A stretch of 64,000 bases of DNA from Thermococcus profundus (GTDB lineage Archaea; Methanobacteriota_B; Thermococci; Thermococcales; Thermococcaceae): positions 930,001 to 994,000 of the forward strand of contig NZ_CP014862.1 of assembly GCF_002214585.1 (NCBI RefSeq), read 5' to 3'. Positions 1 through 64,000 of the stretch are shown here, piece by piece (position 1 is the first letter of the stretch; each line of letters begins with the position of its first letter). The notes beneath the pieces were generated by a model. The model made no database searches. It was not told where the DNA came from and saw only the letters and a list, made by a program, of their open reading frames with translations. A program made the position numbers and the translations under genes.

Positions 1-251
1 TCGTCGGGAAAAACCTTTTTGAAAAGAGCGTAGAGTTTGTTCCTGTGATTCCTGCTCTCATCGCTCATTTGAATAAAGAGAACCTTTATGCTAGGCCGTT
101 TAGCCTTTTTGGACAGTCTAGCGTAATAGTCAGCCTCGCCTTCCTCATCGAATATCGCGTAGCTTAAGGCCTCCTTAAAGGAGAGGGATTTGAGCTTTTC
201 AACGACTTCCTCCAGGTATTCGTCAAGTTCTCTATCCTCAATTGTAGGCAT
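1..251 (-). CDS. Ferritin-like/rubrerythrin-type protein, N-terminal part (runs off the left edge)
   Basis: Reading on the minus strand from the ATG at 251, an open frame of 83 codons continues beyond the window edge. The protein is strongly helical and charged, with a glutamate-rich segment (FDEEGEADYYARL) and, about 28 residues later, DESRNH. An acidic helix followed by an ExxH-like helix is the pattern of the di-iron ferritin-like superfamily (rubrerythrin, ferritin-like AB), whose members bind iron and act in oxidative-stress defence. Only the first helices are visible, so the substrate and the C-terminal metal ligands cannot be checked. It is divergent from the tatD gene at 331 and shares a palindromic promoter region with it. 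Confidence 0.6.
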   Translation of the reverse strand, partial: MPTIEDRELDEYLEEVVEKLKSLSFKEALSYAIFDEEGEADYYARLSKKAKRPSIKVLFIQMSDESRNHRNKLYALFKKVFPD

Positions 252-284
252 GCAGTTGCACCTGTTGTCCTATAGGGGCTCCAT

Positions 285-300
285 TAGAAAAGCTTTTCTA
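285..300. promoter_or_regulatory. 16-bp perfect palindrome in the divergent ferritin-like/tatD promoter
   Basis: The sequence TAGAAAAGCTTTTCTA reads the same on both strands and sits midway between the two divergent start codons at 251 and 331. Its distance to each start is about that expected for an archaeal TATA region, so it may be a symmetric bidirectional TATA element, an operator, or both. Nothing in the sequence identifies the binding protein. Confidence 0.4.
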
Positions 301-330
301 CTCCATGTTTTTCATTCGCCGGGGGAGAAG

Positions 331-1095
331 ATGATTGACGCCCACTGCCACATCGAGATGTTCAAAGGAAGGGCCGGGGAAGTGGTTGAGGAGAGCAAAA
401 AGCACCTTAATGCCGTAGTGGACTCGATAACAGAGTACAGAAAGTTCCACGTCTGGAAGAGCTGGGATCTCCTAAAGCCTTACTTCGACTTCGTCTTTCC
501 AACACTGGGTTATGCTCCTAACGAGGCCAGAAGGGGAAACTGGGAGAAGGTCAAACGGGTGGAGGAATTTATAAGGGATCACGCCAATGATATAGTGGCT
601 GTCGGTGAGATTGGACTCGACTTCTACTACGCTAAAACAGAGGAAGAACGGAAGAACCAGAGGGAGATCTTCCACCACTTCTTAAATCTGGCGGCCGAGC
701 TTGACAAGCCCGTTGTCCTGCACGCGCGCGATGCCGAGAAGGAGGTTTTCGAGGCCATTCAGAAAGCTGGAGTTAAAGCCTACTTCCACTCCTACAGCGG
801 GCCGAAGGAGCTTGCCCTGGAAATAGCAAAGGAGGGCCATATAATTGGAATAAACACGGGGATAGACTTCATCCCCGCGGTCAGAGAGGTGGCCGAGATA
901 ATTCCGCTTGAGAGCATCGTTGTCGAAACGGACGCTCCCTACATGAGCCCGTACAAGGGCGAGAAGAACTATCCCTGGAACGTGGAGTACGCGGTGAGAA
1001 GGATATCCGAGATAAAAGGGCTTGGGTTTGAAGAGGTTGAGAATGCAACGGAAAGGAACACGGTTAAGTTCTTTGGGCTGAGATTAAAAGAGTAA
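331..1095 (+). CDS. TatD-family metal-dependent hydrolase (putative DNase)
   Basis: The 254-residue protein is a TIM-barrel amidohydrolase of the TatD family, whose members are metal-dependent 3'-5' exonucleases or DNases. The metal site motif DAHCHIE lies at the N-terminus (His5, His7), GEIGLDFYY gives the bridging glutamate at about residue 92, HARD and HSYSG supply the later histidines, and VETDAPYMSP holds the last aspartate. The frame is open upstream to 190, but the ATG at 331 follows a GGGGGAG ribosome binding site and places the HxH motif at the true N-terminus. The next gene begins 12 bases after the stop, so the two are probably co-transcribed. The exact substrate is not shown by the sequence. 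Confidence 0.9.
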   Translation: MIDAHCHIEMFKGRAGEVVEESKKHLNAVVDSITEYRKFHVWKSWDLLKPYFDFVFPTLGYAPNEARRGNWEKVKRVEEFIRDHANDIVAVGEIGLDFYYAKTEEERKNQREIFHHFLNLAAELDKPVVLHARDAEKEVFEAIQKAGVKAYFHSYSGPKELALEIAKEGHIIGINTGIDFIPAVREVAEIIPLESIVVETDAPYMSPYKGEKNYPWNVEYAVRRISEIKGLGFEEVENATERNTVKFFGLRLKE

Positions 1096-1107
1096 GGGGG
1101 AATCGGT

Positions 1108-1407
1108 ATGGCCGTTGAGGTTCCGGAGGTTGATGAGGTTAGGGAGCTGCTCGAAGGGCTTGGGGAGAAAGCGCTCATCGCCAGGCTCGACTCGTTCATA
1201 GCTCTGAACGAGGGGCTGGAGAGCAAGAGGGGCGAGGACTTCATCAGGGTTTCGATTCTGGGCTTCCTTGAGGGGCTTCTCGTAAGTCTCAGGAAGAAGT
1301 ATCCCGACGAGCAGAGGATTGAGGCGCTCTACGAGAGGATAAGCGCGAGGAGACAAGAGCTGGACGAGCTGTTCAGAAAGCCCGCAATGCAGAACTTGAA
1401 CGTATAA
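1108..1407 (+). CDS. Small conserved-type protein of unknown function
   Basis: This 99-residue acidic helical protein begins at an ATG preceded by AAGGGGG, 12 bases after tatD, so it probably belongs to the same transcript. No signal peptide, membrane segment or catalytic motif is visible. Charged and leucine residues are spaced as in a helical bundle (for example ELLEGLGEKALIARLD, then LGFLEGLLVSLRKK). It resembles small Thermococcales-restricted proteins grouped in DUF families; DUF3216 is a possibility from memory only. Codon usage looks like that of the neighbours, which supports it being a real gene. No function is assigned. Confidence 0.7.
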   Translation: MAVEVPEVDEVRELLEGLGEKALIARLDSFIALNEGLESKRGEDFIRVSILGFLEGLLVSLRKKYPDEQRIEALYERISARRQELDELFRKPAMQNLNV

Positions 1408-1541
1408 CGGCATGCCCCGATACCTGCAGTACGGGTCGCAACTGGCCAGGAAAAGCCCATTGTATATCTTCCAACATTTCGCAGGCTTACCGAAAGCCTA
1501 TTATACTTTGAGCGAGTTATATGAAATATGAATACACGCAA

Positions 1542-1579
1542 GAGGGGCCCAAACGTCGCTCTCCAATAACGGCCCCCTC
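1542..1579 (+). other. GC-rich hairpin in the leader of the giant surface protein gene
   Basis: GAGGGGCC at 1542-1549 can pair with GGCCCCCTC at 1571-1579 (one extra C), leaving a loop of about 21 bases. A smaller hairpin, AGGCTT with AAGCCT, lies near 1481-1500. The interval 1408-1638 has no gene. The AT-rich stretch near 1515-1530 is a weak TATA candidate, which would put the larger hairpin in the 5' leader. It could equally be a terminator or remnant structure. Confidence 0.25.
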
Positions 1580-1638
1580 AAATCAAGTTTCAATTTCCCC
1601 CTCGACGTTCGGACTCTTCTTGCCAAGGGGTGATACGT

Positions 1639-4600
1639 ATGAAGAAGCGGGTTATCCTGTTGATCTATCTTCTTCTGGTCTCTTATTTAAACGTGGGCTT
1701 CGTGGGCTTTGCACCCGTTAGTGCGAGTGGGAACGTCGTTTTTTCCGATGACTTCAATGACAACAGCCTCGATACCTCCGAATGGACGGAAGACGTTGTT
1801 GGGAGCGGAAATTCTTACACCGAGGCCAACGGTGAGGCGAAGTTTGTGGTCTACGGCCACCAGGGCTGGGACTATGGACACGCGGTTCTGAGGAGCAGGG
1901 GCATCCATCTGAACAACTGGAGCTCGATAACCCTCTCCGGAAGGTGGAAGTTTACCAACCCGGGAACTGCCGAGATGCTCGTGAGGGTTGAGGACCTAAA
2001 CTCCAGCAACTTCGTGGGGATTCACTACGTAAGCTGGCCGAGCGAGCAGGTCTCCTACCGCTACTACGGCAACAGCGTCAACGAGGCGAGAACTATACCC
2101 CGAAACTACGCCACATTCAAGGTGGTCATCCACAAGGACCGCTTCGAGTTCTGGGAGAGCGGGGCGCTCGTTAAAACGATTTACACAACGAGTATGGCCA
2201 ACGCGACGGACTTTCAGGTCGTTATCGGCGGCTGGGACTACTCGGCCTATTACTCCCACGTGTACTTCGACGACATAGCGGTTGAGTACACCCTGGAAAC
2301 GCCACCGGAGAATCCACTGAGTATTACGATAGTTTCTCCGGAGGAGGGAACCTACAGCACGACCACGATAGACCTCAACGTCACGGCAAACAAGCCGGTC
2401 GACGAGTGGCGCTACTCCCTGAACGGGGGGAAGAACATCACGTTCACGCCGAACACCACAATAGAAGCCCAAGAAGGCGAGAACTCCCTTGAGGTCTACG
2501 CTTTAGCTGGCGATGAGAGTGTCATGGCCCAGGTGAACTTTTACGTTGAGGTGAAAGACACGACCCCGCCGGGGACGGTGAGGAACCTCCGCCACGAGGT
2601 CGGGAGCGACTACATCCTCTGGACGTGGGAGAACCCGGATGATAAGGACTTCGACGAGGCCCTCGTTTACATCGATGGGGAATTCGAGGGTGGAACAGCC
2701 GACGGCGAGTGGCTCCTCGACGGCCTCTCCCCGGGCGAGACCCATACCATAGGAATCCTCACGAACGATACCTCCGGAAACGTGAACACGACGTGGGTGA
2801 ACGATACGGCAACGACTCCCTCTCCCTCGGAGACCGTCTACGTCAACGAGAGCGGCTGGTGGTATGAGGGGGGAACCTTTAACCCGAGCGAGACGCCCCT
2901 TCAGAGTGGGATAGACGCCGCCTCCGAAAACGGGACCGTTATCGTGCTCCACGGAAACTACGGTGAGAGCGTCGAGATCGACAAACCCCTCATGCTCAGA
3001 AGCTCCGGCCTGGCCGTAATCGAGGGCGATGGGAGCGAGTTGGACGAGGGCGTGAAGCCCGTCGTTTACGTGGGTTCGGATAACGTGACCCTGAGGGACC
3101 TAACGATCGTCTCGTCTATATCAAACATAGGAATATGGCTCGACGGTGTTCATAACTGCACCTTTGAGGGAAGCAACGTCACCATAACCGAGGCGAGCGA
3201 AGATTTCCGCTACGGGGTTTACCTGAGCTACGGCGGGGGCAACACGGTTAGAAACAACGGGATAAGTGTCTTTGGCTCCCAAGGAGTCGGAGTTTACGTC
3301 TACGAGGAAGAGGGCAGGAGCGGTGTTTACGGCAACACCGTGACCGTTAATGGAGACAGCGCGGACGGAATTGAGGTCTTCTACACCTCCGCAGACGTTC
3401 ACGGCAATTCCCTTCAGATTTCAGGGATCGGTGAAAACTCCGGCTATGCGCTCTACCTCTACCTTGCCGGCAACTCCGGCGTTGAGGACAACGACGTTGC
3501 CACTTCACTAAACGAGGCGAACGCGTGGGCAATAACCGTTGTTGAGGAGTTCAGCGGTACGCTCAGTGGAAACCAGATAAACGACCTCTCCGTGGAGATA
3601 AGGTGTCCCGGGGACTGCATGGTTAGGGGCGTTGGGGAAAGCGAAAGGCCGGCTCCTCCAGAGGGCTACTCCGACATAGGCGAGTTCATTGAGGCGAGCG
3701 CCGACACCTGGCTCTACCTAACATTCCACTACGATGATTTCACTCTCGAAGGCCTCAAAGAGGATTCGCTCGGGATATGGCGCTTCAGCGAGGGCTGGAC
3801 GCTCGATGGGGTCAGCGACCCGAGCCTCGATACTGTGGAAAACACCGTGGGAGCCAACTTAACGCAGTTCAGCATCTTCGCCCCCCTGGCCCAAGCCGAA
3901 GAGGACACGACGCCACCGGTTCTCACATTAGTCGAGCCGACGCCCGAAGACGGCTCCCTCCTCGGCGACTCGATCGTAACCATAAACGTTACAGCTAACG
4001 AGAACCTCACCTCAGCTTTCCTAGAGTTCGACGGGGTAAACCACACGATGAGCGGGAGCGGGAGGGAGTGGAGCTACACGCTGAGCGTTCCCGACGGTTC
4101 ACACTCCTTCAGGGTTTACGGACAGGATTTGGCCGGAAACAACGGGACGAGCGAGGAGCGGAGCTTTGAAGTTGATACTCAAGCACCGAGCTACTCCAGT
4201 GTGGGGCAGGACAAAGAGGACATTCCACAGGGCGAAACCCTCCACGTTTATGCCCTCTGGAGCGACCCGCATCTGGAGGAGGCTCTACTGCACACCAACA
4301 TCAGCGGCTCGTGGGAGGTCTTGGACGGGTTCTCCTTCGAGGGAACCTCTGGATGGAGCAACTTCTCGATAAGCGCAGACGAGCCGGGCCTCTACTGCTG
4401 GTACATAGAGGGCTTGGATGAGCTTGAGCACTCGAATGAGACGCCGGTTCACTGCTTCGAGGTCCATTCGCCTCCGGAGGTGGTCTCCTACTCGCCCGAA
4501 AGTCCCGTCGAGAGCTACGTCGGGGATTCCGTTACGTTCACCGTAACGGCCAATGGAGTAGTGAACGTCACCTGGTACGTCGGTGAGGACGAGGTTAAGA

Positions 4601-7600
4601 GCGAGGAGAACGTCCAGACGTCGAGCTACACCGGTTCAATGCCAGTAGAAGGGGAGTACAGCGTATATGTGGTAATCGAGAACGCCTACGGGAGCCTCAC
4701 CCATTACTGGACATGGTACGTCTACGAGAGGCCGGGCTTCGTTATCTCTTTTGCCGACCCCACTCCCGAAGACGGCGCGATGCTGAACGTGAGGAGCGTT
4801 ACGATAAACGTCACCTCTTCGCTTGACCTCGACAACGCCACCCTCGAGTGGAACGGGGCAAACGAGAGCATGAGCGGTTCCGGAAGGAGCTGGTGGCTGA
4901 CCAAGGAGAACCTGCCGGATGGGGATTACGCCTTTAGGGTCTACGGTTCGGCGGACGGCGTTACCAACAGAACCGAAGAAAGGACGATCGAGATAGACGC
5001 GACGCCGCCGGAGCTTTTGGAGAGCGGGCAGAGCGCAGATCTCCTTAGGGTTGGGGAGAGCGTTACCCTCTTCGCGAGATGGAGCGACGTCCACTTGGAG
5101 AGTGCCGTCCTCTGGAGCAACACCACCTTCACCGACGGCGTTTTCATCTGGGAGGAAACACCACTGGAAATAGCTGACGGCTGGAGCAACTGGACGGTGA
5201 GCATCACCGAGGAGATGGCAGGAAAGACCTTCTGCTGGTACATGGTTGCGAACGACACCTTTGGCAACGAGGAACAGAGTGACGAGCTATGCTTCTCCGT
5301 TGAAGAGAGGCTGAGGATAACCTCTTTCTCGCCTGAGGGAGAAGAGGCCACCTATCCTCCCGACGGGAGCGCCGCTTTCTCCATAGCGCTTAACCAGATA
5401 GCCAACGTCACCTGGTTCGTCAACGGAACGGAAGTCCTAAACAGAGAGGGCAATTCTTCAACCTACATTAACTCGACGCTGGTAGTCGGCCTCTGGAACG
5501 TGAGCGTCGTTGCCAGCAACGAGAACGGGGAGGTTTCACACTGGTGGTTAATGCGCGTTGAGGAAGCCGACACGACTCCACCGGCGCTCTGGTTCGTCGA
5601 GCCGACACCCCATAATGGTTCGGTTCTCAACGATTCCAGGGTAATCATAGCAGCCTCCTCCAGCGAGGATTTGAGAGAAGCAACACTTTACGTTGACAAC
5701 GTGGCCTACGAGATGGAGGGCTCAAACAGATCGTGGAGCGCCGAGATCAGTCTAACGGACGGAACCCACGTGCTAAGGGTTCAGGGAATTGATCTGGCCG
5801 GGAACAGCGGGAGTACTGAAAGCAGAGAACTCGTAGTGGACACGACACACCCGGAGATAGCCTTCGGATTACAAACACCGAAAAACGGTTCATTCGTGAA
5901 CACGACTGCCATCCAGTTCGTTGTTTCTTCCAGCGAGAACCTCTCGTCGGCGGTTCTGGTGCTCGACGGCGAAAGCTACGAGATGACCGGAGGGGGAACC
6001 GAGTGGACGCTTGAGCTCACCCTACCTGAGGGACTTCACACCTTCCACGCTGAGGGGAGGGACCTTGCGGGAAATCCCGGATCAACGGGATGGAGGAGCT
6101 TCACTGTAGACACGACTCCGCCGGAGATAGCGTTTGTTCCGCCAACACCTGAGAACGGGAGCTCTCTTGGAACCGGAGACGTGACGTTCTCCCTGAACTC
6201 GTCGGAACCCCTGAAAAGCGCTACCCTTCACCTAGACGGGAGCACGTATGATATGGTGCAGAATGGGGACCTCTGGACCCTTCATTTGACCCTGGGGGAT
6301 GGGGATCATACCTTCTACGTCACGGTCCGTGACAGAGCCGAAAACCTAGGTATGAGCGGGATCAGCAGTTTTGAAATAGACACGACCCCACCCGTCCTTG
6401 AGCTAGTCTCTCCAACACCAGAAAACGGTTCATTCGTAAACAGAACCACTATCACCGTAGAAACGAAGGCGAACGAGAACCTGAGCTCCGCGATACTCGA
6501 ATTCGATGGGGTAGACTACACCATGGGCGGATCTGGAACAAAATGGAGCATTACGATCGAAGCCTCCGAGGGCTCCCACAGCTTTCTAGTTTACGGCTTT
6601 GATGAGGCTGGCAACCGCGGATTCACGGAGAGGAGAAGCTTCGTCATAGACGTAACACCTCCGACTTTGAAGCTGATAGGGTCAACGCCAAGGGCAGGTT
6701 CGATCCTTAACAGAAGCGCTGTGGAATTTGAAATAACCTCTAGCGAGGCCATCTCAAGTGCCGTTCTCGTGCTCGACGGAAAAGAGTACGTAATGGAGGG
6801 CTCTGGAGAGTCATGGAGAGTAAGCCTGAGCGTTGAAGACGGCCATCATGAGTTCTACGTAGTAGGGAAGGACCTCGCGGGGAACGAGGGCAAGAGTGAG
6901 GAGAGGCCCTTCACAGTCGATACGGCCCCTCCAGAGATAGAATTCAAGCCGCCCACCCCCACAAATGGGTCGGTTGTAAACACGGAGGAGGTACTGGTAC
7001 GGGTAACCTCCAATGAGATCCTGAAGGCGGCATTCCTGGAGCTCGATGGTGTGAACCACACGATGACAAATTACGGAGCAGACTGGAGGTGCAGCATTGC
7101 TGTTTCAGAGGGAGATCACAGGATCAAAGTGTACGCGATAGACCTTGCGGGGAACCTGGGAGGGAGCGGGATACTGAACTTCAGTGTGGATTTAACCCCT
7201 CCCAGTGCAGCGTTCATTGCTCCGACTCCCGCCAATGGCTCTCTGACGTCCTCCAATATCGCCGAATTCAGGGTGGTCTCCAGTGAGGGGCTGTCTAAAG
7301 CCGTGCTCCACCTGGATGGGGAGACGTACCCAATGGAGAGACACGACCCATACTGGACCGCAACTCTAACCCTCTCAGACGGCATTCACGTGTTCTGGGC
7401 CGAGGTAACTGACGAAGCCGGCAACGTCGGGTTCACAGAGGGAAGGACCTTCACAGTAGACACAACCCCACCCACTCTGACGTTTGTGCCCCCAACTCCT
7501 GAAAACGGCTCACTCCTCGGAGCGTACGTCTACAAGTTCGCGGTGAACGCGAGCGAGAACCTCGCCTCCGCGGTGCTCGAGCTAGACGGTGCGAACGTCA

Positions 7601-10600
7601 CCCTCTTCGGCTCCGGGATGCACTGGGAGTCCGGGTGGAGATATATCCTCAATGATGGCTTCCACAGGTTCAGGGTTTATGGAACGGACCGTGCAGGAAA
7701 TCTCGGCATCAGCGAACTCCACGTTTTTGAAGTGGACATCACCAAGCCGAGCGTGGGTGAGGGCTTTGTGAACCTCACAATCACTTCCTCCACGGGGGAT
7801 GTAATCCACGCAAAGGCAGAGAGGAAGAGCGGAGCGGGCACTGTTCTCAACGCGACCGACGCCCACCCCGGCCTCTACACCGTCGATTTCAACCCCAACG
7901 CCAACACGCCTCAGGAAGGGTGGTACCGGCTAGAGACGGGCCCATATGAAAGCGGCGTTCCGTTCCTCATTCCCTTCAACACAAGCGAGGAGGCCTACGT
8001 GATATACTCCATTGAGGTCGCCGATGCCACAGGGAACAGGGGCTACCACAAGTACATCTACCTAACCGTCGAAGACACGACGCCGCCCGGAGGTATGGGA
8101 TACTTCGACGTCAGCACGTACGTCGGCGGTGCTATCGTGAGCTGGATCAATCCGAACGATGAGGACTTTGACCACACGGAGCTGTGGGTGAACGGTAGCC
8201 TTGTGGGCAACTTCACAGGCGAGCCCGGAAGCGGGATGGAGCAGGCGGTTTCCCTCACGCCCGGCGGCACATACAACGTCTCCGTGGTGCCAGTTGACAG
8301 GTACGGCAACAGGGGAGTTCCATCGTGGAGGGTCGTCACCATCCCCTACCCGGACCTGAGCAAGGCCTCCTACGTCCTGCCTACACCGGAGGACGGCATG
8401 GAGCTTCCAGCGAATACATCGAACGTGACGGTGAAGGTGAGCTCCCCTGAGAGGATAGCCTCGTGCAGGATAGTGTGGGACGGAGACAGCTACAACGTCC
8501 CGGTGGAGCACAGGTTCGTGAGATACATCGACGAAAAGGGAAGGATGCATTCGAAGCTCGTCTACACCTGCGAGAAGACCTTCTCGGGGCATCTCAACGG
8601 GGGGCACTACTTCTACGCCCTCGTTTACGACGGCTACGGGAACAGCAGAACCCTTGAGGTTCGCCACATAAACGTCCAGTGGCCGTGTTTCGAGGACTGC
8701 AGCCTGGAGGTAACGTCTCCGAGAGAGAAGAGCAACGTCATGAGCCTGCTGGTTCCGATAAACTTCACAATGGTTGGAAACGCCCTGCCGGAGGGGTATG
8801 CCCTAACAATAGGGGGACTCGATTACAAAGAGAGCTTCCTCCCCAACATCAGCCACACGTGGGTGGGGGATGAACTGAAGATCACCGGAAGCTACGTCTT
8901 CGACATGAGGCCCCTCCTCGAAAAGCTTGGAAAGCTTCTTGAGTCCGGGGAGCCCCTGAGACTCACCATAACAGCGGAGGGAAGATGCGGAAGGAAAGTG
9001 AGGGGAGAAACCGTCTTCACGCTCTGCAAGGGCAACAGGCCGCCGGAGATGAAGGTGAATCTCCACACCAACTACAGACCGGATGAAAGCGTCGTTCCGG
9101 AGATAAGGGTCAACGACCCGGACGGAAACCTTGAAGGCCTCTACATCTCCATAAACGGAGGGCCCTACGTGAGGTACACCGAGGGAACGGACGTCTCCGA
9201 GAACCTAACCCCCTACGCAGGGAACATCGTCCGGATAAAGGCCGTCGACCTCTGCGGAGCCGAGACGGTTGAGACGTTCAAGGTCGAGGTGTCGGGGCCG
9301 CCAGTCAGCGGCGACTGGGTGGTGAACGGGAGCCAGGCCTGCTACGGCATGGAGTACACCGTGAACGGGAGCATTCTGATAACCGAAAACGGCTCCCTCA
9401 CACTGAAGAACTGCAGGATTCACGTTCTCGGTAAGGGGGTAGATGTCAACGGCACCTTCCGCGTTCTCGGGGGTTCGTTCGTGGAGGGCTTGTCCCTGAG
9501 CCTGAGGGGGACGGGGGGAACGCTCGACGTCGAGGATTCCGCACTAGGGGGCTTCAAGAACGGCGAATTCACTGGAACCGTCTCCACCCTCAATTCTCAC
9601 CTCATCGGCAACTTCGCCTTCACCTCTTCGGAGGTTAGCCTCGAAGGGAGCGAGATCGAGGGAGGGGCAACCGTCAGCGGGAGCTTAACCGTGGAGGGGA
9701 GCACCTTCCACAGTGGAGCGGGGCTCAGATACCTCAGGAACGGCCTCCCCGGAGAGAGCCTGAGCGTGATCAACAGCACCTTCGTTGATGGCGATAGGGG
9801 AATCGAGGTCATAGGGGACCTCTCCGACTGGCACTGGACCCTTAGGGACCTGGAGGTAGAGAACAACCGGGGATGCGGCCTCTACTTTGAGGACCCGAGC
9901 TACTCCTACGCCACCCAGACGGTAAAGGGGGCCGTGGTAGGGAACAACGGGAAGGGGGTCTGCATCAGGAACGCCCGGCTGAGGTTTGAGAACTCGGTTG
10001 TGGAGTCCAACGATGATGCAAACTTCGACCTCGACCTCGGAACGAACTGGCTCTGCCTGGTGAGTTCAAATGTAACCGGGAGCAGGTATGCCTTTCTCGC
10101 CAAGAACACGGGCGGTATAGAGATGTGGGACACCAACGTGAGCGGGAGCGTCTCGCCGTATCCCACCTACCTCATCGTCCACGTGAGCGGTGGGAAGAGG
10201 ACGAGCTTTGAGAATGGAGACGCGGGCCACTTCTACGCCTACGTTGACGGTGAGCTCGTCGTTAAGAGCTACCACCTCCAGGACGGCAAGATAGAGGTTC
10301 ATCCGGGAGGAACCCTCCGCGTCGAGGACACCGACGGGATTCCGGCAACGAACCCGCTCGACGATGACGCGAGCGTGCTCAAGAAGATGACGATAAGCGG
10401 GGAAGCGGGAAGCGAGGAGTCAACGCTCCTTCTGCTGAACTCGAAGCTTGAAGACACCACCGTCGAGAGCTACTCAAAGGAGGTTCTCGTCAGGGGCTGC
10501 CACATTGAGGGCGGAAGCCTTGCGTTCAACACGAACCTCTTCTGGAGCCAGGAGGATACTGAAACGCTGAACGAGGTCATTGGAGAGGGCTCGGAGTGGT

Positions 10601-13600
10601 TTTACTCCACCTCAATGCCTGCTGAAGACTGGATCTACACGACCTCCACCGCTGGAATGGAAGCGAGCGATGGGCCCTTCTACGCTGATTCCTCTAGGTC
10701 CCACTTTACTGGTGGAACCGAGGTGGGGAAGTTCACCGACCTCTACCTCAAGAAGGTCGTTACGCTCGATACGCTCCCTGCCCAGGCCTGGCTGAACTAC
10801 TACGCGGTAAGCGGCGTGGAGGTATACATCAACGGCAGGAAGGTCGTTGATGAGCTCGACCACAGGGCCCAGCTCTCCTACGCCTACGGCTGGGGAGGAG
10901 GGGTAATAACGGCCCACCCGCTCATGGACGTCATTGATGTGGGCGGCTACCTCAGGCGCGGTGAAAACGTGATAGCGGTGCACGTGAGAAGTCCTACCCA
11001 CTACCCATACCTCCAGCTCGGTGCCTTCAAGGCGACGCTCCACGTGGTCGAGGGGATGGCCGGATTAACTGACAGCGTGGTGAGGGCACCAATCACGGGA
11101 GCGGCGGCGAGGCTCATCGTGGCAAGGGACGAGGTGGACTCGAACATCACGTTTACCTACTACGCCAGAGTTAGGATAAGCGATTCGACGCTCCATGGAG
11201 GCATCAGTGTAGCGGGCAACCTCGAACTCCTCAGGAGTGAGGTGATAGGAAGCGAGAGCGGCCAAGGAATACATCTAGGGGCGGTGTTTAACGCACTCGT
11301 TAACGAGAGCACCGTGAGGGGCTTCTCCCAGGGAATCTACGCGCAGCCCGGAAGGAGGGGGACCTCGACCCTCGGCATCTACTCGAGCAGAATAAGCGGG
11401 AACGGCGTTGGAGTCCATGCTCGCGGCATCAACATGACGGTGAGGAGCAGCTACATAATGCACAACAGCGAAGGAATTGATCTCAGCCACGTTGAGGGAA
11501 GGGTGGAGGACAGCCTGATCTTCGACAACGGTGTTGGTATACTCGTCCATCCCTACGTCGGTGGGGGACTCCTCGTTGACCACGACACCGTGGTGGGCAA
11601 CGACGTGGGTCTCTTGGTGAAGGACGGAAACGGTGAGGGCGTCGCGATAACGAACAGCCTCATTCAGAACAACGACTTAGGCCTCCTCGTTAACGGCAGC
11701 GCGTCAATAATAGCCATGAACAACTCCATCGTCAACACCCGCGGGGTTCACGTCGTCAGGAACTCCGGCTACACAGTATTGAAGAGGACTGACTGGGGCG
11801 GCCACGAGCCGGTTCTCGTTGAGAACTACACCGGCGGAACCATGTACACCGTCGACGGCAAGGAGAGCGAGGACTACGACATTCTCGTCGAGAGCGGAAC
11901 TCTGACCCTTGGAGACATAGTTGAGACCGGAAGCGGCTGGGGCTCAAGCCTCCTCGGTGCCTTCCTCTCCGTCTATCCGATGAACGGGGACGAAGTTAAG
12001 GGAGTTGTAACCCTCGCAGGGAGTGCCAGCTCGAGGAGCAAGATAGTCAAAGTGAACTACACCCTTGTATGGAATGGCACGGAGGAGCTGATAGGGGAAG
12101 CGACGCTGAATTCCCACGAATACCGCGACTACGTCACCTTCGACTCCCTCGCGAGGAACCTCACGGGCGTCGGCTACCTAAAGTTCACGGCGGAGGACGC
12201 GGACGGAACGAGCGTGAGCGCGGTTAGAAAGGTGTACTTCGGAAACGCCCACATAGATATAGTCTCGGTCTCAGTAAACCATCCAACGGCCGTCTACGTC
12301 TACCGCCGCTACCACGAGGGAGAGAAAGAGACCAGCATGCCCTACGACGAGCGCTTTGCCAACGTCACGGTTACCCTCCGCAACACGGGCAACCTGACGG
12401 GAGTGGTCAAGGTCGAGCTCGTCCTTCCGGGGTACATAGAGCGCCACACCGGCAGGGTAAGTCTCTTGGTTGCAGTTCCGGGGGGAATGAGCGGCGAGTT
12501 CCACGCGCTGATCCCGATAACCGTCTACGACCCGATAACGCTGAAATGGGACCCTCTCCCTGACGAACTGCCCTCTAACCACAAGATACCTATGGACGTT
12601 AAGCTCTACGACCTGGACGGCATCGTGAGGGACGAAGCCTCCAAGGAGATAGGCTTCGACCTCGGCCCGGTGTTCAAGATAGAATCGTACTCAGCCTACC
12701 CGTACACGCGCCAGTTTTGCCAGAACGAGCCCGGACACTGCCACGTGAAGGAGTTCTCGGAGGGAACGACGTACACCTACGACGGGGACGGAGATGATGA
12801 CCTCGAGGCGGCGGAGAGCCACCACTTCAACCTCGACATAAGGAACGTTGGAGACAAAACGGCATACATAAAGCTGGTGGACGTGAGGGATCAGATACCC
12901 GAGCGCGATCCAAACGCCCACTACAAGTTCCTCAGGATGATGTCGGTAGCCATAGAGGAGGAGAACAGCGTCTACACCCTCGACGTTGAGTCAGCAAATT
13001 TAACGGGCCTCGCTCCCCCTGGAAGGCTGAAGTGGATATGGGGGGCATGGATGCCCTGGTGGCACGACGATCCGCCTAAGTGGATACCCCCCGTCAACTT
13101 CTCGGGCGACTACATGACCTCGGTTGCCGTTAACTACGTCCCCTACGAGAACGGCCAGCCCTCTGACTGGATATACACCACCTACTCAATAAACTACGAG
13201 AAAACCCCGGTGAAGGCCCTCAACAAGACATTCGCCCCCTTCAGCGAGTCCCTCGGGCCGGTTCAGATAGACGTGCTCGGCATCAACGGGAACAAGACCT
13301 ACATGAGGCTCAGAAACACGGACGAGAACATCTACTACAGCTACTACGCCGAGGGAGCCTACGACATGAGCCCAGAAGGCTACGTGTGGTACCACGTCAT
13401 ACCGCCCGGCTTCGAGTTCAAGGCAATAGTGGATCAGAGCAGGGAACCGGGAACGGTCATTCCCCACTACAGGGTCAACGCCGGCGTTGACTACTCCCTT
13501 CTGTTCAACGAGCTCCAGCTCGCGGCCATAGCCACCGAAGGGGCCCTCAAGGTCTACGACATAGACGTTCCCGTCGAGACCATAGTGATGGCCATAGCCA

Positions 13601-15708
13601 AGTCGGGGCTGAAGATAGGGAACATCGTCGGAAACATAGACTTCCCCGACGACCAGACGATAGAGGAGTACTCGAAGAGCAGCTCGGCAGTCCAGGTGAA
13701 CGCGATGCTCTCCGCCGACAACACCACCATCGTTCCCCTGACGCTGAACGACTTCGCGCGCTGGGAGGAAGACTACGGGATGGATCAGAACTACTACTAC
13801 AACCTCACCCACCTCTCGGAGATTCCGCTCGATGCGAAGGTTAACGTGCTAACCACCCTCGCCAAGGCTATAATCACGGACGAGGAGCTCCAGACGGTCT
13901 TCATAGAGACGGTGCTCGAGGTTGTGGACAACGACGTCCTCAACGACATCTACAAGAACGTGCAGGAGATGAAGGAGCCCCCCGATCCTGGGGATGAGGT
14001 GGAAGAGAACCTCAACGACATGAGGGACGATATAAACGAGATGCTCGTGGAGTACCTCAAGGAGGAGATAAAGAAGCAGAAGTCCTTCCAGGAGCTTGAT
14101 CCCAAAGAGCAGAAAAAGGCCCTCAAAAAGAGCGGAAAGAGCATCGCTGCCGCGATAGAAACCTTTGAGAAGATGGGCGAATGGGCCTTTTACAACATCT
14201 ACGCCGTGATGACGAAGCCATCCCCCATGCAGATACAGGTTCTCGACCCACCGGCCAACTACACGGTCGAGGCGGAGAAGATGGACACTGTGGTTCTCCT
14301 CGGCGGTGAGGGCGGAAACCTCGACGGCTGGGGCAACGTGAGCCTCACCTTCGGAAACCCCGACGTTTACCGCGCTGAGTACATAGTGCCGACGCCAGCC
14401 ACCAGGGTCGGCCCGCTCTTCAACGGCACCTTCGAGAGGATGGGGCTTGAAATCCATGGCCGCAGGGACGGGGAGATGAAAGGAACCGTGACGGTCAGGA
14501 TAACCCCCGACGCCAGGAATGCCTCAATGGTCTTCGCGTTCTTCAGGAACGGGGCCTTCGCGAGGGCTTTCATCGGTGCATACATGACGAGGATTGAGTC
14601 ATTCAACGTCAGGATAGAGAACAACACCGTGCTCATCATCGCGGAGGGCGAGCTGGCCGCCCTTCCGGAGGACAAGGAAGTCCACATAACCCTGAACGTC
14701 GGAAGGATTCTCACCAACGCCACCATCGTCAGGAAGGGCCACTACGGGGTCGTTGAGTTGAAACCGGCCTTTGGCATAGACCCCTCAAAGGTCGAGACGT
14801 CCCTCGGTGGAAACGCTACCATCTCCGAGGACAGTACAGGAAGCGGAGTGATAATCGTTGCATCTTCCGGGAACGAGACAATAGAGCCGCCTGAGATAGC
14901 CGTGAGCCCGATCGAGCTCTATATCGGTGGGGCTATAGGGATAGAAACCTCGAAGCCGTGTCTCGTGAGCTGGACGCTCGGAAACCGCACTGGAGAGGGG
15001 GCTCTCGTCCCAACCGGAGACCTCGAGCCCGGCAACTACACCCTCGGGGTGATCTGCACCTACGGGAACCTCACCGTGAGGAGGGAGTTCTCCATGAGGG
15101 TCCTCAAGAGGCCAATCGTTGAGAGAAAAGCATCGGGAGACGTAGTCTCCGGAAGAGGAGGTGAGTGGATAAGGGTCATAACCAATACAGACTTATACAG
15201 GCTCTACTTCATTCCAGCATCAAGCGTGAGTGGCACGGTGGTGGTTCGCCAGAGCCCTGGCGGGGTAGAGAACTACCTCACCTACGCCCTCTTCAACGTG
15301 ACCCACCCTGAGAACTGGTCGCTGAGGAACGTCACGCTCCGCTTCCGCGTCTCCAAGAACTGGCTGGCGGAGAACAACGTGAGCGTCGATAAGGTTCTCC
15401 TCCTCCGCTGGGAAGGTGAATGGGTGGAGTACAGGCCGGAGTTTGAATACGAAGATCTCAGGTACGTCTATTACAAGGTCAGCGTTCCGGGATTGTCCCT
15501 CTTCGCTGTGGCGGAGAAGATCGAGGCCCCCTCACCGGGAACCAACGGGACAAGCGAGACGGAAACAACAATCACCCCCGGCCCAACGGGGACCACATCA
15601 AGCTCCCCATCGCCGCCGAGCGCTTCAGGAGGAAGCAACCTCCCATACTACGCATTAGCAATAGCGGTGCTGGTACTCATTGGACTCTACCTCTACAGGA
15701 AGCGGTGA
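1639..15708 (+). CDS. Giant secreted multidomain surface protein (4689 aa) with Ig-like array, two beta-helices and C-terminal anchor
   Basis: The ATG at 1639 lies five bases after the site GGGGTGAT; a GTG nine bases earlier is inside that site. A signal peptide covers residues 1-31. Modules in order, approximate: LamG/ConA-like sandwich 31-221, Ig-like 228-301, fibronectin-like 307-393, right-handed beta-helix 400-654, Ig-like repeats starting DTTPP..PTP.NGS from 756, a register-perfect 90-residue array at 1311-2032, second fibronectin-like module about 2147-2235, second long beta-helix about 2558-3441 interrupted by a jelly-roll-like insert near 2984-3138, a Lys/Glu-rich helical segment near 4071-4185, a PGF-pre-PGF-like domain about 4511-4628, a Thr/Ser/Pro linker, and one membrane helix ending RKR. 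The many N-x-S/T sites fit an N-glycosylated extracellular protein tethered by its C-terminus. Beta-helices in such proteins often bind or process polysaccharides, but no catalytic residues are evident. Adhesion, S-layer association or polymer binding are all possible. Confidence 0.92.
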   Translation: MKKRVILLIYLLLVSYLNVGFVGFAPVSASGNVVFSDDFNDNSLDTSEWTEDVVGSGNSYTEANGEAKFVVYGHQGWDYGHAVLRSRGIHLNNWSSITLSGRWKFTNPGTAEMLVRVEDLNSSNFVGIHYVSWPSEQVSYRYYGNSVNEARTIPRNYATFKVVIHKDRFEFWESGALVKTIYTTSMANATDFQVVIGGWDYSAYYSHVYFDDIAVEYTLETPPENPLSITIVSPEEGTYSTTTIDLNVTANKPVDEWRYSLNGGKNITFTPNTTIEAQEGENSLEVYALAGDESVMAQVNFYVEVKDTTPPGTVRNLRHEVGSDYILWTWENPDDKDFDEALVYIDGEFEGGTADGEWLLDGLSPGETHTIGILTNDTSGNVNTTWVNDTATTPSPSETVYVNESGWWYEGGTFNPSETPLQSGIDAASENGTVIVLHGNYGESVEIDKPLMLRSSGLAVIEGDGSELDEGVKPVVYVGSDNVTLRDLTIVSSISNIGIWLDGVHNCTFEGSNVTITEASEDFRYGVYLSYGGGNTVRNNGISVFGSQGVGVYVYEEEGRSGVYGNTVTVNGDSADGIEVFYTSADVHGNSLQISGIGENSGYALYLYLAGNSGVEDNDVATSLNEANAWAITVVEEFSGTLSGNQINDLSVEIRCPGDCMVRGVGESERPAPPEGYSDIGEFIEASADTWLYLTFHYDDFTLEGLKEDSLGIWRFSEGWTLDGVSDPSLDTVENTVGANLTQFSIFAPLAQAEEDTTPPVLTLVEPTPEDGSLLGDSIVTINVTANENLTSAFLEFDGVNHTMSGSGREWSYTLSVPDGSHSFRVYGQDLAGNNGTSEERSFEVDTQAPSYSSVGQDKEDIPQGETLHVYALWSDPHLEEALLHTNISGSWEVLDGFSFEGTSGWSNFSISADEPGLYCWYIEGLDELEHSNETPVHCFEVHSPPEVVSYSPESPVESYVGDSVTFTVTANGVVNVTWYVGEDEVKSEENVQTSSYTGSMPVEGEYSVYVVIENAYGSLTHYWTWYVYERPGFVISFADPTPEDGAMLNVRSVTINVTSSLDLDNATLEWNGANESMSGSGRSWWLTKENLPDGDYAFRVYGSADGVTNRTEERTIEIDATPPELLESGQSADLLRVGESVTLFARWSDVHLESAVLWSNTTFTDGVFIWEETPLEIADGWSNWTVSITEEMAGKTFCWYMVANDTFGNEEQSDELCFSVEERLRITSFSPEGEEATYPPDGSAAFSIALNQIANVTWFVNGTEVLNREGNSSTYINSTLVVGLWNVSVVASNENGEVSHWWLMRVEEADTTPPALWFVEPTPHNGSVLNDSRVIIAASSSEDLREATLYVDNVAYEMEGSNRSWSAEISLTDGTHVLRVQGIDLAGNSGSTESRELVVDTTHPEIAFGLQTPKNGSFVNTTAIQFVVSSSENLSSAVLVLDGESYEMTGGGTEWTLELTLPEGLHTFHAEGRDLAGNPGSTGWRSFTVDTTPPEIAFVPPTPENGSSLGTGDVTFSLNSSEPLKSATLHLDGSTYDMVQNGDLWTLHLTLGDGDHTFYVTVRDRAENLGMSGISSFEIDTTPPVLELVSPTPENGSFVNRTTITVETKANENLSSAILEFDGVDYTMGGSGTKWSITIEASEGSHSFLVYGFDEAGNRGFTERRSFVIDVTPPTLKLIGSTPRAGSILNRSAVEFEITSSEAISSAVLVLDGKEYVMEGSGESWRVSLSVEDGHHEFYVVGKDLAGNEGKSEERPFTVDTAPPEIEFKPPTPTNGSVVNTEEVLVRVTSNEILKAAFLELDGVNHTMTNYGADWRCSIAVSEGDHRIKVYAIDLAGNLGGSGILNFSVDLTPPSAAFIAPTPANGSLTSSNIAEFRVVSSEGLSKAVLHLDGETYPMERHDPYWTATLTLSDGIHVFWAEVTDEAGNVGFTEGRTFTVDTTPPTLTFVPPTPENGSLLGAYVYKFAVNASENLASAVLELDGANVTLFGSGMHWESGWRYILNDGFHRFRVYGTDRAGNLGISELHVFEVDITKPSVGEGFVNLTITSSTGDVIHAKAERKSGAGTVLNATDAHPGLYTVDFNPNANTPQEGWYRLETGPYESGVPFLIPFNTSEEAYVIYSIEVADATGNRGYHKYIYLTVEDTTPPGGMGYFDVSTYVGGAIVSWINPNDEDFDHTELWVNGSLVGNFTGEPGSGMEQAVSLTPGGTYNVSVVPVDRYGNRGVPSWRVVTIPYPDLSKASYVLPTPEDGMELPANTSNVTVKVSSPERIASCRIVWDGDSYNVPVEHRFVRYIDEKGRMHSKLVYTCEKTFSGHLNGGHYFYALVYDGYGNSRTLEVRHINVQWPCFEDCSLEVTSPREKSNVMSLLVPINFTMVGNALPEGYALTIGGLDYKESFLPNISHTWVGDELKITGSYVFDMRPLLEKLGKLLESGEPLRLTITAEGRCGRKVRGETVFTLCKGNRPPEMKVNLHTNYRPDESVVPEIRVNDPDGNLEGLYISINGGPYVRYTEGTDVSENLTPYAGNIVRIKAVDLCGAETVETFKVEVSGPPVSGDWVVNGSQACYGMEYTVNGSILITENGSLTLKNCRIHVLGKGVDVNGTFRVLGGSFVEGLSLSLRGTGGTLDVEDSALGGFKNGEFTGTVSTLNSHLIGNFAFTSSEVSLEGSEIEGGATVSGSLTVEGSTFHSGAGLRYLRNGLPGESLSVINSTFVDGDRGIEVIGDLSDWHWTLRDLEVENNRGCGLYFEDPSYSYATQTVKGAVVGNNGKGVCIRNARLRFENSVVESNDDANFDLDLGTNWLCLVSSNVTGSRYAFLAKNTGGIEMWDTNVSGSVSPYPTYLIVHVSGGKRTSFENGDAGHFYAYVDGELVVKSYHLQDGKIEVHPGGTLRVEDTDGIPATNPLDDDASVLKKMTISGEAGSEESTLLLLNSKLEDTTVESYSKEVLVRGCHIEGGSLAFNTNLFWSQEDTETLNEVIGEGSEWFYSTSMPAEDWIYTTSTAGMEASDGPFYADSSRSHFTGGTEVGKFTDLYLKKVVTLDTLPAQAWLNYYAVSGVEVYINGRKVVDELDHRAQLSYAYGWGGGVITAHPLMDVIDVGGYLRRGENVIAVHVRSPTHYPYLQLGAFKATLHVVEGMAGLTDSVVRAPITGAAARLIVARDEVDSNITFTYYARVRISDSTLHGGISVAGNLELLRSEVIGSESGQGIHLGAVFNALVNESTVRGFSQGIYAQPGRRGTSTLGIYSSRISGNGVGVHARGINMTVRSSYIMHNSEGIDLSHVEGRVEDSLIFDNGVGILVHPYVGGGLLVDHDTVVGNDVGLLVKDGNGEGVAITNSLIQNNDLGLLVNGSASIIAMNNSIVNTRGVHVVRNSGYTVLKRTDWGGHEPVLVENYTGGTMYTVDGKESEDYDILVESGTLTLGDIVETGSGWGSSLLGAFLSVYPMNGDEVKGVVTLAGSASSRSKIVKVNYTLVWNGTEELIGEATLNSHEYRDYVTFDSLARNLTGVGYLKFTAEDADGTSVSAVRKVYFGNAHIDIVSVSVNHPTAVYVYRRYHEGEKETSMPYDERFANVTVTLRNTGNLTGVVKVELVLPGYIERHTGRVSLLVAVPGGMSGEFHALIPITVYDPITLKWDPLPDELPSNHKIPMDVKLYDLDGIVRDEASKEIGFDLGPVFKIESYSAYPYTRQFCQNEPGHCHVKEFSEGTTYTYDGDGDDDLEAAESHHFNLDIRNVGDKTAYIKLVDVRDQIPERDPNAHYKFLRMMSVAIEEENSVYTLDVESANLTGLAPPGRLKWIWGAWMPWWHDDPPKWIPPVNFSGDYMTSVAVNYVPYENGQPSDWIYTTYSINYEKTPVKALNKTFAPFSESLGPVQIDVLGINGNKTYMRLRNTDENIYYSYYAEGAYDMSPEGYVWYHVIPPGFEFKAIVDQSREPGTVIPHYRVNAGVDYSLLFNELQLAAIATEGALKVYDIDVPVETIVMAIAKSGLKIGNIVGNIDFPDDQTIEEYSKSSSAVQVNAMLSADNTTIVPLTLNDFARWEEDYGMDQNYYYNLTHLSEIPLDAKVNVLTTLAKAIITDEELQTVFIETVLEVVDNDVLNDIYKNVQEMKEPPDPGDEVEENLNDMRDDINEMLVEYLKEEIKKQKSFQELDPKEQKKALKKSGKSIAAAIETFEKMGEWAFYNIYAVMTKPSPMQIQVLDPPANYTVEAEKMDTVVLLGGEGGNLDGWGNVSLTFGNPDVYRAEYIVPTPATRVGPLFNGTFERMGLEIHGRRDGEMKGTVTVRITPDARNASMVFAFFRNGAFARAFIGAYMTRIESFNVRIENNTVLIIAEGELAALPEDKEVHITLNVGRILTNATIVRKGHYGVVELKPAFGIDPSKVETSLGGNATISEDSTGSGVIIVASSGNETIEPPEIAVSPIELYIGGAIGIETSKPCLVSWTLGNRTGEGALVPTGDLEPGNYTLGVICTYGNLTVRREFSMRVLKRPIVERKASGDVVSGRGGEWIRVITNTDLYRLYFIPASSVSGTVVVRQSPGGVENYLTYALFNVTHPENWSLRNVTLRFRVSKNWLAENNVSVDKVLLLRWEGEWVEYRPEFEYEDLRYVYYKVSVPGLSLFAVAEKIEAPSPGTNGTSETETTITPGPTGTTSSSPSPPSASGGSNLPYYALAIAVLVLIGLYLYRKR
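5569..7734 (+). repeat. Eight tandem Ig-like coding repeats with exact 270-base period
   Basis: The aspartate codon opening each DTTPP-type linker falls at 5569, 5839, 6109, 6379, 6649, 6919, 7189 and 7459, every step being exactly 270 bases; the next linker follows at 7735, a step of 276. Each 90-codon unit carries the same skeleton: linker, PTPxNGS, SSAxLxLDGxxYxM, W, DGxHxF, DLAGNxG, FxVD. The units differ clearly in DNA sequence, so the period is kept at protein level and not by recent duplication. More divergent copies begin near 3904 and 4732. Confidence 0.9.
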
Positions 15709-15710
15709 GT

Positions 15711-15740
15711 CCTTCTTTTTCCTTTTTTGCTTCTTTTTCT
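15711..15740 (+). terminator. T-rich terminator after the giant surface protein gene
   Basis: Runs of five, six and five T separated by short C/G interruptions start three bases after the stop codon. Oligo-T tracts are the usual archaeal intrinsic termination signal. The convergent aldolase gene ends at 15745, so this tract separates the two transcripts. Confidence 0.6.
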
Positions 15741-15744
15741 CCCC

Positions 15745-16626
15745 CTAAAGCACTCCTGCAGTTTTAAGGGCTTCCCTGATGTCTTCAAGGGCCGTTTCGC
15801 CGAGAGAGAGCGACGGGAGCCTTGGTTTGCCTACGGCCAGTCCCCTCATCTCCATCGCGGCCTTTATGGCGCTTATCTGGTTGTACTTCTTGACCACGAC
15901 CTCGTTCAGGAGGTTCACTTTCAGCTGGAGCTCCCTAGCCTTCCTGTGGTCTTTTTCTTTGAAAGCCTTCCACAGCTCAACGCAGAGCTCAGGTGCAACG
16001 TTCGCAACGGCAACAACCGCGCCTTGGGCGCCGAGAACCCAGGAAGGATACATGACATCGGCCGTTCCGGCTAGGATGGTAAACCTGTCGCCGAGCCCCC
16101 TGACGAGCTCGCCTATTCTTCCCATGTTCGCGTCGGAGTCCTTGATGCCGATGATGTTGGAGTGCTCCTCCGCAAGGCGCTCGATGACCTCAATGGGAAT
16201 GTTCAGGCCGGCAAATTTTGGAACGTTGTAGAGCAGGATTTTTCCGTCGAGTTTGTCAGCAAGAGTGGAGTAGTGTGCAAAAAGCTCCTCGGAGGACGGT
16301 TTGAAGTAGTAGGGCGGGCCTATCAGAAGAAAGTTGGCACCGAGGTCGAGGAGTGCCTTTCCGAGCCTCAAAGCTTCTCTCGTTGAATTCTCGGTGGCTC
16401 CAGCGACTACCGGAATCTTTGATGGAGCTTCCTCCCTGACTATCTCAACAACACTCAGCTTTTCCTCAAAGCTCAGGTAGGGAAACTCCCCGTTGCTCCC
16501 GAGGGAGACGAGGCCGTTCAGGCCGGAGCTGATGAAGTAGTGAACGAGCTCCCTGAGAACAGGCTCGTTGATGTTTTCGTTCTCGTCAAAGGGCGTTATA
16601 TGGGGAACGAACACTCCTTCCAGCAT
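15745..16626 (-). CDS. DapA/NanA-family class I aldolase-lyase
   Basis: This 293-residue TIM-barrel protein belongs to the dihydrodipicolinate synthase/N-acetylneuraminate lyase family, which joins pyruvate to an aldehyde, or cleaves such products, through a lysine Schiff base. Visible motifs are GSNGEFPYLSFEEK near residue 47, the tyrosine of LLYNVP near 133 and the Schiff-base lysine of GIKDSD near 161. ATG codons at 16626 and 16632 are both possible starts; the longer upstream frame is rejected because it reads through the promoter. Thermococcales are not expected to make lysine through diaminopimelate, so a sugar-acid aldolase or another lyase role is more likely than true DapA. It is divergent from the ATPase gene at 16709. 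Confidence 0.85.
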   Translation of the reverse strand: MLEGVFVPHITPFDENENINEPVLRELVHYFISSGLNGLVSLGSNGEFPYLSFEEKLSVVEIVREEAPSKIPVVAGATENSTREALRLGKALLDLGANFLLIGPPYYFKPSSEELFAHYSTLADKLDGKILLYNVPKFAGLNIPIEVIERLAEEHSNIIGIKDSDANMGRIGELVRGLGDRFTILAGTADVMYPSWVLGAQGAVVAVANVAPELCVELWKAFKEKDHRKARELQLKVNLLNEVVVKKYNQISAIKAAMEMRGLAVGKPRLPSLSLGETALEDIREALKTAGVL

Positions 16627-16672
16627 AGGCATCGGGTAGAGTAGGAGCGGGAGGTTAAACGCTTTTCGCGGG

Positions 16673-16687
16673 GAAAGGCTTAAATAG
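16673..16687 (+). promoter_or_regulatory. BRE and TATA box of the ATPase gene; the TATA can also serve the divergent aldolase gene
   Basis: GAAAGG at 16673-16678 followed by CTTAAATAG at 16679-16687 is a good BRE-TATA pair on the plus strand. Transcription would start about 25 bases downstream, at or just before the ATG at 16709, which predicts a leaderless message; accordingly no ribosome binding site precedes that ATG. On the minus strand the same AT core reads CTATTTAAG and lies at a suitable distance for the aldolase gene. Confidence 0.6.
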
Positions 16688-16720
16688 TTATTGGCCGAGT
16701 ATAATACCATGCCAATAACT
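16686..16720. promoter_or_regulatory. 10-bp perfect inverted repeat spanning the ATPase start codon (putative operator)
   Basis: AGTTATTGGC at 16686-16695 is matched by GCCAATAACT at 16711-16720, with a 15-base spacer that holds the predicted transcription start and the ATG at 16709. A repressor bound here would block initiation directly. The encoded protein has a winged helix, so autoregulation is possible but not shown. Confidence 0.5.
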
Positions 16721-18091
16721 TTCATTGACAGGGAGAAAGAGCTCACCTTCATGGAATCCCTCTGGAATAGGGATAACTCCTTCCTACCGATCTACGGCAG
16801 GAGGAGGGTTGGAAAGACCCGCCTGGTTAAGGAGTTCATCTGGGGAAAGCCCTCAGTCTATTATCTGGCCAGGAACAGCACCTACCGCGACAACTTGCTC
16901 GAGTTCTCAAGGGTGGTTCTTGAGAAATACCCAAGCCCCTACCTCACCCCTTCATCATTCTCAGGCTTCGTTGACGTCTTCAGATATTTGAGCGAAAAAG
17001 GAAAGGTCATCGTGGTCATCGACGAGTTCCCCTACCTAATCCAGTCCGATAGAAAAGTCTTGAGCGAGTTCCAGTACATAGTGGACGAAGTCGTGAGGAA
17101 CTCTAAAATCCACCTCATCCTCGTCGGTTCGAGCGTTGGCATGATGGAGGAGCACGTTTTGAGCCAGAAGAGCCCCCTCTACGGGAGGAGGGACGGGCAG
17201 ATAAGACTCCAACCGTTAGACTTCTTCAGCTCGTGGAAGCTATTGGGGGTTGACGTGGAGGAGGCCGTTAGGATATACGGGATAACCGGGGGAATTCCCG
17301 CTTACCTTCTCCTCTTCAGGAGGTTCGAAGACGTTAGGGCGGTTGCCTTCACAAAGCGGGGCTTCCTCTACGCTGAGGGCGACTTTCTCCTGTCGAGCGA
17401 ACTGAGGGAGCCGAGGGTTTACAAGCTGATCCTCAAGGCCATAGCCGAAGGGAGGAGGCGCTTCAACGAGATAAGCAACTTCACCGGAATCCCGCGCTCG
17501 AACCTCTTCAAGTACGTGGAAGCCCTTGAGAGACTTGGCTTCCTCCGGCGGGAGGTTCCCGTAACTGCTTCACCAAAGACCAAGAACACGCGTTATGCCA
17601 TAGCCGACAACTACATGGCCTTCTACTTCCGCTTCGTCGAGCGTTATAGAAACGAGGTCGAGCTTGAGAGCTTGGACTTTTGGGGAGAGTTCCTTGAGGA
17701 TTACACCCGCTACCTTGGAGGGGTGTTTGAGGGAGTTGCCAAGGAGTTTCTCCTGGGGCTTAACAGGGCTGAAAAGCTTCCCCTCAGGTTCACGAAAATC
17801 GGCCGCTGGTGGCATAAGAGCGAGGAGATCGACCTCGTTGCCCTTAACGAGCGGGAAAGGAAGGCGTTGTTCGTCGAGGTGAAGTGGAAGGACCTCAAAG
17901 AGAGGGAGGCGAGGGGAATTCTGAAAGATCTTGGGAGGAAAGCAGAGCTGGTCGGACTTAATGGATGGAGTAAAGAATACGGGTTGATTGCCAAAAGGCT
18001 TGAAAAGAAAGAAAACCTAAGACAAGAAGACTTTTTGGCCTGGGATTTGAGAGACTTCGAGAAGGTAAAAACCTATCTTCCGCTCCAGTAG
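16709..18091 (+). CDS. Archaeal P-loop ATPase with winged helix and PD-(D/E)xK-like C-terminal domain (COG1672/DUF234 type)
   Basis: The 460-residue protein has a Walker A motif (GRRRVGKT, about residue 30), Walker B (VVIDEFPYL, about 103), a winged-helix segment (FNEISNFTGIPRSNLFKYV, about 251) and a C-terminal stretch EIDLVA then LFVEVKW (about 372-392). The last pair matches the catalytic D-ExK pattern of PD-(D/E)xK nucleases, and all key residues are present. This is the archaea-specific ATPase family with a DUF234 tail; its biological role is not established, though proposals include DNA-linked regulatory or defence roles. A second member lies at 44766-46106. The start at 16709 is chosen from the promoter geometry; the frame opens 18 bases earlier at a TTG. 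The last 19 bases overlap the convergent gene at 18073. Confidence 0.88.
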   Translation: MPITFIDREKELTFMESLWNRDNSFLPIYGRRRVGKTRLVKEFIWGKPSVYYLARNSTYRDNLLEFSRVVLEKYPSPYLTPSSFSGFVDVFRYLSEKGKVIVVIDEFPYLIQSDRKVLSEFQYIVDEVVRNSKIHLILVGSSVGMMEEHVLSQKSPLYGRRDGQIRLQPLDFFSSWKLLGVDVEEAVRIYGITGGIPAYLLLFRRFEDVRAVAFTKRGFLYAEGDFLLSSELREPRVYKLILKAIAEGRRRFNEISNFTGIPRSNLFKYVEALERLGFLRREVPVTASPKTKNTRYAIADNYMAFYFRFVERYRNEVELESLDFWGEFLEDYTRYLGGVFEGVAKEFLLGLNRAEKLPLRFTKIGRWWHKSEEIDLVALNERERKALFVEVKWKDLKEREARGILKDLGRKAELVGLNGWSKEYGLIAKRLEKKENLRQEDFLAWDLRDFEKVKTYLPLQ

Positions 18092-19617
18092 AACTCCCGA
18101 AAAAGCTCAACTTCCTGAATGTAGCTCCTCCTCAGCTTTAACGCCGTGTGAGCCCTCTCAAGCTCTCTGCCTAGGTAGAAGGCGTGCCTCGGGCTTATCT
18201 CGAAGCGCTCCAGAATCGTGTCGATTATCGCGTTCGGTTCGTCTCCGACGATTGTCAGAACTGCCTCGGTGCCCCTGTGGGCGTTCACCCATATCCTCCC
18301 GTCTTCCACCCAGATGCGGAAGTATATCGGCTCAAGCTCAACGGGTTTTTCCTCCGCCTCTATGACTTCTCTTGCAGGCTCGAATTGCCATTCGCTCTCC
18401 CTCTTCTCCTTGAGGATAAGGAGGTCGAAACCGAGGTTTTTTGGAATATCGAAGAGATCCATATCAACTGCCCTTCTCAGCTCCCTTACTGAGCCTTTGA
18501 CCTTCGCGCTTACCTCCGTCGTCAGCAGGAGGTTTATCGAAAGTTCCTTCGCGATCCCCGCGAGAAGCGCGTTCATCCCAACGCTGTCGGCATCGTAAAG
18601 CTCCACAACGTTTCCAACGCCAGCTAGGAGAACGTCTTCGGGATTTCTCTCGCGGTAGAGCTGAAAGGCCGCTATTGAGCGCGCTAGATGGGGGACGTGT
18701 TCAAGGATGAGGTCTGGGATGATAGTTTTGTAACCGAGGTCGAGGGCTCCCTCTTTGAGCTTTTCAAGGAACTCAACCCTTTCGGCAGGCTTAGTGGGGA
18801 AGTAGCCCTTCCTTTGGTTGGTGGGGATTAAAACAACGGGCTTCTCCGTTACGAGGGCCTCAAGATTGCCCTCATCTACGCTGAGGAAGAGGTCAGCATA
18901 GTCAAGCGCGCTCTCGATTTCGGACGTGTTAAGCGAATCGAAGCTGATGGGGACGTCGAAACCTGCCTCTTTCAACCTCTCACGTATTTCAGGGAGTTTT
19001 TCAATAAAGTTGAGGTTCGTCTCGCCTGCAACCATGCCGATGTCGATTATATCCGCTCCCTCACGGAGGTAGTAGAGGGCCTTCTCCAGGGTTTTCTCGA
19101 CGCCTAACTTGGGAGAATCGACCACCTCTCCTAAAATCCTCGCTGGAAAGTCCCTCCCAACTGGCAGGTTTCCAATGAGGACGTTCCAGGGCTTTTTCAG
19201 GGCTTCCTCAATGTAGTTCCTGTTCCTCGTCTTATTCCTGATGTCCTCAACCCTCTTGAGCGCATCGAAGGAGAAGAGCTCATCTGCGGGAATCTCCTTG
19301 CTGAGCTTGAAGCCCTCTTCTAAGGCCTTTAAGACCTGCGATAAATCCATCGCGTTCCTCGGCCCTTTGTAAGCTGGAATCCCAAGCTCGTCCTCGATAA
19401 GCTGGGCAGAGCCCCTAACGAGGCCAGGGACGAGAATAAGGTCGTATTCCTCGCTTTTTACTCCGGCCTTTTTCAGGTATCTCGCAATCAACTCTGGAGT
19501 GAGAAAAGCTGCCACGCTCACGGGGGTTACAAAAACGTCGTAGCCCTCACTGTACTTCCTCACAAGGGGTTCGGCGAGCCTGCCAGTTACGAGGAGAATT
19601 CTTCTGGGTTTCTCCAT
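18073..19617 (-). CDS. Dihydropteroate synthase-related protein (TIGR00284-type)
   Basis: The 514-residue protein has a central DHPS-like TIM barrel flanked by other domains. Barrel motifs include EGADIIDIGMVAGETN near residue 188, VPISFDSLNTSEIESALDY near 229 and later substrate-binding loops; the N-terminal part (RRILLVTGRLAEPLVRKY) resembles a nucleotide-binding fold. Members of this archaeal family are called DHPS-related because they lack some canonical FolP features; a part in modified-folate or methanopterin-like cofactor synthesis is plausible. A canonical FolP is encoded at 62740-63558, so this copy probably has a different reaction. CCTAAAAG centred near 19640 lies about 25 bases before the ATG at 19617, and no ribosome binding site is visible, suggesting leaderless transcription. 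herA is divergent. Confidence 0.8.
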   Translation of the reverse strand: MEKPRRILLVTGRLAEPLVRKYSEGYDVFVTPVSVAAFLTPELIARYLKKAGVKSEEYDLILVPGLVRGSAQLIEDELGIPAYKGPRNAMDLSQVLKALEEGFKLSKEIPADELFSFDALKRVEDIRNKTRNRNYIEEALKKPWNVLIGNLPVGRDFPARILGEVVDSPKLGVEKTLEKALYYLREGADIIDIGMVAGETNLNFIEKLPEIRERLKEAGFDVPISFDSLNTSEIESALDYADLFLSVDEGNLEALVTEKPVVLIPTNQRKGYFPTKPAERVEFLEKLKEGALDLGYKTIIPDLILEHVPHLARSIAAFQLYRERNPEDVLLAGVGNVVELYDADSVGMNALLAGIAKELSINLLLTTEVSAKVKGSVRELRRAVDMDLFDIPKNLGFDLLILKEKRESEWQFEPAREVIEAEEKPVELEPIYFRIWVEDGRIWVNAHRGTEAVLTIVGDEPNAIIDTILERFEISPRHAFYLGRELERAHTALKLRRSYIQEVELFREFYWSGR

Positions 19618-19707
19618 AGGTTGGGGTTGGAGGAACGACTTTTAGGGGTTGCGGTCTTCGGGCGAAAGGTTTTTGTTCCAGGGGAGAAATCAACTAAAGG
19701 TGGTAAT

Positions 19708-21375
19708 ATGGAGGCAGATGCCGTTGGAATCGTGTTCGGTGAATCCAGCACCGACCACTTCACGTTCATAGTGAACCCGAGGAACGAGCTTCCGCGCTTT
19801 GGGGAGTTCCTGATAGTCAAAAATCGGGATGGGGACGAGGTTCTGGCGCTTCTGAAGTCGATAAGGAACGTAAACTGGCTGATGGACGCTGGCAGGGGAA
19901 GCTACGACTACGTTGAGAAGACCGTTAACGTCTTTTCCAAAGGAGTTCTGGACAAGAGCGAGGAGATATTAGCTACTGCCAAGGTTCTTGGAGTGCTTAG
20001 GAGACACGACGGCGAGTTTCTGCCGAAGCCGGCCCCGAACCGTGTCCCAATAAAGCCAGGGGAGAAGGTCTACCTGGCAAGGGACGAGGACTTGGCAAGG
20101 ATTTTCTCAAACGGACACATAAGGCTCGGCAGGCTCATAGCGAGGAAGGACATCGAGGTAAAGCTCGACGCCAACAGGCTGGTTTCAAGGCACTTCGCGG
20201 TTCTGGCGGTTACAGGTGCTGGAAAGTCCAACACGATAGCAGTTCTCGCGAAGGAGATGGTGAGCAACGTCAATGCTACCCTTGTTCTCCTCGATCCGCA
20301 CGGTGAATACCAGAGGCTCAGCTGGCCTGGGGCGCGCGTGAACCCGATAAAGGCCACGATAGATCCAGGCAGGATAAGGCTCAGCGAGTTCGCGGCTCTC
20401 CTTGGAATAGCCGAGAACGCCAGCCTGCAGAGGCGCTTCCTGGGACTGGTCTACAGGACCGTGAGGGAGGAGATGAGACGCGAAGGCCAGGTCGTTGGGG
20501 GACTTGACTTCATACACGCCATGGAGGACAAGATAGAAGAGTGGATACGCGTTTACGAGAACACCGACGAGAAGGTGATTTATTATTACGACGAGAAAGG
20601 TGTGGAAGTGCCGAGGAAAATACAAGCTAAAGACCTCGACTCACTGATAAGGCTGAAGGACTACCTGAGCGAGCTCCGCGCCAACTTCGGCGAGTTCATA
20701 AGCCCGATTGACGTTCTCGGAGAGATAAGGCCCGGAATGGTGAACGTGATCGACCTGAGCGGCATGGAAGAGGAGCAGATGATAACCCTAGCGAGCTTTG
20801 TCCTGCGCGGAATCCTCAAAAACAGGATAGACTACGTGAAGGGTGTTAGAACCAACGACAGAAACCTCGTCAGGGAAGTCGCCGACAGGTATCCCGCCCT
20901 CACCCGGCCGGTTCTCGTTATAGTTGAGGAGGCGCACATATTTGCTCCGAGGGGCGAGAAAAACCCCGCAACGCTCTGGCTCGGCAAGATAGCACGCGAG
21001 GGGAGAAAGTTTGGAGTAGGCCTCGGCATAGTCTCCCAGAGGCCGAAGAAGCTTGACGACGACATACTGAGCCAGACTAACACCAAGATAATCCTCAAGC
21101 TTGTCGAACCAAACGACCAGCGCTACGTCCAGCAGGCGAGCGAGCAGATAAGCGAGGATCTGCTCAACGACATAGCCTCCCTCGGCGTCGGTGAAGCGGT
21201 CATAGTCGGCTACGCGATAACGATTCCGGCGATGGTGAAGATATACAGCTTCGAGAAGGACATGAACGGCCACTACGGCGGCGGGGACATCGACATCGTC
21301 GGAGAGTGGCTCGAGGGGAGAGATGACGAGGAAGACGTAACCGAGGAGGAGGCCATAGCGGAGCTCCCGCTGTGA
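19708..21375 (+). CDS. herA: HerA bipolar DNA translocase/helicase
   Basis: HerA is a hexameric FtsK/VirB4-family ATPase that pumps DNA into the NurA nuclease during double-strand-break resection. The 555-residue protein has the N-terminal HerA barrel (MEADAVGIVFGESS), Walker A VTGAGKSNTIA near residue 171, Walker B LVIVEEAHIFAPRG near 404, and the arginine-rich segment IAREGRKFGVGLGIVSQRP. The ATG at 19708 follows AAAGGTGG; the frame upstream to 19621 reads through the promoter and is not used. It starts a tightly packed operon: mre11 begins 10 bases after its stop, followed by rad50 and nurA with overlaps. The order herA-mre11-rad50-nurA is the classical archaeal arrangement. Confidence 0.97.
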   Translation: MEADAVGIVFGESSTDHFTFIVNPRNELPRFGEFLIVKNRDGDEVLALLKSIRNVNWLMDAGRGSYDYVEKTVNVFSKGVLDKSEEILATAKVLGVLRRHDGEFLPKPAPNRVPIKPGEKVYLARDEDLARIFSNGHIRLGRLIARKDIEVKLDANRLVSRHFAVLAVTGAGKSNTIAVLAKEMVSNVNATLVLLDPHGEYQRLSWPGARVNPIKATIDPGRIRLSEFAALLGIAENASLQRRFLGLVYRTVREEMRREGQVVGGLDFIHAMEDKIEEWIRVYENTDEKVIYYYDEKGVEVPRKIQAKDLDSLIRLKDYLSELRANFGEFISPIDVLGEIRPGMVNVIDLSGMEEEQMITLASFVLRGILKNRIDYVKGVRTNDRNLVREVADRYPALTRPVLVIVEEAHIFAPRGEKNPATLWLGKIAREGRKFGVGLGIVSQRPKKLDDDILSQTNTKIILKLVEPNDQRYVQQASEQISEDLLNDIASLGVGEAVIVGYAITIPAMVKIYSFEKDMNGHYGGGDIDIVGEWLEGRDDEEDVTEEEAIAELPL

Positions 21376-21384
21376 GGTGTCCGT

Positions 21385-22812
21385 ATGAAGTTCGCTCATA
21401 TAGCTGACGTCCACCTTGGGAGGGAGCAGTTCAACCAGCCCTTCAGGTACAACGACTACCTCAAGGTGTTCCGCGAGGCGATAGAGAAGTCGGTGAACGA
21501 GAGGGTCGATTTCATACTCATCGCCGGAGACCTCTTCCACGTCAGCAGGCCCTCACCGAGGACGATACGCGATGCCGTTGAAGTCCTTGAACTCCCTATG
21601 AAGAAGGACATTCCCGTCTTCGCCATAGAGGGCAACCACGACAAGACCATAAGGGAGACGTCAGTTTTCGACCTGCTTGAGCACCTTGGGCTTCTCCACA
21701 CCGTTGGGCTGAGGAGGGAGCCGGGTAAGGGCGAGTTCATCAGGAGCAAGAAGCTGTCCGAAAACCGCTATCTCGTTTGGGGCCAGGTTGGGGATGTTGA
21801 GATATACGGGCTGAGGCACCACACGCGCTGGCAACTCATAAGGAACGACGGTGCAGTAAACGTCCTCAAGGCGCTCTTCAAGGGCAGAAAGGGGATTCTG
21901 ATGCTCCACCAGGCGGTTGACTACCTCGCCAAGGACACGCCCTACCAGGACGCCTTCGACCTCAAGTTGAGCGAGCTTCCTGATGGCTTCTCCTACTACG
22001 CCCTCGGCCACATCCACGTTCACCGCGTTGCTGAACCGTCACAGACGGGTTTGAGCGGACCGATAGTTTATCCCGGCTCGCTGGAGAGGACGGAAGTTAG
22101 GGAAGCCAGTCATATAATTCGCTACTCCTCCAGGGACAGAAAGCCGAAGGTTATTGACAACCGCGACGGGCCGAAGGGATTCTACATCGTGGAGGACTTC
22201 CAGCCTGAGTTCATAGAGGTTGATGCGAGACCATTCTACTCGGTTAGAGTGGAGGGCGAGAGCAAGGCCGAGCTCAGGAAGAAGGTTGAAGAGGCCGCCT
22301 CGCTCATTCCGAAGGATGCCCTAGCGGTCATAACGCTCGAGGGAACGATAAAAGGCGGAGTGAGCCTCGCGGAGTTCAATGACCTTCTGAAGGACTCTGG
22401 ATTAAGGTACTACACCTTCAGGAGCAGGGTCGTTGGAGAGGCAGTCCTCTCGAAGGAGAGGCTGAGCGAGGAGGAGCTGTTCACCGACTGGGAGAGGGAG
22501 CTGCTCCTGCACCTCCGCGTTCCCCCCAAGGAGTTCTCGGAGGGGCTTACCGAGTTCGTCTCCTGGCTGATGGAGAGGTACAAGAAGGGCATCCCGAAGA
22601 ACACTCCAAAGAAAGCCGCCGAAGTCCAGAAGGGAGGAGAAAAAGAAGAAACCTGGGAGAAAGGGGACGAAAAGCCAAAAGCCGTGAAGGGACCCACGAA
22701 GGAGGAGAAACCCAAACCCACGGAGGAGAAAGTTCCCAAAAAGTCTAAGCCCGTTCCCAAACCCAAGAACCCGTCGAGCCTCGATGCCTGGCTGAGGAGG
22801 GGTAAGCCGTGA
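21385..22812 (+). CDS. mre11: Mre11 DNA double-strand-break repair nuclease
   Basis: Mre11 is the Mn-dependent endo/3'-5' exonuclease that works with Rad50 at broken DNA ends. All phosphoesterase motifs are present: HIADVHLGR at the N-terminus, AGDLFHVSRPSPR near residue 49, EGNHDKT near 83, LMLHQAVD near 173 and ALGHIHVH near 206. The capping domain follows, then a Rad50-binding region, and residues from about 405 form a low-complexity Lys/Glu/Pro tail ending SSLDAWLRRGKP. Length is 475 residues, usual for Thermococcales. The start ATG follows a GAGGTG site. The stop codon overlaps the rad50 GTG start by four bases, so translation is probably coupled. Confidence 0.97.
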   Translation: MKFAHIADVHLGREQFNQPFRYNDYLKVFREAIEKSVNERVDFILIAGDLFHVSRPSPRTIRDAVEVLELPMKKDIPVFAIEGNHDKTIRETSVFDLLEHLGLLHTVGLRREPGKGEFIRSKKLSENRYLVWGQVGDVEIYGLRHHTRWQLIRNDGAVNVLKALFKGRKGILMLHQAVDYLAKDTPYQDAFDLKLSELPDGFSYYALGHIHVHRVAEPSQTGLSGPIVYPGSLERTEVREASHIIRYSSRDRKPKVIDNRDGPKGFYIVEDFQPEFIEVDARPFYSVRVEGESKAELRKKVEEAASLIPKDALAVITLEGTIKGGVSLAEFNDLLKDSGLRYYTFRSRVVGEAVLSKERLSEEELFTDWERELLLHLRVPPKEFSEGLTEFVSWLMERYKKGIPKNTPKKAAEVQKGGEKEETWEKGDEKPKAVKGPTKEEKPKPTEEKVPKKSKPVPKPKNPSSLDAWLRRGKP

Positions 22813-25472
22813 GGATAAGGAGGTTGAAGATCAGGAACTTCAGGGCGCACGAGAAGAGCGAGGTCGAGTTCAACGACGGCATAAACCTGCTGATAGGGCA
22901 GAACGGGGCGGGAAAGAGCTCGATCCTCGAGGCGATATTTGCAGCGCTCTACATGGGGCATCCGAGCTTTCCAAGGGGCTACCTCCAGGCGAACACGCGC
23001 GTCAACGCGAAGGGCGGCATAGGACTAACCCTTGAGTTCGAGCACGATGAGAAGAGCTACAAAATCCACAGGGACACCAAGAAGAGCGAGCTGATAGAAG
23101 ATGGAGCTTTGATAGCGGAGAAAAGCTCGGACATAGCGCGCTGGGTCGAGAGGAACATCTACCCGATACAGGTCTTCACGAACGCGCTCTACATACGGCA
23201 GGGCGAGATTGAAGGCATAATCACCAACCGCGAGATAATGGAGAAGGTTCTGAGGAAGGTTCTGGGCATAGATGACTACGAGAACGCCGAGAAGAACGCA
23301 ACCGATGTAATAAGGGAGCTGAAGAGGAAGAAAGACTACCTCAAAAAGCTCATCGAGAGGAAGGCCGAGGTTGAGGAGAGTCTCCGCGAGGCCGAGAAGC
23401 GCTTCTCCGAGACGCTGAGGAGGATAAGCGAGCTGCGCGAGAGGGAGAGGAAGCTCCAGGGAGAATTTGATGAAGCTGAAAAGGAGTATTCAAGGCTCAG
23501 GAGCCTGAAGGAGGAGCTGGATAAACTGGAGAAGGAGAAGGCCATCATAGAGCAGAGGATAAAGGCCGAGAAGGAAAGGATAAAAGACTACGAAACCCAG
23601 ATCGAGGAGGCAAAGAAGGAGATAACGGAGCTTGAGGAAAAGGCTGAACGGCTTAAAGATCTCGAACCCGTTGAGAAGGAGTACGTGAAGCTAAAATCCC
23701 TCTTATCTCTCAAGGACGAGCTCTCGAAGCTCAGCCTCTCTGAGGCAAAGCTGGCCGAGAAGAAGCGCTCTCTTGAAGAGAAAGTCGCTAAGGTTGAGGA
23801 AGTTCAGAAAAACATCGAGGAGCTTGAGAGAGAGGAGAAATCCCTCAGGAGGGACTATGAGGAACTGAAGAGGAAGAACGGTCTCTACCAGCGGGCCCTC
23901 CAGCTGACGGCCGAGGCGGAGAGGTACAGGAATGAGCTTGAGAAGGCTGGAACCACTCCGGAGAAGCTTGAGAAAGAGCTGGAAGAGGTTGAGAGCGCTA
24001 AAGAGAGGCTTGAAGACCTCCGTGAGGAGATGGCAAGGACAAGGGAAGAGATAGCGAGCTTAACCGGGCAGAAGGAGAACCTCTTAGAGAACCTCTCGAA
24101 GCTTGAGGGTGCCAAGGTCTGCCCGCTCTGTAAGAGGCCAATCGAGGAGCACGAGGAAGGGGAGATAAAAGCGGAGTACGACGCCGAAATAAGCTCCATC
24201 GAGAAAAAGCTGGAGAAGCTCTCAAAGAAGCTTGAAAAGCTTAGACAAGAGGAACTCAAACTCAGGGAGGTCATAAAAGGGGAGTCGAGGCTCATACGGC
24301 TGAAGAAGACGGCCGACCTTTTACAGGAAGTTGAGGAGAAACTGTCCAAGTACGACATAGAGGAGCTTGAGAGAGCCGCCGAGGAATTTGAGAACACGAA
24401 GGCCAGGCTCATCGAGATAAAGAGGGAGCTGAGGCACCTCAGGGAGGAGCTGGAGGAGCTTGAGAAGGCTAAGGAAGAGCTGGAAAGGGTGGAGAAGAGG
24501 CTCGAAGAAATAGGGAAGGAAAAGGCGGAAATTGAGAAGAAGCTCCAGGCTGAAGGTTTTGGCTCCTTTGAGGAAGTTGAAGGCAGGATTAAGGAGCTTG
24601 AACCTGCTTACAGGGAGTACCTTTCGCTTAGAAACGTTCCTTCCCAGCTCGAAAGGGCGAAGAAAAGGCTGGCCAGCCTTGAGGGGAAGCGCAGGGAATC
24701 GGTTGAGAGGCTTGAAGGGCTCAGAACTGAGCTTAACGTGGTTAAAGGAAAGATAAAGAAGCTCTCGGAGGAGTTTTCACTAGAGGCCTACAATGAGGCA
24801 GAGAAGAGGTACATGGAGAGCGCCAAGGAGCTTGAGAAGGCAAAGGCAGAGCTCAAAGGTGCCGAGGAGCTTAGAGATGAGGTCATGAAGCTCCTCGACG
24901 AGCTGAAGGTCAAGAAGAGGGAGATAGAGAAAGCGGAGAAGGAGATAGAGGCCGTCGAGAAGGCCATAGCTGACATGATCACCTTCAAGGAAAAGGTGGC
25001 CAGGCTCAAGGCTGAGGAGGAGCTCCGCGGGCTTGAGGAGGTTCAGAAGATAGCGGGCGAGACGTTCTCAGAGATGACCGAGGGCAAATACCAGGGAGTG
25101 AAGCTCAAGCGGGAGAAGAAGTACGGGAAGGAGAGGATAGACCTGAAGGTGCTCTACGCTGGCAACGAAGTTGGTCTGGAGTTCCTCAGCGGCGGCGAGA
25201 GGATAGCCCTCGGACTGGCGTTCCGCCTGGCGCTCTCGCTGTATAAGGTGAGAAACCTTGAGCTGCTCATCCTAGACGAGCCGACGCCGTTCCTCGACGA
25301 GGAGAGGAGGAAAAAGCTCGTTGAGATAATATCGAGCCAGCTGAGGAAGATACCTCAGGTTATCATAGTTTCGCACGACGAGGAGCTGAAGGATGCGGCA
25401 GATTACGTGATAAGGGTGGAGAACGTAGGTGGAAAGAGCAGGGTAGAGGTGGAGAGCCTTGGAGCGTATTAG
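22809..25472 (+). CDS. rad50: Rad50 SMC-like ATPase
   Basis: Rad50 is the SMC-type ATPase partner of Mre11 that tethers DNA ends. The 887-residue protein has an N-terminal Walker A (GQNGAGKSSILEAI, about residue 31), a long antiparallel coiled coil rich in Glu, Lys, Leu and Arg, the zinc hook CPLCKRP at about residue 438 in the middle of the coil, the signature LSGGERIALGLAFRLALS near 794 and Walker B LLILDEPTPFLDEERR near 819, followed by VSHDEEL. Translation starts at a GTG that overlaps the mre11 stop. The 3' end overlaps the nurA start by 14 bases. No key residue is missing. Confidence 0.97.
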   Translation: MRIRRLKIRNFRAHEKSEVEFNDGINLLIGQNGAGKSSILEAIFAALYMGHPSFPRGYLQANTRVNAKGGIGLTLEFEHDEKSYKIHRDTKKSELIEDGALIAEKSSDIARWVERNIYPIQVFTNALYIRQGEIEGIITNREIMEKVLRKVLGIDDYENAEKNATDVIRELKRKKDYLKKLIERKAEVEESLREAEKRFSETLRRISELRERERKLQGEFDEAEKEYSRLRSLKEELDKLEKEKAIIEQRIKAEKERIKDYETQIEEAKKEITELEEKAERLKDLEPVEKEYVKLKSLLSLKDELSKLSLSEAKLAEKKRSLEEKVAKVEEVQKNIEELEREEKSLRRDYEELKRKNGLYQRALQLTAEAERYRNELEKAGTTPEKLEKELEEVESAKERLEDLREEMARTREEIASLTGQKENLLENLSKLEGAKVCPLCKRPIEEHEEGEIKAEYDAEISSIEKKLEKLSKKLEKLRQEELKLREVIKGESRLIRLKKTADLLQEVEEKLSKYDIEELERAAEEFENTKARLIEIKRELRHLREELEELEKAKEELERVEKRLEEIGKEKAEIEKKLQAEGFGSFEEVEGRIKELEPAYREYLSLRNVPSQLERAKKRLASLEGKRRESVERLEGLRTELNVVKGKIKKLSEEFSLEAYNEAEKRYMESAKELEKAKAELKGAEELRDEVMKLLDELKVKKREIEKAEKEIEAVEKAIADMITFKEKVARLKAEEELRGLEEVQKIAGETFSEMTEGKYQGVKLKREKKYGKERIDLKVLYAGNEVGLEFLSGGERIALGLAFRLALSLYKVRNLELLILDEPTPFLDEERRKKLVEIISSQLRKIPQVIIVSHDEELKDAADYVIRVENVGGKSRVEVESLGAY

Positions 25473-26709
25473 CGACGTTCACGTCAGGGAGATCAGGGAG
25501 TTCCTTCTGAAGAGCCTCAAGGACGTTGAGAGGCTCAGAAAGGCGGTGGGAAAGTACTTCTCATGGAAGCCGCTCCCTACTCAAAGGGAGGCGAGCGTTT
25601 ACGCCGTTGACGGCAGTAGAATGATGAAACGCCTCAGCGGGGCGATAGTCTACGCGGTTTCAGCTTCGGCCATTGGGGAGAAGCTCTACTACTGGAACGA
25701 CATCGGCATGGTCTTTCCCTACAAGAGCGTCGACGACCGCGTTGCCCTCCACATGGACATCCTGGAGAAGAGGATGGGTGCGATGGCCCTCGAACTAGGT
25801 GCTGACTTAGTTCTTATGGACGGCACGATAAGCAGCGCCATAATCACGCCACCAACTTACGTAACGTCCACGACGAGAGACCTCTACAGCAGGCACGGCG
25901 ACAAACTGCTTAACGCGGCGCTGGAATTCCTAGACTTCCTAGACGAACAGTGGGTTGAGTGGAGGGAGAAACTCAAGGAGGAGGGCGTCCTCAACGGCTT
26001 TTCACTTCCTTCGAGGAGCTGGAACGGGGAAGAGGTATTCTCGATTCTGATGAAACGCGGGGCGAAGAGCATAAAGGGCAGCTTCTGGTGGGTCAACGAC
26101 AAGGAGGACCTTATAGTCCTCTTTGAGTACCTTGAGTATCTCCACGCGCTGGACAGGCTCCTTGGGGGAAGGGTAGCGGCGATAGCGAAGACATTCTACA
26201 AGTCTGATGTCGTGAAGACAGTCAAATCGAGGGAAGGGGACAATCTCAAGGGCACGCCGATGATAATCGACACCCCCGTTGTCGCTTCACTCTCTGAGGA
26301 AAGCGGCTATCTACCCTTTAGTTATCTCAAGGAACCAAAGGGCGGCTTTCCAAGGCTGGTGGCGGAGCTGATGGCCCGCGGAAGGTTCCAGAACCTTAAA
26401 GACACCTTAATAATGGAGGGGGGGAAGATAGTCGGAGCGAGAATACGGCCTGCTTACGTGCGCTTTGCCGAGGGAGGACTGATATACCTCCTGGAGGTTC
26501 CCGAAAAGCAGGACTTCGAGAGAACCCTCTCGGAAATCCTCTCCGTTGCGGAGGACGAGTATGTCATCCCCCTTGAGTACGCCCACCACTCGGTCGTGAT
26601 AAAGAAGAAGGAGTTCGACGCCTACGTCAACGCGGTGCTGAGCGCGCTGGTCGGAGAAGATGAGCGCTTCCTGAGCTTTCTGCGCTACGGGAGGGAGCCG
26701 CTGGAGTGA
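25459..26709 (+). CDS. nurA: NurA 5'-3' nuclease
   Basis: NurA is the RNase H-like, Mn-dependent 5'-3' nuclease that forms a complex with HerA. The 416-residue protein has the metal-binding aspartate in YAVDGSRMMKR (about residue 52) and a second acidic site in LVLMDGTI (about 120); a late HHSVVIKKKEFD segment (about 379) is also typical. The frame starts at a TTG at 25459, preceded by GGTGGAGAG and lying inside the end of rad50, so translation is likely coupled. Its place at the end of the herA-mre11-rad50 operon supports the assignment independently of sequence. Confidence 0.94.
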   Translation: MERISDVHVREIREFLLKSLKDVERLRKAVGKYFSWKPLPTQREASVYAVDGSRMMKRLSGAIVYAVSASAIGEKLYYWNDIGMVFPYKSVDDRVALHMDILEKRMGAMALELGADLVLMDGTISSAIITPPTYVTSTTRDLYSRHGDKLLNAALEFLDFLDEQWVEWREKLKEEGVLNGFSLPSRSWNGEEVFSILMKRGAKSIKGSFWWVNDKEDLIVLFEYLEYLHALDRLLGGRVAAIAKTFYKSDVVKTVKSREGDNLKGTPMIIDTPVVASLSEESGYLPFSYLKEPKGGFPRLVAELMARGRFQNLKDTLIMEGGKIVGARIRPAYVRFAEGGLIYLLEVPEKQDFERTLSEILSVAEDEYVIPLEYAHHSVVIKKKEFDAYVNAVLSALVGEDERFLSFLRYGREPLE

Positions 26710-26714
26710 GGGGA

Positions 26715-27473
26715 ATGATAGCGGTCGGAACCTGCGGCTTCTGCGAGGCCCACTCGAAGTACTACCGCGACTTCGATGCAATCGAGATACAGCAGACGTT
26801 TTACCGGATCCTTCAGGAGAAGACGCTGAGAAAATGGAGGGAAGAAGCTCCAGAGGGCTTCACCTTCTCAATCAAGGCGTTTCAGGGAGTAACTCATCCC
26901 CCGAACAGCCCCACCTGGAGGAGGAGCAACGTCAGGCCGCCTAAAGAGGCGGGTCTCCTTAGGCCGAACGCGGAAGTCCTCCACTTCTGGAGGCTGACGC
27001 TGAAGGAAGCGGAAACCCTCGGCGCGAAGTTCATACTCATACAGCTGCCTAAGAGCTTCAAAGAGAGCGAGGAGAACTTTGCGAACGCGGAGAGGTTCTT
27101 TGGGATGATCGACAGAAAGGACTTTGAAATAGCCGTTGAGCTGAGGGGCTGGAGCGAGAAAGGGGTTAAACGCTTCGTTCGGGAGTTCGACTTAATAGAT
27201 GTTACAGACCCCCTCCTTAGGATTCCATTGCATAACGGCAGCATCAACTACTACCGCCTGCATGGGCGCTATGATAAGGGAAGGATAGTATACAACCACA
27301 CCTACAGCGATGAGGAGCTTGAGAAGGTACGGGAGAGGGTTCTCAGCTGGAACCGGGAAGAGAGCTTCGTCTTCTTCAACAACTCGAACATGTGCAGGGA
27401 TGCGAAGAGGTTCAAGGAGATGGCACAGTGCAACAAACTTAACCGTTTAGTGCAGTACTACAATAAAGCTTAA
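26715..27473 (+). CDS. DUF72 family TIM-barrel protein
   Basis: This 252-residue protein matches the DUF72 (YecE-like) family: an N-terminal GTCGFCEAHSKYYRDFDAIEIQQTFYR segment (only partly quoted family landmarks: GTCGF and EIQQTFYR), KAFQGVTHP, a long barrel, and a late RLHGRY and FFNNSNM region. The family fold is a TIM barrel; its biochemical role is unsettled. The ATG at 26715 is preferred to the GTG at 26706 because GGAGTGAGGGG lies just before it; the gap to nurA is five bases. It therefore looks like the last cistron of the resection operon, although a functional link to repair is not established. The next gene's TATA box overlaps its stop codon. Confidence 0.85.
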   Translation: MIAVGTCGFCEAHSKYYRDFDAIEIQQTFYRILQEKTLRKWREEAPEGFTFSIKAFQGVTHPPNSPTWRRSNVRPPKEAGLLRPNAEVLHFWRLTLKEAETLGAKFILIQLPKSFKESEENFANAERFFGMIDRKDFEIAVELRGWSEKGVKRFVREFDLIDVTDPLLRIPLHNGSINYYRLHGRYDKGRIVYNHTYSDEELEKVRERVLSWNREESFVFFNNSNMCRDAKRFKEMAQCNKLNRLVQYYNKA

Positions 27474-27476
27474 AAG
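27468..27476 (+). promoter_or_regulatory. TATA box of the ClpP/SppA-like protease gene
   Basis: GCTTAAAAG lies about 26 bases before a predicted start near 27498, with the ATG at 27509 and a short GTGG-containing leader between. It marks the boundary between the repair operon and the AT-rich insert. Confidence 0.45.
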
Positions 27477-27508
27477 CTTGAAAATGAAAGATTAAGTGGC
27501 GAGTTATT

Positions 27509-28627
27509 ATGAGCTATGAGGATAGAGTACAGTTATATGAGCAAATTGAAGAAATTAGAGGTCGCCCGTTAATTGCATACTATACCAGCCTAAGACCTAA
27601 TGCTTCTGGCCAAATAGCGTCCGATGTCATACCGCATTTTGCCCGACAAATATCCAAAATCTCAGAATCCACAAAGGAAGTGGATATTCTAATAGTAAGT
27701 TATGGAGGGGATCCTACTGTAGCATGGCGCCTAATCACTATGTTAAGAGAACGCTTTGATAAAGTAGGTGTTTTAATACCCTTTGCGGCATACAGTGCTG
27801 CAACACTTTTGGCACTTGGAGCAGACGAAATTGTGATGCATCCATTTTCAAATTTGGGACCTGTAGATCCCCAGCTCACTTATCCACGGAAAAACCCTGA
27901 TGGAACCGTTGAGCAGATTCAATTTGGAGCGGAGGATTTGAGGCACTTCCTAGACTTCGTAAAAAAGGATGTTGGGGTATCCGACCAAGAGCCGCTAGAA
28001 AGAGCATTTGAATTGATTTGTACAGATGTAGGATCAATTCCTATTGGTGTTGCCAAAAGAAGTTCTTATCTTGCACTCTCTCTTGGGGAAAAGCTACTAA
28101 GTTTACATATGAAGGATCAAAACAAGGTTAGAGCCATATCTGAGGCTCTTAATAAGTCTTTTTATCATCATGGCTACCCAGTGGGAAGAAGAGAAGCCAA
28201 GGAAATAGGATTACCCGTAACTGAGCCTAGTGAAGATCTCGAAAAGTTAATGTGGGAGGTATGGAAAGACATTGAAAAAGAAATGGAATGTGATAAACCG
28301 TTCGAGCCCATCGAGCTCGTCCTGAATAGTCCAGAGGCCGGGAAACTACTCAGTCCAGTAACGCAGATAGACATTCCAATGATAAATGGGCCTCCAGAGA
28401 TCGCCCAACAAATTTATACACAAATAATGCAAGGAGTAATGAGCTCAATAAAAGTGCGTGAGATTAACCCTGTTCCTTACGAGTTGTTAATAGCAACAAT
28501 AGAAAGCCCCAGAGCTAGAAGTGAGTTTAAAGTAAAAGGAAAAATCTTGGCAATGCGCTTGCCGGACCTGCGTATCACAGTAAACGTTTTAAAGACAAGT
28601 GGTGAATGGGCATATGAAGATATATAA
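27509..28627 (+). CDS. ClpP/SppA-superfamily serine protease-like protein (SDH_sah type)
   Basis: The 372-residue protein has the ClpP/crotonase-fold layout of the serine dehydrogenase proteinase family: VDILIVSYGGDPTVAWRL near residue 59 (oxyanion region), then a nucleophile-type segment AAYSAATLLALGADEIVM near 93-110, followed by HPFSNLGPVDPQL. No signal peptide or membrane segment is visible, so it should be cytosolic. Such proteins are found in archaea and bacteria, sometimes in accessory or defence-linked neighbourhoods. Base use is markedly AT-rich compared with the repair operon before it (for example many AAA, ATA and TTA codons), which suggests acquisition by transfer. A 64-residue ORF follows 52 bases later with a good ribosome binding site. 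Confidence 0.75.
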   Translation: MSYEDRVQLYEQIEEIRGRPLIAYYTSLRPNASGQIASDVIPHFARQISKISESTKEVDILIVSYGGDPTVAWRLITMLRERFDKVGVLIPFAAYSAATLLALGADEIVMHPFSNLGPVDPQLTYPRKNPDGTVEQIQFGAEDLRHFLDFVKKDVGVSDQEPLERAFELICTDVGSIPIGVAKRSSYLALSLGEKLLSLHMKDQNKVRAISEALNKSFYHHGYPVGRREAKEIGLPVTEPSEDLEKLMWEVWKDIEKEMECDKPFEPIELVLNSPEAGKLLSPVTQIDIPMINGPPEIAQQIYTQIMQGVMSSIKVREINPVPYELLIATIESPRARSEFKVKGKILAMRLPDLRITVNVLKTSGEWAYEDI

Positions 28628-28679
28628 GGAAGTATATAATCTCAATTAAATTTATCCAAGAAACTTTCAGGTGGTGTGG

Positions 28680-28874
28680 ATGATTAGAAAAAAAGAGATA
28701 TATTCTTCATTCGCCCAAGAAAGTGTCCTAAAGAACTTGGGGCCATTCAGGATGGTCACCCAAGATAGATCTCTAAAGGGCTCTTATACTATACTCCAGA
28801 GGACATATTCTGGGATTATTGCTGGGCAACAGAAAACATTTCATGGGATGGAGATACCCCCTAAAGAGTACTAA
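28680..28874 (+). CDS. Small AT-rich ORF of unknown function, possible partner of the protease-like gene
   Basis: A 64-codon frame starts at an ATG preceded by CAGGTGGTGTGG, a strong ribosome binding site for this genome. The product is basic to neutral, without signal peptide, membrane helix or recognised motif. It shares the AT-rich base use of the upstream protease-like gene and the same strand, so the two may form a transferred cassette. The coding status rests on the ribosome binding site and open frame only; it could also be a truncated remnant. Confidence 0.4.
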   Translation: MIRKKEIYSSFAQESVLKNLGPFRMVTQDRSLKGSYTILQRTYSGIIAGQQKTFHGMEIPPKEY

Positions 28875-29040
28875 TCCTGAATGTTAAAGGAACCGGGTTC
28901 TTTTACTTTACAGTTTTCTACTCTACTATTTGCAGCTTCCAGTTAGTTGGTCTTGTGATGGATTTGCAATTGACAAATAAGCCAAATACTCAGTACGTTT
29001 GCCCCTTCCAGACAGAAGAGCATAGAAAAGAAAAAGAGGC

Positions 29041-29232
29041 TCAGTAGGCGAGGTTCCTCTTCTTCTTCCACTTGTGGGACCAGCTGTACTTCCTCATTCT
29101 CCTGCTTCTGCCGAACCCGCAGGCGGCGCAGTAGCCCTTCTTGACGTTGAAGGCCCTCCTACCGCAGCGCCTGCAGCGGATGTGAGTAGGAGTATGGTTC
29201 CTCCTGCCCTTTGGCTCTGTTCCCGCTCCCAT
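29041..29232 (-). CDS. rpl37e: Ribosomal protein L37e
   Basis: This 63-residue basic zinc-ribbon protein is a component of the large ribosomal subunit shared by archaea and eukaryotes. It has the full family pattern: N-terminal [17 protein letters not shown], two zinc pairs CRRC and CAAC separated by 13 residues, and the basic tail ending [17 protein letters not shown] (usual family length about 60). It lies 19 bases downstream of the Lsm gene on the same strand, the common Lsm-L37e pairing of euryarchaea. The ATG at 29232 follows an AGGTGAT site. Confidence 0.97.
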
Positions 29233-29251
29233 GCTATCACCTCGCTAAGGT

Positions 29252-29482
29252 TCACTCAATCTCAACCGGGGAAATGGCGAGGACGTTGTCTCCCCTAACG
29301 ACAATTTTACCGTAGCTCTTCACGACCTCGCCGTCCTGGATGTAGTCGGCCTCGGCGAGGACGACGTTCAGGTGGATGTCATAACCGATGAGCTTGCCCC
29401 TAAACTCCCCTCCCCTCTTGAGGAGCACGAGCACGTCCTTCTCAAGGGACCTGTGGATAACATCGAGTGGTCTTTCCGCCAT
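29252..29482 (-). CDS. Sm-like archaeal RNA-binding protein (LSm)
   Basis: The 76-residue protein is an Lsm/Sm-fold RNA chaperone that assembles into heptameric rings and binds U-rich RNA. Sm1 motif features are visible (DVLVLLKRGGEFRGKLIGYDIHLNVVL), and Sm2 is KIVVRGDNVLAISP near the C-terminus. The ATG at 29482 follows GGAGGTG, whereas the longer frame up to 29506 starts with a poor N-terminal extension, so the shorter protein is chosen; it has normal family length. It is co-transcribed with rpl37e from a TATA box at 29532-29541. Confidence 0.95.
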   Translation of the reverse strand: MAERPLDVIHRSLEKDVLVLLKRGGEFRGKLIGYDIHLNVVLAEADYIQDGEVVKSYGKIVVRGDNVLAISPVEIE

Positions 29483-29805
29483 TTTCACGCACCTCCAAAT
29501 AATCAAAGCTCATAGCCTAAACGAGGGAAACGGTTTATAACTCTTTCTCTATTCATCGGCAGGGAGAACAAAAATTGCGAAGTCTTTTCTCGGAATGCTT
29601 TGATCAAACCACCTTTATCAACATGAAAATAAGGAGATCCGTCTTTAGGGAGCTGAGAAAAGTGGGTTTTCTACTTTTTATTTCCTTTCTTTTTTAGTAA
29701 TTTTAATTAAATGCATACTTTTTCTGATTGTTAATTTGAATAGACAGAAGGTTTAAATACTATGAGTGCGCTGAATTATATTGACAGCCCTGTTGGAGGG
29801 GTTAG
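29483..29805. other. AT-rich intergenic region with two divergent promoters
   Basis: This 323-base interval holds no supported gene. On the minus strand GTTATAAACC (29541-29532) is the TATA box of the lsm-rpl37e pair. On the plus strand GTTTAAATAC at 29751-29760 is a near-consensus TATA box for the secreted-protein gene at 29806. Between them lie T-rich runs around 29670-29697 and no tRNA, repeat array or convincing inverted repeat. Confidence 0.6.
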
Positions 29806-31009
29806 ATGCGGCAAAAAATGGTGTGGTTCGTACTTGGGCTCATGATTGGAAGCCTGTTCTTAGTAGCGGCATATCCTCAGGGAAGTAGTCCTAAGAATGA
29901 TACACCCCCTTTCCAAAAGATTGAGAATAGCATCCTAGTTTACTATATTGGAAATGAAACTCCGAGCTACTTTCTCAGGACAGCAAAAGTGACTGGGTTC
30001 AGGAAAATCAAAACCCCACACGTATTGATAGTGGAAGGGTCATACGTAGAAAACAGCTCCCAGCTCAAGCAGTTCATAAAGGAAGAAATTCTCTCTGGAA
30101 TTCCTGTAATAGTGAAGGACAATCCCGAACTGCTTAAAGGCATTTTCAAAGGCCAGTTCTATCCCAGAATAGTGGGAGGTCGAAACCCAGACGGAACACC
30201 TCTCGGATAAGGAGAGAGTCTACGGCTACGTTACATATCCGCTTCCGGAGGGCATTCTAATAACCAAGGTATTCATTTCAGTTGATTCAAGTCCCAGGGC
30301 AATTGAGAACGCGTATAATTGGGCCGTTGAAAACCTCCAACCCCATGCAGGGTCGCTTGAGATTGAGCCCTTATCCTCTGGAGCATACTGGGAATACCAG
30401 GCCCAACTTGATCTAACTACTGTAGACGACTGGAAGCCATATGGTAGATTCAACATTAGGACGATCTACTATTACCTTATGAACGACAACTCTGCATCTT
30501 ATGGCTGGTTTGATATTCACTTAAGGCAACAGTCCGTTCCGGGAAAGGAATTGGGATGGTCTGAGTGGAGAACAGCAGACATGTATACATGGATAGACAC
30601 AGATTACTACAACTCCGATGGATTCCTATCCGATTACTCTCCTACAACAACGTATGGGGTTAGAGCAGTAACCGTCTCAATAGGCGCTGGTGCAGGAGAA
30701 AGCAGAGCTCAAGCTAGCGCATCTCAATCTTGGAGTTATACTATTCGGGATGTCGTGGTTCATGATCAGAGTGATTTCTCTCAAGAACTTGCAAAATGGT
30801 GGCACGATGTTGCAGAAGATAAAGCAGTTGGTAAAGACACTTACATGATAGAGCCCGGAGCAACTCTAAGGTTCCCAGAATCGGGAGCCAAGGAATGGAA
30901 AGAGCACTATGGGATCAGATATGCAAAGCCTCCCAAATGGTGGGGACTTGGGCGGAATTGGCATTACACCACTGAAAGTTGGATTGAGGTCCATATCGCA
31001 ATGGGGTGA
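29806..31009 (+). pseudogene. Secreted protein of unknown function, interrupted by a frameshift near 30173-30210
   Basis: The first frame, from the ATG at 29806 (site GGAGGGG), encodes a signal peptide (MVWFVLGLMIGSLFLVAAYP) and about 110 further residues before a TAA at 30208. The next frame is open from 30173 through to a TGA at 31007 and continues with similar composition, rich in Trp, Tyr and Ser (for example SASYGWFDIHLRQQ and KWWGLGRNWHYTTES). Joined, they would give a secreted protein of about 400 residues. The transition needs one extra base or two missing bases within 30173-30210. It may be a decayed gene, a sequencing error or a rare programmed frameshift; no slippery motif stands out. 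No family was recognised. The interval is relatively AT-rich, fitting an accessory gene. Confidence 0.6.
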
Positions 31010-31018
31010 TTTAAAGGC

Positions 31019-31045
31019 TTTATTTTTTTATTGTTCTTCTTTCTT
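31019..31045 (+). terminator. T-rich terminator after the frameshifted secreted-protein gene
   Basis: A run of seven T and further T-rich blocks begin ten bases after the TGA at 31007. The position fits an archaeal oligo-T terminator and suggests that the second half was once, or still is, part of a transcription unit ending here. Confidence 0.5.
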
Positions 31046-31217
31046 ATGGATGAAATCATCACAAACCCTTCTACAATTCCTGATTCAAAAACTGTATAAG
31101 CCTGTCACATCTACCTTAACCGGATTTTCCTCTCAGGAATGAAATATCCTCTCCTGAACTGGGGGGCTCTGTTTCCATTTAATTTGTTTGGCACACTGAC
31201 AAAGGTCTTCCCAAAAG

Positions 31218-31258
31218 CTTTTTATGAAAATCCCCGACCCACTCTCCAGGTGGTGAGC
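31218..31258 (+). promoter_or_regulatory. TATA box and ribosome binding site of glycyl-tRNA synthetase
   Basis: CTTTTTATG at 31218-31226 is a TATA candidate, and GGTGGTGAG at 31250-31258 is the Shine-Dalgarno site directly before the ATG at 31260. The 31010-31217 stretch upstream holds only the terminator above and no gene. Confidence 0.5.
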
Positions 31259-31259
31259 G

Positions 31260-32972
31260 ATGGGAGAAAAGCCCGACAAGTACGAGGTTCTTCAGGATTT
31301 GATGAGGAGAAGGGGCTTTGCCTGGGGTAGCTTTGAAATCTACGGCGGCTCACGCGGATTCTATGATTACGGCCCGCTTGGAGCGGCGATAAAGCGTAAA
31401 ATCGAGCGGAAGATAAGGGAGGCCTTCCAGAGGGAGGGCTTCTTCGAGCTTGAGACGCCGGACATAACGCCTGAGAAGGTCTTCATAGCTAGCGGCCACG
31501 TAGAGAAGTTCGTTGACCCGCTGGTGGAGTGTAAGAAGTGCGGGGCAAGGTTCAGGGCGGACCACCTCGTTGAAGAAGCCCTGGGAATAGACACAGAGGG
31601 AATGAGCGCCGAACACCTTACAGATCTCATTCGCGAGCATGATATTCGCTGCCCGGAGTGCGGCGGTGAACTCGGTGAAGTGTGGTACTTCAACCTCATG
31701 TTCGAGACGAGGATAGGTCCCTACGGCGACCAGAAGGGTTATCTAAGGCCCGAGACTGCCCAGGGAATATTTGTGAACTTCAGGAGGTTGAACGCCTTCG
31801 CAAGGAACAGGCTTCCCTTTGGAGTCTTCCAGATAGGGAAAGCTTATCGCAACGAGATTTCGCCGAGACAGGGAATGTTGAGGCTTAGGGAGTTCACGCA
31901 GGCTGAAGCTGAGATATTCTTCAACCCCAAGGAGACAGAACATCCGCACTTCGACGAGGTCAAGGATGAAGTTCTCAGGCTTTACCCGATTGAGAACCAG
32001 CTCAAGAACCTTGGGATGATCGAGATAACCGCGGAAGAGGCAGTCAAGAGGGGCTACGTAATGAACACTTTCTTCGCCTACTACATGGTCATGGTCAAGA
32101 GAACGCTCCTCGACATAGGCATCCCGGAGGACAAAATCCGCTTCAGGCAGCAGCTCCCCGAGGAGAGGGCGCACTACTCCCGCGACACCTGGGACGCCGA
32201 AATCCATAGCGAGCGCTTCGGCTGGGTCGAGTGCGTCGGAATAGCCAACAGGGGAGACTACGACCTCAGCAAGCACATGAAGATGAGCGGGGCCGATTTG
32301 ACCGTCCTCATCCACTACGACGAGCCGAAGGTAGTCAAGCACCTCAAAGTGAGCCTCAACATGAAGCGCGTCGGGCCGAAGCTCAAGAAGGACGCCAAGA
32401 GGATAAACAACATCATACAGGGCTGGGACGAGGAGAAGAAGCGTGAGCTGGTTGAGCTCCTCGAAAAAGATGGAAAGGTCACGATCGAAGGCTATGAGCT
32501 TGAGAAGGATGACTTCACCATCAAGGAAGTCGAGGAGAAGATAACCGGTGAAAAGATCGTTCCCCACGTCCTTGAGCCGAGTTTTGGAATAGACAGGCCC
32601 TTCTACCTTCTCCTTGAGAACTCGTTAGTTATCGAGGAGGACAGGACGTACCTCAAGATCAAGAAGGACATGGCACCGATCGAGGTGGCGGTTCTCCCGC
32701 TTGTTGCCAAAGAACCGCTCAAGAGCATAGCCTACGAGGTCTTCAGGACGCTCCAGAAGGAGGGCTTCATAGCCGTTTACGACGAGAAAGACACCGTCGG
32801 AAGGAGGTACCTCCGCTACGACGAGATAGGAACGCCCTACTGTGTAACCGTCGACAACCAGACTCCAGAAGACAACACTGTAACCATCAGAGACCGCGAC
32901 ACGAGGGAGCAGATAAGGGTTAAGATCGAGGAGCTGCCGGGGAAGCTTAGGGAGCTGATTTTCGGAGGTTAA
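31260..32972 (+). CDS. glyS: Glycyl-tRNA synthetase (dimeric, archaeal/eukaryotic type)
   Basis: This class II synthetase charges tRNA-Gly. The 570-residue protein begins MGEKPDKYEVLQDLMRRRGF, has the glycine-specific loop GSRGFYDYGPLGAAIKRK near residue 30, an inserted zinc site CKKCGARF and CPECGGEL (about residues 88-140), class II motif 2 RNEISPRQGMLRLREFTQAE near 200, motif 3 in FGIDRPFYLLLEN near 442, and a C-terminal HGTP anticodon-binding domain with YDEIGTPYCVTVD. Length and order match archaeal GlyRS. The gene ends in overlap with the stop codon of the convergent HepT gene (shared TTAA). Confidence 0.97.
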   Translation: MGEKPDKYEVLQDLMRRRGFAWGSFEIYGGSRGFYDYGPLGAAIKRKIERKIREAFQREGFFELETPDITPEKVFIASGHVEKFVDPLVECKKCGARFRADHLVEEALGIDTEGMSAEHLTDLIREHDIRCPECGGELGEVWYFNLMFETRIGPYGDQKGYLRPETAQGIFVNFRRLNAFARNRLPFGVFQIGKAYRNEISPRQGMLRLREFTQAEAEIFFNPKETEHPHFDEVKDEVLRLYPIENQLKNLGMIEITAEEAVKRGYVMNTFFAYYMVMVKRTLLDIGIPEDKIRFRQQLPEERAHYSRDTWDAEIHSERFGWVECVGIANRGDYDLSKHMKMSGADLTVLIHYDEPKVVKHLKVSLNMKRVGPKLKKDAKRINNIIQGWDEEKKRELVELLEKDGKVTIEGYELEKDDFTIKEVEEKITGEKIVPHVLEPSFGIDRPFYLLLENSLVIEEDRTYLKIKKDMAPIEVAVLPLVAKEPLKSIAYEVFRTLQKEGFIAVYDEKDTVGRRYLRYDEIGTPYCVTVDNQTPEDNTVTIRDRDTREQIRVKIEELPGKLRELIFGG

Positions 32973-32996
32973 CACGCCTCCATGATTATTTTTTCC
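32964..32996 (+). terminator. Hairpin plus T-run after glyS
   Basis: GGAGG at 32964-32968 pairs with CCTCC at 32977-32981 across the stop codons, and a T-rich run with six consecutive T follows at about 32985-32996. It fits termination of glyS, although it lies within the 3' end of the convergent HepT gene. Confidence 0.4.
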
Positions 32997-33313
32997 ACAT
33001 CTTCTTTTAGCTCTCCAAGTTGGGAGCTAACGATAACCCATACAACCGAGAGATCAACGCCGAAATAGTGATGAACAACGACGTTTCTCAGGCCCACTAT
33101 CCTTCTCCAGGGAATGGACGAATATTTCTCCCGAATATTCTCAGGAACGTTCTTCGCAGCTTCTCCGATTATTTCAAGGTTTCTTAGAACCGCGTCAACG
33201 GTTTTTCTGTCCTTTACAAAGGTTTCAAAGTCGTAGCCCTCGATGTATTCTTCGATTCTTTCAATTGCCTCCAGGATATCGGTGAGGAAGAGACACGGAT
33301 CACGCTTAGACAT
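32969..33313 (-). CDS. hepT: HepT-like toxin (DUF86)
   Basis: The 114-residue all-helical protein belongs to the HepT/DUF86 family, HEPN-domain ribonuclease toxins. The catalytic Rx4HxY motif is intact in RNVVVHHY near residue 77, preceded by the conserved IGEAAKNVP segment near 48. The gene overlaps the 3' end of the upstream nucleotidyltransferase gene by eight bases on the same strand, the standard MntA-HepT operon. In characterised systems the nucleotidyltransferase adds AMP to the tyrosine of this motif and silences the toxin. That modification here is inferred from the conserved tyrosine. Confidence 0.9.
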   Translation of the reverse strand: MSKRDPCLFLTDILEAIERIEEYIEGYDFETFVKDRKTVDAVLRNLEIIGEAAKNVPENIREKYSSIPWRRIVGLRNVVVHHYFGVDLSVVWVIVSSQLGELKEDVEKIIMEAC

Positions 33314-33608
33314 AGACCAGCTCCCTCTTTATATGCTCCCAGAACTTCTTCCGGCTCATTGCGGCATTCTTTGTGACGAGATCGACTTTCACTCCCAGCA
33401 GGGACTCAAGGTAGTCCTTTAGGTCCACTATTTCCCAGCCTATTGGGATCTCAAATTCAACGAGGATATCAAGGTCGCTGAGCTCGCTCTCCTCGCCCCG
33501 CGCGTAGGAGCCGAATATAGCTATAGTTTTAACCCCAAAGCGCGAATGGAGCTCATGTTTGTGCTCTTCCAAAATTCTCCTGATCTCTTTCAATTTTCGA
33601 GCCATCAT
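33306..33608 (-). CDS. mntA: MntA-like minimal nucleotidyltransferase antitoxin
   Basis: This 100-residue protein has the minimal nucleotidyltransferase core: GSYARGEESELSDLDILV near residue 33, which carries the GSx10DxD motif for metal and nucleotide binding, and a third acidic position in VKVDLV near 75. It is the partner of the HepT toxin encoded immediately downstream with an eight-base overlap. The two consecutive ATG codons at 33608 and 33605 are both possible starts. A TATA-like TTTTTATTTT near 33628-33637 is about 25 bases upstream and no ribosome binding site is seen, suggesting a leaderless message. Confidence 0.9.
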   Translation of the reverse strand: MMARKLKEIRRILEEHKHELHSRFGVKTIAIFGSYARGEESELSDLDILVEFEIPIGWEIVDLKDYLESLLGVKVDLVTKNAAMSRKKFWEHIKRELVYV

Positions 33609-33689
33609 TTAACTTGTAGGACTTCAAAAAATAAAAATGCTTTGCTGGCTATCCAACAACCATTTGAGAAATTTCACCCACTCAGGCAC

Positions 33690-34381
33690 ATGAGAATCCT
33701 GATACTTGCTACCATATCCCTCTCAGCCGGCTTCATTGGCTCCCTCATGAGCGGCGGGAGCATCGTGATATTCTTCTTGCTGACCTTTCTAGGAATCCCT
33801 GTGCAGAGCGCCGTTGGCTCTGCGCTGACTTACTACCGCGGCGGTGCCATTGAGGTGAGAACCGCTCTGTATCTGATTACCTTCTCCGTCCCGGGGGCAG
33901 TAGGGGCAGTTATCTCTTCTCGTCTCTCCCTGTGGAACCGGCCGGTGCTGTGTCGCTGGCTCTGCTCCTTGTGGGACTGTATTTCTCGATCCCACCGGAC
34001 TCGGAGGTGAGTGGGAATGGGATGAAGAAGACCAGTTCCGCCTGGGTCTCAGGGGTGGGGTTCTTCATCGGGGTCTACATCGGAATTCTGGGAATAGCAT
34101 CAACGCTCATAGTGATAGCAGCATTGAAGGCCTTTTTCGGAATGGACATGCTGAAGGCCAACGGTACGGCGAAGGCCCTCATCTTTTTCAACAATTTTGT
34201 CGCGACCGCAGTGTACGGGCTTAGGGGGTTAGATAGACTACGCCCTGCTTCTCCCGGTTGTCGTTCCGGTCTGCGTTGGCGCGTGGCTTGGTGCCAGGAT
34301 CGTCCTAAAACTTGGAAGCGGGAGGCTCAAGTGGTCTATCGCCCATGTTGCCACAACACCATTAAGGCCCCTGGAGGATAA
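33690..34381 (+). pseudogene. Decayed TSUP (TauE/SafE) family permease
   Basis: Three hydrophobic segments in shifting frames resemble a TSUP anion permease. The first (from the ATG at 33690) holds LSAGFIGSLMSGGSIVIFF and SALTYYRGGAIEVRTALY, family landmarks, but runs into unrelated sequence near 33930. There the second frame takes over (SLALLLVGLYFSIPP, then VGFFIGVYIGILGIASTLIV, KANGTAKALIFFNNF), and near 34230 the original frame resumes (IDYALLLPVVVPVCVGAWLGARIV). The spacing between the first two landmarks also looks shorter than in intact relatives, suggesting an internal deletion. With two frameshifts and no proper end, it is most likely a pseudogene. TSUP proteins export or import sulfur-containing or organic anions. 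Confidence 0.75.
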
Positions 34382-34405
34382 CATGAGCGGGAGAAAAGTG
34401 GGGAC

Positions 34406-35059
34406 TCATATGAATCCCGTCTTCTTCAGTCCCCTTGCGTTGAGCTCCTCGTCTATAACGCCCCGGACTGTGCTCTCAAGGGCCTCCGAGACCAGCTTTT
34501 CCAGGAGCTCCTTCATCTGATCGATGTCGTGTCTTATTCCCTCAAGGAGCTTTATGTACTCCCTGGCCATCTCAAGCTGGCCCTCCTGGCGGATCAGCTG
34601 CTCCTTGAGGTGCTCGAAGTCCTCTTTCATGACCTCGTAGCGCCTGAGCTCCCTCTGGGCCTCGTCGAGCTGACGCCTCAGCTGGGAGTTCTCCTCCTTC
34701 AGGCTCTTGAGAAGGGTCTCCTTCTCCCTCAGCTGGCTTGCAAGATCCTCGTACTCGCTCTGGAGCTGGGTCATGTGTTCTATCTCCCTCAGCGGGGGAA
34801 CCTTTCCATCACCGAGGATTATAACGTCGGGTCCAACGTTCACTATGTCCCCCGGCTCTATCCTGATTTTGGTCTCGTTTGTGAAGACTCCCTGGCCTTT
34901 ACCGAGGTTCTCGACTATCTTCATCTTGAGAATGAAGTAGAACTTCGTACCCTCGACCTCAACGTTGATATCGGTAACGTAGCCGAGTATCCTACCCGTG
35001 GTCAGCGAGATAACGAACTTGTTCACCAGCTGATTAGCGCGATCGCTTCCAGTTACCAT
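34406..35059 (-). CDS. PRC-barrel-like/coiled-coil protein, CdvA-like
   Basis: The 217-residue protein has an N-terminal beta-rich domain of about 80 residues (ANQLVNKFVISLTTGRILGYV, PGDIVNVGPDVIILGD; only parts shown) followed by a long coiled coil (about residues 85-175, Glu/Arg/Leu rich) and a short basic tail ending RGLKKTGFI. A PRC-barrel-type domain joined to a coiled coil is the layout of CdvA, the membrane-linked archaeal division protein, but Thermococcales use FtsZ, so true CdvA function is not implied. The ATG at 35059 follows GGTGGTG; the GTG nine bases upstream lies inside that site. It is divergent from the engB gene. Confidence 0.7.
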   Translation of the reverse strand: MVTGSDRANQLVNKFVISLTTGRILGYVTDINVEVEGTKFYFILKMKIVENLGKGQGVFTNETKIRIEPGDIVNVGPDVIILGDGKVPPLREIEHMTQLQSEYEDLASQLREKETLLKSLKEENSQLRRQLDEAQRELRRYEVMKEDFEHLKEQLIRQEGQLEMAREYIKLLEGIRHDIDQMKELLEKLVSEALESTVRGVIDEELNARGLKKTGFI

Positions 35060-35150
35060 AAGCACCACCGGTTAAAGTGCTTCTTTCAAATACTTAACTT
35101 TTCCGCAAGAGTTTATTAACCCTCCACCACAGAGGAATGGGGGTGAGAGG

Positions 35151-35762
35151 GTGATAATATTCGTGGGGAGATCGAACGTTGGGAAGAGCACTCTGATCCA
35201 CAGGCTCACAGGGAAGGAGGTCAGGAGGGGAAAAAGACCTGGAGTAACGAGGAGACCGATTGAGATAAACTGGAGGGGCAAGAGGGTCATCGACATGCCG
35301 GGCTTCGGCTTCATGAGCGGGGTCCCCAAGAGGGTTCAGGAGAGGGTGAAGGATGAGATAGTCCACTTTATAGAGGATCACGCTGAAGAAATAGAGCTCG
35401 CCGTCCTGGTAATAGACGGAAAAGCCGCCCCGGAGATAATAGAAAGGTGGGAGAACCGGGGGGAGATACCGATAGACGTTGAGTTCTTCCAGTTCCTCAG
35501 GGAGCTTGAGATCCCGACGCTGGTGGCGCTCAACAAGGTGGACAGGGTTAGGAACGTCGAGGGAACCGTGAACTTTCTCGCCGAGAAGTTTGGGATAACC
35601 CACACCGAGGCCAGGAGGATAATCATTCCTATTTCAGCAAAGTTCGGGAGGAACATTGAAACCCTGAGAAGGGCCATAAGCGAGACCCTGGAAAAGGGGA
35701 AGAAAGCCTCAGAGAACCTCGAGAACGACGTGGGTGATGGTCTCTCTGACCCCGTCGAGTGA
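35151..35762 (+). CDS. engB: EngB/YihA-type ribosome-associated GTPase
   Basis: The 203-residue TRAFAC-class GTPase is of the EngB type, which in bacteria aids large-subunit assembly. All G motifs are present: G1 GRSNVGKST (residues 5-13), a G2-like PGVTRRP near 31, G3 DMPGFG near 48, G4 NKVD near 131 and G5 SAKFGRN near 161. Translation starts at a GTG preceded by GGGGGTGAGAGG. The last 54 bases overlap the 3' end of the convergent Lrp-type gene, both frames being coding, an unusually long tail-to-tail overlap. The C-terminal residues in the overlap (KASENLENDVGDGL) may be a lineage-specific extension. Confidence 0.88.
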   Translation: MIIFVGRSNVGKSTLIHRLTGKEVRRGKRPGVTRRPIEINWRGKRVIDMPGFGFMSGVPKRVQERVKDEIVHFIEDHAEEIELAVLVIDGKAAPEIIERWENRGEIPIDVEFFQFLRELEIPTLVALNKVDRVRNVEGTVNFLAEKFGITHTEARRIIIPISAKFGRNIETLRRAISETLEKGKKASENLENDVGDGLSDPVE

Positions 35763-36170
35763 GGCTATCTCCTCAAGGATTTCATCGAGCTTGCTCTTGT
35801 CAGCCTCAATGATGAGGTCAATGTCACCGGTGACGCGGTAGATCCTCTTTATTCTCATCTTTTGAAGGGTTTCATAGACGTGCTTCCTCTTGGTGGGCTC
35901 AATGCGGACGAAAACGAACACGTCCCCTTTCCTCTCTCCGAGGAGTTCAAGGGCCTTATCGGTCAGGTCTATAAAGCCCCTGCCGGTCCTTATGTAGCCG
36001 AGCTCCTTGAGGACCTTGAGGTGATTGCTGAGTGCCTGCCGGGTTATTCCAAGCTCGTTGGCCAGCTCATCCTGAGTCTTCTCCACGGTGTAAACTTCAA
36101 CGGGTTTGCCCTCTTCGTAGAGCTTCTTCAGAAGTTTGACCTGCCTTGGGGTAAGGGATTCCCTTTCCAT
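35709..36170 (-). CDS. Lrp/AsnC-family-like transcriptional regulator (HTH plus RAM-like domain)
   Basis: The 153-residue protein has an N-terminal winged helix (TQDELANELGITRQALSNHLKVLKELGY; key part ELGITRQALSNHL, near residue 35) and a C-terminal alpha/beta domain resembling the AsnC/RAM ligand-binding domain (YRVTGDIDLIIEAD near 109, typical Lrp strand). The HTH is ArsR/MarR-like in sequence, so it may be a variant rather than a classical Lrp. The ATG at 36170 follows GGAGGTGA with normal spacing; the upstream ATG at 36185 lies before that site. An 8-bp inverted repeat just upstream could be its own operator. Confidence 0.8.
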   Translation of the reverse strand: MERESLTPRQVKLLKKLYEEGKPVEVYTVEKTQDELANELGITRQALSNHLKVLKELGYIRTGRGFIDLTDKALELLGERKGDVFVFVRIEPTKRKHVYETLQKMRIKRIYRVTGDIDLIIEADKSKLDEILEEIASLDGVRETITHVVLEVL

Positions 36171-36196
36171 CGAATTCACCTCCATGCGATCAGCTT

Positions 36197-36243
36197 TACT
36201 CAGTTAGCATTTCTGGTTTTATTTTGTCAAGCAACACTGAGTA
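36197..36243. promoter_or_regulatory. Widely spaced 8-bp inverted repeat between the regulator and clp1 genes
   Basis: TACTCAGT at 36197-36204 is exactly inverted as ACTGAGTA at 36236-36243, with 31 bases between. The pair lies upstream of the Lrp-type regulator start and before the TATA box of the divergent clp1 gene (TTTTATAAGT, 36257-36266). It could be a regulator site affecting both promoters. Confidence 0.35.
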
Positions 36244-36295
36244 GAGGGGCAGAGAATTTTATAAGTCTTTCCCATAAGATCAGGCAGGGGAGAGC

Positions 36296-37390
36296 ATGGA
36301 GGGAGAAATCACCTCAAACAAGGCCGTTTACACACGGAACGTGCCTGAGGACAGGCTTCAGCTGGTTGAGATCATTGACAAGAGCAGGGCAAAAGTCGTC
36401 ATGTTCATCGGCGACGTTGACAGCGGAAAGACCACTACCCTGACCTTCGTGGCCAACGAGCTGATAGGGAAAGGATACAGGGTTGCCATCGTCGACAGCG
36501 ACGTTGGACAGAAGGGTATCCTACCGCCTGCAACGATAAGCCTCGGGATCGCTGGTGGGAGGTTTTCAAACCTGAACGAGGTAGCGCCGGTTGCGCATTA
36601 CTTCATAGGGACAACGACTCCAAGCCAGCATACAGCAGAGACGGTGGTTGGGGTCAAGAGGCTCGTTGAGCTGGGAAAGTCAATGGCAGACGTTGTCCTG
36701 ATTGACACAACGGGCTTCATCAGCGGCCGGGGATTTGACCTTAAGAGGCTCAAGATAGAGGCCACAGAACCCGACTTAACGGTTTTTATTAAGGGAAAAG
36801 GCGAGAGGGAGGGGGACATAAGGAGGCTGATGGATAGCGTCTCCAATCTGACCAACACGTTTCTTCTCCAGAGGAGCGGGGAGGTCAGAAGATACGATCC
36901 AGCTGAGAGGAGGGAGATCAGAAGGGTCAAATGGAGGAAGTACTTCGAAGGCTCCAGAACGGTTGAGGTAGATCTCTCCCATCTCAGAGTCTCAGGGACT
37001 TCAATGTTTTCAGGGAGGCCCCTTACACCCGAGGAGAGGGAGCTTATAGAGAGGATCCACGGATGGGTAGTGCTGGACGGATGGAAAGGAAAGGAGGAAT
37101 ACGCCGTAATAAAAGCGGGGGACGATGGAAAGCGGTATTACAACCGCTCCGTCATCAAGGCAGTGGATTTTGAGTCCCTCAGCAACCTCCTGGTAGGGTT
37201 CATAGACGGGAGGGGGCTGTGCCTTGGGCTGGGCATTCTGAAGTGGCCGAGGCTGAGCGAGGGGAAGCTTGAGGTCTTGACCCCTCTGAGCGAAGGAGAG
37301 CTCGCCAAAGCCACTGAAATACGGTTTGGAAGGATAAGGGTCACAGAAACGGGGGAGGAGCTGGGTCTTCTGATGCGCGATGAGCTTTAG
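36296..37390 (+). CDS. Clp1-type polynucleotide 5'-hydroxyl kinase
   Basis: The 364-residue protein matches archaeal Clp1/Grc3 RNA kinases, which phosphorylate 5'-hydroxyl ends of RNA and DNA and may act in tRNA splicing or RNA repair. The P-loop GDVDSGKTTT is near residue 40, VDSDVGQKG near 70, TPSQHTAE near 105 and the Walker B-like DTTGFISGRG near 136. A beta-rich C-terminal region follows, as in the family. The ATG at 36296 lies after AGGCAGGGGAG and a TATA box at 36257-36266 is at the right distance. Thirty bases separate its end from the next gene's TATA region. Confidence 0.9.
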   Translation: MEGEITSNKAVYTRNVPEDRLQLVEIIDKSRAKVVMFIGDVDSGKTTTLTFVANELIGKGYRVAIVDSDVGQKGILPPATISLGIAGGRFSNLNEVAPVAHYFIGTTTPSQHTAETVVGVKRLVELGKSMADVVLIDTTGFISGRGFDLKRLKIEATEPDLTVFIKGKGEREGDIRRLMDSVSNLTNTFLLQRSGEVRRYDPAERREIRRVKWRKYFEGSRTVEVDLSHLRVSGTSMFSGRPLTPEERELIERIHGWVVLDGWKGKEEYAVIKAGDDGKRYYNRSVIKAVDFESLSNLLVGFIDGRGLCLGLGILKWPRLSEGKLEVLTPLSEGELAKATEIRFGRIRVTETGEELGLLMRDEL

Positions 37391-37434
37391 CAAACATTTT
37401 TAAATCTCCCCCCGATTTTTATTAGGTGCGTCTA

Positions 37435-38265
37435 ATGGAGGTCAGGGCTTTTGTAGAGATAACCAGGCCGCACAACTGCTCCTTGGCTGGCATAGTCGGT
37501 ATTCTGGGTTCCATCGTTGCCCTCGGCTCCGTTCCCCAAATAAAAACTGCGTTGCTGGTGTTTCTAGTGGTGACCCTCGGATGCGCTGGTGGGAACACGA
37601 TAAACGACTACTTCGACTACGAGATAGACAGCATCAACAGGCCGGAGAGACCCCTTCCCAGGGGTGCGATGAGCAGAAAAACGGCTTTCTGGTACGCGAT
37701 GTTTCTCTTCGCCATTGGCCTCCTGACGGCGTGGTTGATATCAACTTACGCCTTCCTCTTCGCCCTCGCCGCTTACGTCCTCATGTTCCTCTACGCGTGG
37801 AAGCTCAAACCGATGCCGTTCATAGGCAATCTCGCCGTTGCTACCCTGACCGGAGCTACGCCCCTCTACGGGGCCATCGCAGTTGGCAGGTTTGGACTTG
37901 CTGGAACCCTGGCCGTCTGTGCCTTCCTCGTCAACGTCGCCAGGGAGGTCGTCAAGGACATTGAGGATATGAAGGGTGACCTTCAGAAGGGGGCAAAGAC
38001 ACTGCCGATAATAATCGGGCCAAAAAAAGCGGCCTATGTGGGAGCTGGCTTCGGAATAGCCACGGTTATAGCCTCTTTCCTTCCCGTGAGGGCGGGAGTC
38101 GGAGTGGGGTACTACGCCATGGTTCCCGTGGATCTCATTATTCTCTACGCGGTTTATCTGATAGCCAGGAACCAAGATAAAAGAACCGCTCACAGATCCC
38201 AGATCCTGCTCAAGGTGAGCATATTCCTGGCCGTTATGGCCTTCCTGATAGCTGCACTCGTGTGA
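37435..38265 (+). CDS. Digeranylgeranylglyceryl phosphate synthase (UbiA family)
   Basis: This 276-residue membrane prenyltransferase makes the second ether bond of archaeal lipids by adding a geranylgeranyl chain to geranylgeranylglyceryl phosphate. Two aspartate-rich motifs are visible: NDYFDYEIDSINRP near residue 57, with the following PLPRG, and DIEDMKGDLQKG near 174. About eight to nine membrane helices separate them. The start at 37435 (MEVRAFVEITRPHNC) follows AGGTGCG; the frame opening three codons earlier is less likely. The next gene begins ten bases after the stop and is probably co-transcribed. Confidence 0.93.
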   Translation: MEVRAFVEITRPHNCSLAGIVGILGSIVALGSVPQIKTALLVFLVVTLGCAGGNTINDYFDYEIDSINRPERPLPRGAMSRKTAFWYAMFLFAIGLLTAWLISTYAFLFALAAYVLMFLYAWKLKPMPFIGNLAVATLTGATPLYGAIAVGRFGLAGTLAVCAFLVNVAREVVKDIEDMKGDLQKGAKTLPIIIGPKKAAYVGAGFGIATVIASFLPVRAGVGVGYYAMVPVDLIILYAVYLIARNQDKRTAHRSQILLKVSIFLAVMAFLIAALV

Positions 38266-38275
38266 GGTGGTGAGA

Positions 38276-38656
38276 ATGGAGTTTAAGGACGAAATCGTCA
38301 AAAACCTGGAGAGCGAAGGGCTCTGGACCGTGATCACTTTCAAAACTCCCCACGGCCCGGGAGAGACTATGAAAGAGCTCTCAAACGCAGTAGAGGAGGC
38401 CGGCTGGAGGATAACGTTCAAAGCCAACTGGTGGACGGCGGACATACCCTACGGCCTCATAAGGATCGACGCCGTCAAGGATGGAAGGGAGAAGATAATC
38501 CTCGGAAAGTGGGTTCTGGGGAGCGAGTACTCCCTGATAAAAATAGAGAACATGGATCTTGAAAGAGGTAAGGAAGAGTTCTTCCGTATGGTGGACAGCA
38601 TAACGTCGACGCTCATACACGACCCGGTGATAAGAACCATGAGGGAGCAGTACTGA
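38276..38656 (+). CDS. Conserved-type protein of unknown function
   Basis: The 126-residue soluble protein starts at an ATG preceded by GAGGTGGTGAGA, ten bases after the prenyltransferase gene. It alternates helices and strands, with aromatic residues in FKANWWTADIPYGLIRID near residue 48 and a C-terminal helix; no catalytic motif, signal peptide or membrane helix is visible. The position suggests an operon with the lipid gene, but nothing links it to lipid synthesis. Its codon use is ordinary for this genome. Not recognised. Confidence 0.7.
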   Translation: MEFKDEIVKNLESEGLWTVITFKTPHGPGETMKELSNAVEEAGWRITFKANWWTADIPYGLIRIDAVKDGREKIILGKWVLGSEYSLIKIENMDLERGKEEFFRMVDSITSTLIHDPVIRTMREQY

Positions 38657-38659
38657 CCG

Positions 38660-38680
38660 CTTTTTCTTTTCCTTTGAGGT
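38660..38680 (+). terminator. T-rich terminator between convergent transcripts
   Basis: CTTTTTCTTTTCCTTTG begins a few bases after the TGA at 38654, in the gap to the convergent RPA operon. It is a normal archaeal oligo-T terminator for the plus-strand operon. Confidence 0.5.
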
Positions 38681-38706
38681 CGAAAGAAAATGGACAAAGT
38701 AGAGCC

Positions 38707-39513
38707 TCAAAGGGGCTCGTAATAACCGGTCTCCGGCTCGTAGATCTCCCCCTCGGCGAGCAGCTGGGTTATTGCCTCCTCGACTATCTCCTCATCGAAG
38801 TCCTTTGAGAGCTTCTTAACGATGAAGCGGTGGGAGAGTGGTTTTCCTTTCTCTGTGAGGAGATCCATGACGGCTTTCTTAGCCTTTTCGAGTTCTGGGT
38901 TCTCCTCGGGCTTTTCCTCCTCGACCGGCTCCTCAAAGAGCTCCTCCTCAAGCTCCGCGCTCCTCTGCTCAAGCATCAGTGTGTAGAGCTCGTCTATGGT
39001 GAGGAGAAGATCCTCATCCACCCCCTTGTTCTTGGCTATTACCTTTGCCTTGGCGGTTATGCCGTAGCGGTCGTAGATGTCGAAGGCTATCCTGGCCTTT
39101 CTCGCGTGTTCGGCCTTCTCCTTGAGGGTCTCAAAGCGGTGGAGGATCATCATGTTCGGGTGAACCGTGGAAACGCCCTCAACGAGTATCTGCTTGTCGT
39201 CGCGCCACTCGGCAACCTTTCCGATTACCTGAACGAGATCACCCTTCTTGACGAGCTTGACGAAGCGGGTGTTGTCGCGGAAGGCGAGAACCCATATGGT
39301 CCCGGTTCCATCGTCGATCTGGAACTTGCCGTAGGTCTCGTCGTCGCTTATGAAAGGCTCGCGCACAACGGTGGCAACCACTTTAACGCGGTAGACTTTC
39401 CTGGCGTCTTTGGTTATGATGTAGTTCGGCTCCAGGTCGCCGTCGCTCTTTATGTAGTAGCCGTCTATGATGTCCCGCAGGTAGACCCTGCTGGCTGGCA
39501 GGCGCTTCTTCAT
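38707..39513 (-). CDS. rpa32: Replication protein A, RPA32-type subunit
   Basis: This 268-residue subunit of the archaeal heterotrimeric single-strand DNA-binding protein has one OB fold (about residues 40-125: VVREPFISDD, FQIDDGTGTIWVLAFRDN, KKGDLVQVIGKVAEW) followed by a helical linker rich in Glu and a C-terminal winged helix (KPLSHRFIVKKLSKDF, about 225). It is the last gene of the rpa41-rpa14-rpa32 operon; its start overlaps the end of rpa14 by four bases. Thermococcales RPA works in replication, repair and recombination. Length and layout match the Pyrococcus subunit. Confidence 0.93.
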   Translation of the reverse strand: MKKRLPASRVYLRDIIDGYYIKSDGDLEPNYIITKDARKVYRVKVVATVVREPFISDDETYGKFQIDDGTGTIWVLAFRDNTRFVKLVKKGDLVQVIGKVAEWRDDKQILVEGVSTVHPNMMILHRFETLKEKAEHARKARIAFDIYDRYGITAKAKVIAKNKGVDEDLLLTIDELYTLMLEQRSAELEEELFEEPVEEEKPEENPELEKAKKAVMDLLTEKGKPLSHRFIVKKLSKDFDEEIVEEAITQLLAEGEIYEPETGYYEPL

Positions 39514-39899
39514 GCCTCCTCACCCCCTTCCCAGAAGGCAGTCTTTGCCTCTATCTTCGGGAGGTACTCCCTCTCTAGCTTCTGTATCTCCTCTAAGCTC
39601 TCCAGATCAGCGCCGCTGAAGTCCTGGAGCACCTCCCCATAAATGTGGATCCCTTCGTCGTTCCTGATGACCCTGCCGATAACCCTTACAAGCTGTCCTG
39701 GCTCTGGAAGCACGTTCTCCTCGCTCTCGATAAGAATGACACCGGTTCCGTCGTCGAGCCAGAAGGTATAGTCCATTTTGTCTATCTTGAAGGCCTTTCC
39801 TATGAGGGCGACGCGCGTGTCGTCTTCCTTTATCTCGGCGATCTTCCTCTCAACGGCGGGCTTCCTCCGCCTGAACCTGGGCTCGCCTTCAACTTCCAT
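39510..39899 (-). CDS. rpa14: Replication protein A, RPA14-type subunit
   Basis: A 129-residue single OB-fold subunit (VALIGKAFKIDKMDYTFWLDD in part, TGVILIESEENVLPEPGQLVRVIGR in part) that forms the trimer core with RPA41 and RPA32. It lies between the other two subunit genes, six bases after the rpa41 stop region and overlapping rpa32 by four bases, so translation of the trimer is coupled. Residues after about 95 form a charged helix used for trimerisation in the family. It has no zinc site. Confidence 0.93.
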   Translation of the reverse strand: MEVEGEPRFRRRKPAVERKIAEIKEDDTRVALIGKAFKIDKMDYTFWLDDGTGVILIESEENVLPEPGQLVRVIGRVIRNDEGIHIYGEVLQDFSGADLESLEEIQKLEREYLPKIEAKTAFWEGGEEA

Positions 39900-39904
39900 C
39901 TAGA

Positions 39905-40984
39905 TCACCCCTCAACCTCTTCGAGCCTCTTTAAAGCTTCCCTGAGCTGGCTCCTCTCGATGGAGATCTCCCTCTTGAAGTCTATCTCGTCCCAGCCGAA
40001 GGCCTTCAGGATGAGACCGAAGAACTTGTCGTCGATGACGTTGCCCCTCGTCACTATCTCCTTCCCGAGAACCGTGTAGAACTCCTCCTCCGCGAGCTTT
40101 CTGGAGGCCTCCTTGGGAGTAGCCCCGGCCTCGATCAGTTCCTTCTGCTTCTCGTAGATCTCCTCGGGATCCACGCCGAGAAGATCCGCCGCCTCGTCCC
40201 CGAAGAGTGTAACCCTTATGTAGCCGCTTCCGTCGTCGAGGCCGAAGTCAACGACGGTCATCTTAACCGGTTCGACTTCACCGTGCTCCGGGCAGATCCA
40301 TGTCTCGGTGGCTGGATCGTAGTCAACCTTCCTCCTGCACTGGGGGCAGGCGTCGTAAACTGTGACGCGGTAGAGTCTAGCCACAGTTCCCCTCAGCTCT
40401 ATGAACTTCTCTCCTCCCATGAGGTCGCCTATCTTAACGCGCTTGTAGTTGTAGCTCCTGACCTCTTCAATGGGCGGTATCTCCTCAACGCGGGGATCGT
40501 CGGTCGGGTTAACGATTATCCTGCTTCTGAAGTTGACGTGGAGCTCAACTCCGTTTCTCCCCTCGCGGACGCTCGGGTTGATGACCTTAACGACGTCGCC
40601 GGGGTTTATTTCGTTGTAGTACTTTCCAAACTGCGAGTCCCACAGGACGAGCCTGACCTTTCCTGTGGCGTCGTAAATGATGAGGTTGGCCACAACGCCT
40701 TTTCCGCCGTCCCTCCTCGTGTATTCCCTTGGTGGATACTTCCTGAGAACCCTGCCCACGACGTTGACGCCGGTCATCCCGGGAACAAGGTCTCCGAGCT
40801 TAAGGGCCTCTTCCTCCTCTTCAAGACTGATTCCAAGTTCCTCTGCAAGGAGAAGCGCAGCGGCGTGTTCTCCGACACCCTCACGCTTCATGATCTCCTT
40901 GAGTTTTTTCTCTATCTCTCCCTCACTCATGCCGGTCTTTGACCGGACGAGTTTGAGGATGTCCTCCTTTGTAAGCACTGCCAT
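39905..40984 (-). CDS. rpa41: Replication protein A, RPA41-type large subunit
   Basis: The 359-residue large subunit carries an N-terminal helical region, an OB fold (about 70-170, VVGRVLRKYPPREY, GKVRLVLWDSQFGKYY) and a second OB fold with an inserted zinc finger CPQCRRKVDY then CPEH (about residues 214-237), as in archaeal RPA41. It starts at the ATG at 40984, preceded by AGGTGAG; the GTG nine bases upstream lies in that site. A TATA box, GTTTAAATAC on the minus strand, is at about 41016-41025. It heads the rpa41-rpa14-rpa32 operon. Confidence 0.94.
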   Translation of the reverse strand: MAVLTKEDILKLVRSKTGMSEGEIEKKLKEIMKREGVGEHAAALLLAEELGISLEEEEEALKLGDLVPGMTGVNVVGRVLRKYPPREYTRRDGGKGVVANLIIYDATGKVRLVLWDSQFGKYYNEINPGDVVKVINPSVREGRNGVELHVNFRSRIIVNPTDDPRVEEIPPIEEVRSYNYKRVKIGDLMGGEKFIELRGTVARLYRVTVYDACPQCRRKVDYDPATETWICPEHGEVEPVKMTVVDFGLDDGSGYIRVTLFGDEAADLLGVDPEEIYEKQKELIEAGATPKEASRKLAEEEFYTVLGKEIVTRGNVIDDKFFGLILKAFGWDEIDFKREISIERSQLREALKRLEEVEG

Positions 40985-41029
40985 AAAACTCACCTAGATG
41001 GTAATTCATGTCCCCGTATTTAAACCTTT

Positions 41030-41152
41030 CCGGCTTTTGGAGAGCCGGAGAAGTGAGAACCTGCCGCAACGTGTAGTGCCCTCTTTGGCCCGTTTGAGGG
41101 CATTAGCATCTCGTTCTTGTGCTTCGGCCCAAGGATCTAGACAACTCACTTC
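41030..41152. other. Cluster of perfect inverted repeats upstream of the RPA promoter
   Basis: Three exact stems occur in 123 non-coding bases: CCGGCT (41030-41035) with AGCCGG (41043-41048), GAAGTGAG (41050-41057) with CTCACTTC (41145-41152), and, nested inside the latter, TGCCCTC (41077-41083) with GAGGGCA (41096-41102). The interval 40985-41200 otherwise holds the RPA promoter. The outer and inner stems could fold into one RNA on either strand. Box motifs of C/D or H/ACA guides are not clear. It may be an uncharacterised small RNA, a terminator of the kinase gene, or gene debris. Confidence 0.35.
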
Positions 41153-41200
41153 TGGTTATCATTGAAGAAATGAAAATGGCCGGAGGGGGACTTAATTGCC

Positions 41201-44200
41201 TCACGTCTCGTTTTCCCGTTTTATTTCGTGAACTAAAACTTTCAGTCTTTCTATGAAGTCTTCGCTAACAGGGAGGTTCTCTTTCAAGAGGGTCTCGGCC
41301 GTGCTTATCGCGCTGAGGAGGTCGTTCAAGTTCTTCACCGTGTAGAACTTGAGGTCGTTGAGGGTGTTGAGGAGTTCGGCTTTGTTGTTGAGTTGCGCGT
41401 ACGCGAGGGCCAGTTTTCCGAGTGTTTCAACTACTATTCTCCTGTTTTTCCGAATTTCCTCTGGTGTTGTGCTCTTCTTCAGTGCCGAAACACTCCAGCT
41501 GAGGGTCTTTTTGAGTTCTTGGACTTCGCTTTCCAGCTCAGCTTTCCGCCTCTCAACTTCTTCAAGCTTTCCAACGTCTTTTAAGAACTCGTCAACGCTC
41601 TGATAGCGCTCCTCCTTCCTTTTGGCTAAGAGCTTCTCGAAGATTTCATCGTATTTTGCCAGCTCCGGATCGATCTTTGATGGTGGAGTGAACCTGTAAG
41701 TTTCGTCAACTATCTTTCCGAAGACCTCTTCATAGGTGTAGCCCTCAAAGGGAAGCTTTCCAGTTAGGAGCTCGTAGAATATGACGCCCAACTGCCAGAT
41801 ATCGGTTCTCGCGTCCGTGTGGCCGTATTTTCCGGGCAGGAGGTGCTCTGGAGCCGCGTAAAGGGGAGTGTAGCCCATTACGCTCCTGCTTGAGCTCATT
41901 GTTCCAATTTTTGCCAGGCCCCAGTCAGTTATTTTGGGAGTTAAATCGCTCTTGAGGAGGACGTTTTGAGGCTTTAAATCACGGTGGTAGATTCCTTTAG
42001 AGTGGGCGTGTTTTAATCCTTCGGCAATTCCCCTGACGAGTCTCAGTGCAGTGCTTTCATCAACGGGCTTCGGGTACTTTTCCAGGTCTCTGATGGTCTT
42101 TCCGTTCAGTTTGAAGCCCTCAACGTACTCCATTTCAAGGTGCGGTACTGGGAGGATGTCCGCGTCGTAGAGTTTGACGATGTTCGGATGGTCGAGCTGT
42201 AACCATGTGGATACTTCCCTGAGGAAGGTCTTGCTCGTCTTCTCATCTATACGCGGGATTTTAAGGGCCACGATTTGGCCGTCTTTCTTTCTCCTTACTT
42301 TGTAAACTTTGGCGAAGCCGCCCTCACCGAGGAATTCTAAGGGCTCGTACTTGTTGAGGAGTTCTGCCGGGAATTCCGGATGATAGTTCGATGGTTGAGA
42401 TGCTGAAGTTGCTGCCAGTTGTGGTGTGGGGCTCTCCATATGTTCTTGGGCGGGGTGTTTTCCTTGTGTGGCCTCTGGTCTCCGAGAGGGTTCACTGGGT
42501 TTCTTCCCGCCCCTTGCCTTTGCAGCTATCCCTCCTATGAGAGCAAGGATGAGGATTGTTCCGAGAGCGTAGAGGAGTTTTGATGAGAATCCTGTTGAAG
42601 AGGAGCTTACCGGAGTCGTTGATGATGGGGAAGTTGAAGACTGAATGAGGTTTGATGTTGTAGTGGTTGTGGTAGTTGTTGTAGTGGTCGCTGTTGTGCT
42701 TGTGGTAGTCTTGATTATGGGCTTCAATTGTGGAGTGAGCGAGAGGGTTTTCCCGCCCGTTATCGTAATGTTCGCGGAATAACCCTCATAACCCTCTTTA
42801 ACAAGTTTTAACTCGTGCTTGCCCTTCGGCAACTTGTAGTCTGTGATTGGAGTCGTGCCGATGAGTGAACCATCAACGTAAACTTTAGCTCCTTCAGGGG
42901 AAGTTATTGATAAGTAACCGAAAAGAGGTGATAGTACTGGAGAGATCGTCTTGCTCTCCCCTGGGTTAAGGGTTATTGTGGTGGTATAATTCTCGTAATC
43001 CTCTTTAGAGAGTTTTATCCGATACGTCCCGGGGCTGAGGGTCAGATTTAATGGGGTTATCCCCTCGTAAGTTCCGTTAACGTAAACCTTAGCACCTGCT
43101 GGATCTGAATTAACCGAGAGAGTCGCTGGTTTGGGGGTTAGCTGGGCTGTTATTGTCTTGTTTTCCATTGGAGCAAGGGTTACTGTGGTAGTGTAGTCCT
43201 TGTAGTTCTCTTTGGAGAGTTTTACCTGATAGGTTCCGGGATTGAGGGTTAAAGTTAATGGTGTTACCCCTTCATAGGTCCCGTTAATGTAAACTCCTGC
43301 TCCACTTGGCTCAGAGCTAACTGAGAGGGTTGCGGGCCCATACTGCGTCTCCACCTGTGGACTCCATGAATGAGGATAGGCGTTTGAGTATTCAACTTCG
43401 GCGTTAGTCTCGTGGATTTCTGCGTTTGAGTCTTCAATGGTTGGGTAAGGCTCATTAATCTGGGCGTTTGAGTCTTTGTAGAAGCTACAGCCGGGAAGGT
43501 TCCCGTCCGGTGGGAGGCGGAGGAGCCAAGCATCTGCTCCAACATCAAGGATGGTAGGTTCTGCTCCATTGTCTCCTGCGATGATGATATTCCCATTATC
43601 CATGATAGCAACTGCGTGAGCATCATCAAAATCGTTTCCACCATAGATCTTTTCCCATTTAATGTTCCCATTATCATCAAGCCTGAGAACCCAAACATCA
43701 GTCCCGCGAGCACCAAAGTTTGAAGTTACTCCAGCTATAATAATATCTCCGTTGGAAGCGATGGCAACCGCATAAGCCTCATCATAAATATCTCCCCCAT
43801 AAGTTTTCTGCCATTTAATGTTCCCATTCTCGTCAAGTCTCAAAATCCAGGCGTCATTATTACCAGCACCAAAGCTACGAGTCTCTCCAACGAGGATAAT
43901 GTCTCCATTTGGAGCAATGGTGACTGCGTAAGCCCAATCGTTGTCTTTCCCTCCGTAAGTTTTCTGCCATTTTATGTTTCCATTCCCGTCAAGTCTGAGA
44001 ACCCAAACATCACCATATGCAACGTCAAAACTCCACGTTTCTCCTGCCACAATGATGTCTCCGTTGTTAGCCAAGGCAATCGCGTAAGCCCTATCGATAC
44101 TACTTCCCCCATAAGTCTTCTGCCACTCCACCTTTCCGTTCTCGTCCAGACGAAGAATCCAAACATTGGGTCCGTTAGTTCTAAAACTCCTAGTGTATCC

Positions 44201-44686
44201 AGCAACGATAATGCCCGCATTTGGAGCTATAGTGACTGCATGAGCTTCGTCATCATACTCTCCCCCATAAGTTTTCTGCCATTTTATACTCCCATTCTCG
44301 TCAAGCTTCAAAACCCAAACATCTTTACCCCCAGCGCCGAAACTTTCAGTCCAGCCTGCTACGATAATGTCCCCGTTATTGGCAATAGCAACTGCTGAAG
44401 CTGAGTCATTTTTGCTTCCACCGTATGTTTTTGCCCAAGCGAGGCTTCCATCTGGGTTGAGCTTCATCACAAAAGCGTCGTATCCTCCTGCTCCGGTTGA
44501 GTTGGTATAACCAACCGCGATAATACTCCCGTCCGACCAAATCTTGACGTCATTGATAACGTCAGTGCCAGCCCCGCCGTAGCTCTTAGCCCAGTAATAG
44601 TTGTCTCCTGCGACGGCTTTCGTTGGAAGTATTACGAGCGACCCCACCAGAACGGCGGCAAGTACCAGCGTGATGAGCCTTCTCAT
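41201..44686 (-). CDS. Receptor-type Ser/Thr protein kinase with beta-propeller repeats, PEGA domains and one membrane helix
   Basis: The 1161-residue protein starts at the ATG after GGTGAGGGAG. A signal/anchor segment (1-27) is followed by seven 52-residue repeats (about 34-400) with the core NGDIIVAG and DVWVLRLDENGNIKW, predicted to form a seven-bladed propeller; then three PEGA domains (about 449-655), a run of threonines, a membrane helix (about 703-725), and a Hanks-type kinase: glycine loop LGEGGFAKVY (about 780), lysine in VALKIP (about 805), HRDLKPQN (about 900) and DWG replacing DFG (about 921). A coiled-coil tail follows. Topology suggests an external sensor with a cytosolic kinase. 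The ligand and the target are unknown. DWG occurs in some active kinases, so activity is likely but untested. The repeat part is AT-richer than the flanks. Confidence 0.92.
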   Translation of the reverse strand: MRRLITLVLAAVLVGSLVILPTKAVAGDNYYWAKSYGGAGTDVINDVKIWSDGSIIAVGYTNSTGAGGYDAFVMKLNPDGSLAWAKTYGGSKNDSASAVAIANNGDIIVAGWTESFGAGGKDVWVLKLDENGSIKWQKTYGGEYDDEAHAVTIAPNAGIIVAGYTRSFRTNGPNVWILRLDENGKVEWQKTYGGSSIDRAYAIALANNGDIIVAGETWSFDVAYGDVWVLRLDGNGNIKWQKTYGGKDNDWAYAVTIAPNGDIILVGETRSFGAGNNDAWILRLDENGNIKWQKTYGGDIYDEAYAVAIASNGDIIIAGVTSNFGARGTDVWVLRLDDNGNIKWEKIYGGNDFDDAHAVAIMDNGNIIIAGDNGAEPTILDVGADAWLLRLPPDGNLPGCSFYKDSNAQINEPYPTIEDSNAEIHETNAEVEYSNAYPHSWSPQVETQYGPATLSVSSEPSGAGVYINGTYEGVTPLTLTLNPGTYQVKLSKENYKDYTTTVTLAPMENKTITAQLTPKPATLSVNSDPAGAKVYVNGTYEGITPLNLTLSPGTYRIKLSKEDYENYTTTITLNPGESKTISPVLSPLFGYLSITSPEGAKVYVDGSLIGTTPITDYKLPKGKHELKLVKEGYEGYSANITITGGKTLSLTPQLKPIIKTTTSTTATTTTTTTTTTTSNLIQSSTSPSSTTPVSSSSTGFSSKLLYALGTILILALIGGIAAKARGGKKPSEPSRRPEATQGKHPAQEHMESPTPQLAATSASQPSNYHPEFPAELLNKYEPLEFLGEGGFAKVYKVRRKKDGQIVALKIPRIDEKTSKTFLREVSTWLQLDHPNIVKLYDADILPVPHLEMEYVEGFKLNGKTIRDLEKYPKPVDESTALRLVRGIAEGLKHAHSKGIYHRDLKPQNVLLKSDLTPKITDWGLAKIGTMSSSRSVMGYTPLYAAPEHLLPGKYGHTDARTDIWQLGVIFYELLTGKLPFEGYTYEEVFGKIVDETYRFTPPSKIDPELAKYDEIFEKLLAKRKEERYQSVDEFLKDVGKLEEVERRKAELESEVQELKKTLSWSVSALKKSTTPEEIRKNRRIVVETLGKLALAYAQLNNKAELLNTLNDLKFYTVKNLNDLLSAISTAETLLKENLPVSEDFIERLKVLVHEIKRENET
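43480..44590 (-). repeat. Seven 52-codon coding repeats (predicted propeller blades)
   Basis: Each unit begins with (T/S/I)YGG, continues with DxAxAVAIxxNGDIIVAG, then a variable loop, and ends DVWVLRLDENGNIKWQK. Units two to six are all 52 codons and highly alike; the first and seventh are more divergent, as expected for the closing blades of a propeller. The similarity is high at DNA level too, so duplication or gene conversion may be recent. Confidence 0.8.
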
Positions 44687-44715
44687 CTCCCTCACCTTCA
44701 GCGTTTTGTGAACGT

Positions 44716-44735
44716 GGAAAAGAAAAAACTTTTCC
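44716..44735 (-). promoter_or_regulatory. Inverted repeat in the receptor kinase promoter region
   Basis: GGAAAAG and CTTTTCC flank a run of six A (plus strand), 30-50 bases before the kinase start codon. It may be an operator or part of an AT-rich promoter; no clear separate TATA box was found. Confidence 0.25.
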
Positions 44736-44765
44736 CTTCATCTTCAAAATCTTCCTAACTTAACC

Positions 44766-46106
44766 TTATGGGAGTGTTTTCCTTGATTTTTCCTTTAAAA
44801 CTTCTTCCAAATCCCAAAGGTCGTAAACTCCCTCAAGCCCTTTCTTCCCTTTAACCTTCCTCGCCACGAGGATTGGGAAGGCCTTCCCCCTGTACCCAGT
44901 GGCTTTTATCCTCTCCCCTAACCACTCAAGCTCCCTCTCGGCCTCCTTCCTGTTCAGCTCTTCCCACTTAACCTCAAAGAAGGCTGCCTCGCCCCTCCCA
45001 ACGGCCACAACGTCTATCTCGAATGACTCCTTTCCCTTCTCTTTATCCTTGAACTTTCCCCACAGCTTTCCCCGGCTTTCAATCTCAAAGGGAACAAAGA
45101 GATCTGCCAGCGCTTCTATTAGCTCCTCAACCTTCCTCCCGATGTATGAGTTGAACTCGTTATCGTTCCACCTCAGCGCCCCCCGCTCGATCTTCCCGTA
45201 GTTCCTCCAGAGGAAGCGGAACCAGAAGTGAACGAGGTTCTGAGAGATATAATAGCGGTTTCTGCCCCTCCCGAAGGCGTCCTTCTTCTTCACGATCAGC
45301 TCGTAGTCCTTCTCAAGCGCGTGGAGGTACTTGGTGAGGCTCGTTTCCTTCACCGAGAGGTGGGAGGATATCTCGCCGAGGGTGTGCTTTCCCTCGCTTA
45401 TCGCCTGGAGGATGCTGAAGTAAGTTCGGTACTCCTTCCCAAGCTCCTCCTTGAGCATGAGCATTACCTCAGGGAACATTGGATAAGGCTCCTCAAAGAA
45501 CATCGTCCTTATGAAGTCCTCAACGGGCATTGAAAAGCGCTCAAGGGTCTCGTAGTACTTCGGAAGCCCGCCGAAAACCGCCCACATCTTAACGGCATCC
45601 TCAACACCATAGCCGAGGTCTTTCATAATCTCCAGGACGGTTTGAAAGTCAAGCTCCCTCAGCTTCACCACGATGTCGAACCTGCCGTAGAGAGGGCTGT
45701 TGTAGTCCTCTATGAGCTTCTTTGACATTGAGATTAGGGAGCCCGTAACAACGAGCTTCGCCTCCCGGTGCTTGTCGAGGAGCCTCTGGAGGTCATAGAC
45801 GAAGGAGGGATTAACTTTGAGAGCATTCTGGAGCTCATCTATGAAGACGGTCTCCCCCTCCCTCATCAGGAACTCTACGATGCCCTTCATGGTGCCTATC
45901 TCCGGGATGTAGCGCCTTTCCCTTATCTCCTCCAGCCAGTCCCTACATATCAGGGCCTCGTTCTTCTCTGCTGGTATGAAGAGCGTTATGGGATTTAGGG
46001 CCTCCTCCACGAGTCTCGTCTTCCCCACTCTTCTCCTCCCTATTATCGCAGCTCTCTTAGCCTTCCTCAGGAGTTCAACCTCCTTCTCCCTGTCGTAGAA
46101 CTTCAT
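44766..46106 (-). CDS. Archaeal P-loop ATPase with winged helix and PD-(D/E)xK-like C-terminal domain, second copy
   Basis: The 446-residue protein is a paralogue of the protein at 16709. It has Walker A GRRRVGKTRLVEE (about residue 23), Walker B ETVFIDELQNA (about 84), a winged helix (LGEISSHLSVKETSLTKYL, about 243) and the nuclease-like pair SFEIDVVAV and AFFEVKW (about 358-378) with D and ExK intact. The family is archaea-specific and its role is not established. ATG codons at 46112 and 46106 are candidates; GGGGATGA before the second favours 46106. Two tandem palindromes overlap its promoter (46129-46157). Sequence identity to the first copy is limited outside the motifs, so the two diverged long ago. 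Confidence 0.88.
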   Translation of the reverse strand: MKFYDREKEVELLRKAKRAAIIGRRRVGKTRLVEEALNPITLFIPAEKNEALICRDWLEEIRERRYIPEIGTMKGIVEFLMREGETVFIDELQNALKVNPSFVYDLQRLLDKHREAKLVVTGSLISMSKKLIEDYNSPLYGRFDIVVKLRELDFQTVLEIMKDLGYGVEDAVKMWAVFGGLPKYYETLERFSMPVEDFIRTMFFEEPYPMFPEVMLMLKEELGKEYRTYFSILQAISEGKHTLGEISSHLSVKETSLTKYLHALEKDYELIVKKKDAFGRGRNRYYISQNLVHFWFRFLWRNYGKIERGALRWNDNEFNSYIGRKVEELIEALADLFVPFEIESRGKLWGKFKDKEKGKESFEIDVVAVGRGEAAFFEVKWEELNRKEAERELEWLGERIKATGYRGKAFPILVARKVKGKKGLEGVYDLWDLEEVLKEKSRKTLP

Positions 46107-46128
46107 GGTCATCCCCGGCCGTTGTTTA

Positions 46129-46157
46129 TACCTGGCAGGTATAATACCTAACAGGTA
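46129..46157. promoter_or_regulatory. Two tandem 13-bp palindromes at the promoter of the second ATPase gene
   Basis: TACCTGGCAGGTA (46129-46141) and TACCTAACAGGTA (46145-46157) are each inverted repeats with the same half-site TACCT/AGGTA, and start 16 bases apart. They lie just upstream of the ATPase start codon at 46106 and next to the AT-rich TTTTTATA on the minus strand (about 46156-46163), a TATA candidate. This is the typical layout of a dimeric repressor bound to two operators. Confidence 0.55.
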
Positions 46158-46207
46158 TAAAAATGTTGAGGATCAGCTCCCAACCTCTTAATATTCCTCA
46201 TGCTCGT

Positions 46208-46825
46208 TCAACTTACTTCCTCACCAGCGGGCTCTTGACCTTCCTGAACTTCCCCTTGAGATCCTTCATTCTCTTCCTTCCCTTCCAGCTTGGCAATGAT
46301 GTCGGTGTACTCCGCGTGCACGACCCTCTTGAAGGCCTCCTTGATGACGTTCGGGTCGTTCTCAGGGAAGCCGTAGAGCTCAGCGAACTTCTGAGTCGTT
46401 CCCAGAAGTTTGGTCCTCTCGTAGGGCTCCGCGTAAACAAGTCCCATCTCAACAAGCTTCTTTATGTGCTCGTAGGCCTGGCTTCCGCGGAGTTTGATTA
46501 TCTTACTCTGCTCTATCGGCTGGAGGTAGGCTATCAAGGCGAGAGTCTTGAGCTCACCCGTCCTGAGGTCGGGTCTGGGCATGAGGTGAATTACCCTCTG
46601 GCTGTACTCCTGCTTCACCTGCATAACGTATTTGTCCCCGAGAACCCTGACAATCTCTATCGCGCTCTTCCTCTCCGCGTACTCGGCCGCTATCAGCTCT
46701 ATGAGCTTTTCGAGGTAGTCAATGGATTTTATCCCAAGGGCCTTTGAGAGCTCCTTCAGACTGAGGGGTCTTCCAGAAACGAAAAGTGCAGCCTCGACGA
46801 GGGCCTTGTCTTCGAGCAGTCCCAT
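46208..46825 (-). CDS. scpB: ScpB chromosome segregation/condensation protein
   Basis: ScpB is the kite subunit of the SMC-ScpAB condensin. The 205-residue protein has two tandem winged helices (VEAALFVSGRPLSLKELSKAL near residue 8 in part; TLALIAYLQPIEQSKIIKLRG near 93 in part) and the strongly conserved GxxxYEHIKKLVEMGLV region near 117. Residues from about 185 are an acidic Glu-rich tail. The ATG at 46825 follows GGTGGTGAG; the frame upstream to 46900 crosses the promoter and is rejected. No scpA or smc gene is in the window, so the partner is encoded elsewhere. Confidence 0.9.
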   Translation of the reverse strand: MGLLEDKALVEAALFVSGRPLSLKELSKALGIKSIDYLEKLIELIAAEYAERKSAIEIVRVLGDKYVMQVKQEYSQRVIHLMPRPDLRTGELKTLALIAYLQPIEQSKIIKLRGSQAYEHIKKLVEMGLVYAEPYERTKLLGTTQKFAELYGFPENDPNVIKEAFKRVVHAEYTDIIAKLEGKEENEGSQGEVQEGQEPAGEEVS

Positions 46826-46931
46826 GATTCTCACCACCGAAGGGTTTGGGCGCTTAGTTAAATAAAGGTTTGGGGTGTTGGGTGGGGGCGTATCGTCCAT
46901 GAAAGCACAAAAATCAAGAGAAAACGGGAGA

Positions 46932-47528
46932 TCACTTCTTTCTTCTTACAAAAACCATTGGAGTGAGAGCGGCTAGGGCTACGAACCCCGGCCCGCAGAT
47001 GCCGCTTCCCCCTTCGCTGGATGTTGTTGTGGGGAGCTTCTCCGGTTCTCCCGCCTTAACGAAGAGGTAGTAGAGCTTGTTCACGGTTTCCATGCTTTTC
47101 GTGCTGTTCCATGGGAGGAGGTAGGTTTTTCCGCCAACGAACAAAAGGGTGCCGTTGTTTTGAAGGGCGATCCTAACTATCTCGGGGGTTGCGCTGACGT
47201 TGTACTCGCCCTCGATGATTCCCACCAGCTTACCGTCGTAAACAATCCCGATGGCCGGGACACCGGTTATACCCGTCAGCCTGCTGATGTTGGTAAGGAC
47301 TTTCCCGTTGTGCTGGTTCCCGTTGAGTTCGTAGTAGGTGAACCTGTCGTATCCGTATGTTTCCGGTATCAGCTTCTTCATGTGCCTGCAGTGTGGGCAG
47401 GTGCTCATGCCGTACATGTAGAAGTGGATCTTTGATTTCTCAAACTTCCAATCCGCCGCGCTCGCCAGCGGGAGGAGCAGGATGGAGAGGATCAGGAGGA
47501 TGGCAAACGCGGACTTTAACTTCTTCAT
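46932..47528 (-). CDS. Secreted thioredoxin-like protein with CGP-CTERM anchor
   Basis: The 198-residue protein has a signal peptide (residues 1-25), a thioredoxin-fold domain with the redox motif CPHC (about residue 44, in MSTCPHCRHMKK), the cis-proline segment GVPAIGIV near 90, and a C-terminal GICGPG followed by a hydrophobic stretch and RRKK. That C-terminus is the CGP-CTERM sorting signal known mainly from Thermococcales and thought to be processed and replaced by a membrane anchor. It probably acts as an external thiol oxidoreductase. The ATG at 47528 follows GGTGAT. The same tail type occurs in the metalloprotease at 56193. Confidence 0.88.
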   Translation of the reverse strand: MKKLKSAFAILLILSILLLPLASAADWKFEKSKIHFYMYGMSTCPHCRHMKKLIPETYGYDRFTYYELNGNQHNGKVLTNISRLTGITGVPAIGIVYDGKLVGIIEGEYNVSATPEIVRIALQNNGTLLFVGGKTYLLPWNSTKSMETVNKLYYLFVKAGEPEKLPTTTSSEGGSGICGPGFVALAALTPMVFVRRKK

Positions 47529-47627
47529 TTCTATATCACCATTCAAAATACCTCCCGAGCGTTATAACGTTTCTCCCTCCACCAGATTTTTATACTCCGC
47601 GGACGTGCATTAATCAAGGTGAAGGGA

Positions 47628-48434
47628 ATGGAGATAGGCGTCACGATATATCCCCAGTTCATAACGAAGGACAAGACCCTCGCGTCGATACTGGCGGACG
47701 TTAAGATAAAGGAGTACGACTTCGTCTCGGTGTTCCCGCACACCCTTGGACTGATCGTCAACGGCCAGGTCGTTGAGAAGAAGCTCCGGAACATTGAGAA
47801 CACCCTGAAGGGGGTTGGAATAGACTACATCATAAGGATGCCCACCTCAATGAACCTCAGGGATCACATCTACCACACCAGGCACTTCCGCGTGGCCAAA
47901 GCCATAGCGGACGTCTCCATAAAGCTCGGGGCCAAGGTTATAGTCATGCAGAGCGGCAAGACCGGAAGGCTTGACCTTGAGATAGAGGCCCTCCAGCAGC
48001 TCGCGGACATGGTGAAGCCCTTTGGAATAAAGATAGCCCTGGAGAACACTTACAGCGTTAAGGACACCCTATACGTGGTTGACAACGTTGGGAGGGACAA
48101 CGTGGGCTTTGCCCTCGACGTTGCACACGCCTTCCTGAGCGCCCAGGGTGACGAGAACAAACTACTTGAGGACGTCAAGCTCGGAACCGACAAAACGATC
48201 ATCCTGATGATACACGACAACTTCGGGAAGCTCTTCCCCCAGGTCGAGCCGGAGGATGCCCTGGCGTACGGCGTCGGTGACCTGCACCTGCTCCCCGGGG
48301 AGGGGAAGATACCCTTCGGCAAGGTTCTCAAGCTCTTCGGGGACGTTCCAATACTCCTGAAGGTCAAGGATCCCGAGAAGTTCTCAAAGATACCGACGAA
48401 AAAAGGATTGATAGAGCTCCTGACGAGCCTCTGA
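47628..48434 (+). CDS. Xylose isomerase-like TIM-barrel protein (sugar phosphate isomerase/epimerase or endonuclease IV fold)
   Basis: The 268-residue protein has the AP endonuclease 2/xylose isomerase-like barrel: VTIYPQF at strand one, GAKVIVMQSGKTG near residue 105, IALENTYS near 138, FALDVAHAF near 162 and MIHDNFGK near 192, with Glu, Asp and His at the places where relatives bind metal. The overall fold covers sugar isomerases and nucleases; the substrate cannot be told from sequence. The ATG at 47628 follows AAGGTGAAGGG; a TATA box ATTTTTATAC lies at 47586-47595. The gene ends just before the convergent ftsY gene. Confidence 0.8.
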   Translation: MEIGVTIYPQFITKDKTLASILADVKIKEYDFVSVFPHTLGLIVNGQVVEKKLRNIENTLKGVGIDYIIRMPTSMNLRDHIYHTRHFRVAKAIADVSIKLGAKVIVMQSGKTGRLDLEIEALQQLADMVKPFGIKIALENTYSVKDTLYVVDNVGRDNVGFALDVAHAFLSAQGDENKLLEDVKLGTDKTIILMIHDNFGKLFPQVEPEDALAYGVGDLHLLPGEGKIPFGKVLKLFGDVPILLKVKDPEKFSKIPTKKGLIELLTSL

Positions 48435-48473
48435 ACCTTTTAAACTCTTTAAATTTAAAGTCGGGAGGGGGGC

Positions 48474-49502
48474 TCACTCCTCTCCAAAGATCAGGTCGAC
48501 GAACCACTTCTCGTCGAAGGGCCTCAGGTCGTCGTAGCCCTGACCAACGCCCACGAAGAGAATTGGAGCGCCTATCGCGTGGCTTATGCTCAAAGCTGCT
48601 CCTCCCCTTGCATCGGCATCTAGCTTGGTGAGTATGACCCCGTCTATCCTAACCGCCTCGTTGAACTGCCTGGCCTGCTCTATTATCGAGTTGCCCGCCA
48701 GGGAATCCCCGACGAAGACGACAAGATCGGGCTTGGTGACGCGGACGATCTTCTTCATCTCGTCCATGAGGTTTCTGTTCAGCTCGTTCCTACCTGCGGT
48801 ATCGACGAGCACCACATCGATCCCCCTGGCCTTGGCGTGCTGGATGGCGTCGTAGGCGACTGCCGCTGGGTCGGCCCCGTAGGAGTGCTTTATCACCTTA
48901 ACGCCAACGTTCTTCGCGTGCTGTTCCACCTGCTCTATCGCCCCCGCACGGAAGGTGTCGCTGGCCGCTATGACAACGCCCAGACCGTTCTTCTTGAGCC
49001 AGTGGGCAAGCTTGGCTATGGTGGTCGTCTTCCCGGAGCCGTTGAAGCCGACGAAGACTATCACGTAGGGCTTTTCTCCCTTCTTTTTGATCTCCTCCAG
49101 AAGGTCGATCCTCTTCGGTGGAGTTAGGACTTCAAGAACGGCCTCCTTAACGGCCCCCTCGATGATCTTGCCCTTGTCTGTTCCGATTCTAACCTTCCTC
49201 CCCACGAGCTTCCTCTTTATGCTCTCCCTCAGCTCGTCAACGACTTCTAAAGCAACGTCCGCCTCAAGGAGCTCTATCTCCAGATCCTCAAGGGCCCTCT
49301 CCACGTCCTTCTCCTTTATCTCAACCTGGAGGAGCTTTCCAAGAAAACCTGGTTTTTTCTCTTCCTTTGCGGAAACCTCTTCTTTCTTCTCAGCTTCAGC
49401 GGGCTTTGTTCCTACCTCAGGAAGCTTCTTCTCTTCTTCCTCAACCTTCTCCTCGACCTGCTTTGTGAACTTCTTAAGCTTCTCCCTGAGCTTCCCGAAC
49501 AT
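48474..49502 (-). CDS. ftsY: FtsY signal recognition particle receptor GTPase
   Basis: FtsY docks SRP-ribosome complexes at the membrane. The 342-residue protein has a charged Lys/Glu-rich amphipathic A region (1-60) and the NG domain: helical N part, G1 [13 protein letters not shown] (about residue 153), G3 DTAGR near 238, the DARGGA motif near 303 with TKLDAD, and the C-terminal [10 protein letters not shown]. The ATG at 49502 follows GGTGGTGAG, and the minus-strand TATA CATATATAGG lies at about 49532-49541, so its message begins only a few bases upstream. A C/D box RNA is encoded just before that promoter. Confidence 0.96.
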
Positions 49503-49531
49503 TCTCACCACCGCTCACCGGGCAACTTATT

Positions 49532-49541
49532 CCTATATATG
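49532..49541 (-). promoter_or_regulatory. ftsY TATA box
   Basis: CATATATAGG read on the minus strand is about 25 bases from the predicted transcription start near 49511, leaving a short leader with the ribosome binding site before the ATG at 49502. It is distinct from the C/D box RNA, which ends about ten bases upstream. Confidence 0.55.
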
Positions 49542-49550
49542 AGTATCGGA

Positions 49551-49607
49551 CGCCTCAGCGATAGCTGGTGTCATCACAGCTCAGACCCGAAGCCACACAT
49601 CATCGGC
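49551..49607 (-). ncRNA. C/D box guide sRNA with double guide (2'-O-methylation guide)
   Basis: Read on the minus strand, the boxes are C ATGATGT (49603-49597), D' CTGA (49584-49581), C' GTGATGA (49577-49571) and D CTGA (49558-49555). Both guides are exactly 12 bases and the D'-C' spacer is 3, the canonical archaeal architecture. C and D flank a weak CCG/GGC stem. Guide sequences are GTGGCTTCGGGT (D' guide) and CACCAGCTATCG (D guide); the D guide complements CGAUAGCUGGUG, close to a conserved 23S rRNA helix segment. Box C overlaps the stop codon of the upstream gene at 49600. Only box C differs from consensus at its last base. Such RNAs direct fibrillarin through L7Ae and Nop5. Confidence 0.85.
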
Positions 49608-50061
49608 CTTTCCTAACAAGTTTCGAGGACTCAACCACCTCACCGTTCTCGAGCTTATATAGGTTGACCACTTCGGTGTCAACGGTTTCACGCCTGTAGG
49701 CCACGAGGTAATCGACGAAAAACCGTATCCTGTACCGGCTTATCGAATCGCCAATGTACTTGCCCTCGTAGAGGAGAACAAGCTTATCCCGATTCGACTC
49801 AAGCCATGAGTAGAGCTTTTCCTGGGCGGTTTTCGATCTAGAGAGGGGATTCACGATGAGGTAGGCGTCAAAGCCCGGATTTTCCAGGGGATCCCCTATG
49901 AAAACCTCTCCTTCAACTTGGAATGGCAGGCTCTCGGCCAGTATTTTCCACCCTTCTCTTCCCCACTCGTTCAGGAATATCCTCGCGAGCCTCTTGGCGT
50001 TTCCCGTCATCATTATTCTCCCTGATTTGAGGTAAACTAGGTCTGTCAGTTTCAGCGGCAC
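49600..50061 (-). CDS. Protein of unknown function
   Basis: The 153-residue soluble protein has alternating helices and strands, including RIFLNEWGREGWKILAES and YLVAYRRETVDTEVVNLY near residue 120 (parts of longer segments), with no recognised catalytic motif, signal peptide or membrane helix. Starts at GTG codons 50067 and 50061 are possible; the latter is preferred because GAGGGGGTG precedes it at normal spacing. The TTTAAAAC on the minus strand near 50087-50094 is the probable TATA box. Its stop codon lies in box C of the C/D RNA. Not recognised, though the frame and base use look like a real gene. Confidence 0.7.
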   Translation of the reverse strand: MPLKLTDLVYLKSGRIMMTGNAKRLARIFLNEWGREGWKILAESLPFQVEGEVFIGDPLENPGFDAYLIVNPLSRSKTAQEKLYSWLESNRDKLVLLYEGKYIGDSISRYRIRFFVDYLVAYRRETVDTEVVNLYKLENGEVVESSKLVRKGR

Positions 50062-50180
50062 TCCCACACCCCCTCACAAATCGGAGTTTTAAACTATTAA
50101 CGGGCGGGAATTCAAAAGTTTTTCGTCAGAATTTCTATGTATGGCAACAACTTTCATTTACGAACTCGACAAACCGCAAA

Positions 50181-50190
50181 CTATATATCT
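50181..50190 (+). promoter_or_regulatory. TATA box of the BMP-type ABC importer operon
   Basis: CTATATATCT is a clear TATA element about 50 bases before the ATG at 50235, giving a predicted start near 50211 and a leader with the site TAGGGGTG. The interval 50062-50234 has no other gene. Confidence 0.55.
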
Positions 50191-50234
50191 GGGGCGGTGT
50201 CATCATCACCGACAACCAATTTAGGGGTGTTTGC

Positions 50235-51572
50235 ATGAAGAAAGCCATCTTTGCCCTGTTGTTGATAGGGCTCGTAGGATTTAGCGTCGTGGCCAGCGGC
50301 TGTATCGGCGGCGGTGGAGGCGGAAAGACCAGCACCACCAGCTCAAGCCCAACCAAGACCTCCACCGAGGCCTCTGGAACTGGTACCACAACCCAAAGCC
50401 CAAGCCAGACCGCAACCTCAGGCCAGGGATACAAGGGCGCCATAGCCATCGTTTATGACGTTGGCGGCAGGGGAGACCTGAGCTTCAACGATATGGCCTA
50501 CCTCGGGGCCAGCAAGGCCGCGAAGGACTTCAACCTCCAGCTCGTCGAGCTCCAGAGCAGCAGTGAGGACGACTACTACAAGAACCTTGAGACCCTCGCC
50601 AAAGAGAAGAAGTACGCCCTCATAATAGCCGTTGGCTTCATGATGACCGAGTCGGTTGAGGCAATCTCCAAGAAGTACCCCGACCAGAAGTTTGCAATCG
50701 TTGATGGTGACGTTTACGACAGGCCGAACGTTATGAGCATCAAGTTCAAGGAGAACGAGGGTTCCGCCCTTGCCGGTGCCCTCGCGGCCCTCATAGCGGC
50801 CAACGACAACAAGAACAAGGTTGGAATCGTTCTGGGTATGGAGATACCCGTTCTCTACAAGTTCGAGGCCGGCTACCGCTTCGGTGTCAAGTGGGCCGAG
50901 GACTACTACAAGCAGAAGCAGGGCAAGGACGTTAGTATAGACGTCATCTACCAGTACACCGGATCCTTCAACGATGCCGCCAAGGGTAAGGCCGCGGCCG
51001 ACGCCCAGCTCCAGGATGGGGCATGGGTAATATACCAGGTCGCCGGTGGAACCGGTCTCGGAGTCTTCAACGCGGTTCAGGAATACCTAAAGTCCCACGG
51101 GGATAAGAAGATGGGACCGCCTTTCGCCATCGGTGTTGACTCAGCCCAGGACTGGATCAAGCCGGGAGTCATCATAGCTAGCATGATGAAGCGCGTTGAC
51201 GTCGGTGTCTACAACGCCGTCAAGGCTGCCCTCGACGGTAGCTTCAAGGGCGGGGCCCTTGAGCTCGGTCTCAAGGAGGGCGGTGTCAAGCTCAGCACCG
51301 TCGACGACGTTATGACCATGTTCAACTCCCTCCCCGAGGACCGCCAGAAGGACAAGCTCAAGGAGCTCGGCTTCAACAGCAAGGACGAGCTGAGGCAGTT
51401 CCTTGAGAACACGAGGAAGCAGGTTCCCGACTGGATATGGCAGGCCGTCGACGAGCTCCAGCAGAAGATCATCAGCGGGGAGATCAAGGTTCCGGCTCCG
51501 ACCAACAAGGACGGAATCGAGAAGATCAGGAGCGCCGGCACCTGGCAGGAGATGGAGCAGCTCGCGGGCTGA
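50235..51572 (+). CDS. BMP-family ABC transporter substrate-binding lipoprotein
   Basis: The 445-residue protein is the extracellular solute receptor of a nucleoside- or simple-sugar-type importer. A signal peptide ends at the lipobox VASGC (Cys23), followed by a Gly/Ser/Thr-rich tether to about residue 70, then the BMP/Med fold beginning GAIAIVYDVGGRGDLSFND with DDYYKNLETLA, IAVGFMMTESVEAI and the ligand-site segment GVDSAQDWIKPGVI near 300. Residues beyond about 370 form a Thermococcales-type helical extension. It heads an operon with one double ATPase and two permeases; a T-rich tract after its stop may cause partial termination, favouring receptor excess. Confidence 0.92.
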   Translation: MKKAIFALLLIGLVGFSVVASGCIGGGGGGKTSTTSSSPTKTSTEASGTGTTTQSPSQTATSGQGYKGAIAIVYDVGGRGDLSFNDMAYLGASKAAKDFNLQLVELQSSSEDDYYKNLETLAKEKKYALIIAVGFMMTESVEAISKKYPDQKFAIVDGDVYDRPNVMSIKFKENEGSALAGALAALIAANDNKNKVGIVLGMEIPVLYKFEAGYRFGVKWAEDYYKQKQGKDVSIDVIYQYTGSFNDAAKGKAAADAQLQDGAWVIYQVAGGTGLGVFNAVQEYLKSHGDKKMGPPFAIGVDSAQDWIKPGVIIASMMKRVDVGVYNAVKAALDGSFKGGALELGLKEGGVKLSTVDDVMTMFNSLPEDRQKDKLKELGFNSKDELRQFLENTRKQVPDWIWQAVDELQQKIISGEIKVPAPTNKDGIEKIRSAGTWQEMEQLAG

Positions 51573-51573
51573 C

Positions 51574-51600
51574 CTTTCTTTTATTCTCTCTTCCATTTTG
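51574..51600 (+). terminator. T-rich tract between receptor and ATPase genes (partial terminator)
   Basis: CTTTCTTTTATTCTCTCTTCC directly follows the receptor stop codon, inside the operon and before the GTG of the ATPase gene. Similar tracts terminate archaeal transcripts, so only part of the transcription may pass on. Confidence 0.4.
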
Positions 51601-51613
51601 AGGGGGTGTTTCT

Positions 51614-53170
51614 GTGAGCCGGGAAGGACAGCCGATCATAGAGATGAAGGATATAGTCAAAGTCTATTCGGACGGAACCAAAGCCCTTAGGGGCGTGAAT
51701 CTCACCGTTTATCCCGGAGAAATCCTGGGTCTCCTCGGCGAGAACGGAGCCGGAAAGACGACTTTAATGAAGATCCTCTTTGGCATGCTCAAACCGACTT
51801 CTGGTAAAATCGTTGTGAAGGGGCAGGAAGTTCGTTTTAAGAGCCCCTCCGATGCCATTGCGATGGGCATCGGTATGGTTCACCAGCACTTCACCCTCGT
51901 TGAGGTTTTTGACGCTCTACACAACATCATCCTCGGTATGGAGGGTCACGGTCTTCTCTCCAAGATCGACGTTGGGAAGGCAAGGGAAAAGCTCCAGAAA
52001 CTCATGAACGACCTCAACTTTCAGGTTCCCCTCGATGTCCCGATCGAGGATCTACCTGTCGGGGTTCAGCAGAGGGTCGAGATTCTCAAGATGCTCTACA
52101 GGGACGTTGACGTCCTCATCCTAGATGAGCCCACGGCCGTTCTGACGCCAATAGAGGTCGAAGAGCTGTTCCAGGTTCTCAGGAAGCTCAAGAGCGAGGG
52201 GAAGACGATAATATTCATCAGCCACAAGCTCAACGAGGTAATGGAGATAACCGACCGCGTTACCGTGATCAGAAAGGGGGAGGTTATAGGAACCGTCAAC
52301 ACGAGCGAGGCAACGCCGCAGCTCCTGGCAAAGATGATGGTCGGGAGGGACGTGGTTCTGAGGATAGAGAAGCCGCCGAAGGAGCCTGGAAAACCCGTCC
52401 TTCAGGTGAGGGACCTCTGGGTCAAGGGTGACAGGGGGGAAGAGGCGGTAAAGGGTCTGTCCTTTGAGGTTAGAGAAGGCGAAATATTCGGCATAGCCGG
52501 CGTGGAAGGCAACGGACAGACCGAGCTCATTGAAACTATCACCGGGCTGAGAAAGCCAGAGAAGGGGGAGGTTGTCCTGAACAACACCCCTATAACCGGG
52601 AGATCCCCAAAGGAGCTCTACGACATGGGGATGGCCCACATCCCCGAGGACAGGACCAACATGGGGCTCATCCTCGACATGACGGTGACGGAGAACTCCA
52701 TCTTGGGTCTCCAGTGGAGGAAGAAGTTCCAGCGCTGGAAGGGGGTTATCCACTGGGGAAAAGCCAGACAACACGCGGAAAAGTTGATCGAGGACTTTGA
52801 CATCTCCGCGCCTGGAACAGGAGCTCCGGTAAAGAGCCTTAGCGGGGGCAACCAGCAGAAGCTCATCGTGGCAAGGGAGGTCAGCAAGGAGCCTGTTCTG
52901 ATCGTGGCCTCCCAGCCGACGAGGGGTGTTGACGTCGCATCAACGGAGTACATAAGGAACTACCTCGTGAGGCTGAGGAACGAGGGAAAGGCCGTTCTCC
53001 TCGTTTCGGCCGACCTGGATGAGGTTCTCCAGCTGAGCGACAGGATGGGGATAATCTACGAGGGAGAGTTCATGGGCGTTGTAAAGCCTGAGGAAGTTAC
53101 TATCGAAGAGATAGGCATGATGATGGGAGGTATCCGCTATGAAGAGCTCGGAAAAGCCAGGAGTGAGTGA
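51614..53170 (+). CDS. ABC importer double ATPase (nucleoside/sugar type)
   Basis: The 518-residue protein fuses two nucleotide-binding domains, as in RbsA- and YufO-type importers. Domain one has Walker A GENGAGKTT near residue 39, signature LPVGVQQRVEIL near 148 and Walker B VLILDEPTAVL near 170. Domain two has a degenerate Walker A GVEGNGQTE near 297, signature LSGGNQQKLIVAREV near 408 and Walker B replaced by LIVASQPTRGVD near 432, the usual asymmetric pattern. Translation starts at a GTG preceded by GAGGGGGTG. Its end overlaps the permease gene by 32 bases. Confidence 0.94.
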   Translation: MSREGQPIIEMKDIVKVYSDGTKALRGVNLTVYPGEILGLLGENGAGKTTLMKILFGMLKPTSGKIVVKGQEVRFKSPSDAIAMGIGMVHQHFTLVEVFDALHNIILGMEGHGLLSKIDVGKAREKLQKLMNDLNFQVPLDVPIEDLPVGVQQRVEILKMLYRDVDVLILDEPTAVLTPIEVEELFQVLRKLKSEGKTIIFISHKLNEVMEITDRVTVIRKGEVIGTVNTSEATPQLLAKMMVGRDVVLRIEKPPKEPGKPVLQVRDLWVKGDRGEEAVKGLSFEVREGEIFGIAGVEGNGQTELIETITGLRKPEKGEVVLNNTPITGRSPKELYDMGMAHIPEDRTNMGLILDMTVTENSILGLQWRKKFQRWKGVIHWGKARQHAEKLIEDFDISAPGTGAPVKSLSGGNQQKLIVAREVSKEPVLIVASQPTRGVDVASTEYIRNYLVRLRNEGKAVLLVSADLDEVLQLSDRMGIIYEGEFMGVVKPEEVTIEEIGMMMGGIRYEELGKARSE

Positions 53171-54200
53171 TGTACTCTCCAAGATCAACGTGAAAGCCTT
53201 CGTCGAGAGTCTCATAGCAATAGCCATCGGCTTCGCCATAGGCGCGGTTATCCTAGTTGCTTTCGGCTACGACCCCGTTAAAGCGTACAGCGCCCTCTTT
53301 AGGGGAGGCCTCGAGTCAACCGACAACATCGCCGCTACTCTTCACTACTCAACCCCGATCCTCCTAACGGCCCTGACCTTTGCAGTCGGAGCCAGAACGG
53401 GAATCTTCAACATCGGTGCCGAGAGCTCCTTCTACTTTGGAGCCATAGCGGCGATAGCCTTCACGAACATCTGGGGCAACCTCTGGTTCGGTCTGCTGAT
53501 GGGAATGATCCTCGGCGCCCTCTGGGCCCTCCCGGCTGCTCTGCTTAAAGTCTACCGCGGGGTTCACGAGGTCATCTCCACCATAATGCTCAACTGGATA
53601 GGCTGGTACTTAATGCTCTACCTGATAGTCGGTCCCTATGCAAACCCCATGAACCCAATCAAGACTATAAAGGTCCCAGATAGCGCGAGGCTTCCCCTCA
53701 TCGGAGACACCATTCTGTCATGGGGCTTCTTCATCGCGGTGCTGGCGGCTGTGGTTACGTACTTTATCCTCTGGCACACAACCCTGGGCTTTGGAATGAG
53801 GGCCAGCGGCTACAACCAGAGGGCGGCTAGATACGGGGGAATTAACCCGAAGATGGCTATCATCTGGTCTTTTGTAATCGGAGGGATGGCGAGCGGCCTT
53901 GGTGGAGCGATGAAGATAATGAGTGAGTTTCCTGGATACGCCATAAGCCAGGGTGGGGCGAACATCTACGGCTTCGGCTTCGACGGAATCGGCGTCTCCC
54001 TCGTCGGCAGGAACCACCCGCTCGGCATAATACTCTCGGCGATCTTCTTCGGAATGCTGAAGGCGGGAACCTCATCGATGCAGCAGACTGGTGTTCCCCT
54101 TGAGATAGTCAAGGTTATCCAGGGCATCATAATCATCACCGTCGCCATCCCCGGCCTCTACGATCTGCTGAAGAAGAGCGTTAAGAGGGGGGCTGCCTGA
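53139..54200 (+). CDS. ABC importer permease subunit 1
   Basis: The 353-residue inner-membrane permease has eight to ten hydrophobic helices and belongs to the BPD_transp_2 group. The conserved coupling region GVHEVISTIMLNWIGWYLMLY lies near residue 145 (in part), and ASGYNQRAARYGGINPKM near 232 is typical for this subfamily. It starts at an ATG inside the ATPase gene and ends in a TGATG overlap with the next permease, so the three are translated together. It pairs with the second permease to form the channel. Confidence 0.93.
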   Translation: MKSSEKPGVSDVLSKINVKAFVESLIAIAIGFAIGAVILVAFGYDPVKAYSALFRGGLESTDNIAATLHYSTPILLTALTFAVGARTGIFNIGAESSFYFGAIAAIAFTNIWGNLWFGLLMGMILGALWALPAALLKVYRGVHEVISTIMLNWIGWYLMLYLIVGPYANPMNPIKTIKVPDSARLPLIGDTILSWGFFIAVLAAVVTYFILWHTTLGFGMRASGYNQRAARYGGINPKMAIIWSFVIGGMASGLGGAMKIMSEFPGYAISQGGANIYGFGFDGIGVSLVGRNHPLGIILSAIFFGMLKAGTSSMQQTGVPLEIVKVIQGIIIITVAIPGLYDLLKKSVKRGAA

Positions 54201-55096
54201 TGGACGCGGGAGCGATCATCTTCATACTCAAAACCTCCCTCATGGCAATGGTCCCCATAGTCCTGACGAGCGTCGGAGCCGCTTGGAGCGAGAGGGCCGG
54301 AGTCGTCAGCATAGGCTACGAGGGCGTCCTTCTTGCCAGCGCATTCTTTGGGGCCATATTCGCGGAGATGACGGGACATGCGAGCGTGGGCCTCCTTGGT
54401 GGTATTCTGGTTGGGGTGCTCTTTGGAATGCTCCACGGGGCCCTCACGGTCTACCTCAAGGGAGACCACGTCATTCCCGGCATAGGAATAAACCTGCTGG
54501 CCGCGGGCCTGGTTCCCTTCGGAATCATAGCCTACTGGGGAACCGCCGGTCAGCACCAGCTCCCCGATTCGGCAAAGCTGTGGCACATTAAGCTGGGCCA
54601 CAACGGTGAGATAAGCCCCATGGTCATCATCACGGTGGTGATCGCCCTGGTGACATGGTGGGTGCTCTTCAAGACCCCGCTCGGCCTCCGCGTCCGCTCC
54701 GTTGGTGAGAACCCAGAGGCGGCGGATGCGCTCGGAATAAACGTCGAGAAGTACCGCTTCTGGTCGACGGTCTACGGCCACGCTCTAGCTGGACTGGCGG
54801 GGGCATACATGAGCGTGGACTGGCTTGGGATGGTCCACAAGACGATGTCCGGGGGAAGGGGCTTCATAGCACTCGCCAACATGGTCTTCAGCAACTGGAA
54901 CCCGCTGATTTCGCTCATCGGCGGCTGGCTCTTCGGATTCTTCGACGCATTAGCTACGTGGCTGGCACCGAAGCACATGGTACCGGAGCAGTTTATCTAC
55001 ATGCTGCCCTACATAATGACCCTGATAATCGTCGCGGGAATAATAGGAAAGGCAAAGCCGCCCAAATGGGACGGAAGGCCCTACAAGAGGGAGTGA
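54200..55096 (+). CDS. ABC importer permease subunit 2
   Basis: The 298-residue second permease of the BMP-type importer shares the BPD_transp_2 fold, with about eight membrane helices. It carries the family's ERAGVVSIGYEGVLL segment near residue 30 and VRSVGENPEAADALGINVEKY near 164, equivalent to the motif in subunit one. It begins at the ATG of a TGATG overlap and is the last gene of the operon; the next gene is convergent and ends 16 bases later. The set is complete for purine nucleoside or related import, but the true ligand is not given by the sequence. Confidence 0.93.
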   Translation: MDAGAIIFILKTSLMAMVPIVLTSVGAAWSERAGVVSIGYEGVLLASAFFGAIFAEMTGHASVGLLGGILVGVLFGMLHGALTVYLKGDHVIPGIGINLLAAGLVPFGIIAYWGTAGQHQLPDSAKLWHIKLGHNGEISPMVIITVVIALVTWWVLFKTPLGLRVRSVGENPEAADALGINVEKYRFWSTVYGHALAGLAGAYMSVDWLGMVHKTMSGGRGFIALANMVFSNWNPLISLIGGWLFGFFDALATWLAPKHMVPEQFIYMLPYIMTLIIVAGIIGKAKPPKWDGRPYKRE

Positions 55097-55112
55097 TCCC
55101 TCTTGTTCCTTT

Positions 55113-56096
55113 TCAACTTTTCAAAATATAGCCAAGGGCCGTTCCTAGTGCCAGACCGGCGAAGAGGGCTGAAAGGATATAGGCTGAATCTGTGCCTCCG
55201 GAGTTCTTCTGAACGATCACCTTCTCTCCGGCGGCTTTTAGAACGCTCACCGTGTTCTCCTTAAGGATCTCAGTGTAGGGTTTACCCTCCCAGAAGACCA
55301 CAACTCCCCCAGTGGGCTTTCCGCTCTTTTCCGCGAGCTCGAAGGCGGCTTTCTTAAGCTGCTCCGGGCTCTGGAGGGAGTAGAGGACGAGGTCAGAACG
55401 TTCGGCGGTGGGAAGGAGATCATCAACCCCCAGGGCCGGTACTTCTTCCTCAGGCTTTATCGATGCAACCACCTTTATCCCGAGCCACTCCACCGCGTAC
55501 TGCACAGGGGGCATGTTCACAACGGCGCTCTTGTTTCCCTCCAGAAAGCCAGCGTAGGCCTCTTTTATGGCCTCCACCTTCACCCTGAACGACTCGAACC
55601 CGGCTCTGTATTTATCCGCGTTGCCAGGATCGACCCCTTCAAGCGCCTTCTCTGTGGCCCTCGCTATCGCCAGGGCGTTGTCGGGATCAAGCCAGACCCC
55701 GTGGGGGTTGTCCTTGTCGTTGTACCATCTCTCGGGCAGATAGCGGAAGCCCTCGGCCCTGTAATCATCTATCAGGAGCACCTCCGCCTTTATAACTCCT
55801 TCTTCCTTGAGTTCTGCGATTTTAGCCTCAACTGGGAGGTGGCCGCCCGTTGTGACTATCACGCTGGCCCCCCGAAGGAGATTCACCTGCTCAGCGCTGA
55901 GCTGATACTCGTGGGGATCGGCACCGAGGGGAATTAGGGTTACCACGTCAACCGAGTCCCCAAAGGCCTCTCTCACGATGGAGGCTATCGGTCCTATGCT
56001 CGCGACGACCAGGGGCTTTTCCGATGCCTCTGTCGTCGGAATGAAGAGCCCGCTTAAAGCGATTACAACGGCCACAGTAATCAGCGCCCTGCGCAT
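55113..56096 (-). CDS. Orphan TroA/ZnuA-like metal-binding protein with C-terminal membrane anchor
   Basis: The 327-residue cluster 9 solute-binding protein has a signal peptide (1-25, ending TEAS), LVVASIGPIASIVREAFGD, the metal His in GADPHEYQLS near residue 62, a likely His in TTGGHLPVE near 88 and PHGVWLDP near 132, and an acidic site in the C-lobe (EEEVPALGVDDL). A hydrophobic helix at the C-terminus (about 308-325) would tether it to the membrane, replacing a lipobox. Its usual partners (permease and ATPase) are not adjacent, so it may serve a remote transporter or bind zinc or manganese independently. TATA CTTTTAAAG is near 56129-56137 on the minus strand. Confidence 0.85.
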   Translation of the reverse strand: MRRALITVAVVIALSGLFIPTTEASEKPLVVASIGPIASIVREAFGDSVDVVTLIPLGADPHEYQLSAEQVNLLRGASVIVTTGGHLPVEAKIAELKEEGVIKAEVLLIDDYRAEGFRYLPERWYNDKDNPHGVWLDPDNALAIARATEKALEGVDPGNADKYRAGFESFRVKVEAIKEAYAGFLEGNKSAVVNMPPVQYAVEWLGIKVVASIKPEEEVPALGVDDLLPTAERSDLVLYSLQSPEQLKKAAFELAEKSGKPTGGVVVFWEGKPYTEILKENTVSVLKAAGEKVIVQKNSGGTDSAYILSALFAGLALGTALGYILKS

Positions 56097-56192
56097 GTTA
56101 GATCACCCTAACCCATCATAACCGGCTCCCTTTAAAAGACTTCCACAAAAAACATAAAAACTTCAGTTTTTCAATTCCTACTCGGTGATAAC

Positions 56193-58328
56193 ATGAAGAA
56201 AGTATTTGCTGCAATAATAATTCTGGCAATACTTGGCATTAACATAACCCTCGCCGCGCCCGTTGAGAGCGGCACTGTGTACGTGGATGAGAATGTAAAG
56301 GTCCAGATACACCCGAACGAGGAACTTCTGGGAATAGTCTACTACTTAGCTTTCGGCAACGACACCTTTGTGATAGACAGAGGGGACTACATAAATGAAG
56401 TGGAAGCCCATTTTGGAAAATATCGGAACTCCACGGCTGTGATTGTCCTTAAGGACTACCTCTCCCGTTTCGACAGCATTTATCAGAGGGACGCGTACTT
56501 AGCTACAATTGAGGCCACCCTCCTGCTCTGTTCGGAGCCTCCTGAGCTGAAGATGTCTGAAGAGGAAGAAGATGCATCCGGGGATTATCTTGATTATCTT
56601 AACTGGTTCAAAAACAAATTCCTGCCAGCCCTGAGAGAGTTTGCCAACGAAACCAACTTCACGGAGTTTTACCGGACTCATCAGGATTACTACATGGAAG
56701 ACCTGAGGGTATACAAAGGGGCACTCTCCCTTCTCCCCCCTGACGAGTTCATGGAGGAGTACGCTGGTGTCTCCAACGTCACGTACGTCTTCCTTCACCC
56801 GTATTTAGTGGCTATCCACGGCCACAACTGGATGAACACGGAAAACAACAGGACTGTGTGGGGAGCGGCGGGCTTCCTTCCGCTCGTGAGGAGGACGCCT
56901 CAGAGAACTGTGTGGAGCTACAAAACCGCCCGCGACACCATGATGGGACTCCCCCTCAACAGGGACCTCATAAACAGCACCGGCCTCGACGAACTGCTGT
57001 ATCTGACGTTTATTTACCACGAACTTGGCCACGATATCACACTTCCCGCCCTCTATCTCTCCAACGTCGAGGAGTACGAGTACCTCCAAGACGTTATAGC
57101 GGAAGACATGGAGTATCTGGCAAAATATGACCTACACTTCTGGAATCCTATAGGGATGATTTACGAGGGCTTCGCAGACGCCTGGGCCGACTATGCCACA
57201 AGCCACGTCAACCACAACTACACCCTCCTTGCGATGCAGATGCAGAAGGCCTGGGGTGAGTTCTGGATCGAGCGGCTTTACAACGAGATTCAGAGCTGTG
57301 CACTCGAAGTTAAAAGTGGAGAGCTCAAAAACATCTCCCTCTGCGTCCCTCGCGCGCTGGAATCCCTTGAGGAGTTCGCATCCCCCGAAAACGTCACAGA
57401 GGTATACAACCTTGAGGTGCCGGTTACACCCTTAAGAGCTATCGATAGGGGGTGGATGGGTAATAGAGTCGTTGTAATCTATGGAACTGCAAATCTAAGC
57501 CCGACTGAAAGGGAAAACATCAAAAGCTTCGCTGATGAGGTCGCGGAAACCCTGAGGGAATTCTACAGGAAGGGCGGCGGAATAGACGATGTTGTCGTCA
57601 AACCCGACGTAAACGTTACCCCTGCAGACCTCAGTTCTTACCTTGTACTCATCGGAACTCCTTCAACCAACAGGATCGTTGACATCTTCGACGACTACTT
57701 CCCGGTCCGGCTTGAGAAGGCCGGCGGGGAGTGGAGAGTAGTCCGCGGGAACAACGTCACCAGCTTCCTCCTCCTTGACGAGGAAAGTCCCCTCAGAGCA
57801 GTCTACGGCAACACCTCCGTCGCGGCGGGTGGACTAAAGGAGGTTGAGGAGGCTGCCCTTTTGATGGCGTCCGTAAACCCATACAACACGGACCATTACG
57901 TCGTCTGGATATCGGGAACGGACGAAAACCTGATTCAGCTTTTCAAAAACCCCACGTACTACCTGAGCAGCTACGAGATATGGACACCCGGGGCCATTGA
58001 GGTCGGGTTCTACAACAAACCCCTCGCGGAGAGGCTCAGCGAGTCGTTCAACGCAACCCTTCTATTAAGCCCGCAGACAACCACAACGACTACAACAACC
58101 GTCAGGACCGTCACTACCACGGCCCCCGAAACGACCACCACGACCAGCACAACTACCACGTCAACAGCTGCATCAACCACAACAACCTCCACGACCTCGC
58201 CATCTAAAAGTCAAACCACGAGCCCGGCGAAGACTTTGAGAACTACCGTGACGGACGAAAACATGTGCGGGCCGGCGGCCATTGCCGTTCTGGCTCTCTT
58301 TCCGCTTCTAATTAGAAGGAGAAGGTGA
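56193..58328 (+). CDS. Surface metalloprotease-like protein with CGP-CTERM anchor (DUF4932-like)
   Basis: The 711-residue protein has a signal peptide (1-21), a zincin active site HELGH at about residue 275 (TFIYHELGHDITLP), and a downstream third-ligand glutamate segment GMIYEGFADAWADYATSH near 325, a gluzincin-like layout. The middle region continues with mixed domains, then a long Thr-rich low-complexity linker from about 628 to 690 and the terminal MCGPAAIAV with a hydrophobic run and RRRR, the CGP-CTERM signal. It should be an anchored extracellular peptidase; its fold resembles DUF4932, from memory. The ATG follows CGGTGAT. Substrate unknown. Confidence 0.85.
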   Translation: MKKVFAAIIILAILGINITLAAPVESGTVYVDENVKVQIHPNEELLGIVYYLAFGNDTFVIDRGDYINEVEAHFGKYRNSTAVIVLKDYLSRFDSIYQRDAYLATIEATLLLCSEPPELKMSEEEEDASGDYLDYLNWFKNKFLPALREFANETNFTEFYRTHQDYYMEDLRVYKGALSLLPPDEFMEEYAGVSNVTYVFLHPYLVAIHGHNWMNTENNRTVWGAAGFLPLVRRTPQRTVWSYKTARDTMMGLPLNRDLINSTGLDELLYLTFIYHELGHDITLPALYLSNVEEYEYLQDVIAEDMEYLAKYDLHFWNPIGMIYEGFADAWADYATSHVNHNYTLLAMQMQKAWGEFWIERLYNEIQSCALEVKSGELKNISLCVPRALESLEEFASPENVTEVYNLEVPVTPLRAIDRGWMGNRVVVIYGTANLSPTERENIKSFADEVAETLREFYRKGGGIDDVVVKPDVNVTPADLSSYLVLIGTPSTNRIVDIFDDYFPVRLEKAGGEWRVVRGNNVTSFLLLDEESPLRAVYGNTSVAAGGLKEVEEAALLMASVNPYNTDHYVVWISGTDENLIQLFKNPTYYLSSYEIWTPGAIEVGFYNKPLAERLSESFNATLLLSPQTTTTTTTTVRTVTTTAPETTTTTSTTTTSTAASTTTTSTTSPSKSQTTSPAKTLRTTVTDENMCGPAAIAVLALFPLLIRRRR

Positions 58329-58344
58329 GGAAAAGTGGAAAAGC

Positions 58345-58641
58345 TTATTCCTTTTCTTTTTTTCCGTTTCCGTTGCTCTTTATGTGGGGCTTTCCAATGG
58401 CTATCGTGAAGCCCTTGAAGCTGTCGTCCTTTCTGTTAAACTCTATCGCCAAAGGAAGGCCGTTGTCCTCGTTGAAAACGACCCTCACGATTCTCGCCCG
58501 CGAGTGGTCGCTGAGGTAGCTTTCCTTTAGCTCCTCGTAGTTATCTATCACCTCGTCGATGCTCTCGCTGTGCATGTCATAGATTTCCCTTGAATAGACG
58601 CTGTGGTTCTTGATCTCCTCAACCTTCTTCTCCCTGTCCAA
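58345..58641 (-). CDS. Small charged protein of unknown function, downstream of the phosphoribosyltransferase
   Basis: The 98-residue highly charged protein starts at a TTG (58641) preceded by GGGAGTGGTAGC, 13 bases after the phosphoribosyltransferase stop, so it is probably a second cistron of that operon. It has helical segments followed by strands (RARIVRVVFNEDNGLPLAIEF near residue 47 in part) and a Lys/Glu tail. No catalytic residues or known domain were recognised. The TTG start is supported by spacing and by the absence of an ATG upstream. Confidence 0.6.
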   Translation of the reverse strand: MDREKKVEEIKNHSVYSREIYDMHSESIDEVIDNYEELKESYLSDHSRARIVRVVFNEDNGLPLAIEFNRKDDSFKGFTIAIGKPHIKSNGNGKKEKE

Positions 58642-58653
58642 GCTACCACTCCC

Positions 58654-59301
58654 TCAGGCTTTGCGCCATTTGCCGTCCGAGAGCTTAAAAACGTTCCTCT
58701 TCTCCGCCATCCTGAGGGCTTCGTCAAGCCTCCCCCTTGGGACGTCGATTCCATGGAGCTCCTTGAAGAGGTCGAGGATTTCATCTGTGGTTAGAGCGTC
58801 CTTCTCCTCGAAGAGGTTGTTGACGAGGTTTATCATGTCCTCAACGAAGTTCCATGGGAACACTATCCATGCCCAGTCGATTTCCTCACCGTAATAGTCC
58901 GGTTTGAAGCGCGAGCCCTTTATCGTGAGGAGCGTCGCAGCTTTGACCTCCGCGGGTTTCTGACTCTCGACGTAGTTTTTAGCCAGCGTGAGGCTCTCGC
59001 CGGTGTCGCTGATGTCGTCGACTATTAGGACCTTCTTGCCGCTCAGGTCGTAGTTGCTGCCGTACTTCAGCTTCGCCTTTCCATCGGGGGTAGCTGTGAC
59101 TCCCCAGTGCTCCACCTTGAGGCTGACGAGGTCCTTAACGCCCAGGTAGTCGCAGTAGAGCCTCGCGGCTACCCAGCCGCCCCTTGCAAGCCCAACCACA
59201 ACGTCGGGCTTCCATTCATCTTCGAGAACCTTCCAGGCGCCTTCCTTCGCCCACTTCTCTATGTCTTCCCAAGAAGCCAGATAAGCCGGAAACTTCTTCA
59301 T
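58654..59301 (-). CDS. Phosphoribosyltransferase-family protein (Gpt/XGPRT-like)
   Basis: The 215-residue protein has the PRTase loop VLIVDDISDTGES near residue 91, the hallmark for PRPP binding, with GLARGGWVAARLY (PPi loop) near 37. The C-terminal third is a helical extension with a small HTH-like look (TTDEILDLFKEL, GRLDEALRMAEKRNVF). Archaeal relatives act as xanthine/guanine/hypoxanthine salvage enzymes, some being annotated only as PRTases. The ATG at 59301 follows GGGAAA. TATA AATATATCG on the minus strand precedes it. The next gene on the same strand (58641) is likely co-transcribed. Confidence 0.88.
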   Translation of the reverse strand: MKKFPAYLASWEDIEKWAKEGAWKVLEDEWKPDVVVGLARGGWVAARLYCDYLGVKDLVSLKVEHWGVTATPDGKAKLKYGSNYDLSGKKVLIVDDISDTGESLTLAKNYVESQKPAEVKAATLLTIKGSRFKPDYYGEEIDWAWIVFPWNFVEDMINLVNNLFEEKDALTTDEILDLFKELHGIDVPRGRLDEALRMAEKRNVFKLSDGKWRKA

Positions 59302-59379
59302 TGGATTTCCCTTAACGAAGCGGGGGTGACGATATATTTAAGCCTTTTGGCAGGTTTTGACATGAAAATGAAAAAGGGT

Positions 59380-59631
59380 TCACTTCCCGAAGAGCTTCAC
59401 GTAGAGGTTTATACCGCTCTGGAACGCGGCGAGCCCGTTGAGCGTCGTGAATATCCAGTCCCTCCCCGCGTAGGCGTATATCGTCAATAGAACTGAGGCC
59501 GTGAAGTATATCAGGATGAACCCCATGTTCAGGGGGCACTCCTTCTTCTTTATCGTCTCTACCGTCTGCGGAACCCACGAGCCAACGAGGAGCAGCATTC
59601 CGATGAGTCCGAGTATCTCCGCTGGTGTCAT
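59380..59631 (-). CDS. SemiSWEET/PQ-loop family small membrane protein
   Basis: The 83-residue protein has three hydrophobic helices (LGLIGMLLLVGSWVPQTVE in part; MGFILIYFTASVLLTIYAY; a third near 60-78) and the hallmark PQ motif after the first. A single triple-helix bundle of about 85 residues is the SemiSWEET half-transporter unit, which functions as a dimer for sugars. The ATG at 59631 follows GGGGGTGAGAG; the longer frame reads through non-coding DNA and is not used. It lies between the phosphoribosyltransferase and the helical-repeat gene, with no obvious operon partner. Whether it transports sugar is not shown. Confidence 0.8.
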   Translation of the reverse strand: MTPAEILGLIGMLLLVGSWVPQTVETIKKKECPLNMGFILIYFTASVLLTIYAYAGRDWIFTTLNGLAAFQSGINLYVKLFGK

Positions 59632-59731
59632 TCTCTCACCCCCTAGCTCCGCTCTGGAGGCACTAAAAAACGTTGTGGACTTAAAAGGCTCAAAAAAGTT
59701 CTGGAAAGGGGCTTGGATTGACAGATTGAGA

Positions 59732-60193
59732 CTAAACCGTCGTCGCCATCCGGGACATTGCCCAGGTCTTAACGTCATCGTCCAATATGTCGTTGATTAT
59801 CCTCATCGCCTCGGAGACGTTGCCCCTCCTAGCAAGATCGAGGGCAACCTCCGCCTGTATCTTCGAACGGTTGGGGAGATCCCGGATGAACTCGGCCACC
59901 TTCAAAGCTTCATCGTGAAGGCCGAGGGAGAGGAAGTCAAACGCGAGGGCCATGAGGATCTTGGTGGCGTCTCCCAGGGGGAGATCTGAGGTGACGTTGA
60001 CTGCCATCTCAACGGCCTTTGAGTAATCCCTTCCCTCTCTTGCAAGCTGAACGGCTATCTTGGAGAGGGCCTTTGCCTTGACTTTGTCGTCGGGTATCTC
60101 GCCGGCCATATCGATGGCCTCTGAATAGCGACCGGAGTTAAGGAGCCTCATTACTGTATCGTAGAGAGCCCGCGAGCGGTACCACACCTGCAT
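59732..60193 (-). CDS. Helical-repeat (TPR-like) protein of unknown function
   Basis: The 153-residue protein is a stack of helical hairpins with a TPR-like pattern: small residue-rich repeats such as NSGRYSEAIDMAGEIP, REGRDYSKAVEMAV, SLGLHDEALKVAEFI and ARRGNVSEAMRIIN, about 30-35 residues apart. This suggests a protein-binding scaffold. It starts at the ATG at 60193, with TTTTAAAA near 60223-60234 as a TATA candidate on the minus strand. It is divergent from the SppA gene. No partner is named by the sequence. Confidence 0.75.
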   Translation of the reverse strand: MQVWYRSRALYDTVMRLLNSGRYSEAIDMAGEIPDDKVKAKALSKIAVQLAREGRDYSKAVEMAVNVTSDLPLGDATKILMALAFDFLSLGLHDEALKVAEFIRDLPNRSKIQAEVALDLARRGNVSEAMRIINDILDDDVKTWAMSRMATTV

Positions 60194-60288
60194 GGTTCTT
60201 CCCCTTAATTCCTACGCCAAAGAGGTTTTAAAACTCCCGGTCGGCAACTTTAAAAGAAAGCAGGCCCTATTAACTCGGGTGAGCGGAA

Positions 60289-61278
60289 GTGAGAAATGAA
60301 GTCTGGAAGTACCTCACGTTCATCCTTGTGCTCGTTCTTGGAGTCTTTGTAACCTCAACCACCATCCTCTACCTTCAGAATCAGAGCATACAGGGTTATA
60401 TCCCCGGAAACGCCACATGTAAAACCGAAGTAACCGTTGGAAACAAGACCCTTGAAACTGCCTTAAATGCAAGGATTGGAGAGCTGGAAGCACAGATTCA
60501 AGCCATGATGCTGGAGAGGGAGAGAATAAATGGCACCAACGTCACCATCGCCGTCGTCCCGATTTTTGGGGTAATAGACGAGCAAACTGCCCTCGACACA
60601 ATTTCCACTCTGGAGGAGGTTGGAAAGGACAAATCGATCGGGGGGATACTCCTTTGGATTGAGAGCCCCGGAGGAGACGTTGGGGCGGTGAGGGAGATAT
60701 ACCAGGAGGTCCTTGTAGTCAGGTCCAGAAAGCCCGTCGTGGCGTACACAGGGGGTATGGCCGCCTCTGGGGGATACTACATAGCCGTCGCCTCGGATAG
60801 GATAATAGCGGATCCGCTGGCGGAGGTCGGAAGCATCGGGGTCATCTACGTCCACTACAACATGAAGAAGAACTACGCGATGAACGGTATAGATGTTGAC
60901 GTTTTCAAAACCGGGCCCCACAAGGACATGGGCGCAGAGTGGAGGGCCCTGACGGAGGAGGAGAGGAACAAAATCAGGGGGATGATAGACGTCTACTTCC
61001 AGAGCTTCCTGAGCGCCGTGGGCATGGGACGGAACATGACGATCAACGAGACGAAAAAGTACGCGACCGGGGAGACGTGGTTCGCCACGGACGTTAACGG
61101 AACCCTCGTGGACGACACGGGCAACCTCCAAACAGCCATTCACGAACTCGAAAAGCTTATGGGTGTGGAGGGTGCAGAGGTTAAAATGTACGACTCCCCA
61201 ACCCACAGCTACTCCCTTGGCGTCATGGGGGATGCCGCCCTCTACCTGGATCCAAGGTACCTCGCTCTGAGGGGGTGA
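60289..61278 (+). CDS. sppA: Signal peptide peptidase SppA (archaeal short form)
   Basis: SppA degrades cleaved signal peptides at the membrane. The 329-residue protein has an N-terminal membrane anchor (about 8-28), a region containing IAVVPIFGVID, LLWIESPGGDVGAVREIY near residue 123, the serine nucleophile in GGMAASGGYYIAVASD near 162, and the general-base lysine in YNMKKNYAMNGIDV near 205-214. This Ser-Lys dyad layout is that of archaeal SppA with half the length of the E. coli enzyme. Translation starts at a GTG after GGGTGAGCGGAA; TATA ACTTTAAAAG is at 60247-60256. It is followed by two genes in the same direction. Confidence 0.93.
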   Translation: MRNEVWKYLTFILVLVLGVFVTSTTILYLQNQSIQGYIPGNATCKTEVTVGNKTLETALNARIGELEAQIQAMMLERERINGTNVTIAVVPIFGVIDEQTALDTISTLEEVGKDKSIGGILLWIESPGGDVGAVREIYQEVLVVRSRKPVVAYTGGMAASGGYYIAVASDRIIADPLAEVGSIGVIYVHYNMKKNYAMNGIDVDVFKTGPHKDMGAEWRALTEEERNKIRGMIDVYFQSFLSAVGMGRNMTINETKKYATGETWFATDVNGTLVDDTGNLQTAIHELEKLMGVEGAEVKMYDSPTHSYSLGVMGDAALYLDPRYLALRG

Positions 61279-61282
61279 TGGA

Positions 61283-61753
61283 ATGCTCTGCGAGGAGAAG
61301 CTTGAGGTCTTCGAGAACGGTTTCGAGGACGGAAAGTTCAACCTGCGGATCGAGTTTTACGGGAGGGACGCGAGGAAAGTCCTGCTGGCGGTTATAAGGG
61401 AGCTCTACCTCCCCGAGTACGGCGAGGCCTACGTCTATCCCTTCGAGTGCGCCAAGGAGTTCTGGGGGCTGGCACTGGACGCCGAAGGGATAAGAGCCGA
61501 GGAGTTCAGGCCGAACCCGATAAAGTTCATGAACCAGAGCGTTAAGAGCAGGCTTGAAAAAGCGCTGGGCGAGATAAGCGCCCCCCTTAAACCCGATCTG
61601 GAGAGGGCAACCGTCCATAAGTTCAAGAGCGGCTACCTAGCCGTCGGAAAGGACTTCGTCCTGGACGAGGGGAGAGGGGTTCTCTTCGTGTTCAACAAAC
61701 CTGGGGCGGGAGAGCTTCTGTTAAAGTATCTGGGGATGCTCGATGAGAAATGA
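61283..61753 (+). CDS. Protein of unknown function in the sppA operon
   Basis: The 156-residue acidic protein starts at an ATG only five bases after the sppA stop, and its end overlaps the permease gene by 11 bases, so the three genes form one operon. It has mixed helices and strands, with LRIEFYGRDARKVLLAVIRELY near residue 22 (partial) and a C-terminal GVLFVFNKPG. No motif, signal peptide or membrane segment was recognised. The conserved look of charged and aromatic positions supports a real, probably Thermococcales-typical protein. Confidence 0.7.
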   Translation: MLCEEKLEVFENGFEDGKFNLRIEFYGRDARKVLLAVIRELYLPEYGEAYVYPFECAKEFWGLALDAEGIRAEEFRPNPIKFMNQSVKSRLEKALGEISAPLKPDLERATVHKFKSGYLAVGKDFVLDEGRGVLFVFNKPGAGELLLKYLGMLDEK

Positions 61754-62729
61754 AACCCTCGCATGGGCAGTTATATCGGCCGTCGTTCTGTATCTGGTCT
61801 GGCTAGTTGTACGGCCCGTCATCTCACCCATACTCCTGGCCCTTACGATAGCATACGTTACTTACCCCTTCCACGAGGGCCTCTCAGAGAAAATTGGAAG
61901 AAGGAAATCCGCCTTTCTCCTCGCTTCCATACTGGCAGTCCTTTCTTTTCTATTTCTCCTCGGCTTTGTCCTCTGGATAAACGACGTCAAGTACCAGATT
62001 GTAAGGTACATGGAGATCTTTTTCAGCTGGCTCCAGTCGGTAACCGTCTCCTCCCCAAAGGTGAACGAGGTTCTAACGGCCATAACGGAAGGGGTCAGCA
62101 CGAGGATCGAGGCTTATATAACAAGCTACACGTACTCGATCCCGAAGCTGACCCTTGAGATCTTCGTCATGCTTTTCGTTTACTACGGCGCCCTCATAAA
62201 CGCGGAGGAAATCAGAAAGGAACTCTACGCCCTGCTGCCTCCTCATAGGAAGGAGTTCGGTGTGAGGCTCATCGAGGCCGCCAAATACACCCTAGACACC
62301 CTTCTGAAAAGCTGGCTCACCCTGAGTGCCATAAAAGGTGCCTTCACCGCCCTCGGGTTCTGGGCCTTCGGGATAGCACAGGTGAGCGGGGCAATCGCCC
62401 TCGGGATCCTCACCGTTTTCATAGAACTCCTCCCCCTCATAGGAGGCTGGTTGGTGTGGGTTCCAGGGGTGGTATACCTCGTTCGCTCATCCCACATTGC
62501 ACTGGCGCTGATATTTGTAATCTACTCGGTCGTCTTCATCTCACCCTTCCCCGATCTCTTCCTTGCCCCAAAGATGACCATCAAAAGGAAAGGCCTGAAC
62601 GCCCTCATCTCGCTCCTCGGCATCTTCGGAGGGCTCTGGGCCTTCGGACTAGTCGGCATAATAATCGGACCGGTTTCCCTCGGTCTCCTCGCGACGGTAA
62701 TAGAAGAGTGGAAGAGCAGCGTTGAATAA
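61743..62729 (+). CDS. AI-2E/TerC-unrelated membrane protein of the UPF0118 (AI-2E transporter-like) family
   Basis: The 328-residue integral membrane protein has about eight hydrophobic segments and the UPF0118 (AI-2E family) layout: an N-terminal pair of helices (SAVVLYLVWLVVRPVISPIL, in part), a soluble loop with coiled segments, and the C-terminal landmarks ALGILTVFIELLPLIGGWLVW (in part) and LVGIIIGPVSLGLLATV. In bacteria members export various small molecules or ions, including autoinducer-2 and Na+(Li+)/H+ antiport, so the archaeal substrate is unclear. It overlaps the preceding gene by 11 bases and ends convergent to folP, ten bases away. Confidence 0.85.
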   Translation: MRNETLAWAVISAVVLYLVWLVVRPVISPILLALTIAYVTYPFHEGLSEKIGRRKSAFLLASILAVLSFLFLLGFVLWINDVKYQIVRYMEIFFSWLQSVTVSSPKVNEVLTAITEGVSTRIEAYITSYTYSIPKLTLEIFVMLFVYYGALINAEEIRKELYALLPPHRKEFGVRLIEAAKYTLDTLLKSWLTLSAIKGAFTALGFWAFGIAQVSGAIALGILTVFIELLPLIGGWLVWVPGVVYLVRSSHIALALIFVIYSVVFISPFPDLFLAPKMTIKRKGLNALISLLGIFGGLWAFGLVGIIIGPVSLGLLATVIEEWKSSVE

Positions 62730-62739
62730 TGAAAGAGCG

Positions 62740-63558
62740 TCACGGTCGGAACCGCTTAAGGAACGCGGCCATCTTAACCGCATCTAGGGTTTCTTTAACA
62801 TCGTGGGTTCTAACTATATGAGCCCCGTTGAAAACGGCTATCGCCGTTGCCGCTAGACTTCCTGGGAACCTCTCAGAGGGGTCTTTTCTGCCGGTTATCG
62901 CCCCGATGAAAGATTTCCGCGAGACACCGATGAGTATGGGCCTTCCCAGCATCTTAAGCAAGTTTAGATTAGCTAGTATCTTTGAGTCCCACTCGTACCA
63001 GGGGGGCCACTCCGGACGGAGGAAGCCTATCGCCGGGTCGACCGCGATATCATCGATCCCGGCCTTCTCCGCGATAACCAGGCTCTCCTTGAGGAGATCC
63101 AGGACAGTATGCACCGGGTCGCTGAAGTCCCTAACTTCGCCATGAGCACAGAGGACAACTGGAACGTCGTAGTCAGCTGCAACTTCCGCCATCCTCGGAT
63201 CGCCCTTAAGGCCGGTCACGTCGTTTATAACATCGGCCCCTGCCTTGATGGCCTCCTCTGCAACTCTTGCATTGGTCGTGTCGATGCTTATCGGGACATC
63301 AACGTGATCCCTAACGGTCTTCACCGCCCAGACGGCCCTTCTTATCTCTTCCTCGACGGGGATCTGGGTTTCGAGGTAGGGAGCGGTGGACTTTGCTCCT
63401 ATGTCTATAAAGGAAGCACCATCCTCCACCATCTTAACGGCCGCCTCAACGAGCTTCTCCTCATTGTTTCGGACGCTCCCTTTGTAGAAGCTCTCCGGCG
63501 AGACGTTGATGACGCCCATTATCCTCGGTTCGCTCAGCTCGATTCCCGCGAATTTCAT
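62740..63558 (-). CDS. folP: Dihydropteroate synthase (FolP-type)
   Basis: The 272-residue TIM-barrel enzyme condenses a pterin pyrophosphate with an arylamine. FolP motifs are clear: IMGVINVSPESFYKGS near residue 13, GASFIDIGAKST near 50, ISIDTTNARV near 88, DVINDVTGL near 108, GVSRKSFIG near 213 with the catalytic lysine, and a final VRTHDV. The ATG at 63558 follows GCGGTGGT; the longer frame enters the divergent promoter. In Thermococcales the product pathway leads to a modified folate related to methanopterin. The divergent gene is beta-RFAP synthase, which supplies the arylamine in that pathway, so the pair makes biochemical sense. Confidence 0.92.
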   Translation of the reverse strand: MKFAGIELSEPRIMGVINVSPESFYKGSVRNNEEKLVEAAVKMVEDGASFIDIGAKSTAPYLETQIPVEEEIRRAVWAVKTVRDHVDVPISIDTTNARVAEEAIKAGADVINDVTGLKGDPRMAEVAADYDVPVVLCAHGEVRDFSDPVHTVLDLLKESLVIAEKAGIDDIAVDPAIGFLRPEWPPWYEWDSKILANLNLLKMLGRPILIGVSRKSFIGAITGRKDPSERFPGSLAATAIAVFNGAHIVRTHDVKETLDAVKMAAFLKRFRP

Positions 63559-63624
63559 ACCACCACCGCACCCATTAGGGAAGTGATATAAAAGGGCTTT
63601 TCCTAAAATCGGGAGGTGGTGTTC

Positions 63625-64000
63625 ATGATAATCCGCACTCCAAAGAGGCTTCATCTGGGTTTAATTGATCCATCAGGAGAACTGGGAAGGCGATTCGGTG
63701 CCATGGGAGTCGCTCTATCGGGAGGGTACGAAGTCAAGGTAACCCCAAGCGATGAGCTGAGAATAAACGCCCCGAAGGAGGACGAGGAGACGATAGTGGA
63801 AGTCCTGAAGGCCATGAACGGGGCGTTTGAAACTGGGACCGGGTACTCCATAGAGGTTCTCAGGGCCCTTCCGAGGCACGTGGGACTCGGCTCGACAACG
63901 CAGCTTTCCCTCGCCGTTGGAACGGCGGTGGCGAAGCTTAATGGGCTTAAAGTCAGCACGGAGAGAATAGCGGAGGTGCTCGGGAGGGGAAGGAACAGCG
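63625..64000 (+). CDS. Beta-ribofuranosylaminobenzene 5'-phosphate synthase, N-terminal part (runs off right edge)
   Basis: The open frame of 125 codons starts at an ATG after GGGAGGTGGT and continues beyond the window. It has the GHMP-kinase-like fold of beta-RFAP synthase: RTPKRLHLGLIDPSGELGRR at the N-terminus and the PRHVGLGSTTQLSLAVG segment near residue 87, the family's substrate-binding loop. This enzyme joins p-hydroxybenzoate or p-aminobenzoate-type substrate with PRPP in methanopterin-like biosynthesis. It is divergent from folP, sharing the 63559-63624 promoter interval. C-terminal motifs are outside the window. Confidence 0.88.
   Translation, partial: MIIRTPKRLHLGLIDPSGELGRRFGAMGVALSGGYEVKVTPSDELRINAPKEDEETIVEVLKAMNGAFETGTGYSIEVLRALPRHVGLGSTTQLSLAVGTAVAKLNGLKVSTERIAEVLGRGRNS

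Follow-up and report, generated by a model that had tools for sequence, protein, structure and literature searches.

C/D box methylation guide RNAs of the sR28 family are already catalogued in Rfam (RF01136), and the representative of this family in Thermococcus kodakarensis has been seen by RNA sequencing under another name: PMC9014305 lists it as sR20 (Tko-sR20) at 558818-558879, with a predicted length of 62 nt, 1,622 small-RNA reads, and 21 circular reads in the wild type against 0 in an RNA ligase knockout. The RNA called "sR28" in that paper is a different one, as its numbering differs from that of Rfam, and the paper also gives a transcription start for sR20 at 558914, taken from a primary transcriptome study. 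Both expression and circularity of the ortholog in T. kodakarensis are therefore established in the literature. Overlap of such RNAs with protein-coding genes is well described; PMC7994747, citing Tripp et al. 2017, puts at about 25% the share of archaeal C/D sRNA genes that run over the 3' end of a gene and include its stop codon, which in almost half of those cases lies in box C. In yeast, ribose methylation of 25S Gm805 is on record (PMC5199042).

The DNA analyzed here, hereafter the window, comprises 64,000 nucleotides of a 2.04-Mb Thermococcales genome, and its minus strand from 49607 to 49551 is an archaeal C/D box methylation guide RNA belonging to Rfam sR28. The RF01136 model was covered in full (positions 1 to 55 of 55) by a match at 49607-49553 that scored 63.8 bits against a gathering score of 39 (E value of 4.4e-14), and the other models sR12 (31.7 bits), sR10 (25.4 bits), sR1 (25.2 bits), sR5 (22.9 bits) and snoPyro_CD (30.3 bits) all remained below their gathering scores. 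Read along the minus strand, the locus runs GCCG-ATGATGT-GTGGCTTCGGGT-CTGA-GCT-GTGATGA-CACCAGCTATCG-CTGA-GGCG: box C at 49597-49603, the D' guide GTGGCTTCGGGT at 49585-49596, box D' (CTGA) at 49581-49584, the D'-C' spacer (GCT) at 49578-49580, box C' (GTGATGA) at 49571-49577, the D guide CACCAGCTATCG at 49559-49570 and box D (CTGA) at 49555-49558, enclosed by a terminal stem of three pairs next to the C/D k-turn, the 5' strand of which (49605-49607) pairs with the 3' strand at 49552-49554. A preliminary description, made by unaided reading of the sequence, had claimed four minus-strand boxes with ideal spacing; the boxes are present in the order C, D', C', D (RUGAUGA/CUGA), and the 12/3/12 arrangement of guide, spacer and guide stands, with the guide lengths and short D'-C' spacer of archaeal C/D box sRNAs, but box C (ATGATGT) ends in a T and so departs from RUGAUGA at one base, a variant common to three relatives. 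RF01136 also has a weak second match in the same genome (1722983-1723034; 22 bits), but this belongs to another C/D RNA, whose guides differ. The window holds no tRNA genes.

Since CTGA and TGATGA are short words, an arrangement of this kind could in principle arise by chance. Scanning of both strands with relaxed spacing found the architecture once in the window and in none of 200 Markov-randomized 64-kb sequences that kept the size and dinucleotide makeup of the window, and loosening the criteria further revealed no second site in the window; together with an Rfam E value of 4e-14 and conservation across five genera, this makes the probability of a fortuitous assembly of box-like words negligible.

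RF01136 exceeded its cutoff in 78 of 94 Thermococcales genomes and reached an E value of ≤0.001 in 89 of 94, with the weak matches including other C/D RNAs. The 70 sR28 loci extracted came from five genera and comprised 66 distinct sequences. Conservation of the boxes in related genomes had been named in the preliminary description as a point on which the reading could fail; box C is kept, with variants, in the 70 loci. All 70 loci share the same 11 bases of the D guide, ACCAGCTATCG (the RNA was also located within each locus by this word, at the cost of no locus), and the twelfth guide base, mostly unpaired, drifts freely among C, A, T and G. In the terminal stem, pair 1 is C-G or G-C in all 66 distinct sequences, and pairs 2 and 3 are formed in 62 and 58 of the 66, with compensatory changes. 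Family membership, conservation, and guide pairing with covariation were all observed in this analysis, and we are all but certain that the locus as a whole is best explained as a double-guide C/D box sRNA directed at two spots in 23S rRNA. The RNA seems to be absent from two near-complete, single-contig Thermococcus genomes (G015 and G034), where both 23S targets are intact and the sole matches to the guide words fall within the 23S gene itself, which suggests that sR28 is not indispensable.

The k-turn of the family shows a pattern of its own. At the pair formed by base 5 of box C and base 2 of box D, the 66 distinct relatives carry T/T in 17 cases, C/C in 37, A/T in 8, C/T in 3 and C/A in 1, and most Thermococcus combine a box C of the form RTGACGA with a box D of CCGA. 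A k-turn in which the U-U usual at this position gives way to a coupled C-C looks uncommon.

The preliminary description had set the D guide against a conserved stretch of 23S rRNA and had named the second A of GAUAG as the methylated base under the D+5 rule, and the genome's own 23S rRNA agrees on both counts. It carries CGATAGCTGGTT at 920-931, of which the first 11 bases (920-930) form consecutive Watson-Crick pairs with the guide, so that 11 of the 12 guide bases are paired and D+5 falls on A924, aligned with Escherichia coli A804. Among the 55 genomes having both the RNA and a 23S fragment, positions 2 to 11 of the D guide are paired in 550 of 550 cells, and A924 is the predicted 2'-O-methylation target. 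The D' guide, whose target had previously been left unplaced, pairs with ACCCGAAGCCG at 23S positions 788 to 798 through 10 Watson-Crick pairs and 1 G-U pair, and the fifth base of this pairing, G792, aligns with E. coli G674. Both guides thus match 23S rRNA at the 9 to 10 pairs or more that had been proposed as a check, with the target bases paired, and the 16S rRNA of the same genome offered weaker guide matches only. Such matches seldom arise at random: only 4 and 27 of 2000 random 12-mers from the window did as well as the D and D' guides, respectively, each taken alone.

Assignment of the D' guide requires a choice between sites. It could mainly serve G706, at the site CCCCGAAGCCGC that begins at 23S position 702, instead of or besides G792; in this genome, positions 2 to 12 of the guide pair there through 10 Watson-Crick pairs and 1 G-U pair, and the duplex energy is -21.9 kcal/mol compared with -20.4 kcal/mol at G792. 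Comparison across the 55 genomes favors G792, with 11 mismatched cells of 550 at positions 2 to 11 as against 31 for the G706 site, and in Pyrococcus the G706 site is mismatched next to the target base, whereas the G792 site is fully paired. The guide also varies with its proposed partner: an A at 23S position 795, as in Pyrococcus and other genera, is matched by a T in the D' guide, and a G there, as in most Thermococcus, is matched by a C in most guides, with a G-U pair in the rest. We consider with good confidence that G792 is the main predicted target of the D' guide and regard a principal role at G706 as improbable. A third site, at 23S position 771, was ruled out because of its many G-U pairs.

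The preliminary description had also placed box C over the TGA of the upstream gene at 49600, and the stop codon at 49602-49600 does lie inside box C. The upstream open reading frame (ORF) (49600-50067, minus strand, running from 50067 to 49600) encodes a 155-amino-acid Thermococcales protein that is conserved in Thermococcus and, by Pfam search, has no Pfam family; a search for related loci with this protein as the query gave no match. Downstream on the same strand lies ftsY (48474-49511), encoding the signal recognition particle receptor GTPase, identified by its SRP54 and SRP54_N Pfam domains. Among relatives with the same upstream gene, the stop codon is the TGA of box C in nine genomes, this one included. 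In five others, box C is ATGACGA and the register is shifted, so that the ORF continues across the first three elements of the RNA (box C, D' guide and box D') and terminates at the TGA within box C'. Most of the remaining relatives have an ORF that ends 11 to 52 nt upstream of the RNA, often with a TATA element approximately 30 nt before the RNA. Overlap of box C with a stop codon is a documented and common arrangement that is variable among relatives. In the five Thermococcus genomes with the shifted register (L039, L052, L025, L028 and L036), the encoded protein ends in ...PMTSGFGSE(R/Q/W)*, so that an RNA gene, through its box C, D' guide and box D', sets the last residues of a protein.

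From the overlap, it had been concluded that the RNA necessarily either derives from a message by processing or is transcribed across one. This is too strong: in T. kodakarensis the start reported in PMC9014305 lies within the upstream ORF, 35 nt ahead of the mature end of the RNA, with a TATAAA in the same ORF approximately 23 bp before it, and an internal promoter followed by trimming is therefore just as likely. In the window, a TATA-like TATATAA at 49655-49661 on the minus strand, within codons of the upstream ORF, is a candidate promoter that would place the start near 49634. The RNA would probably originate from such a promoter inside the end of the ORF, or from read-through mRNA, and would be trimmed to about 57 to 62 nt and partly circularized.

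Overlap with the end of an ORF, together with a position approximately 40 nt ahead of ftsY, might point to a cis-acting k-turn, that is, an L7Ae-binding regulatory site in the 3' end of the upstream mRNA or in the ftsY leader and not a guide RNA, and some predicted snoRNAs near 5' ends have been suggested to be cis-regulatory k-turns (PMC4247193). The guides nevertheless match their 23S targets base for base and are conserved, the RNA has different neighbors in Pyrococcus, ftsY was not found beside it in T. kodakarensis, and a discrete 62-nt RNA is known in that species; a purely regulatory element is accordingly very improbable. The guide RNA identified in the preliminary description is borne out by the Rfam score, by conservation across the order Thermococcales and by the T. 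kodakarensis ortholog seen by RNA-seq.

As a guide RNA, sR28 would assemble L7Ae, Nop5 and fibrillarin on its C/D k-turn and C'/D' k-loop, and fibrillarin would then 2'-O-methylate A924 through the D guide and G792 through the D' guide. The literature searched yielded no methylation positions for this species or its relatives (T. kodakarensis and Pyrococcus furiosus); PMC7758197 notes that its own RiboMeth-seq data, for P. furiosus, have been deposited (GSE153501) and are to be reported elsewhere. The two predicted targets face each other across the root of a single 23S helix, one on either strand. Bases 795-799 (GCCGG) and 916-920 (CCGGC) form this helix, in which E. coli C680-G797 corresponds to G798-C917 in this genome, a double change that keeps the pair; the D' guide spans the 5' strand (788 to 798), the D guide begins at the final base of the 3' strand, and the predicted methyl groups fall three bases ahead of the first pair on one side and four bases beyond it on the other. 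Folding of the target region alone with RNAfold gave a local minimum lacking this comparison-supported helix and was not used.

The guides would thus bind opposite strands at the root of the same helix, and sR28 may also keep both strands in place during rRNA folding. Dennis et al. (PMC4644070) proposed a folding-helper role for sR15 and sR17 of Nanoarchaeum equitans, which have a like layout, and the layout seen here fits such a role without demonstrating it. A more specific proposal, which we advance tentatively and rate as rather unlikely, is that sR28 serves as a clamp during folding where one arm of domain II of 23S rRNA has its root: the guides would grip helix 795-799/916-920 by both of its strands, and one base on either side would be methylated. 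What is conserved would then be the clamp site and not the RNA, as the presence of the same A804 guide in a different crenarchaeal sRNA would suggest.

The family being already known, this copy is an ordinary Thermococcus member, and the preliminary description rightly recognized it, a family member with a homolog already shown to be expressed: raw sequence read without tools sufficed to recover a genuine guide RNA together with one target. Our additions are small, namely, the D' target and the covariation that supports its assignment, the placement of the two targets opposite each other, and the stop codon that moves between box C, box C' and positions outside the RNA. These three parts are new in that they were not found in the open literature searched; Gaspin et al. 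2000 and Tripp et al. 2017 may hold target predictions.

Compared with RF01136, the window copy shares a full-length match, the boxes, the spacing and the D guide; it differs in the final T of box C and in its D' guide, GTGGCTTCGGGT where the consensus of the model is gCGGuUUCGGGa, a departure that follows G795 of the 23S rRNA of this genus. The yeast guide of 25S Gm805, snR39b, is a separate eukaryotic snoRNA that is likened to sR28 by its target site. Gm805 is presumably the G in the ACCCG motif that also holds G792 and E. coli G674. The T. kodakarensis ortholog was located at 558825-558876 of genome G024, within sR20, and the 23S position in that genome agrees with the coordinates printed for T. 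kodakarensis KOD1 in PMC9014305. It shares with the window copy the guides, the upstream gene and the stop codon in box C, and differs in having a box C' of GTGAGGA with a box D' of CCGA and in the gene downstream, where ftsY was not found. In three crenarchaeal metagenome-assembled genome (MAG) contigs (L144, L148 and L156), C/D sRNAs carry the identical 11-nt A804 guide ACCAGCTATCG followed by CTGA, but in the D' place and with another second guide, apparently directed at a part of 23S close by; the same target is thus served by a different RNA.
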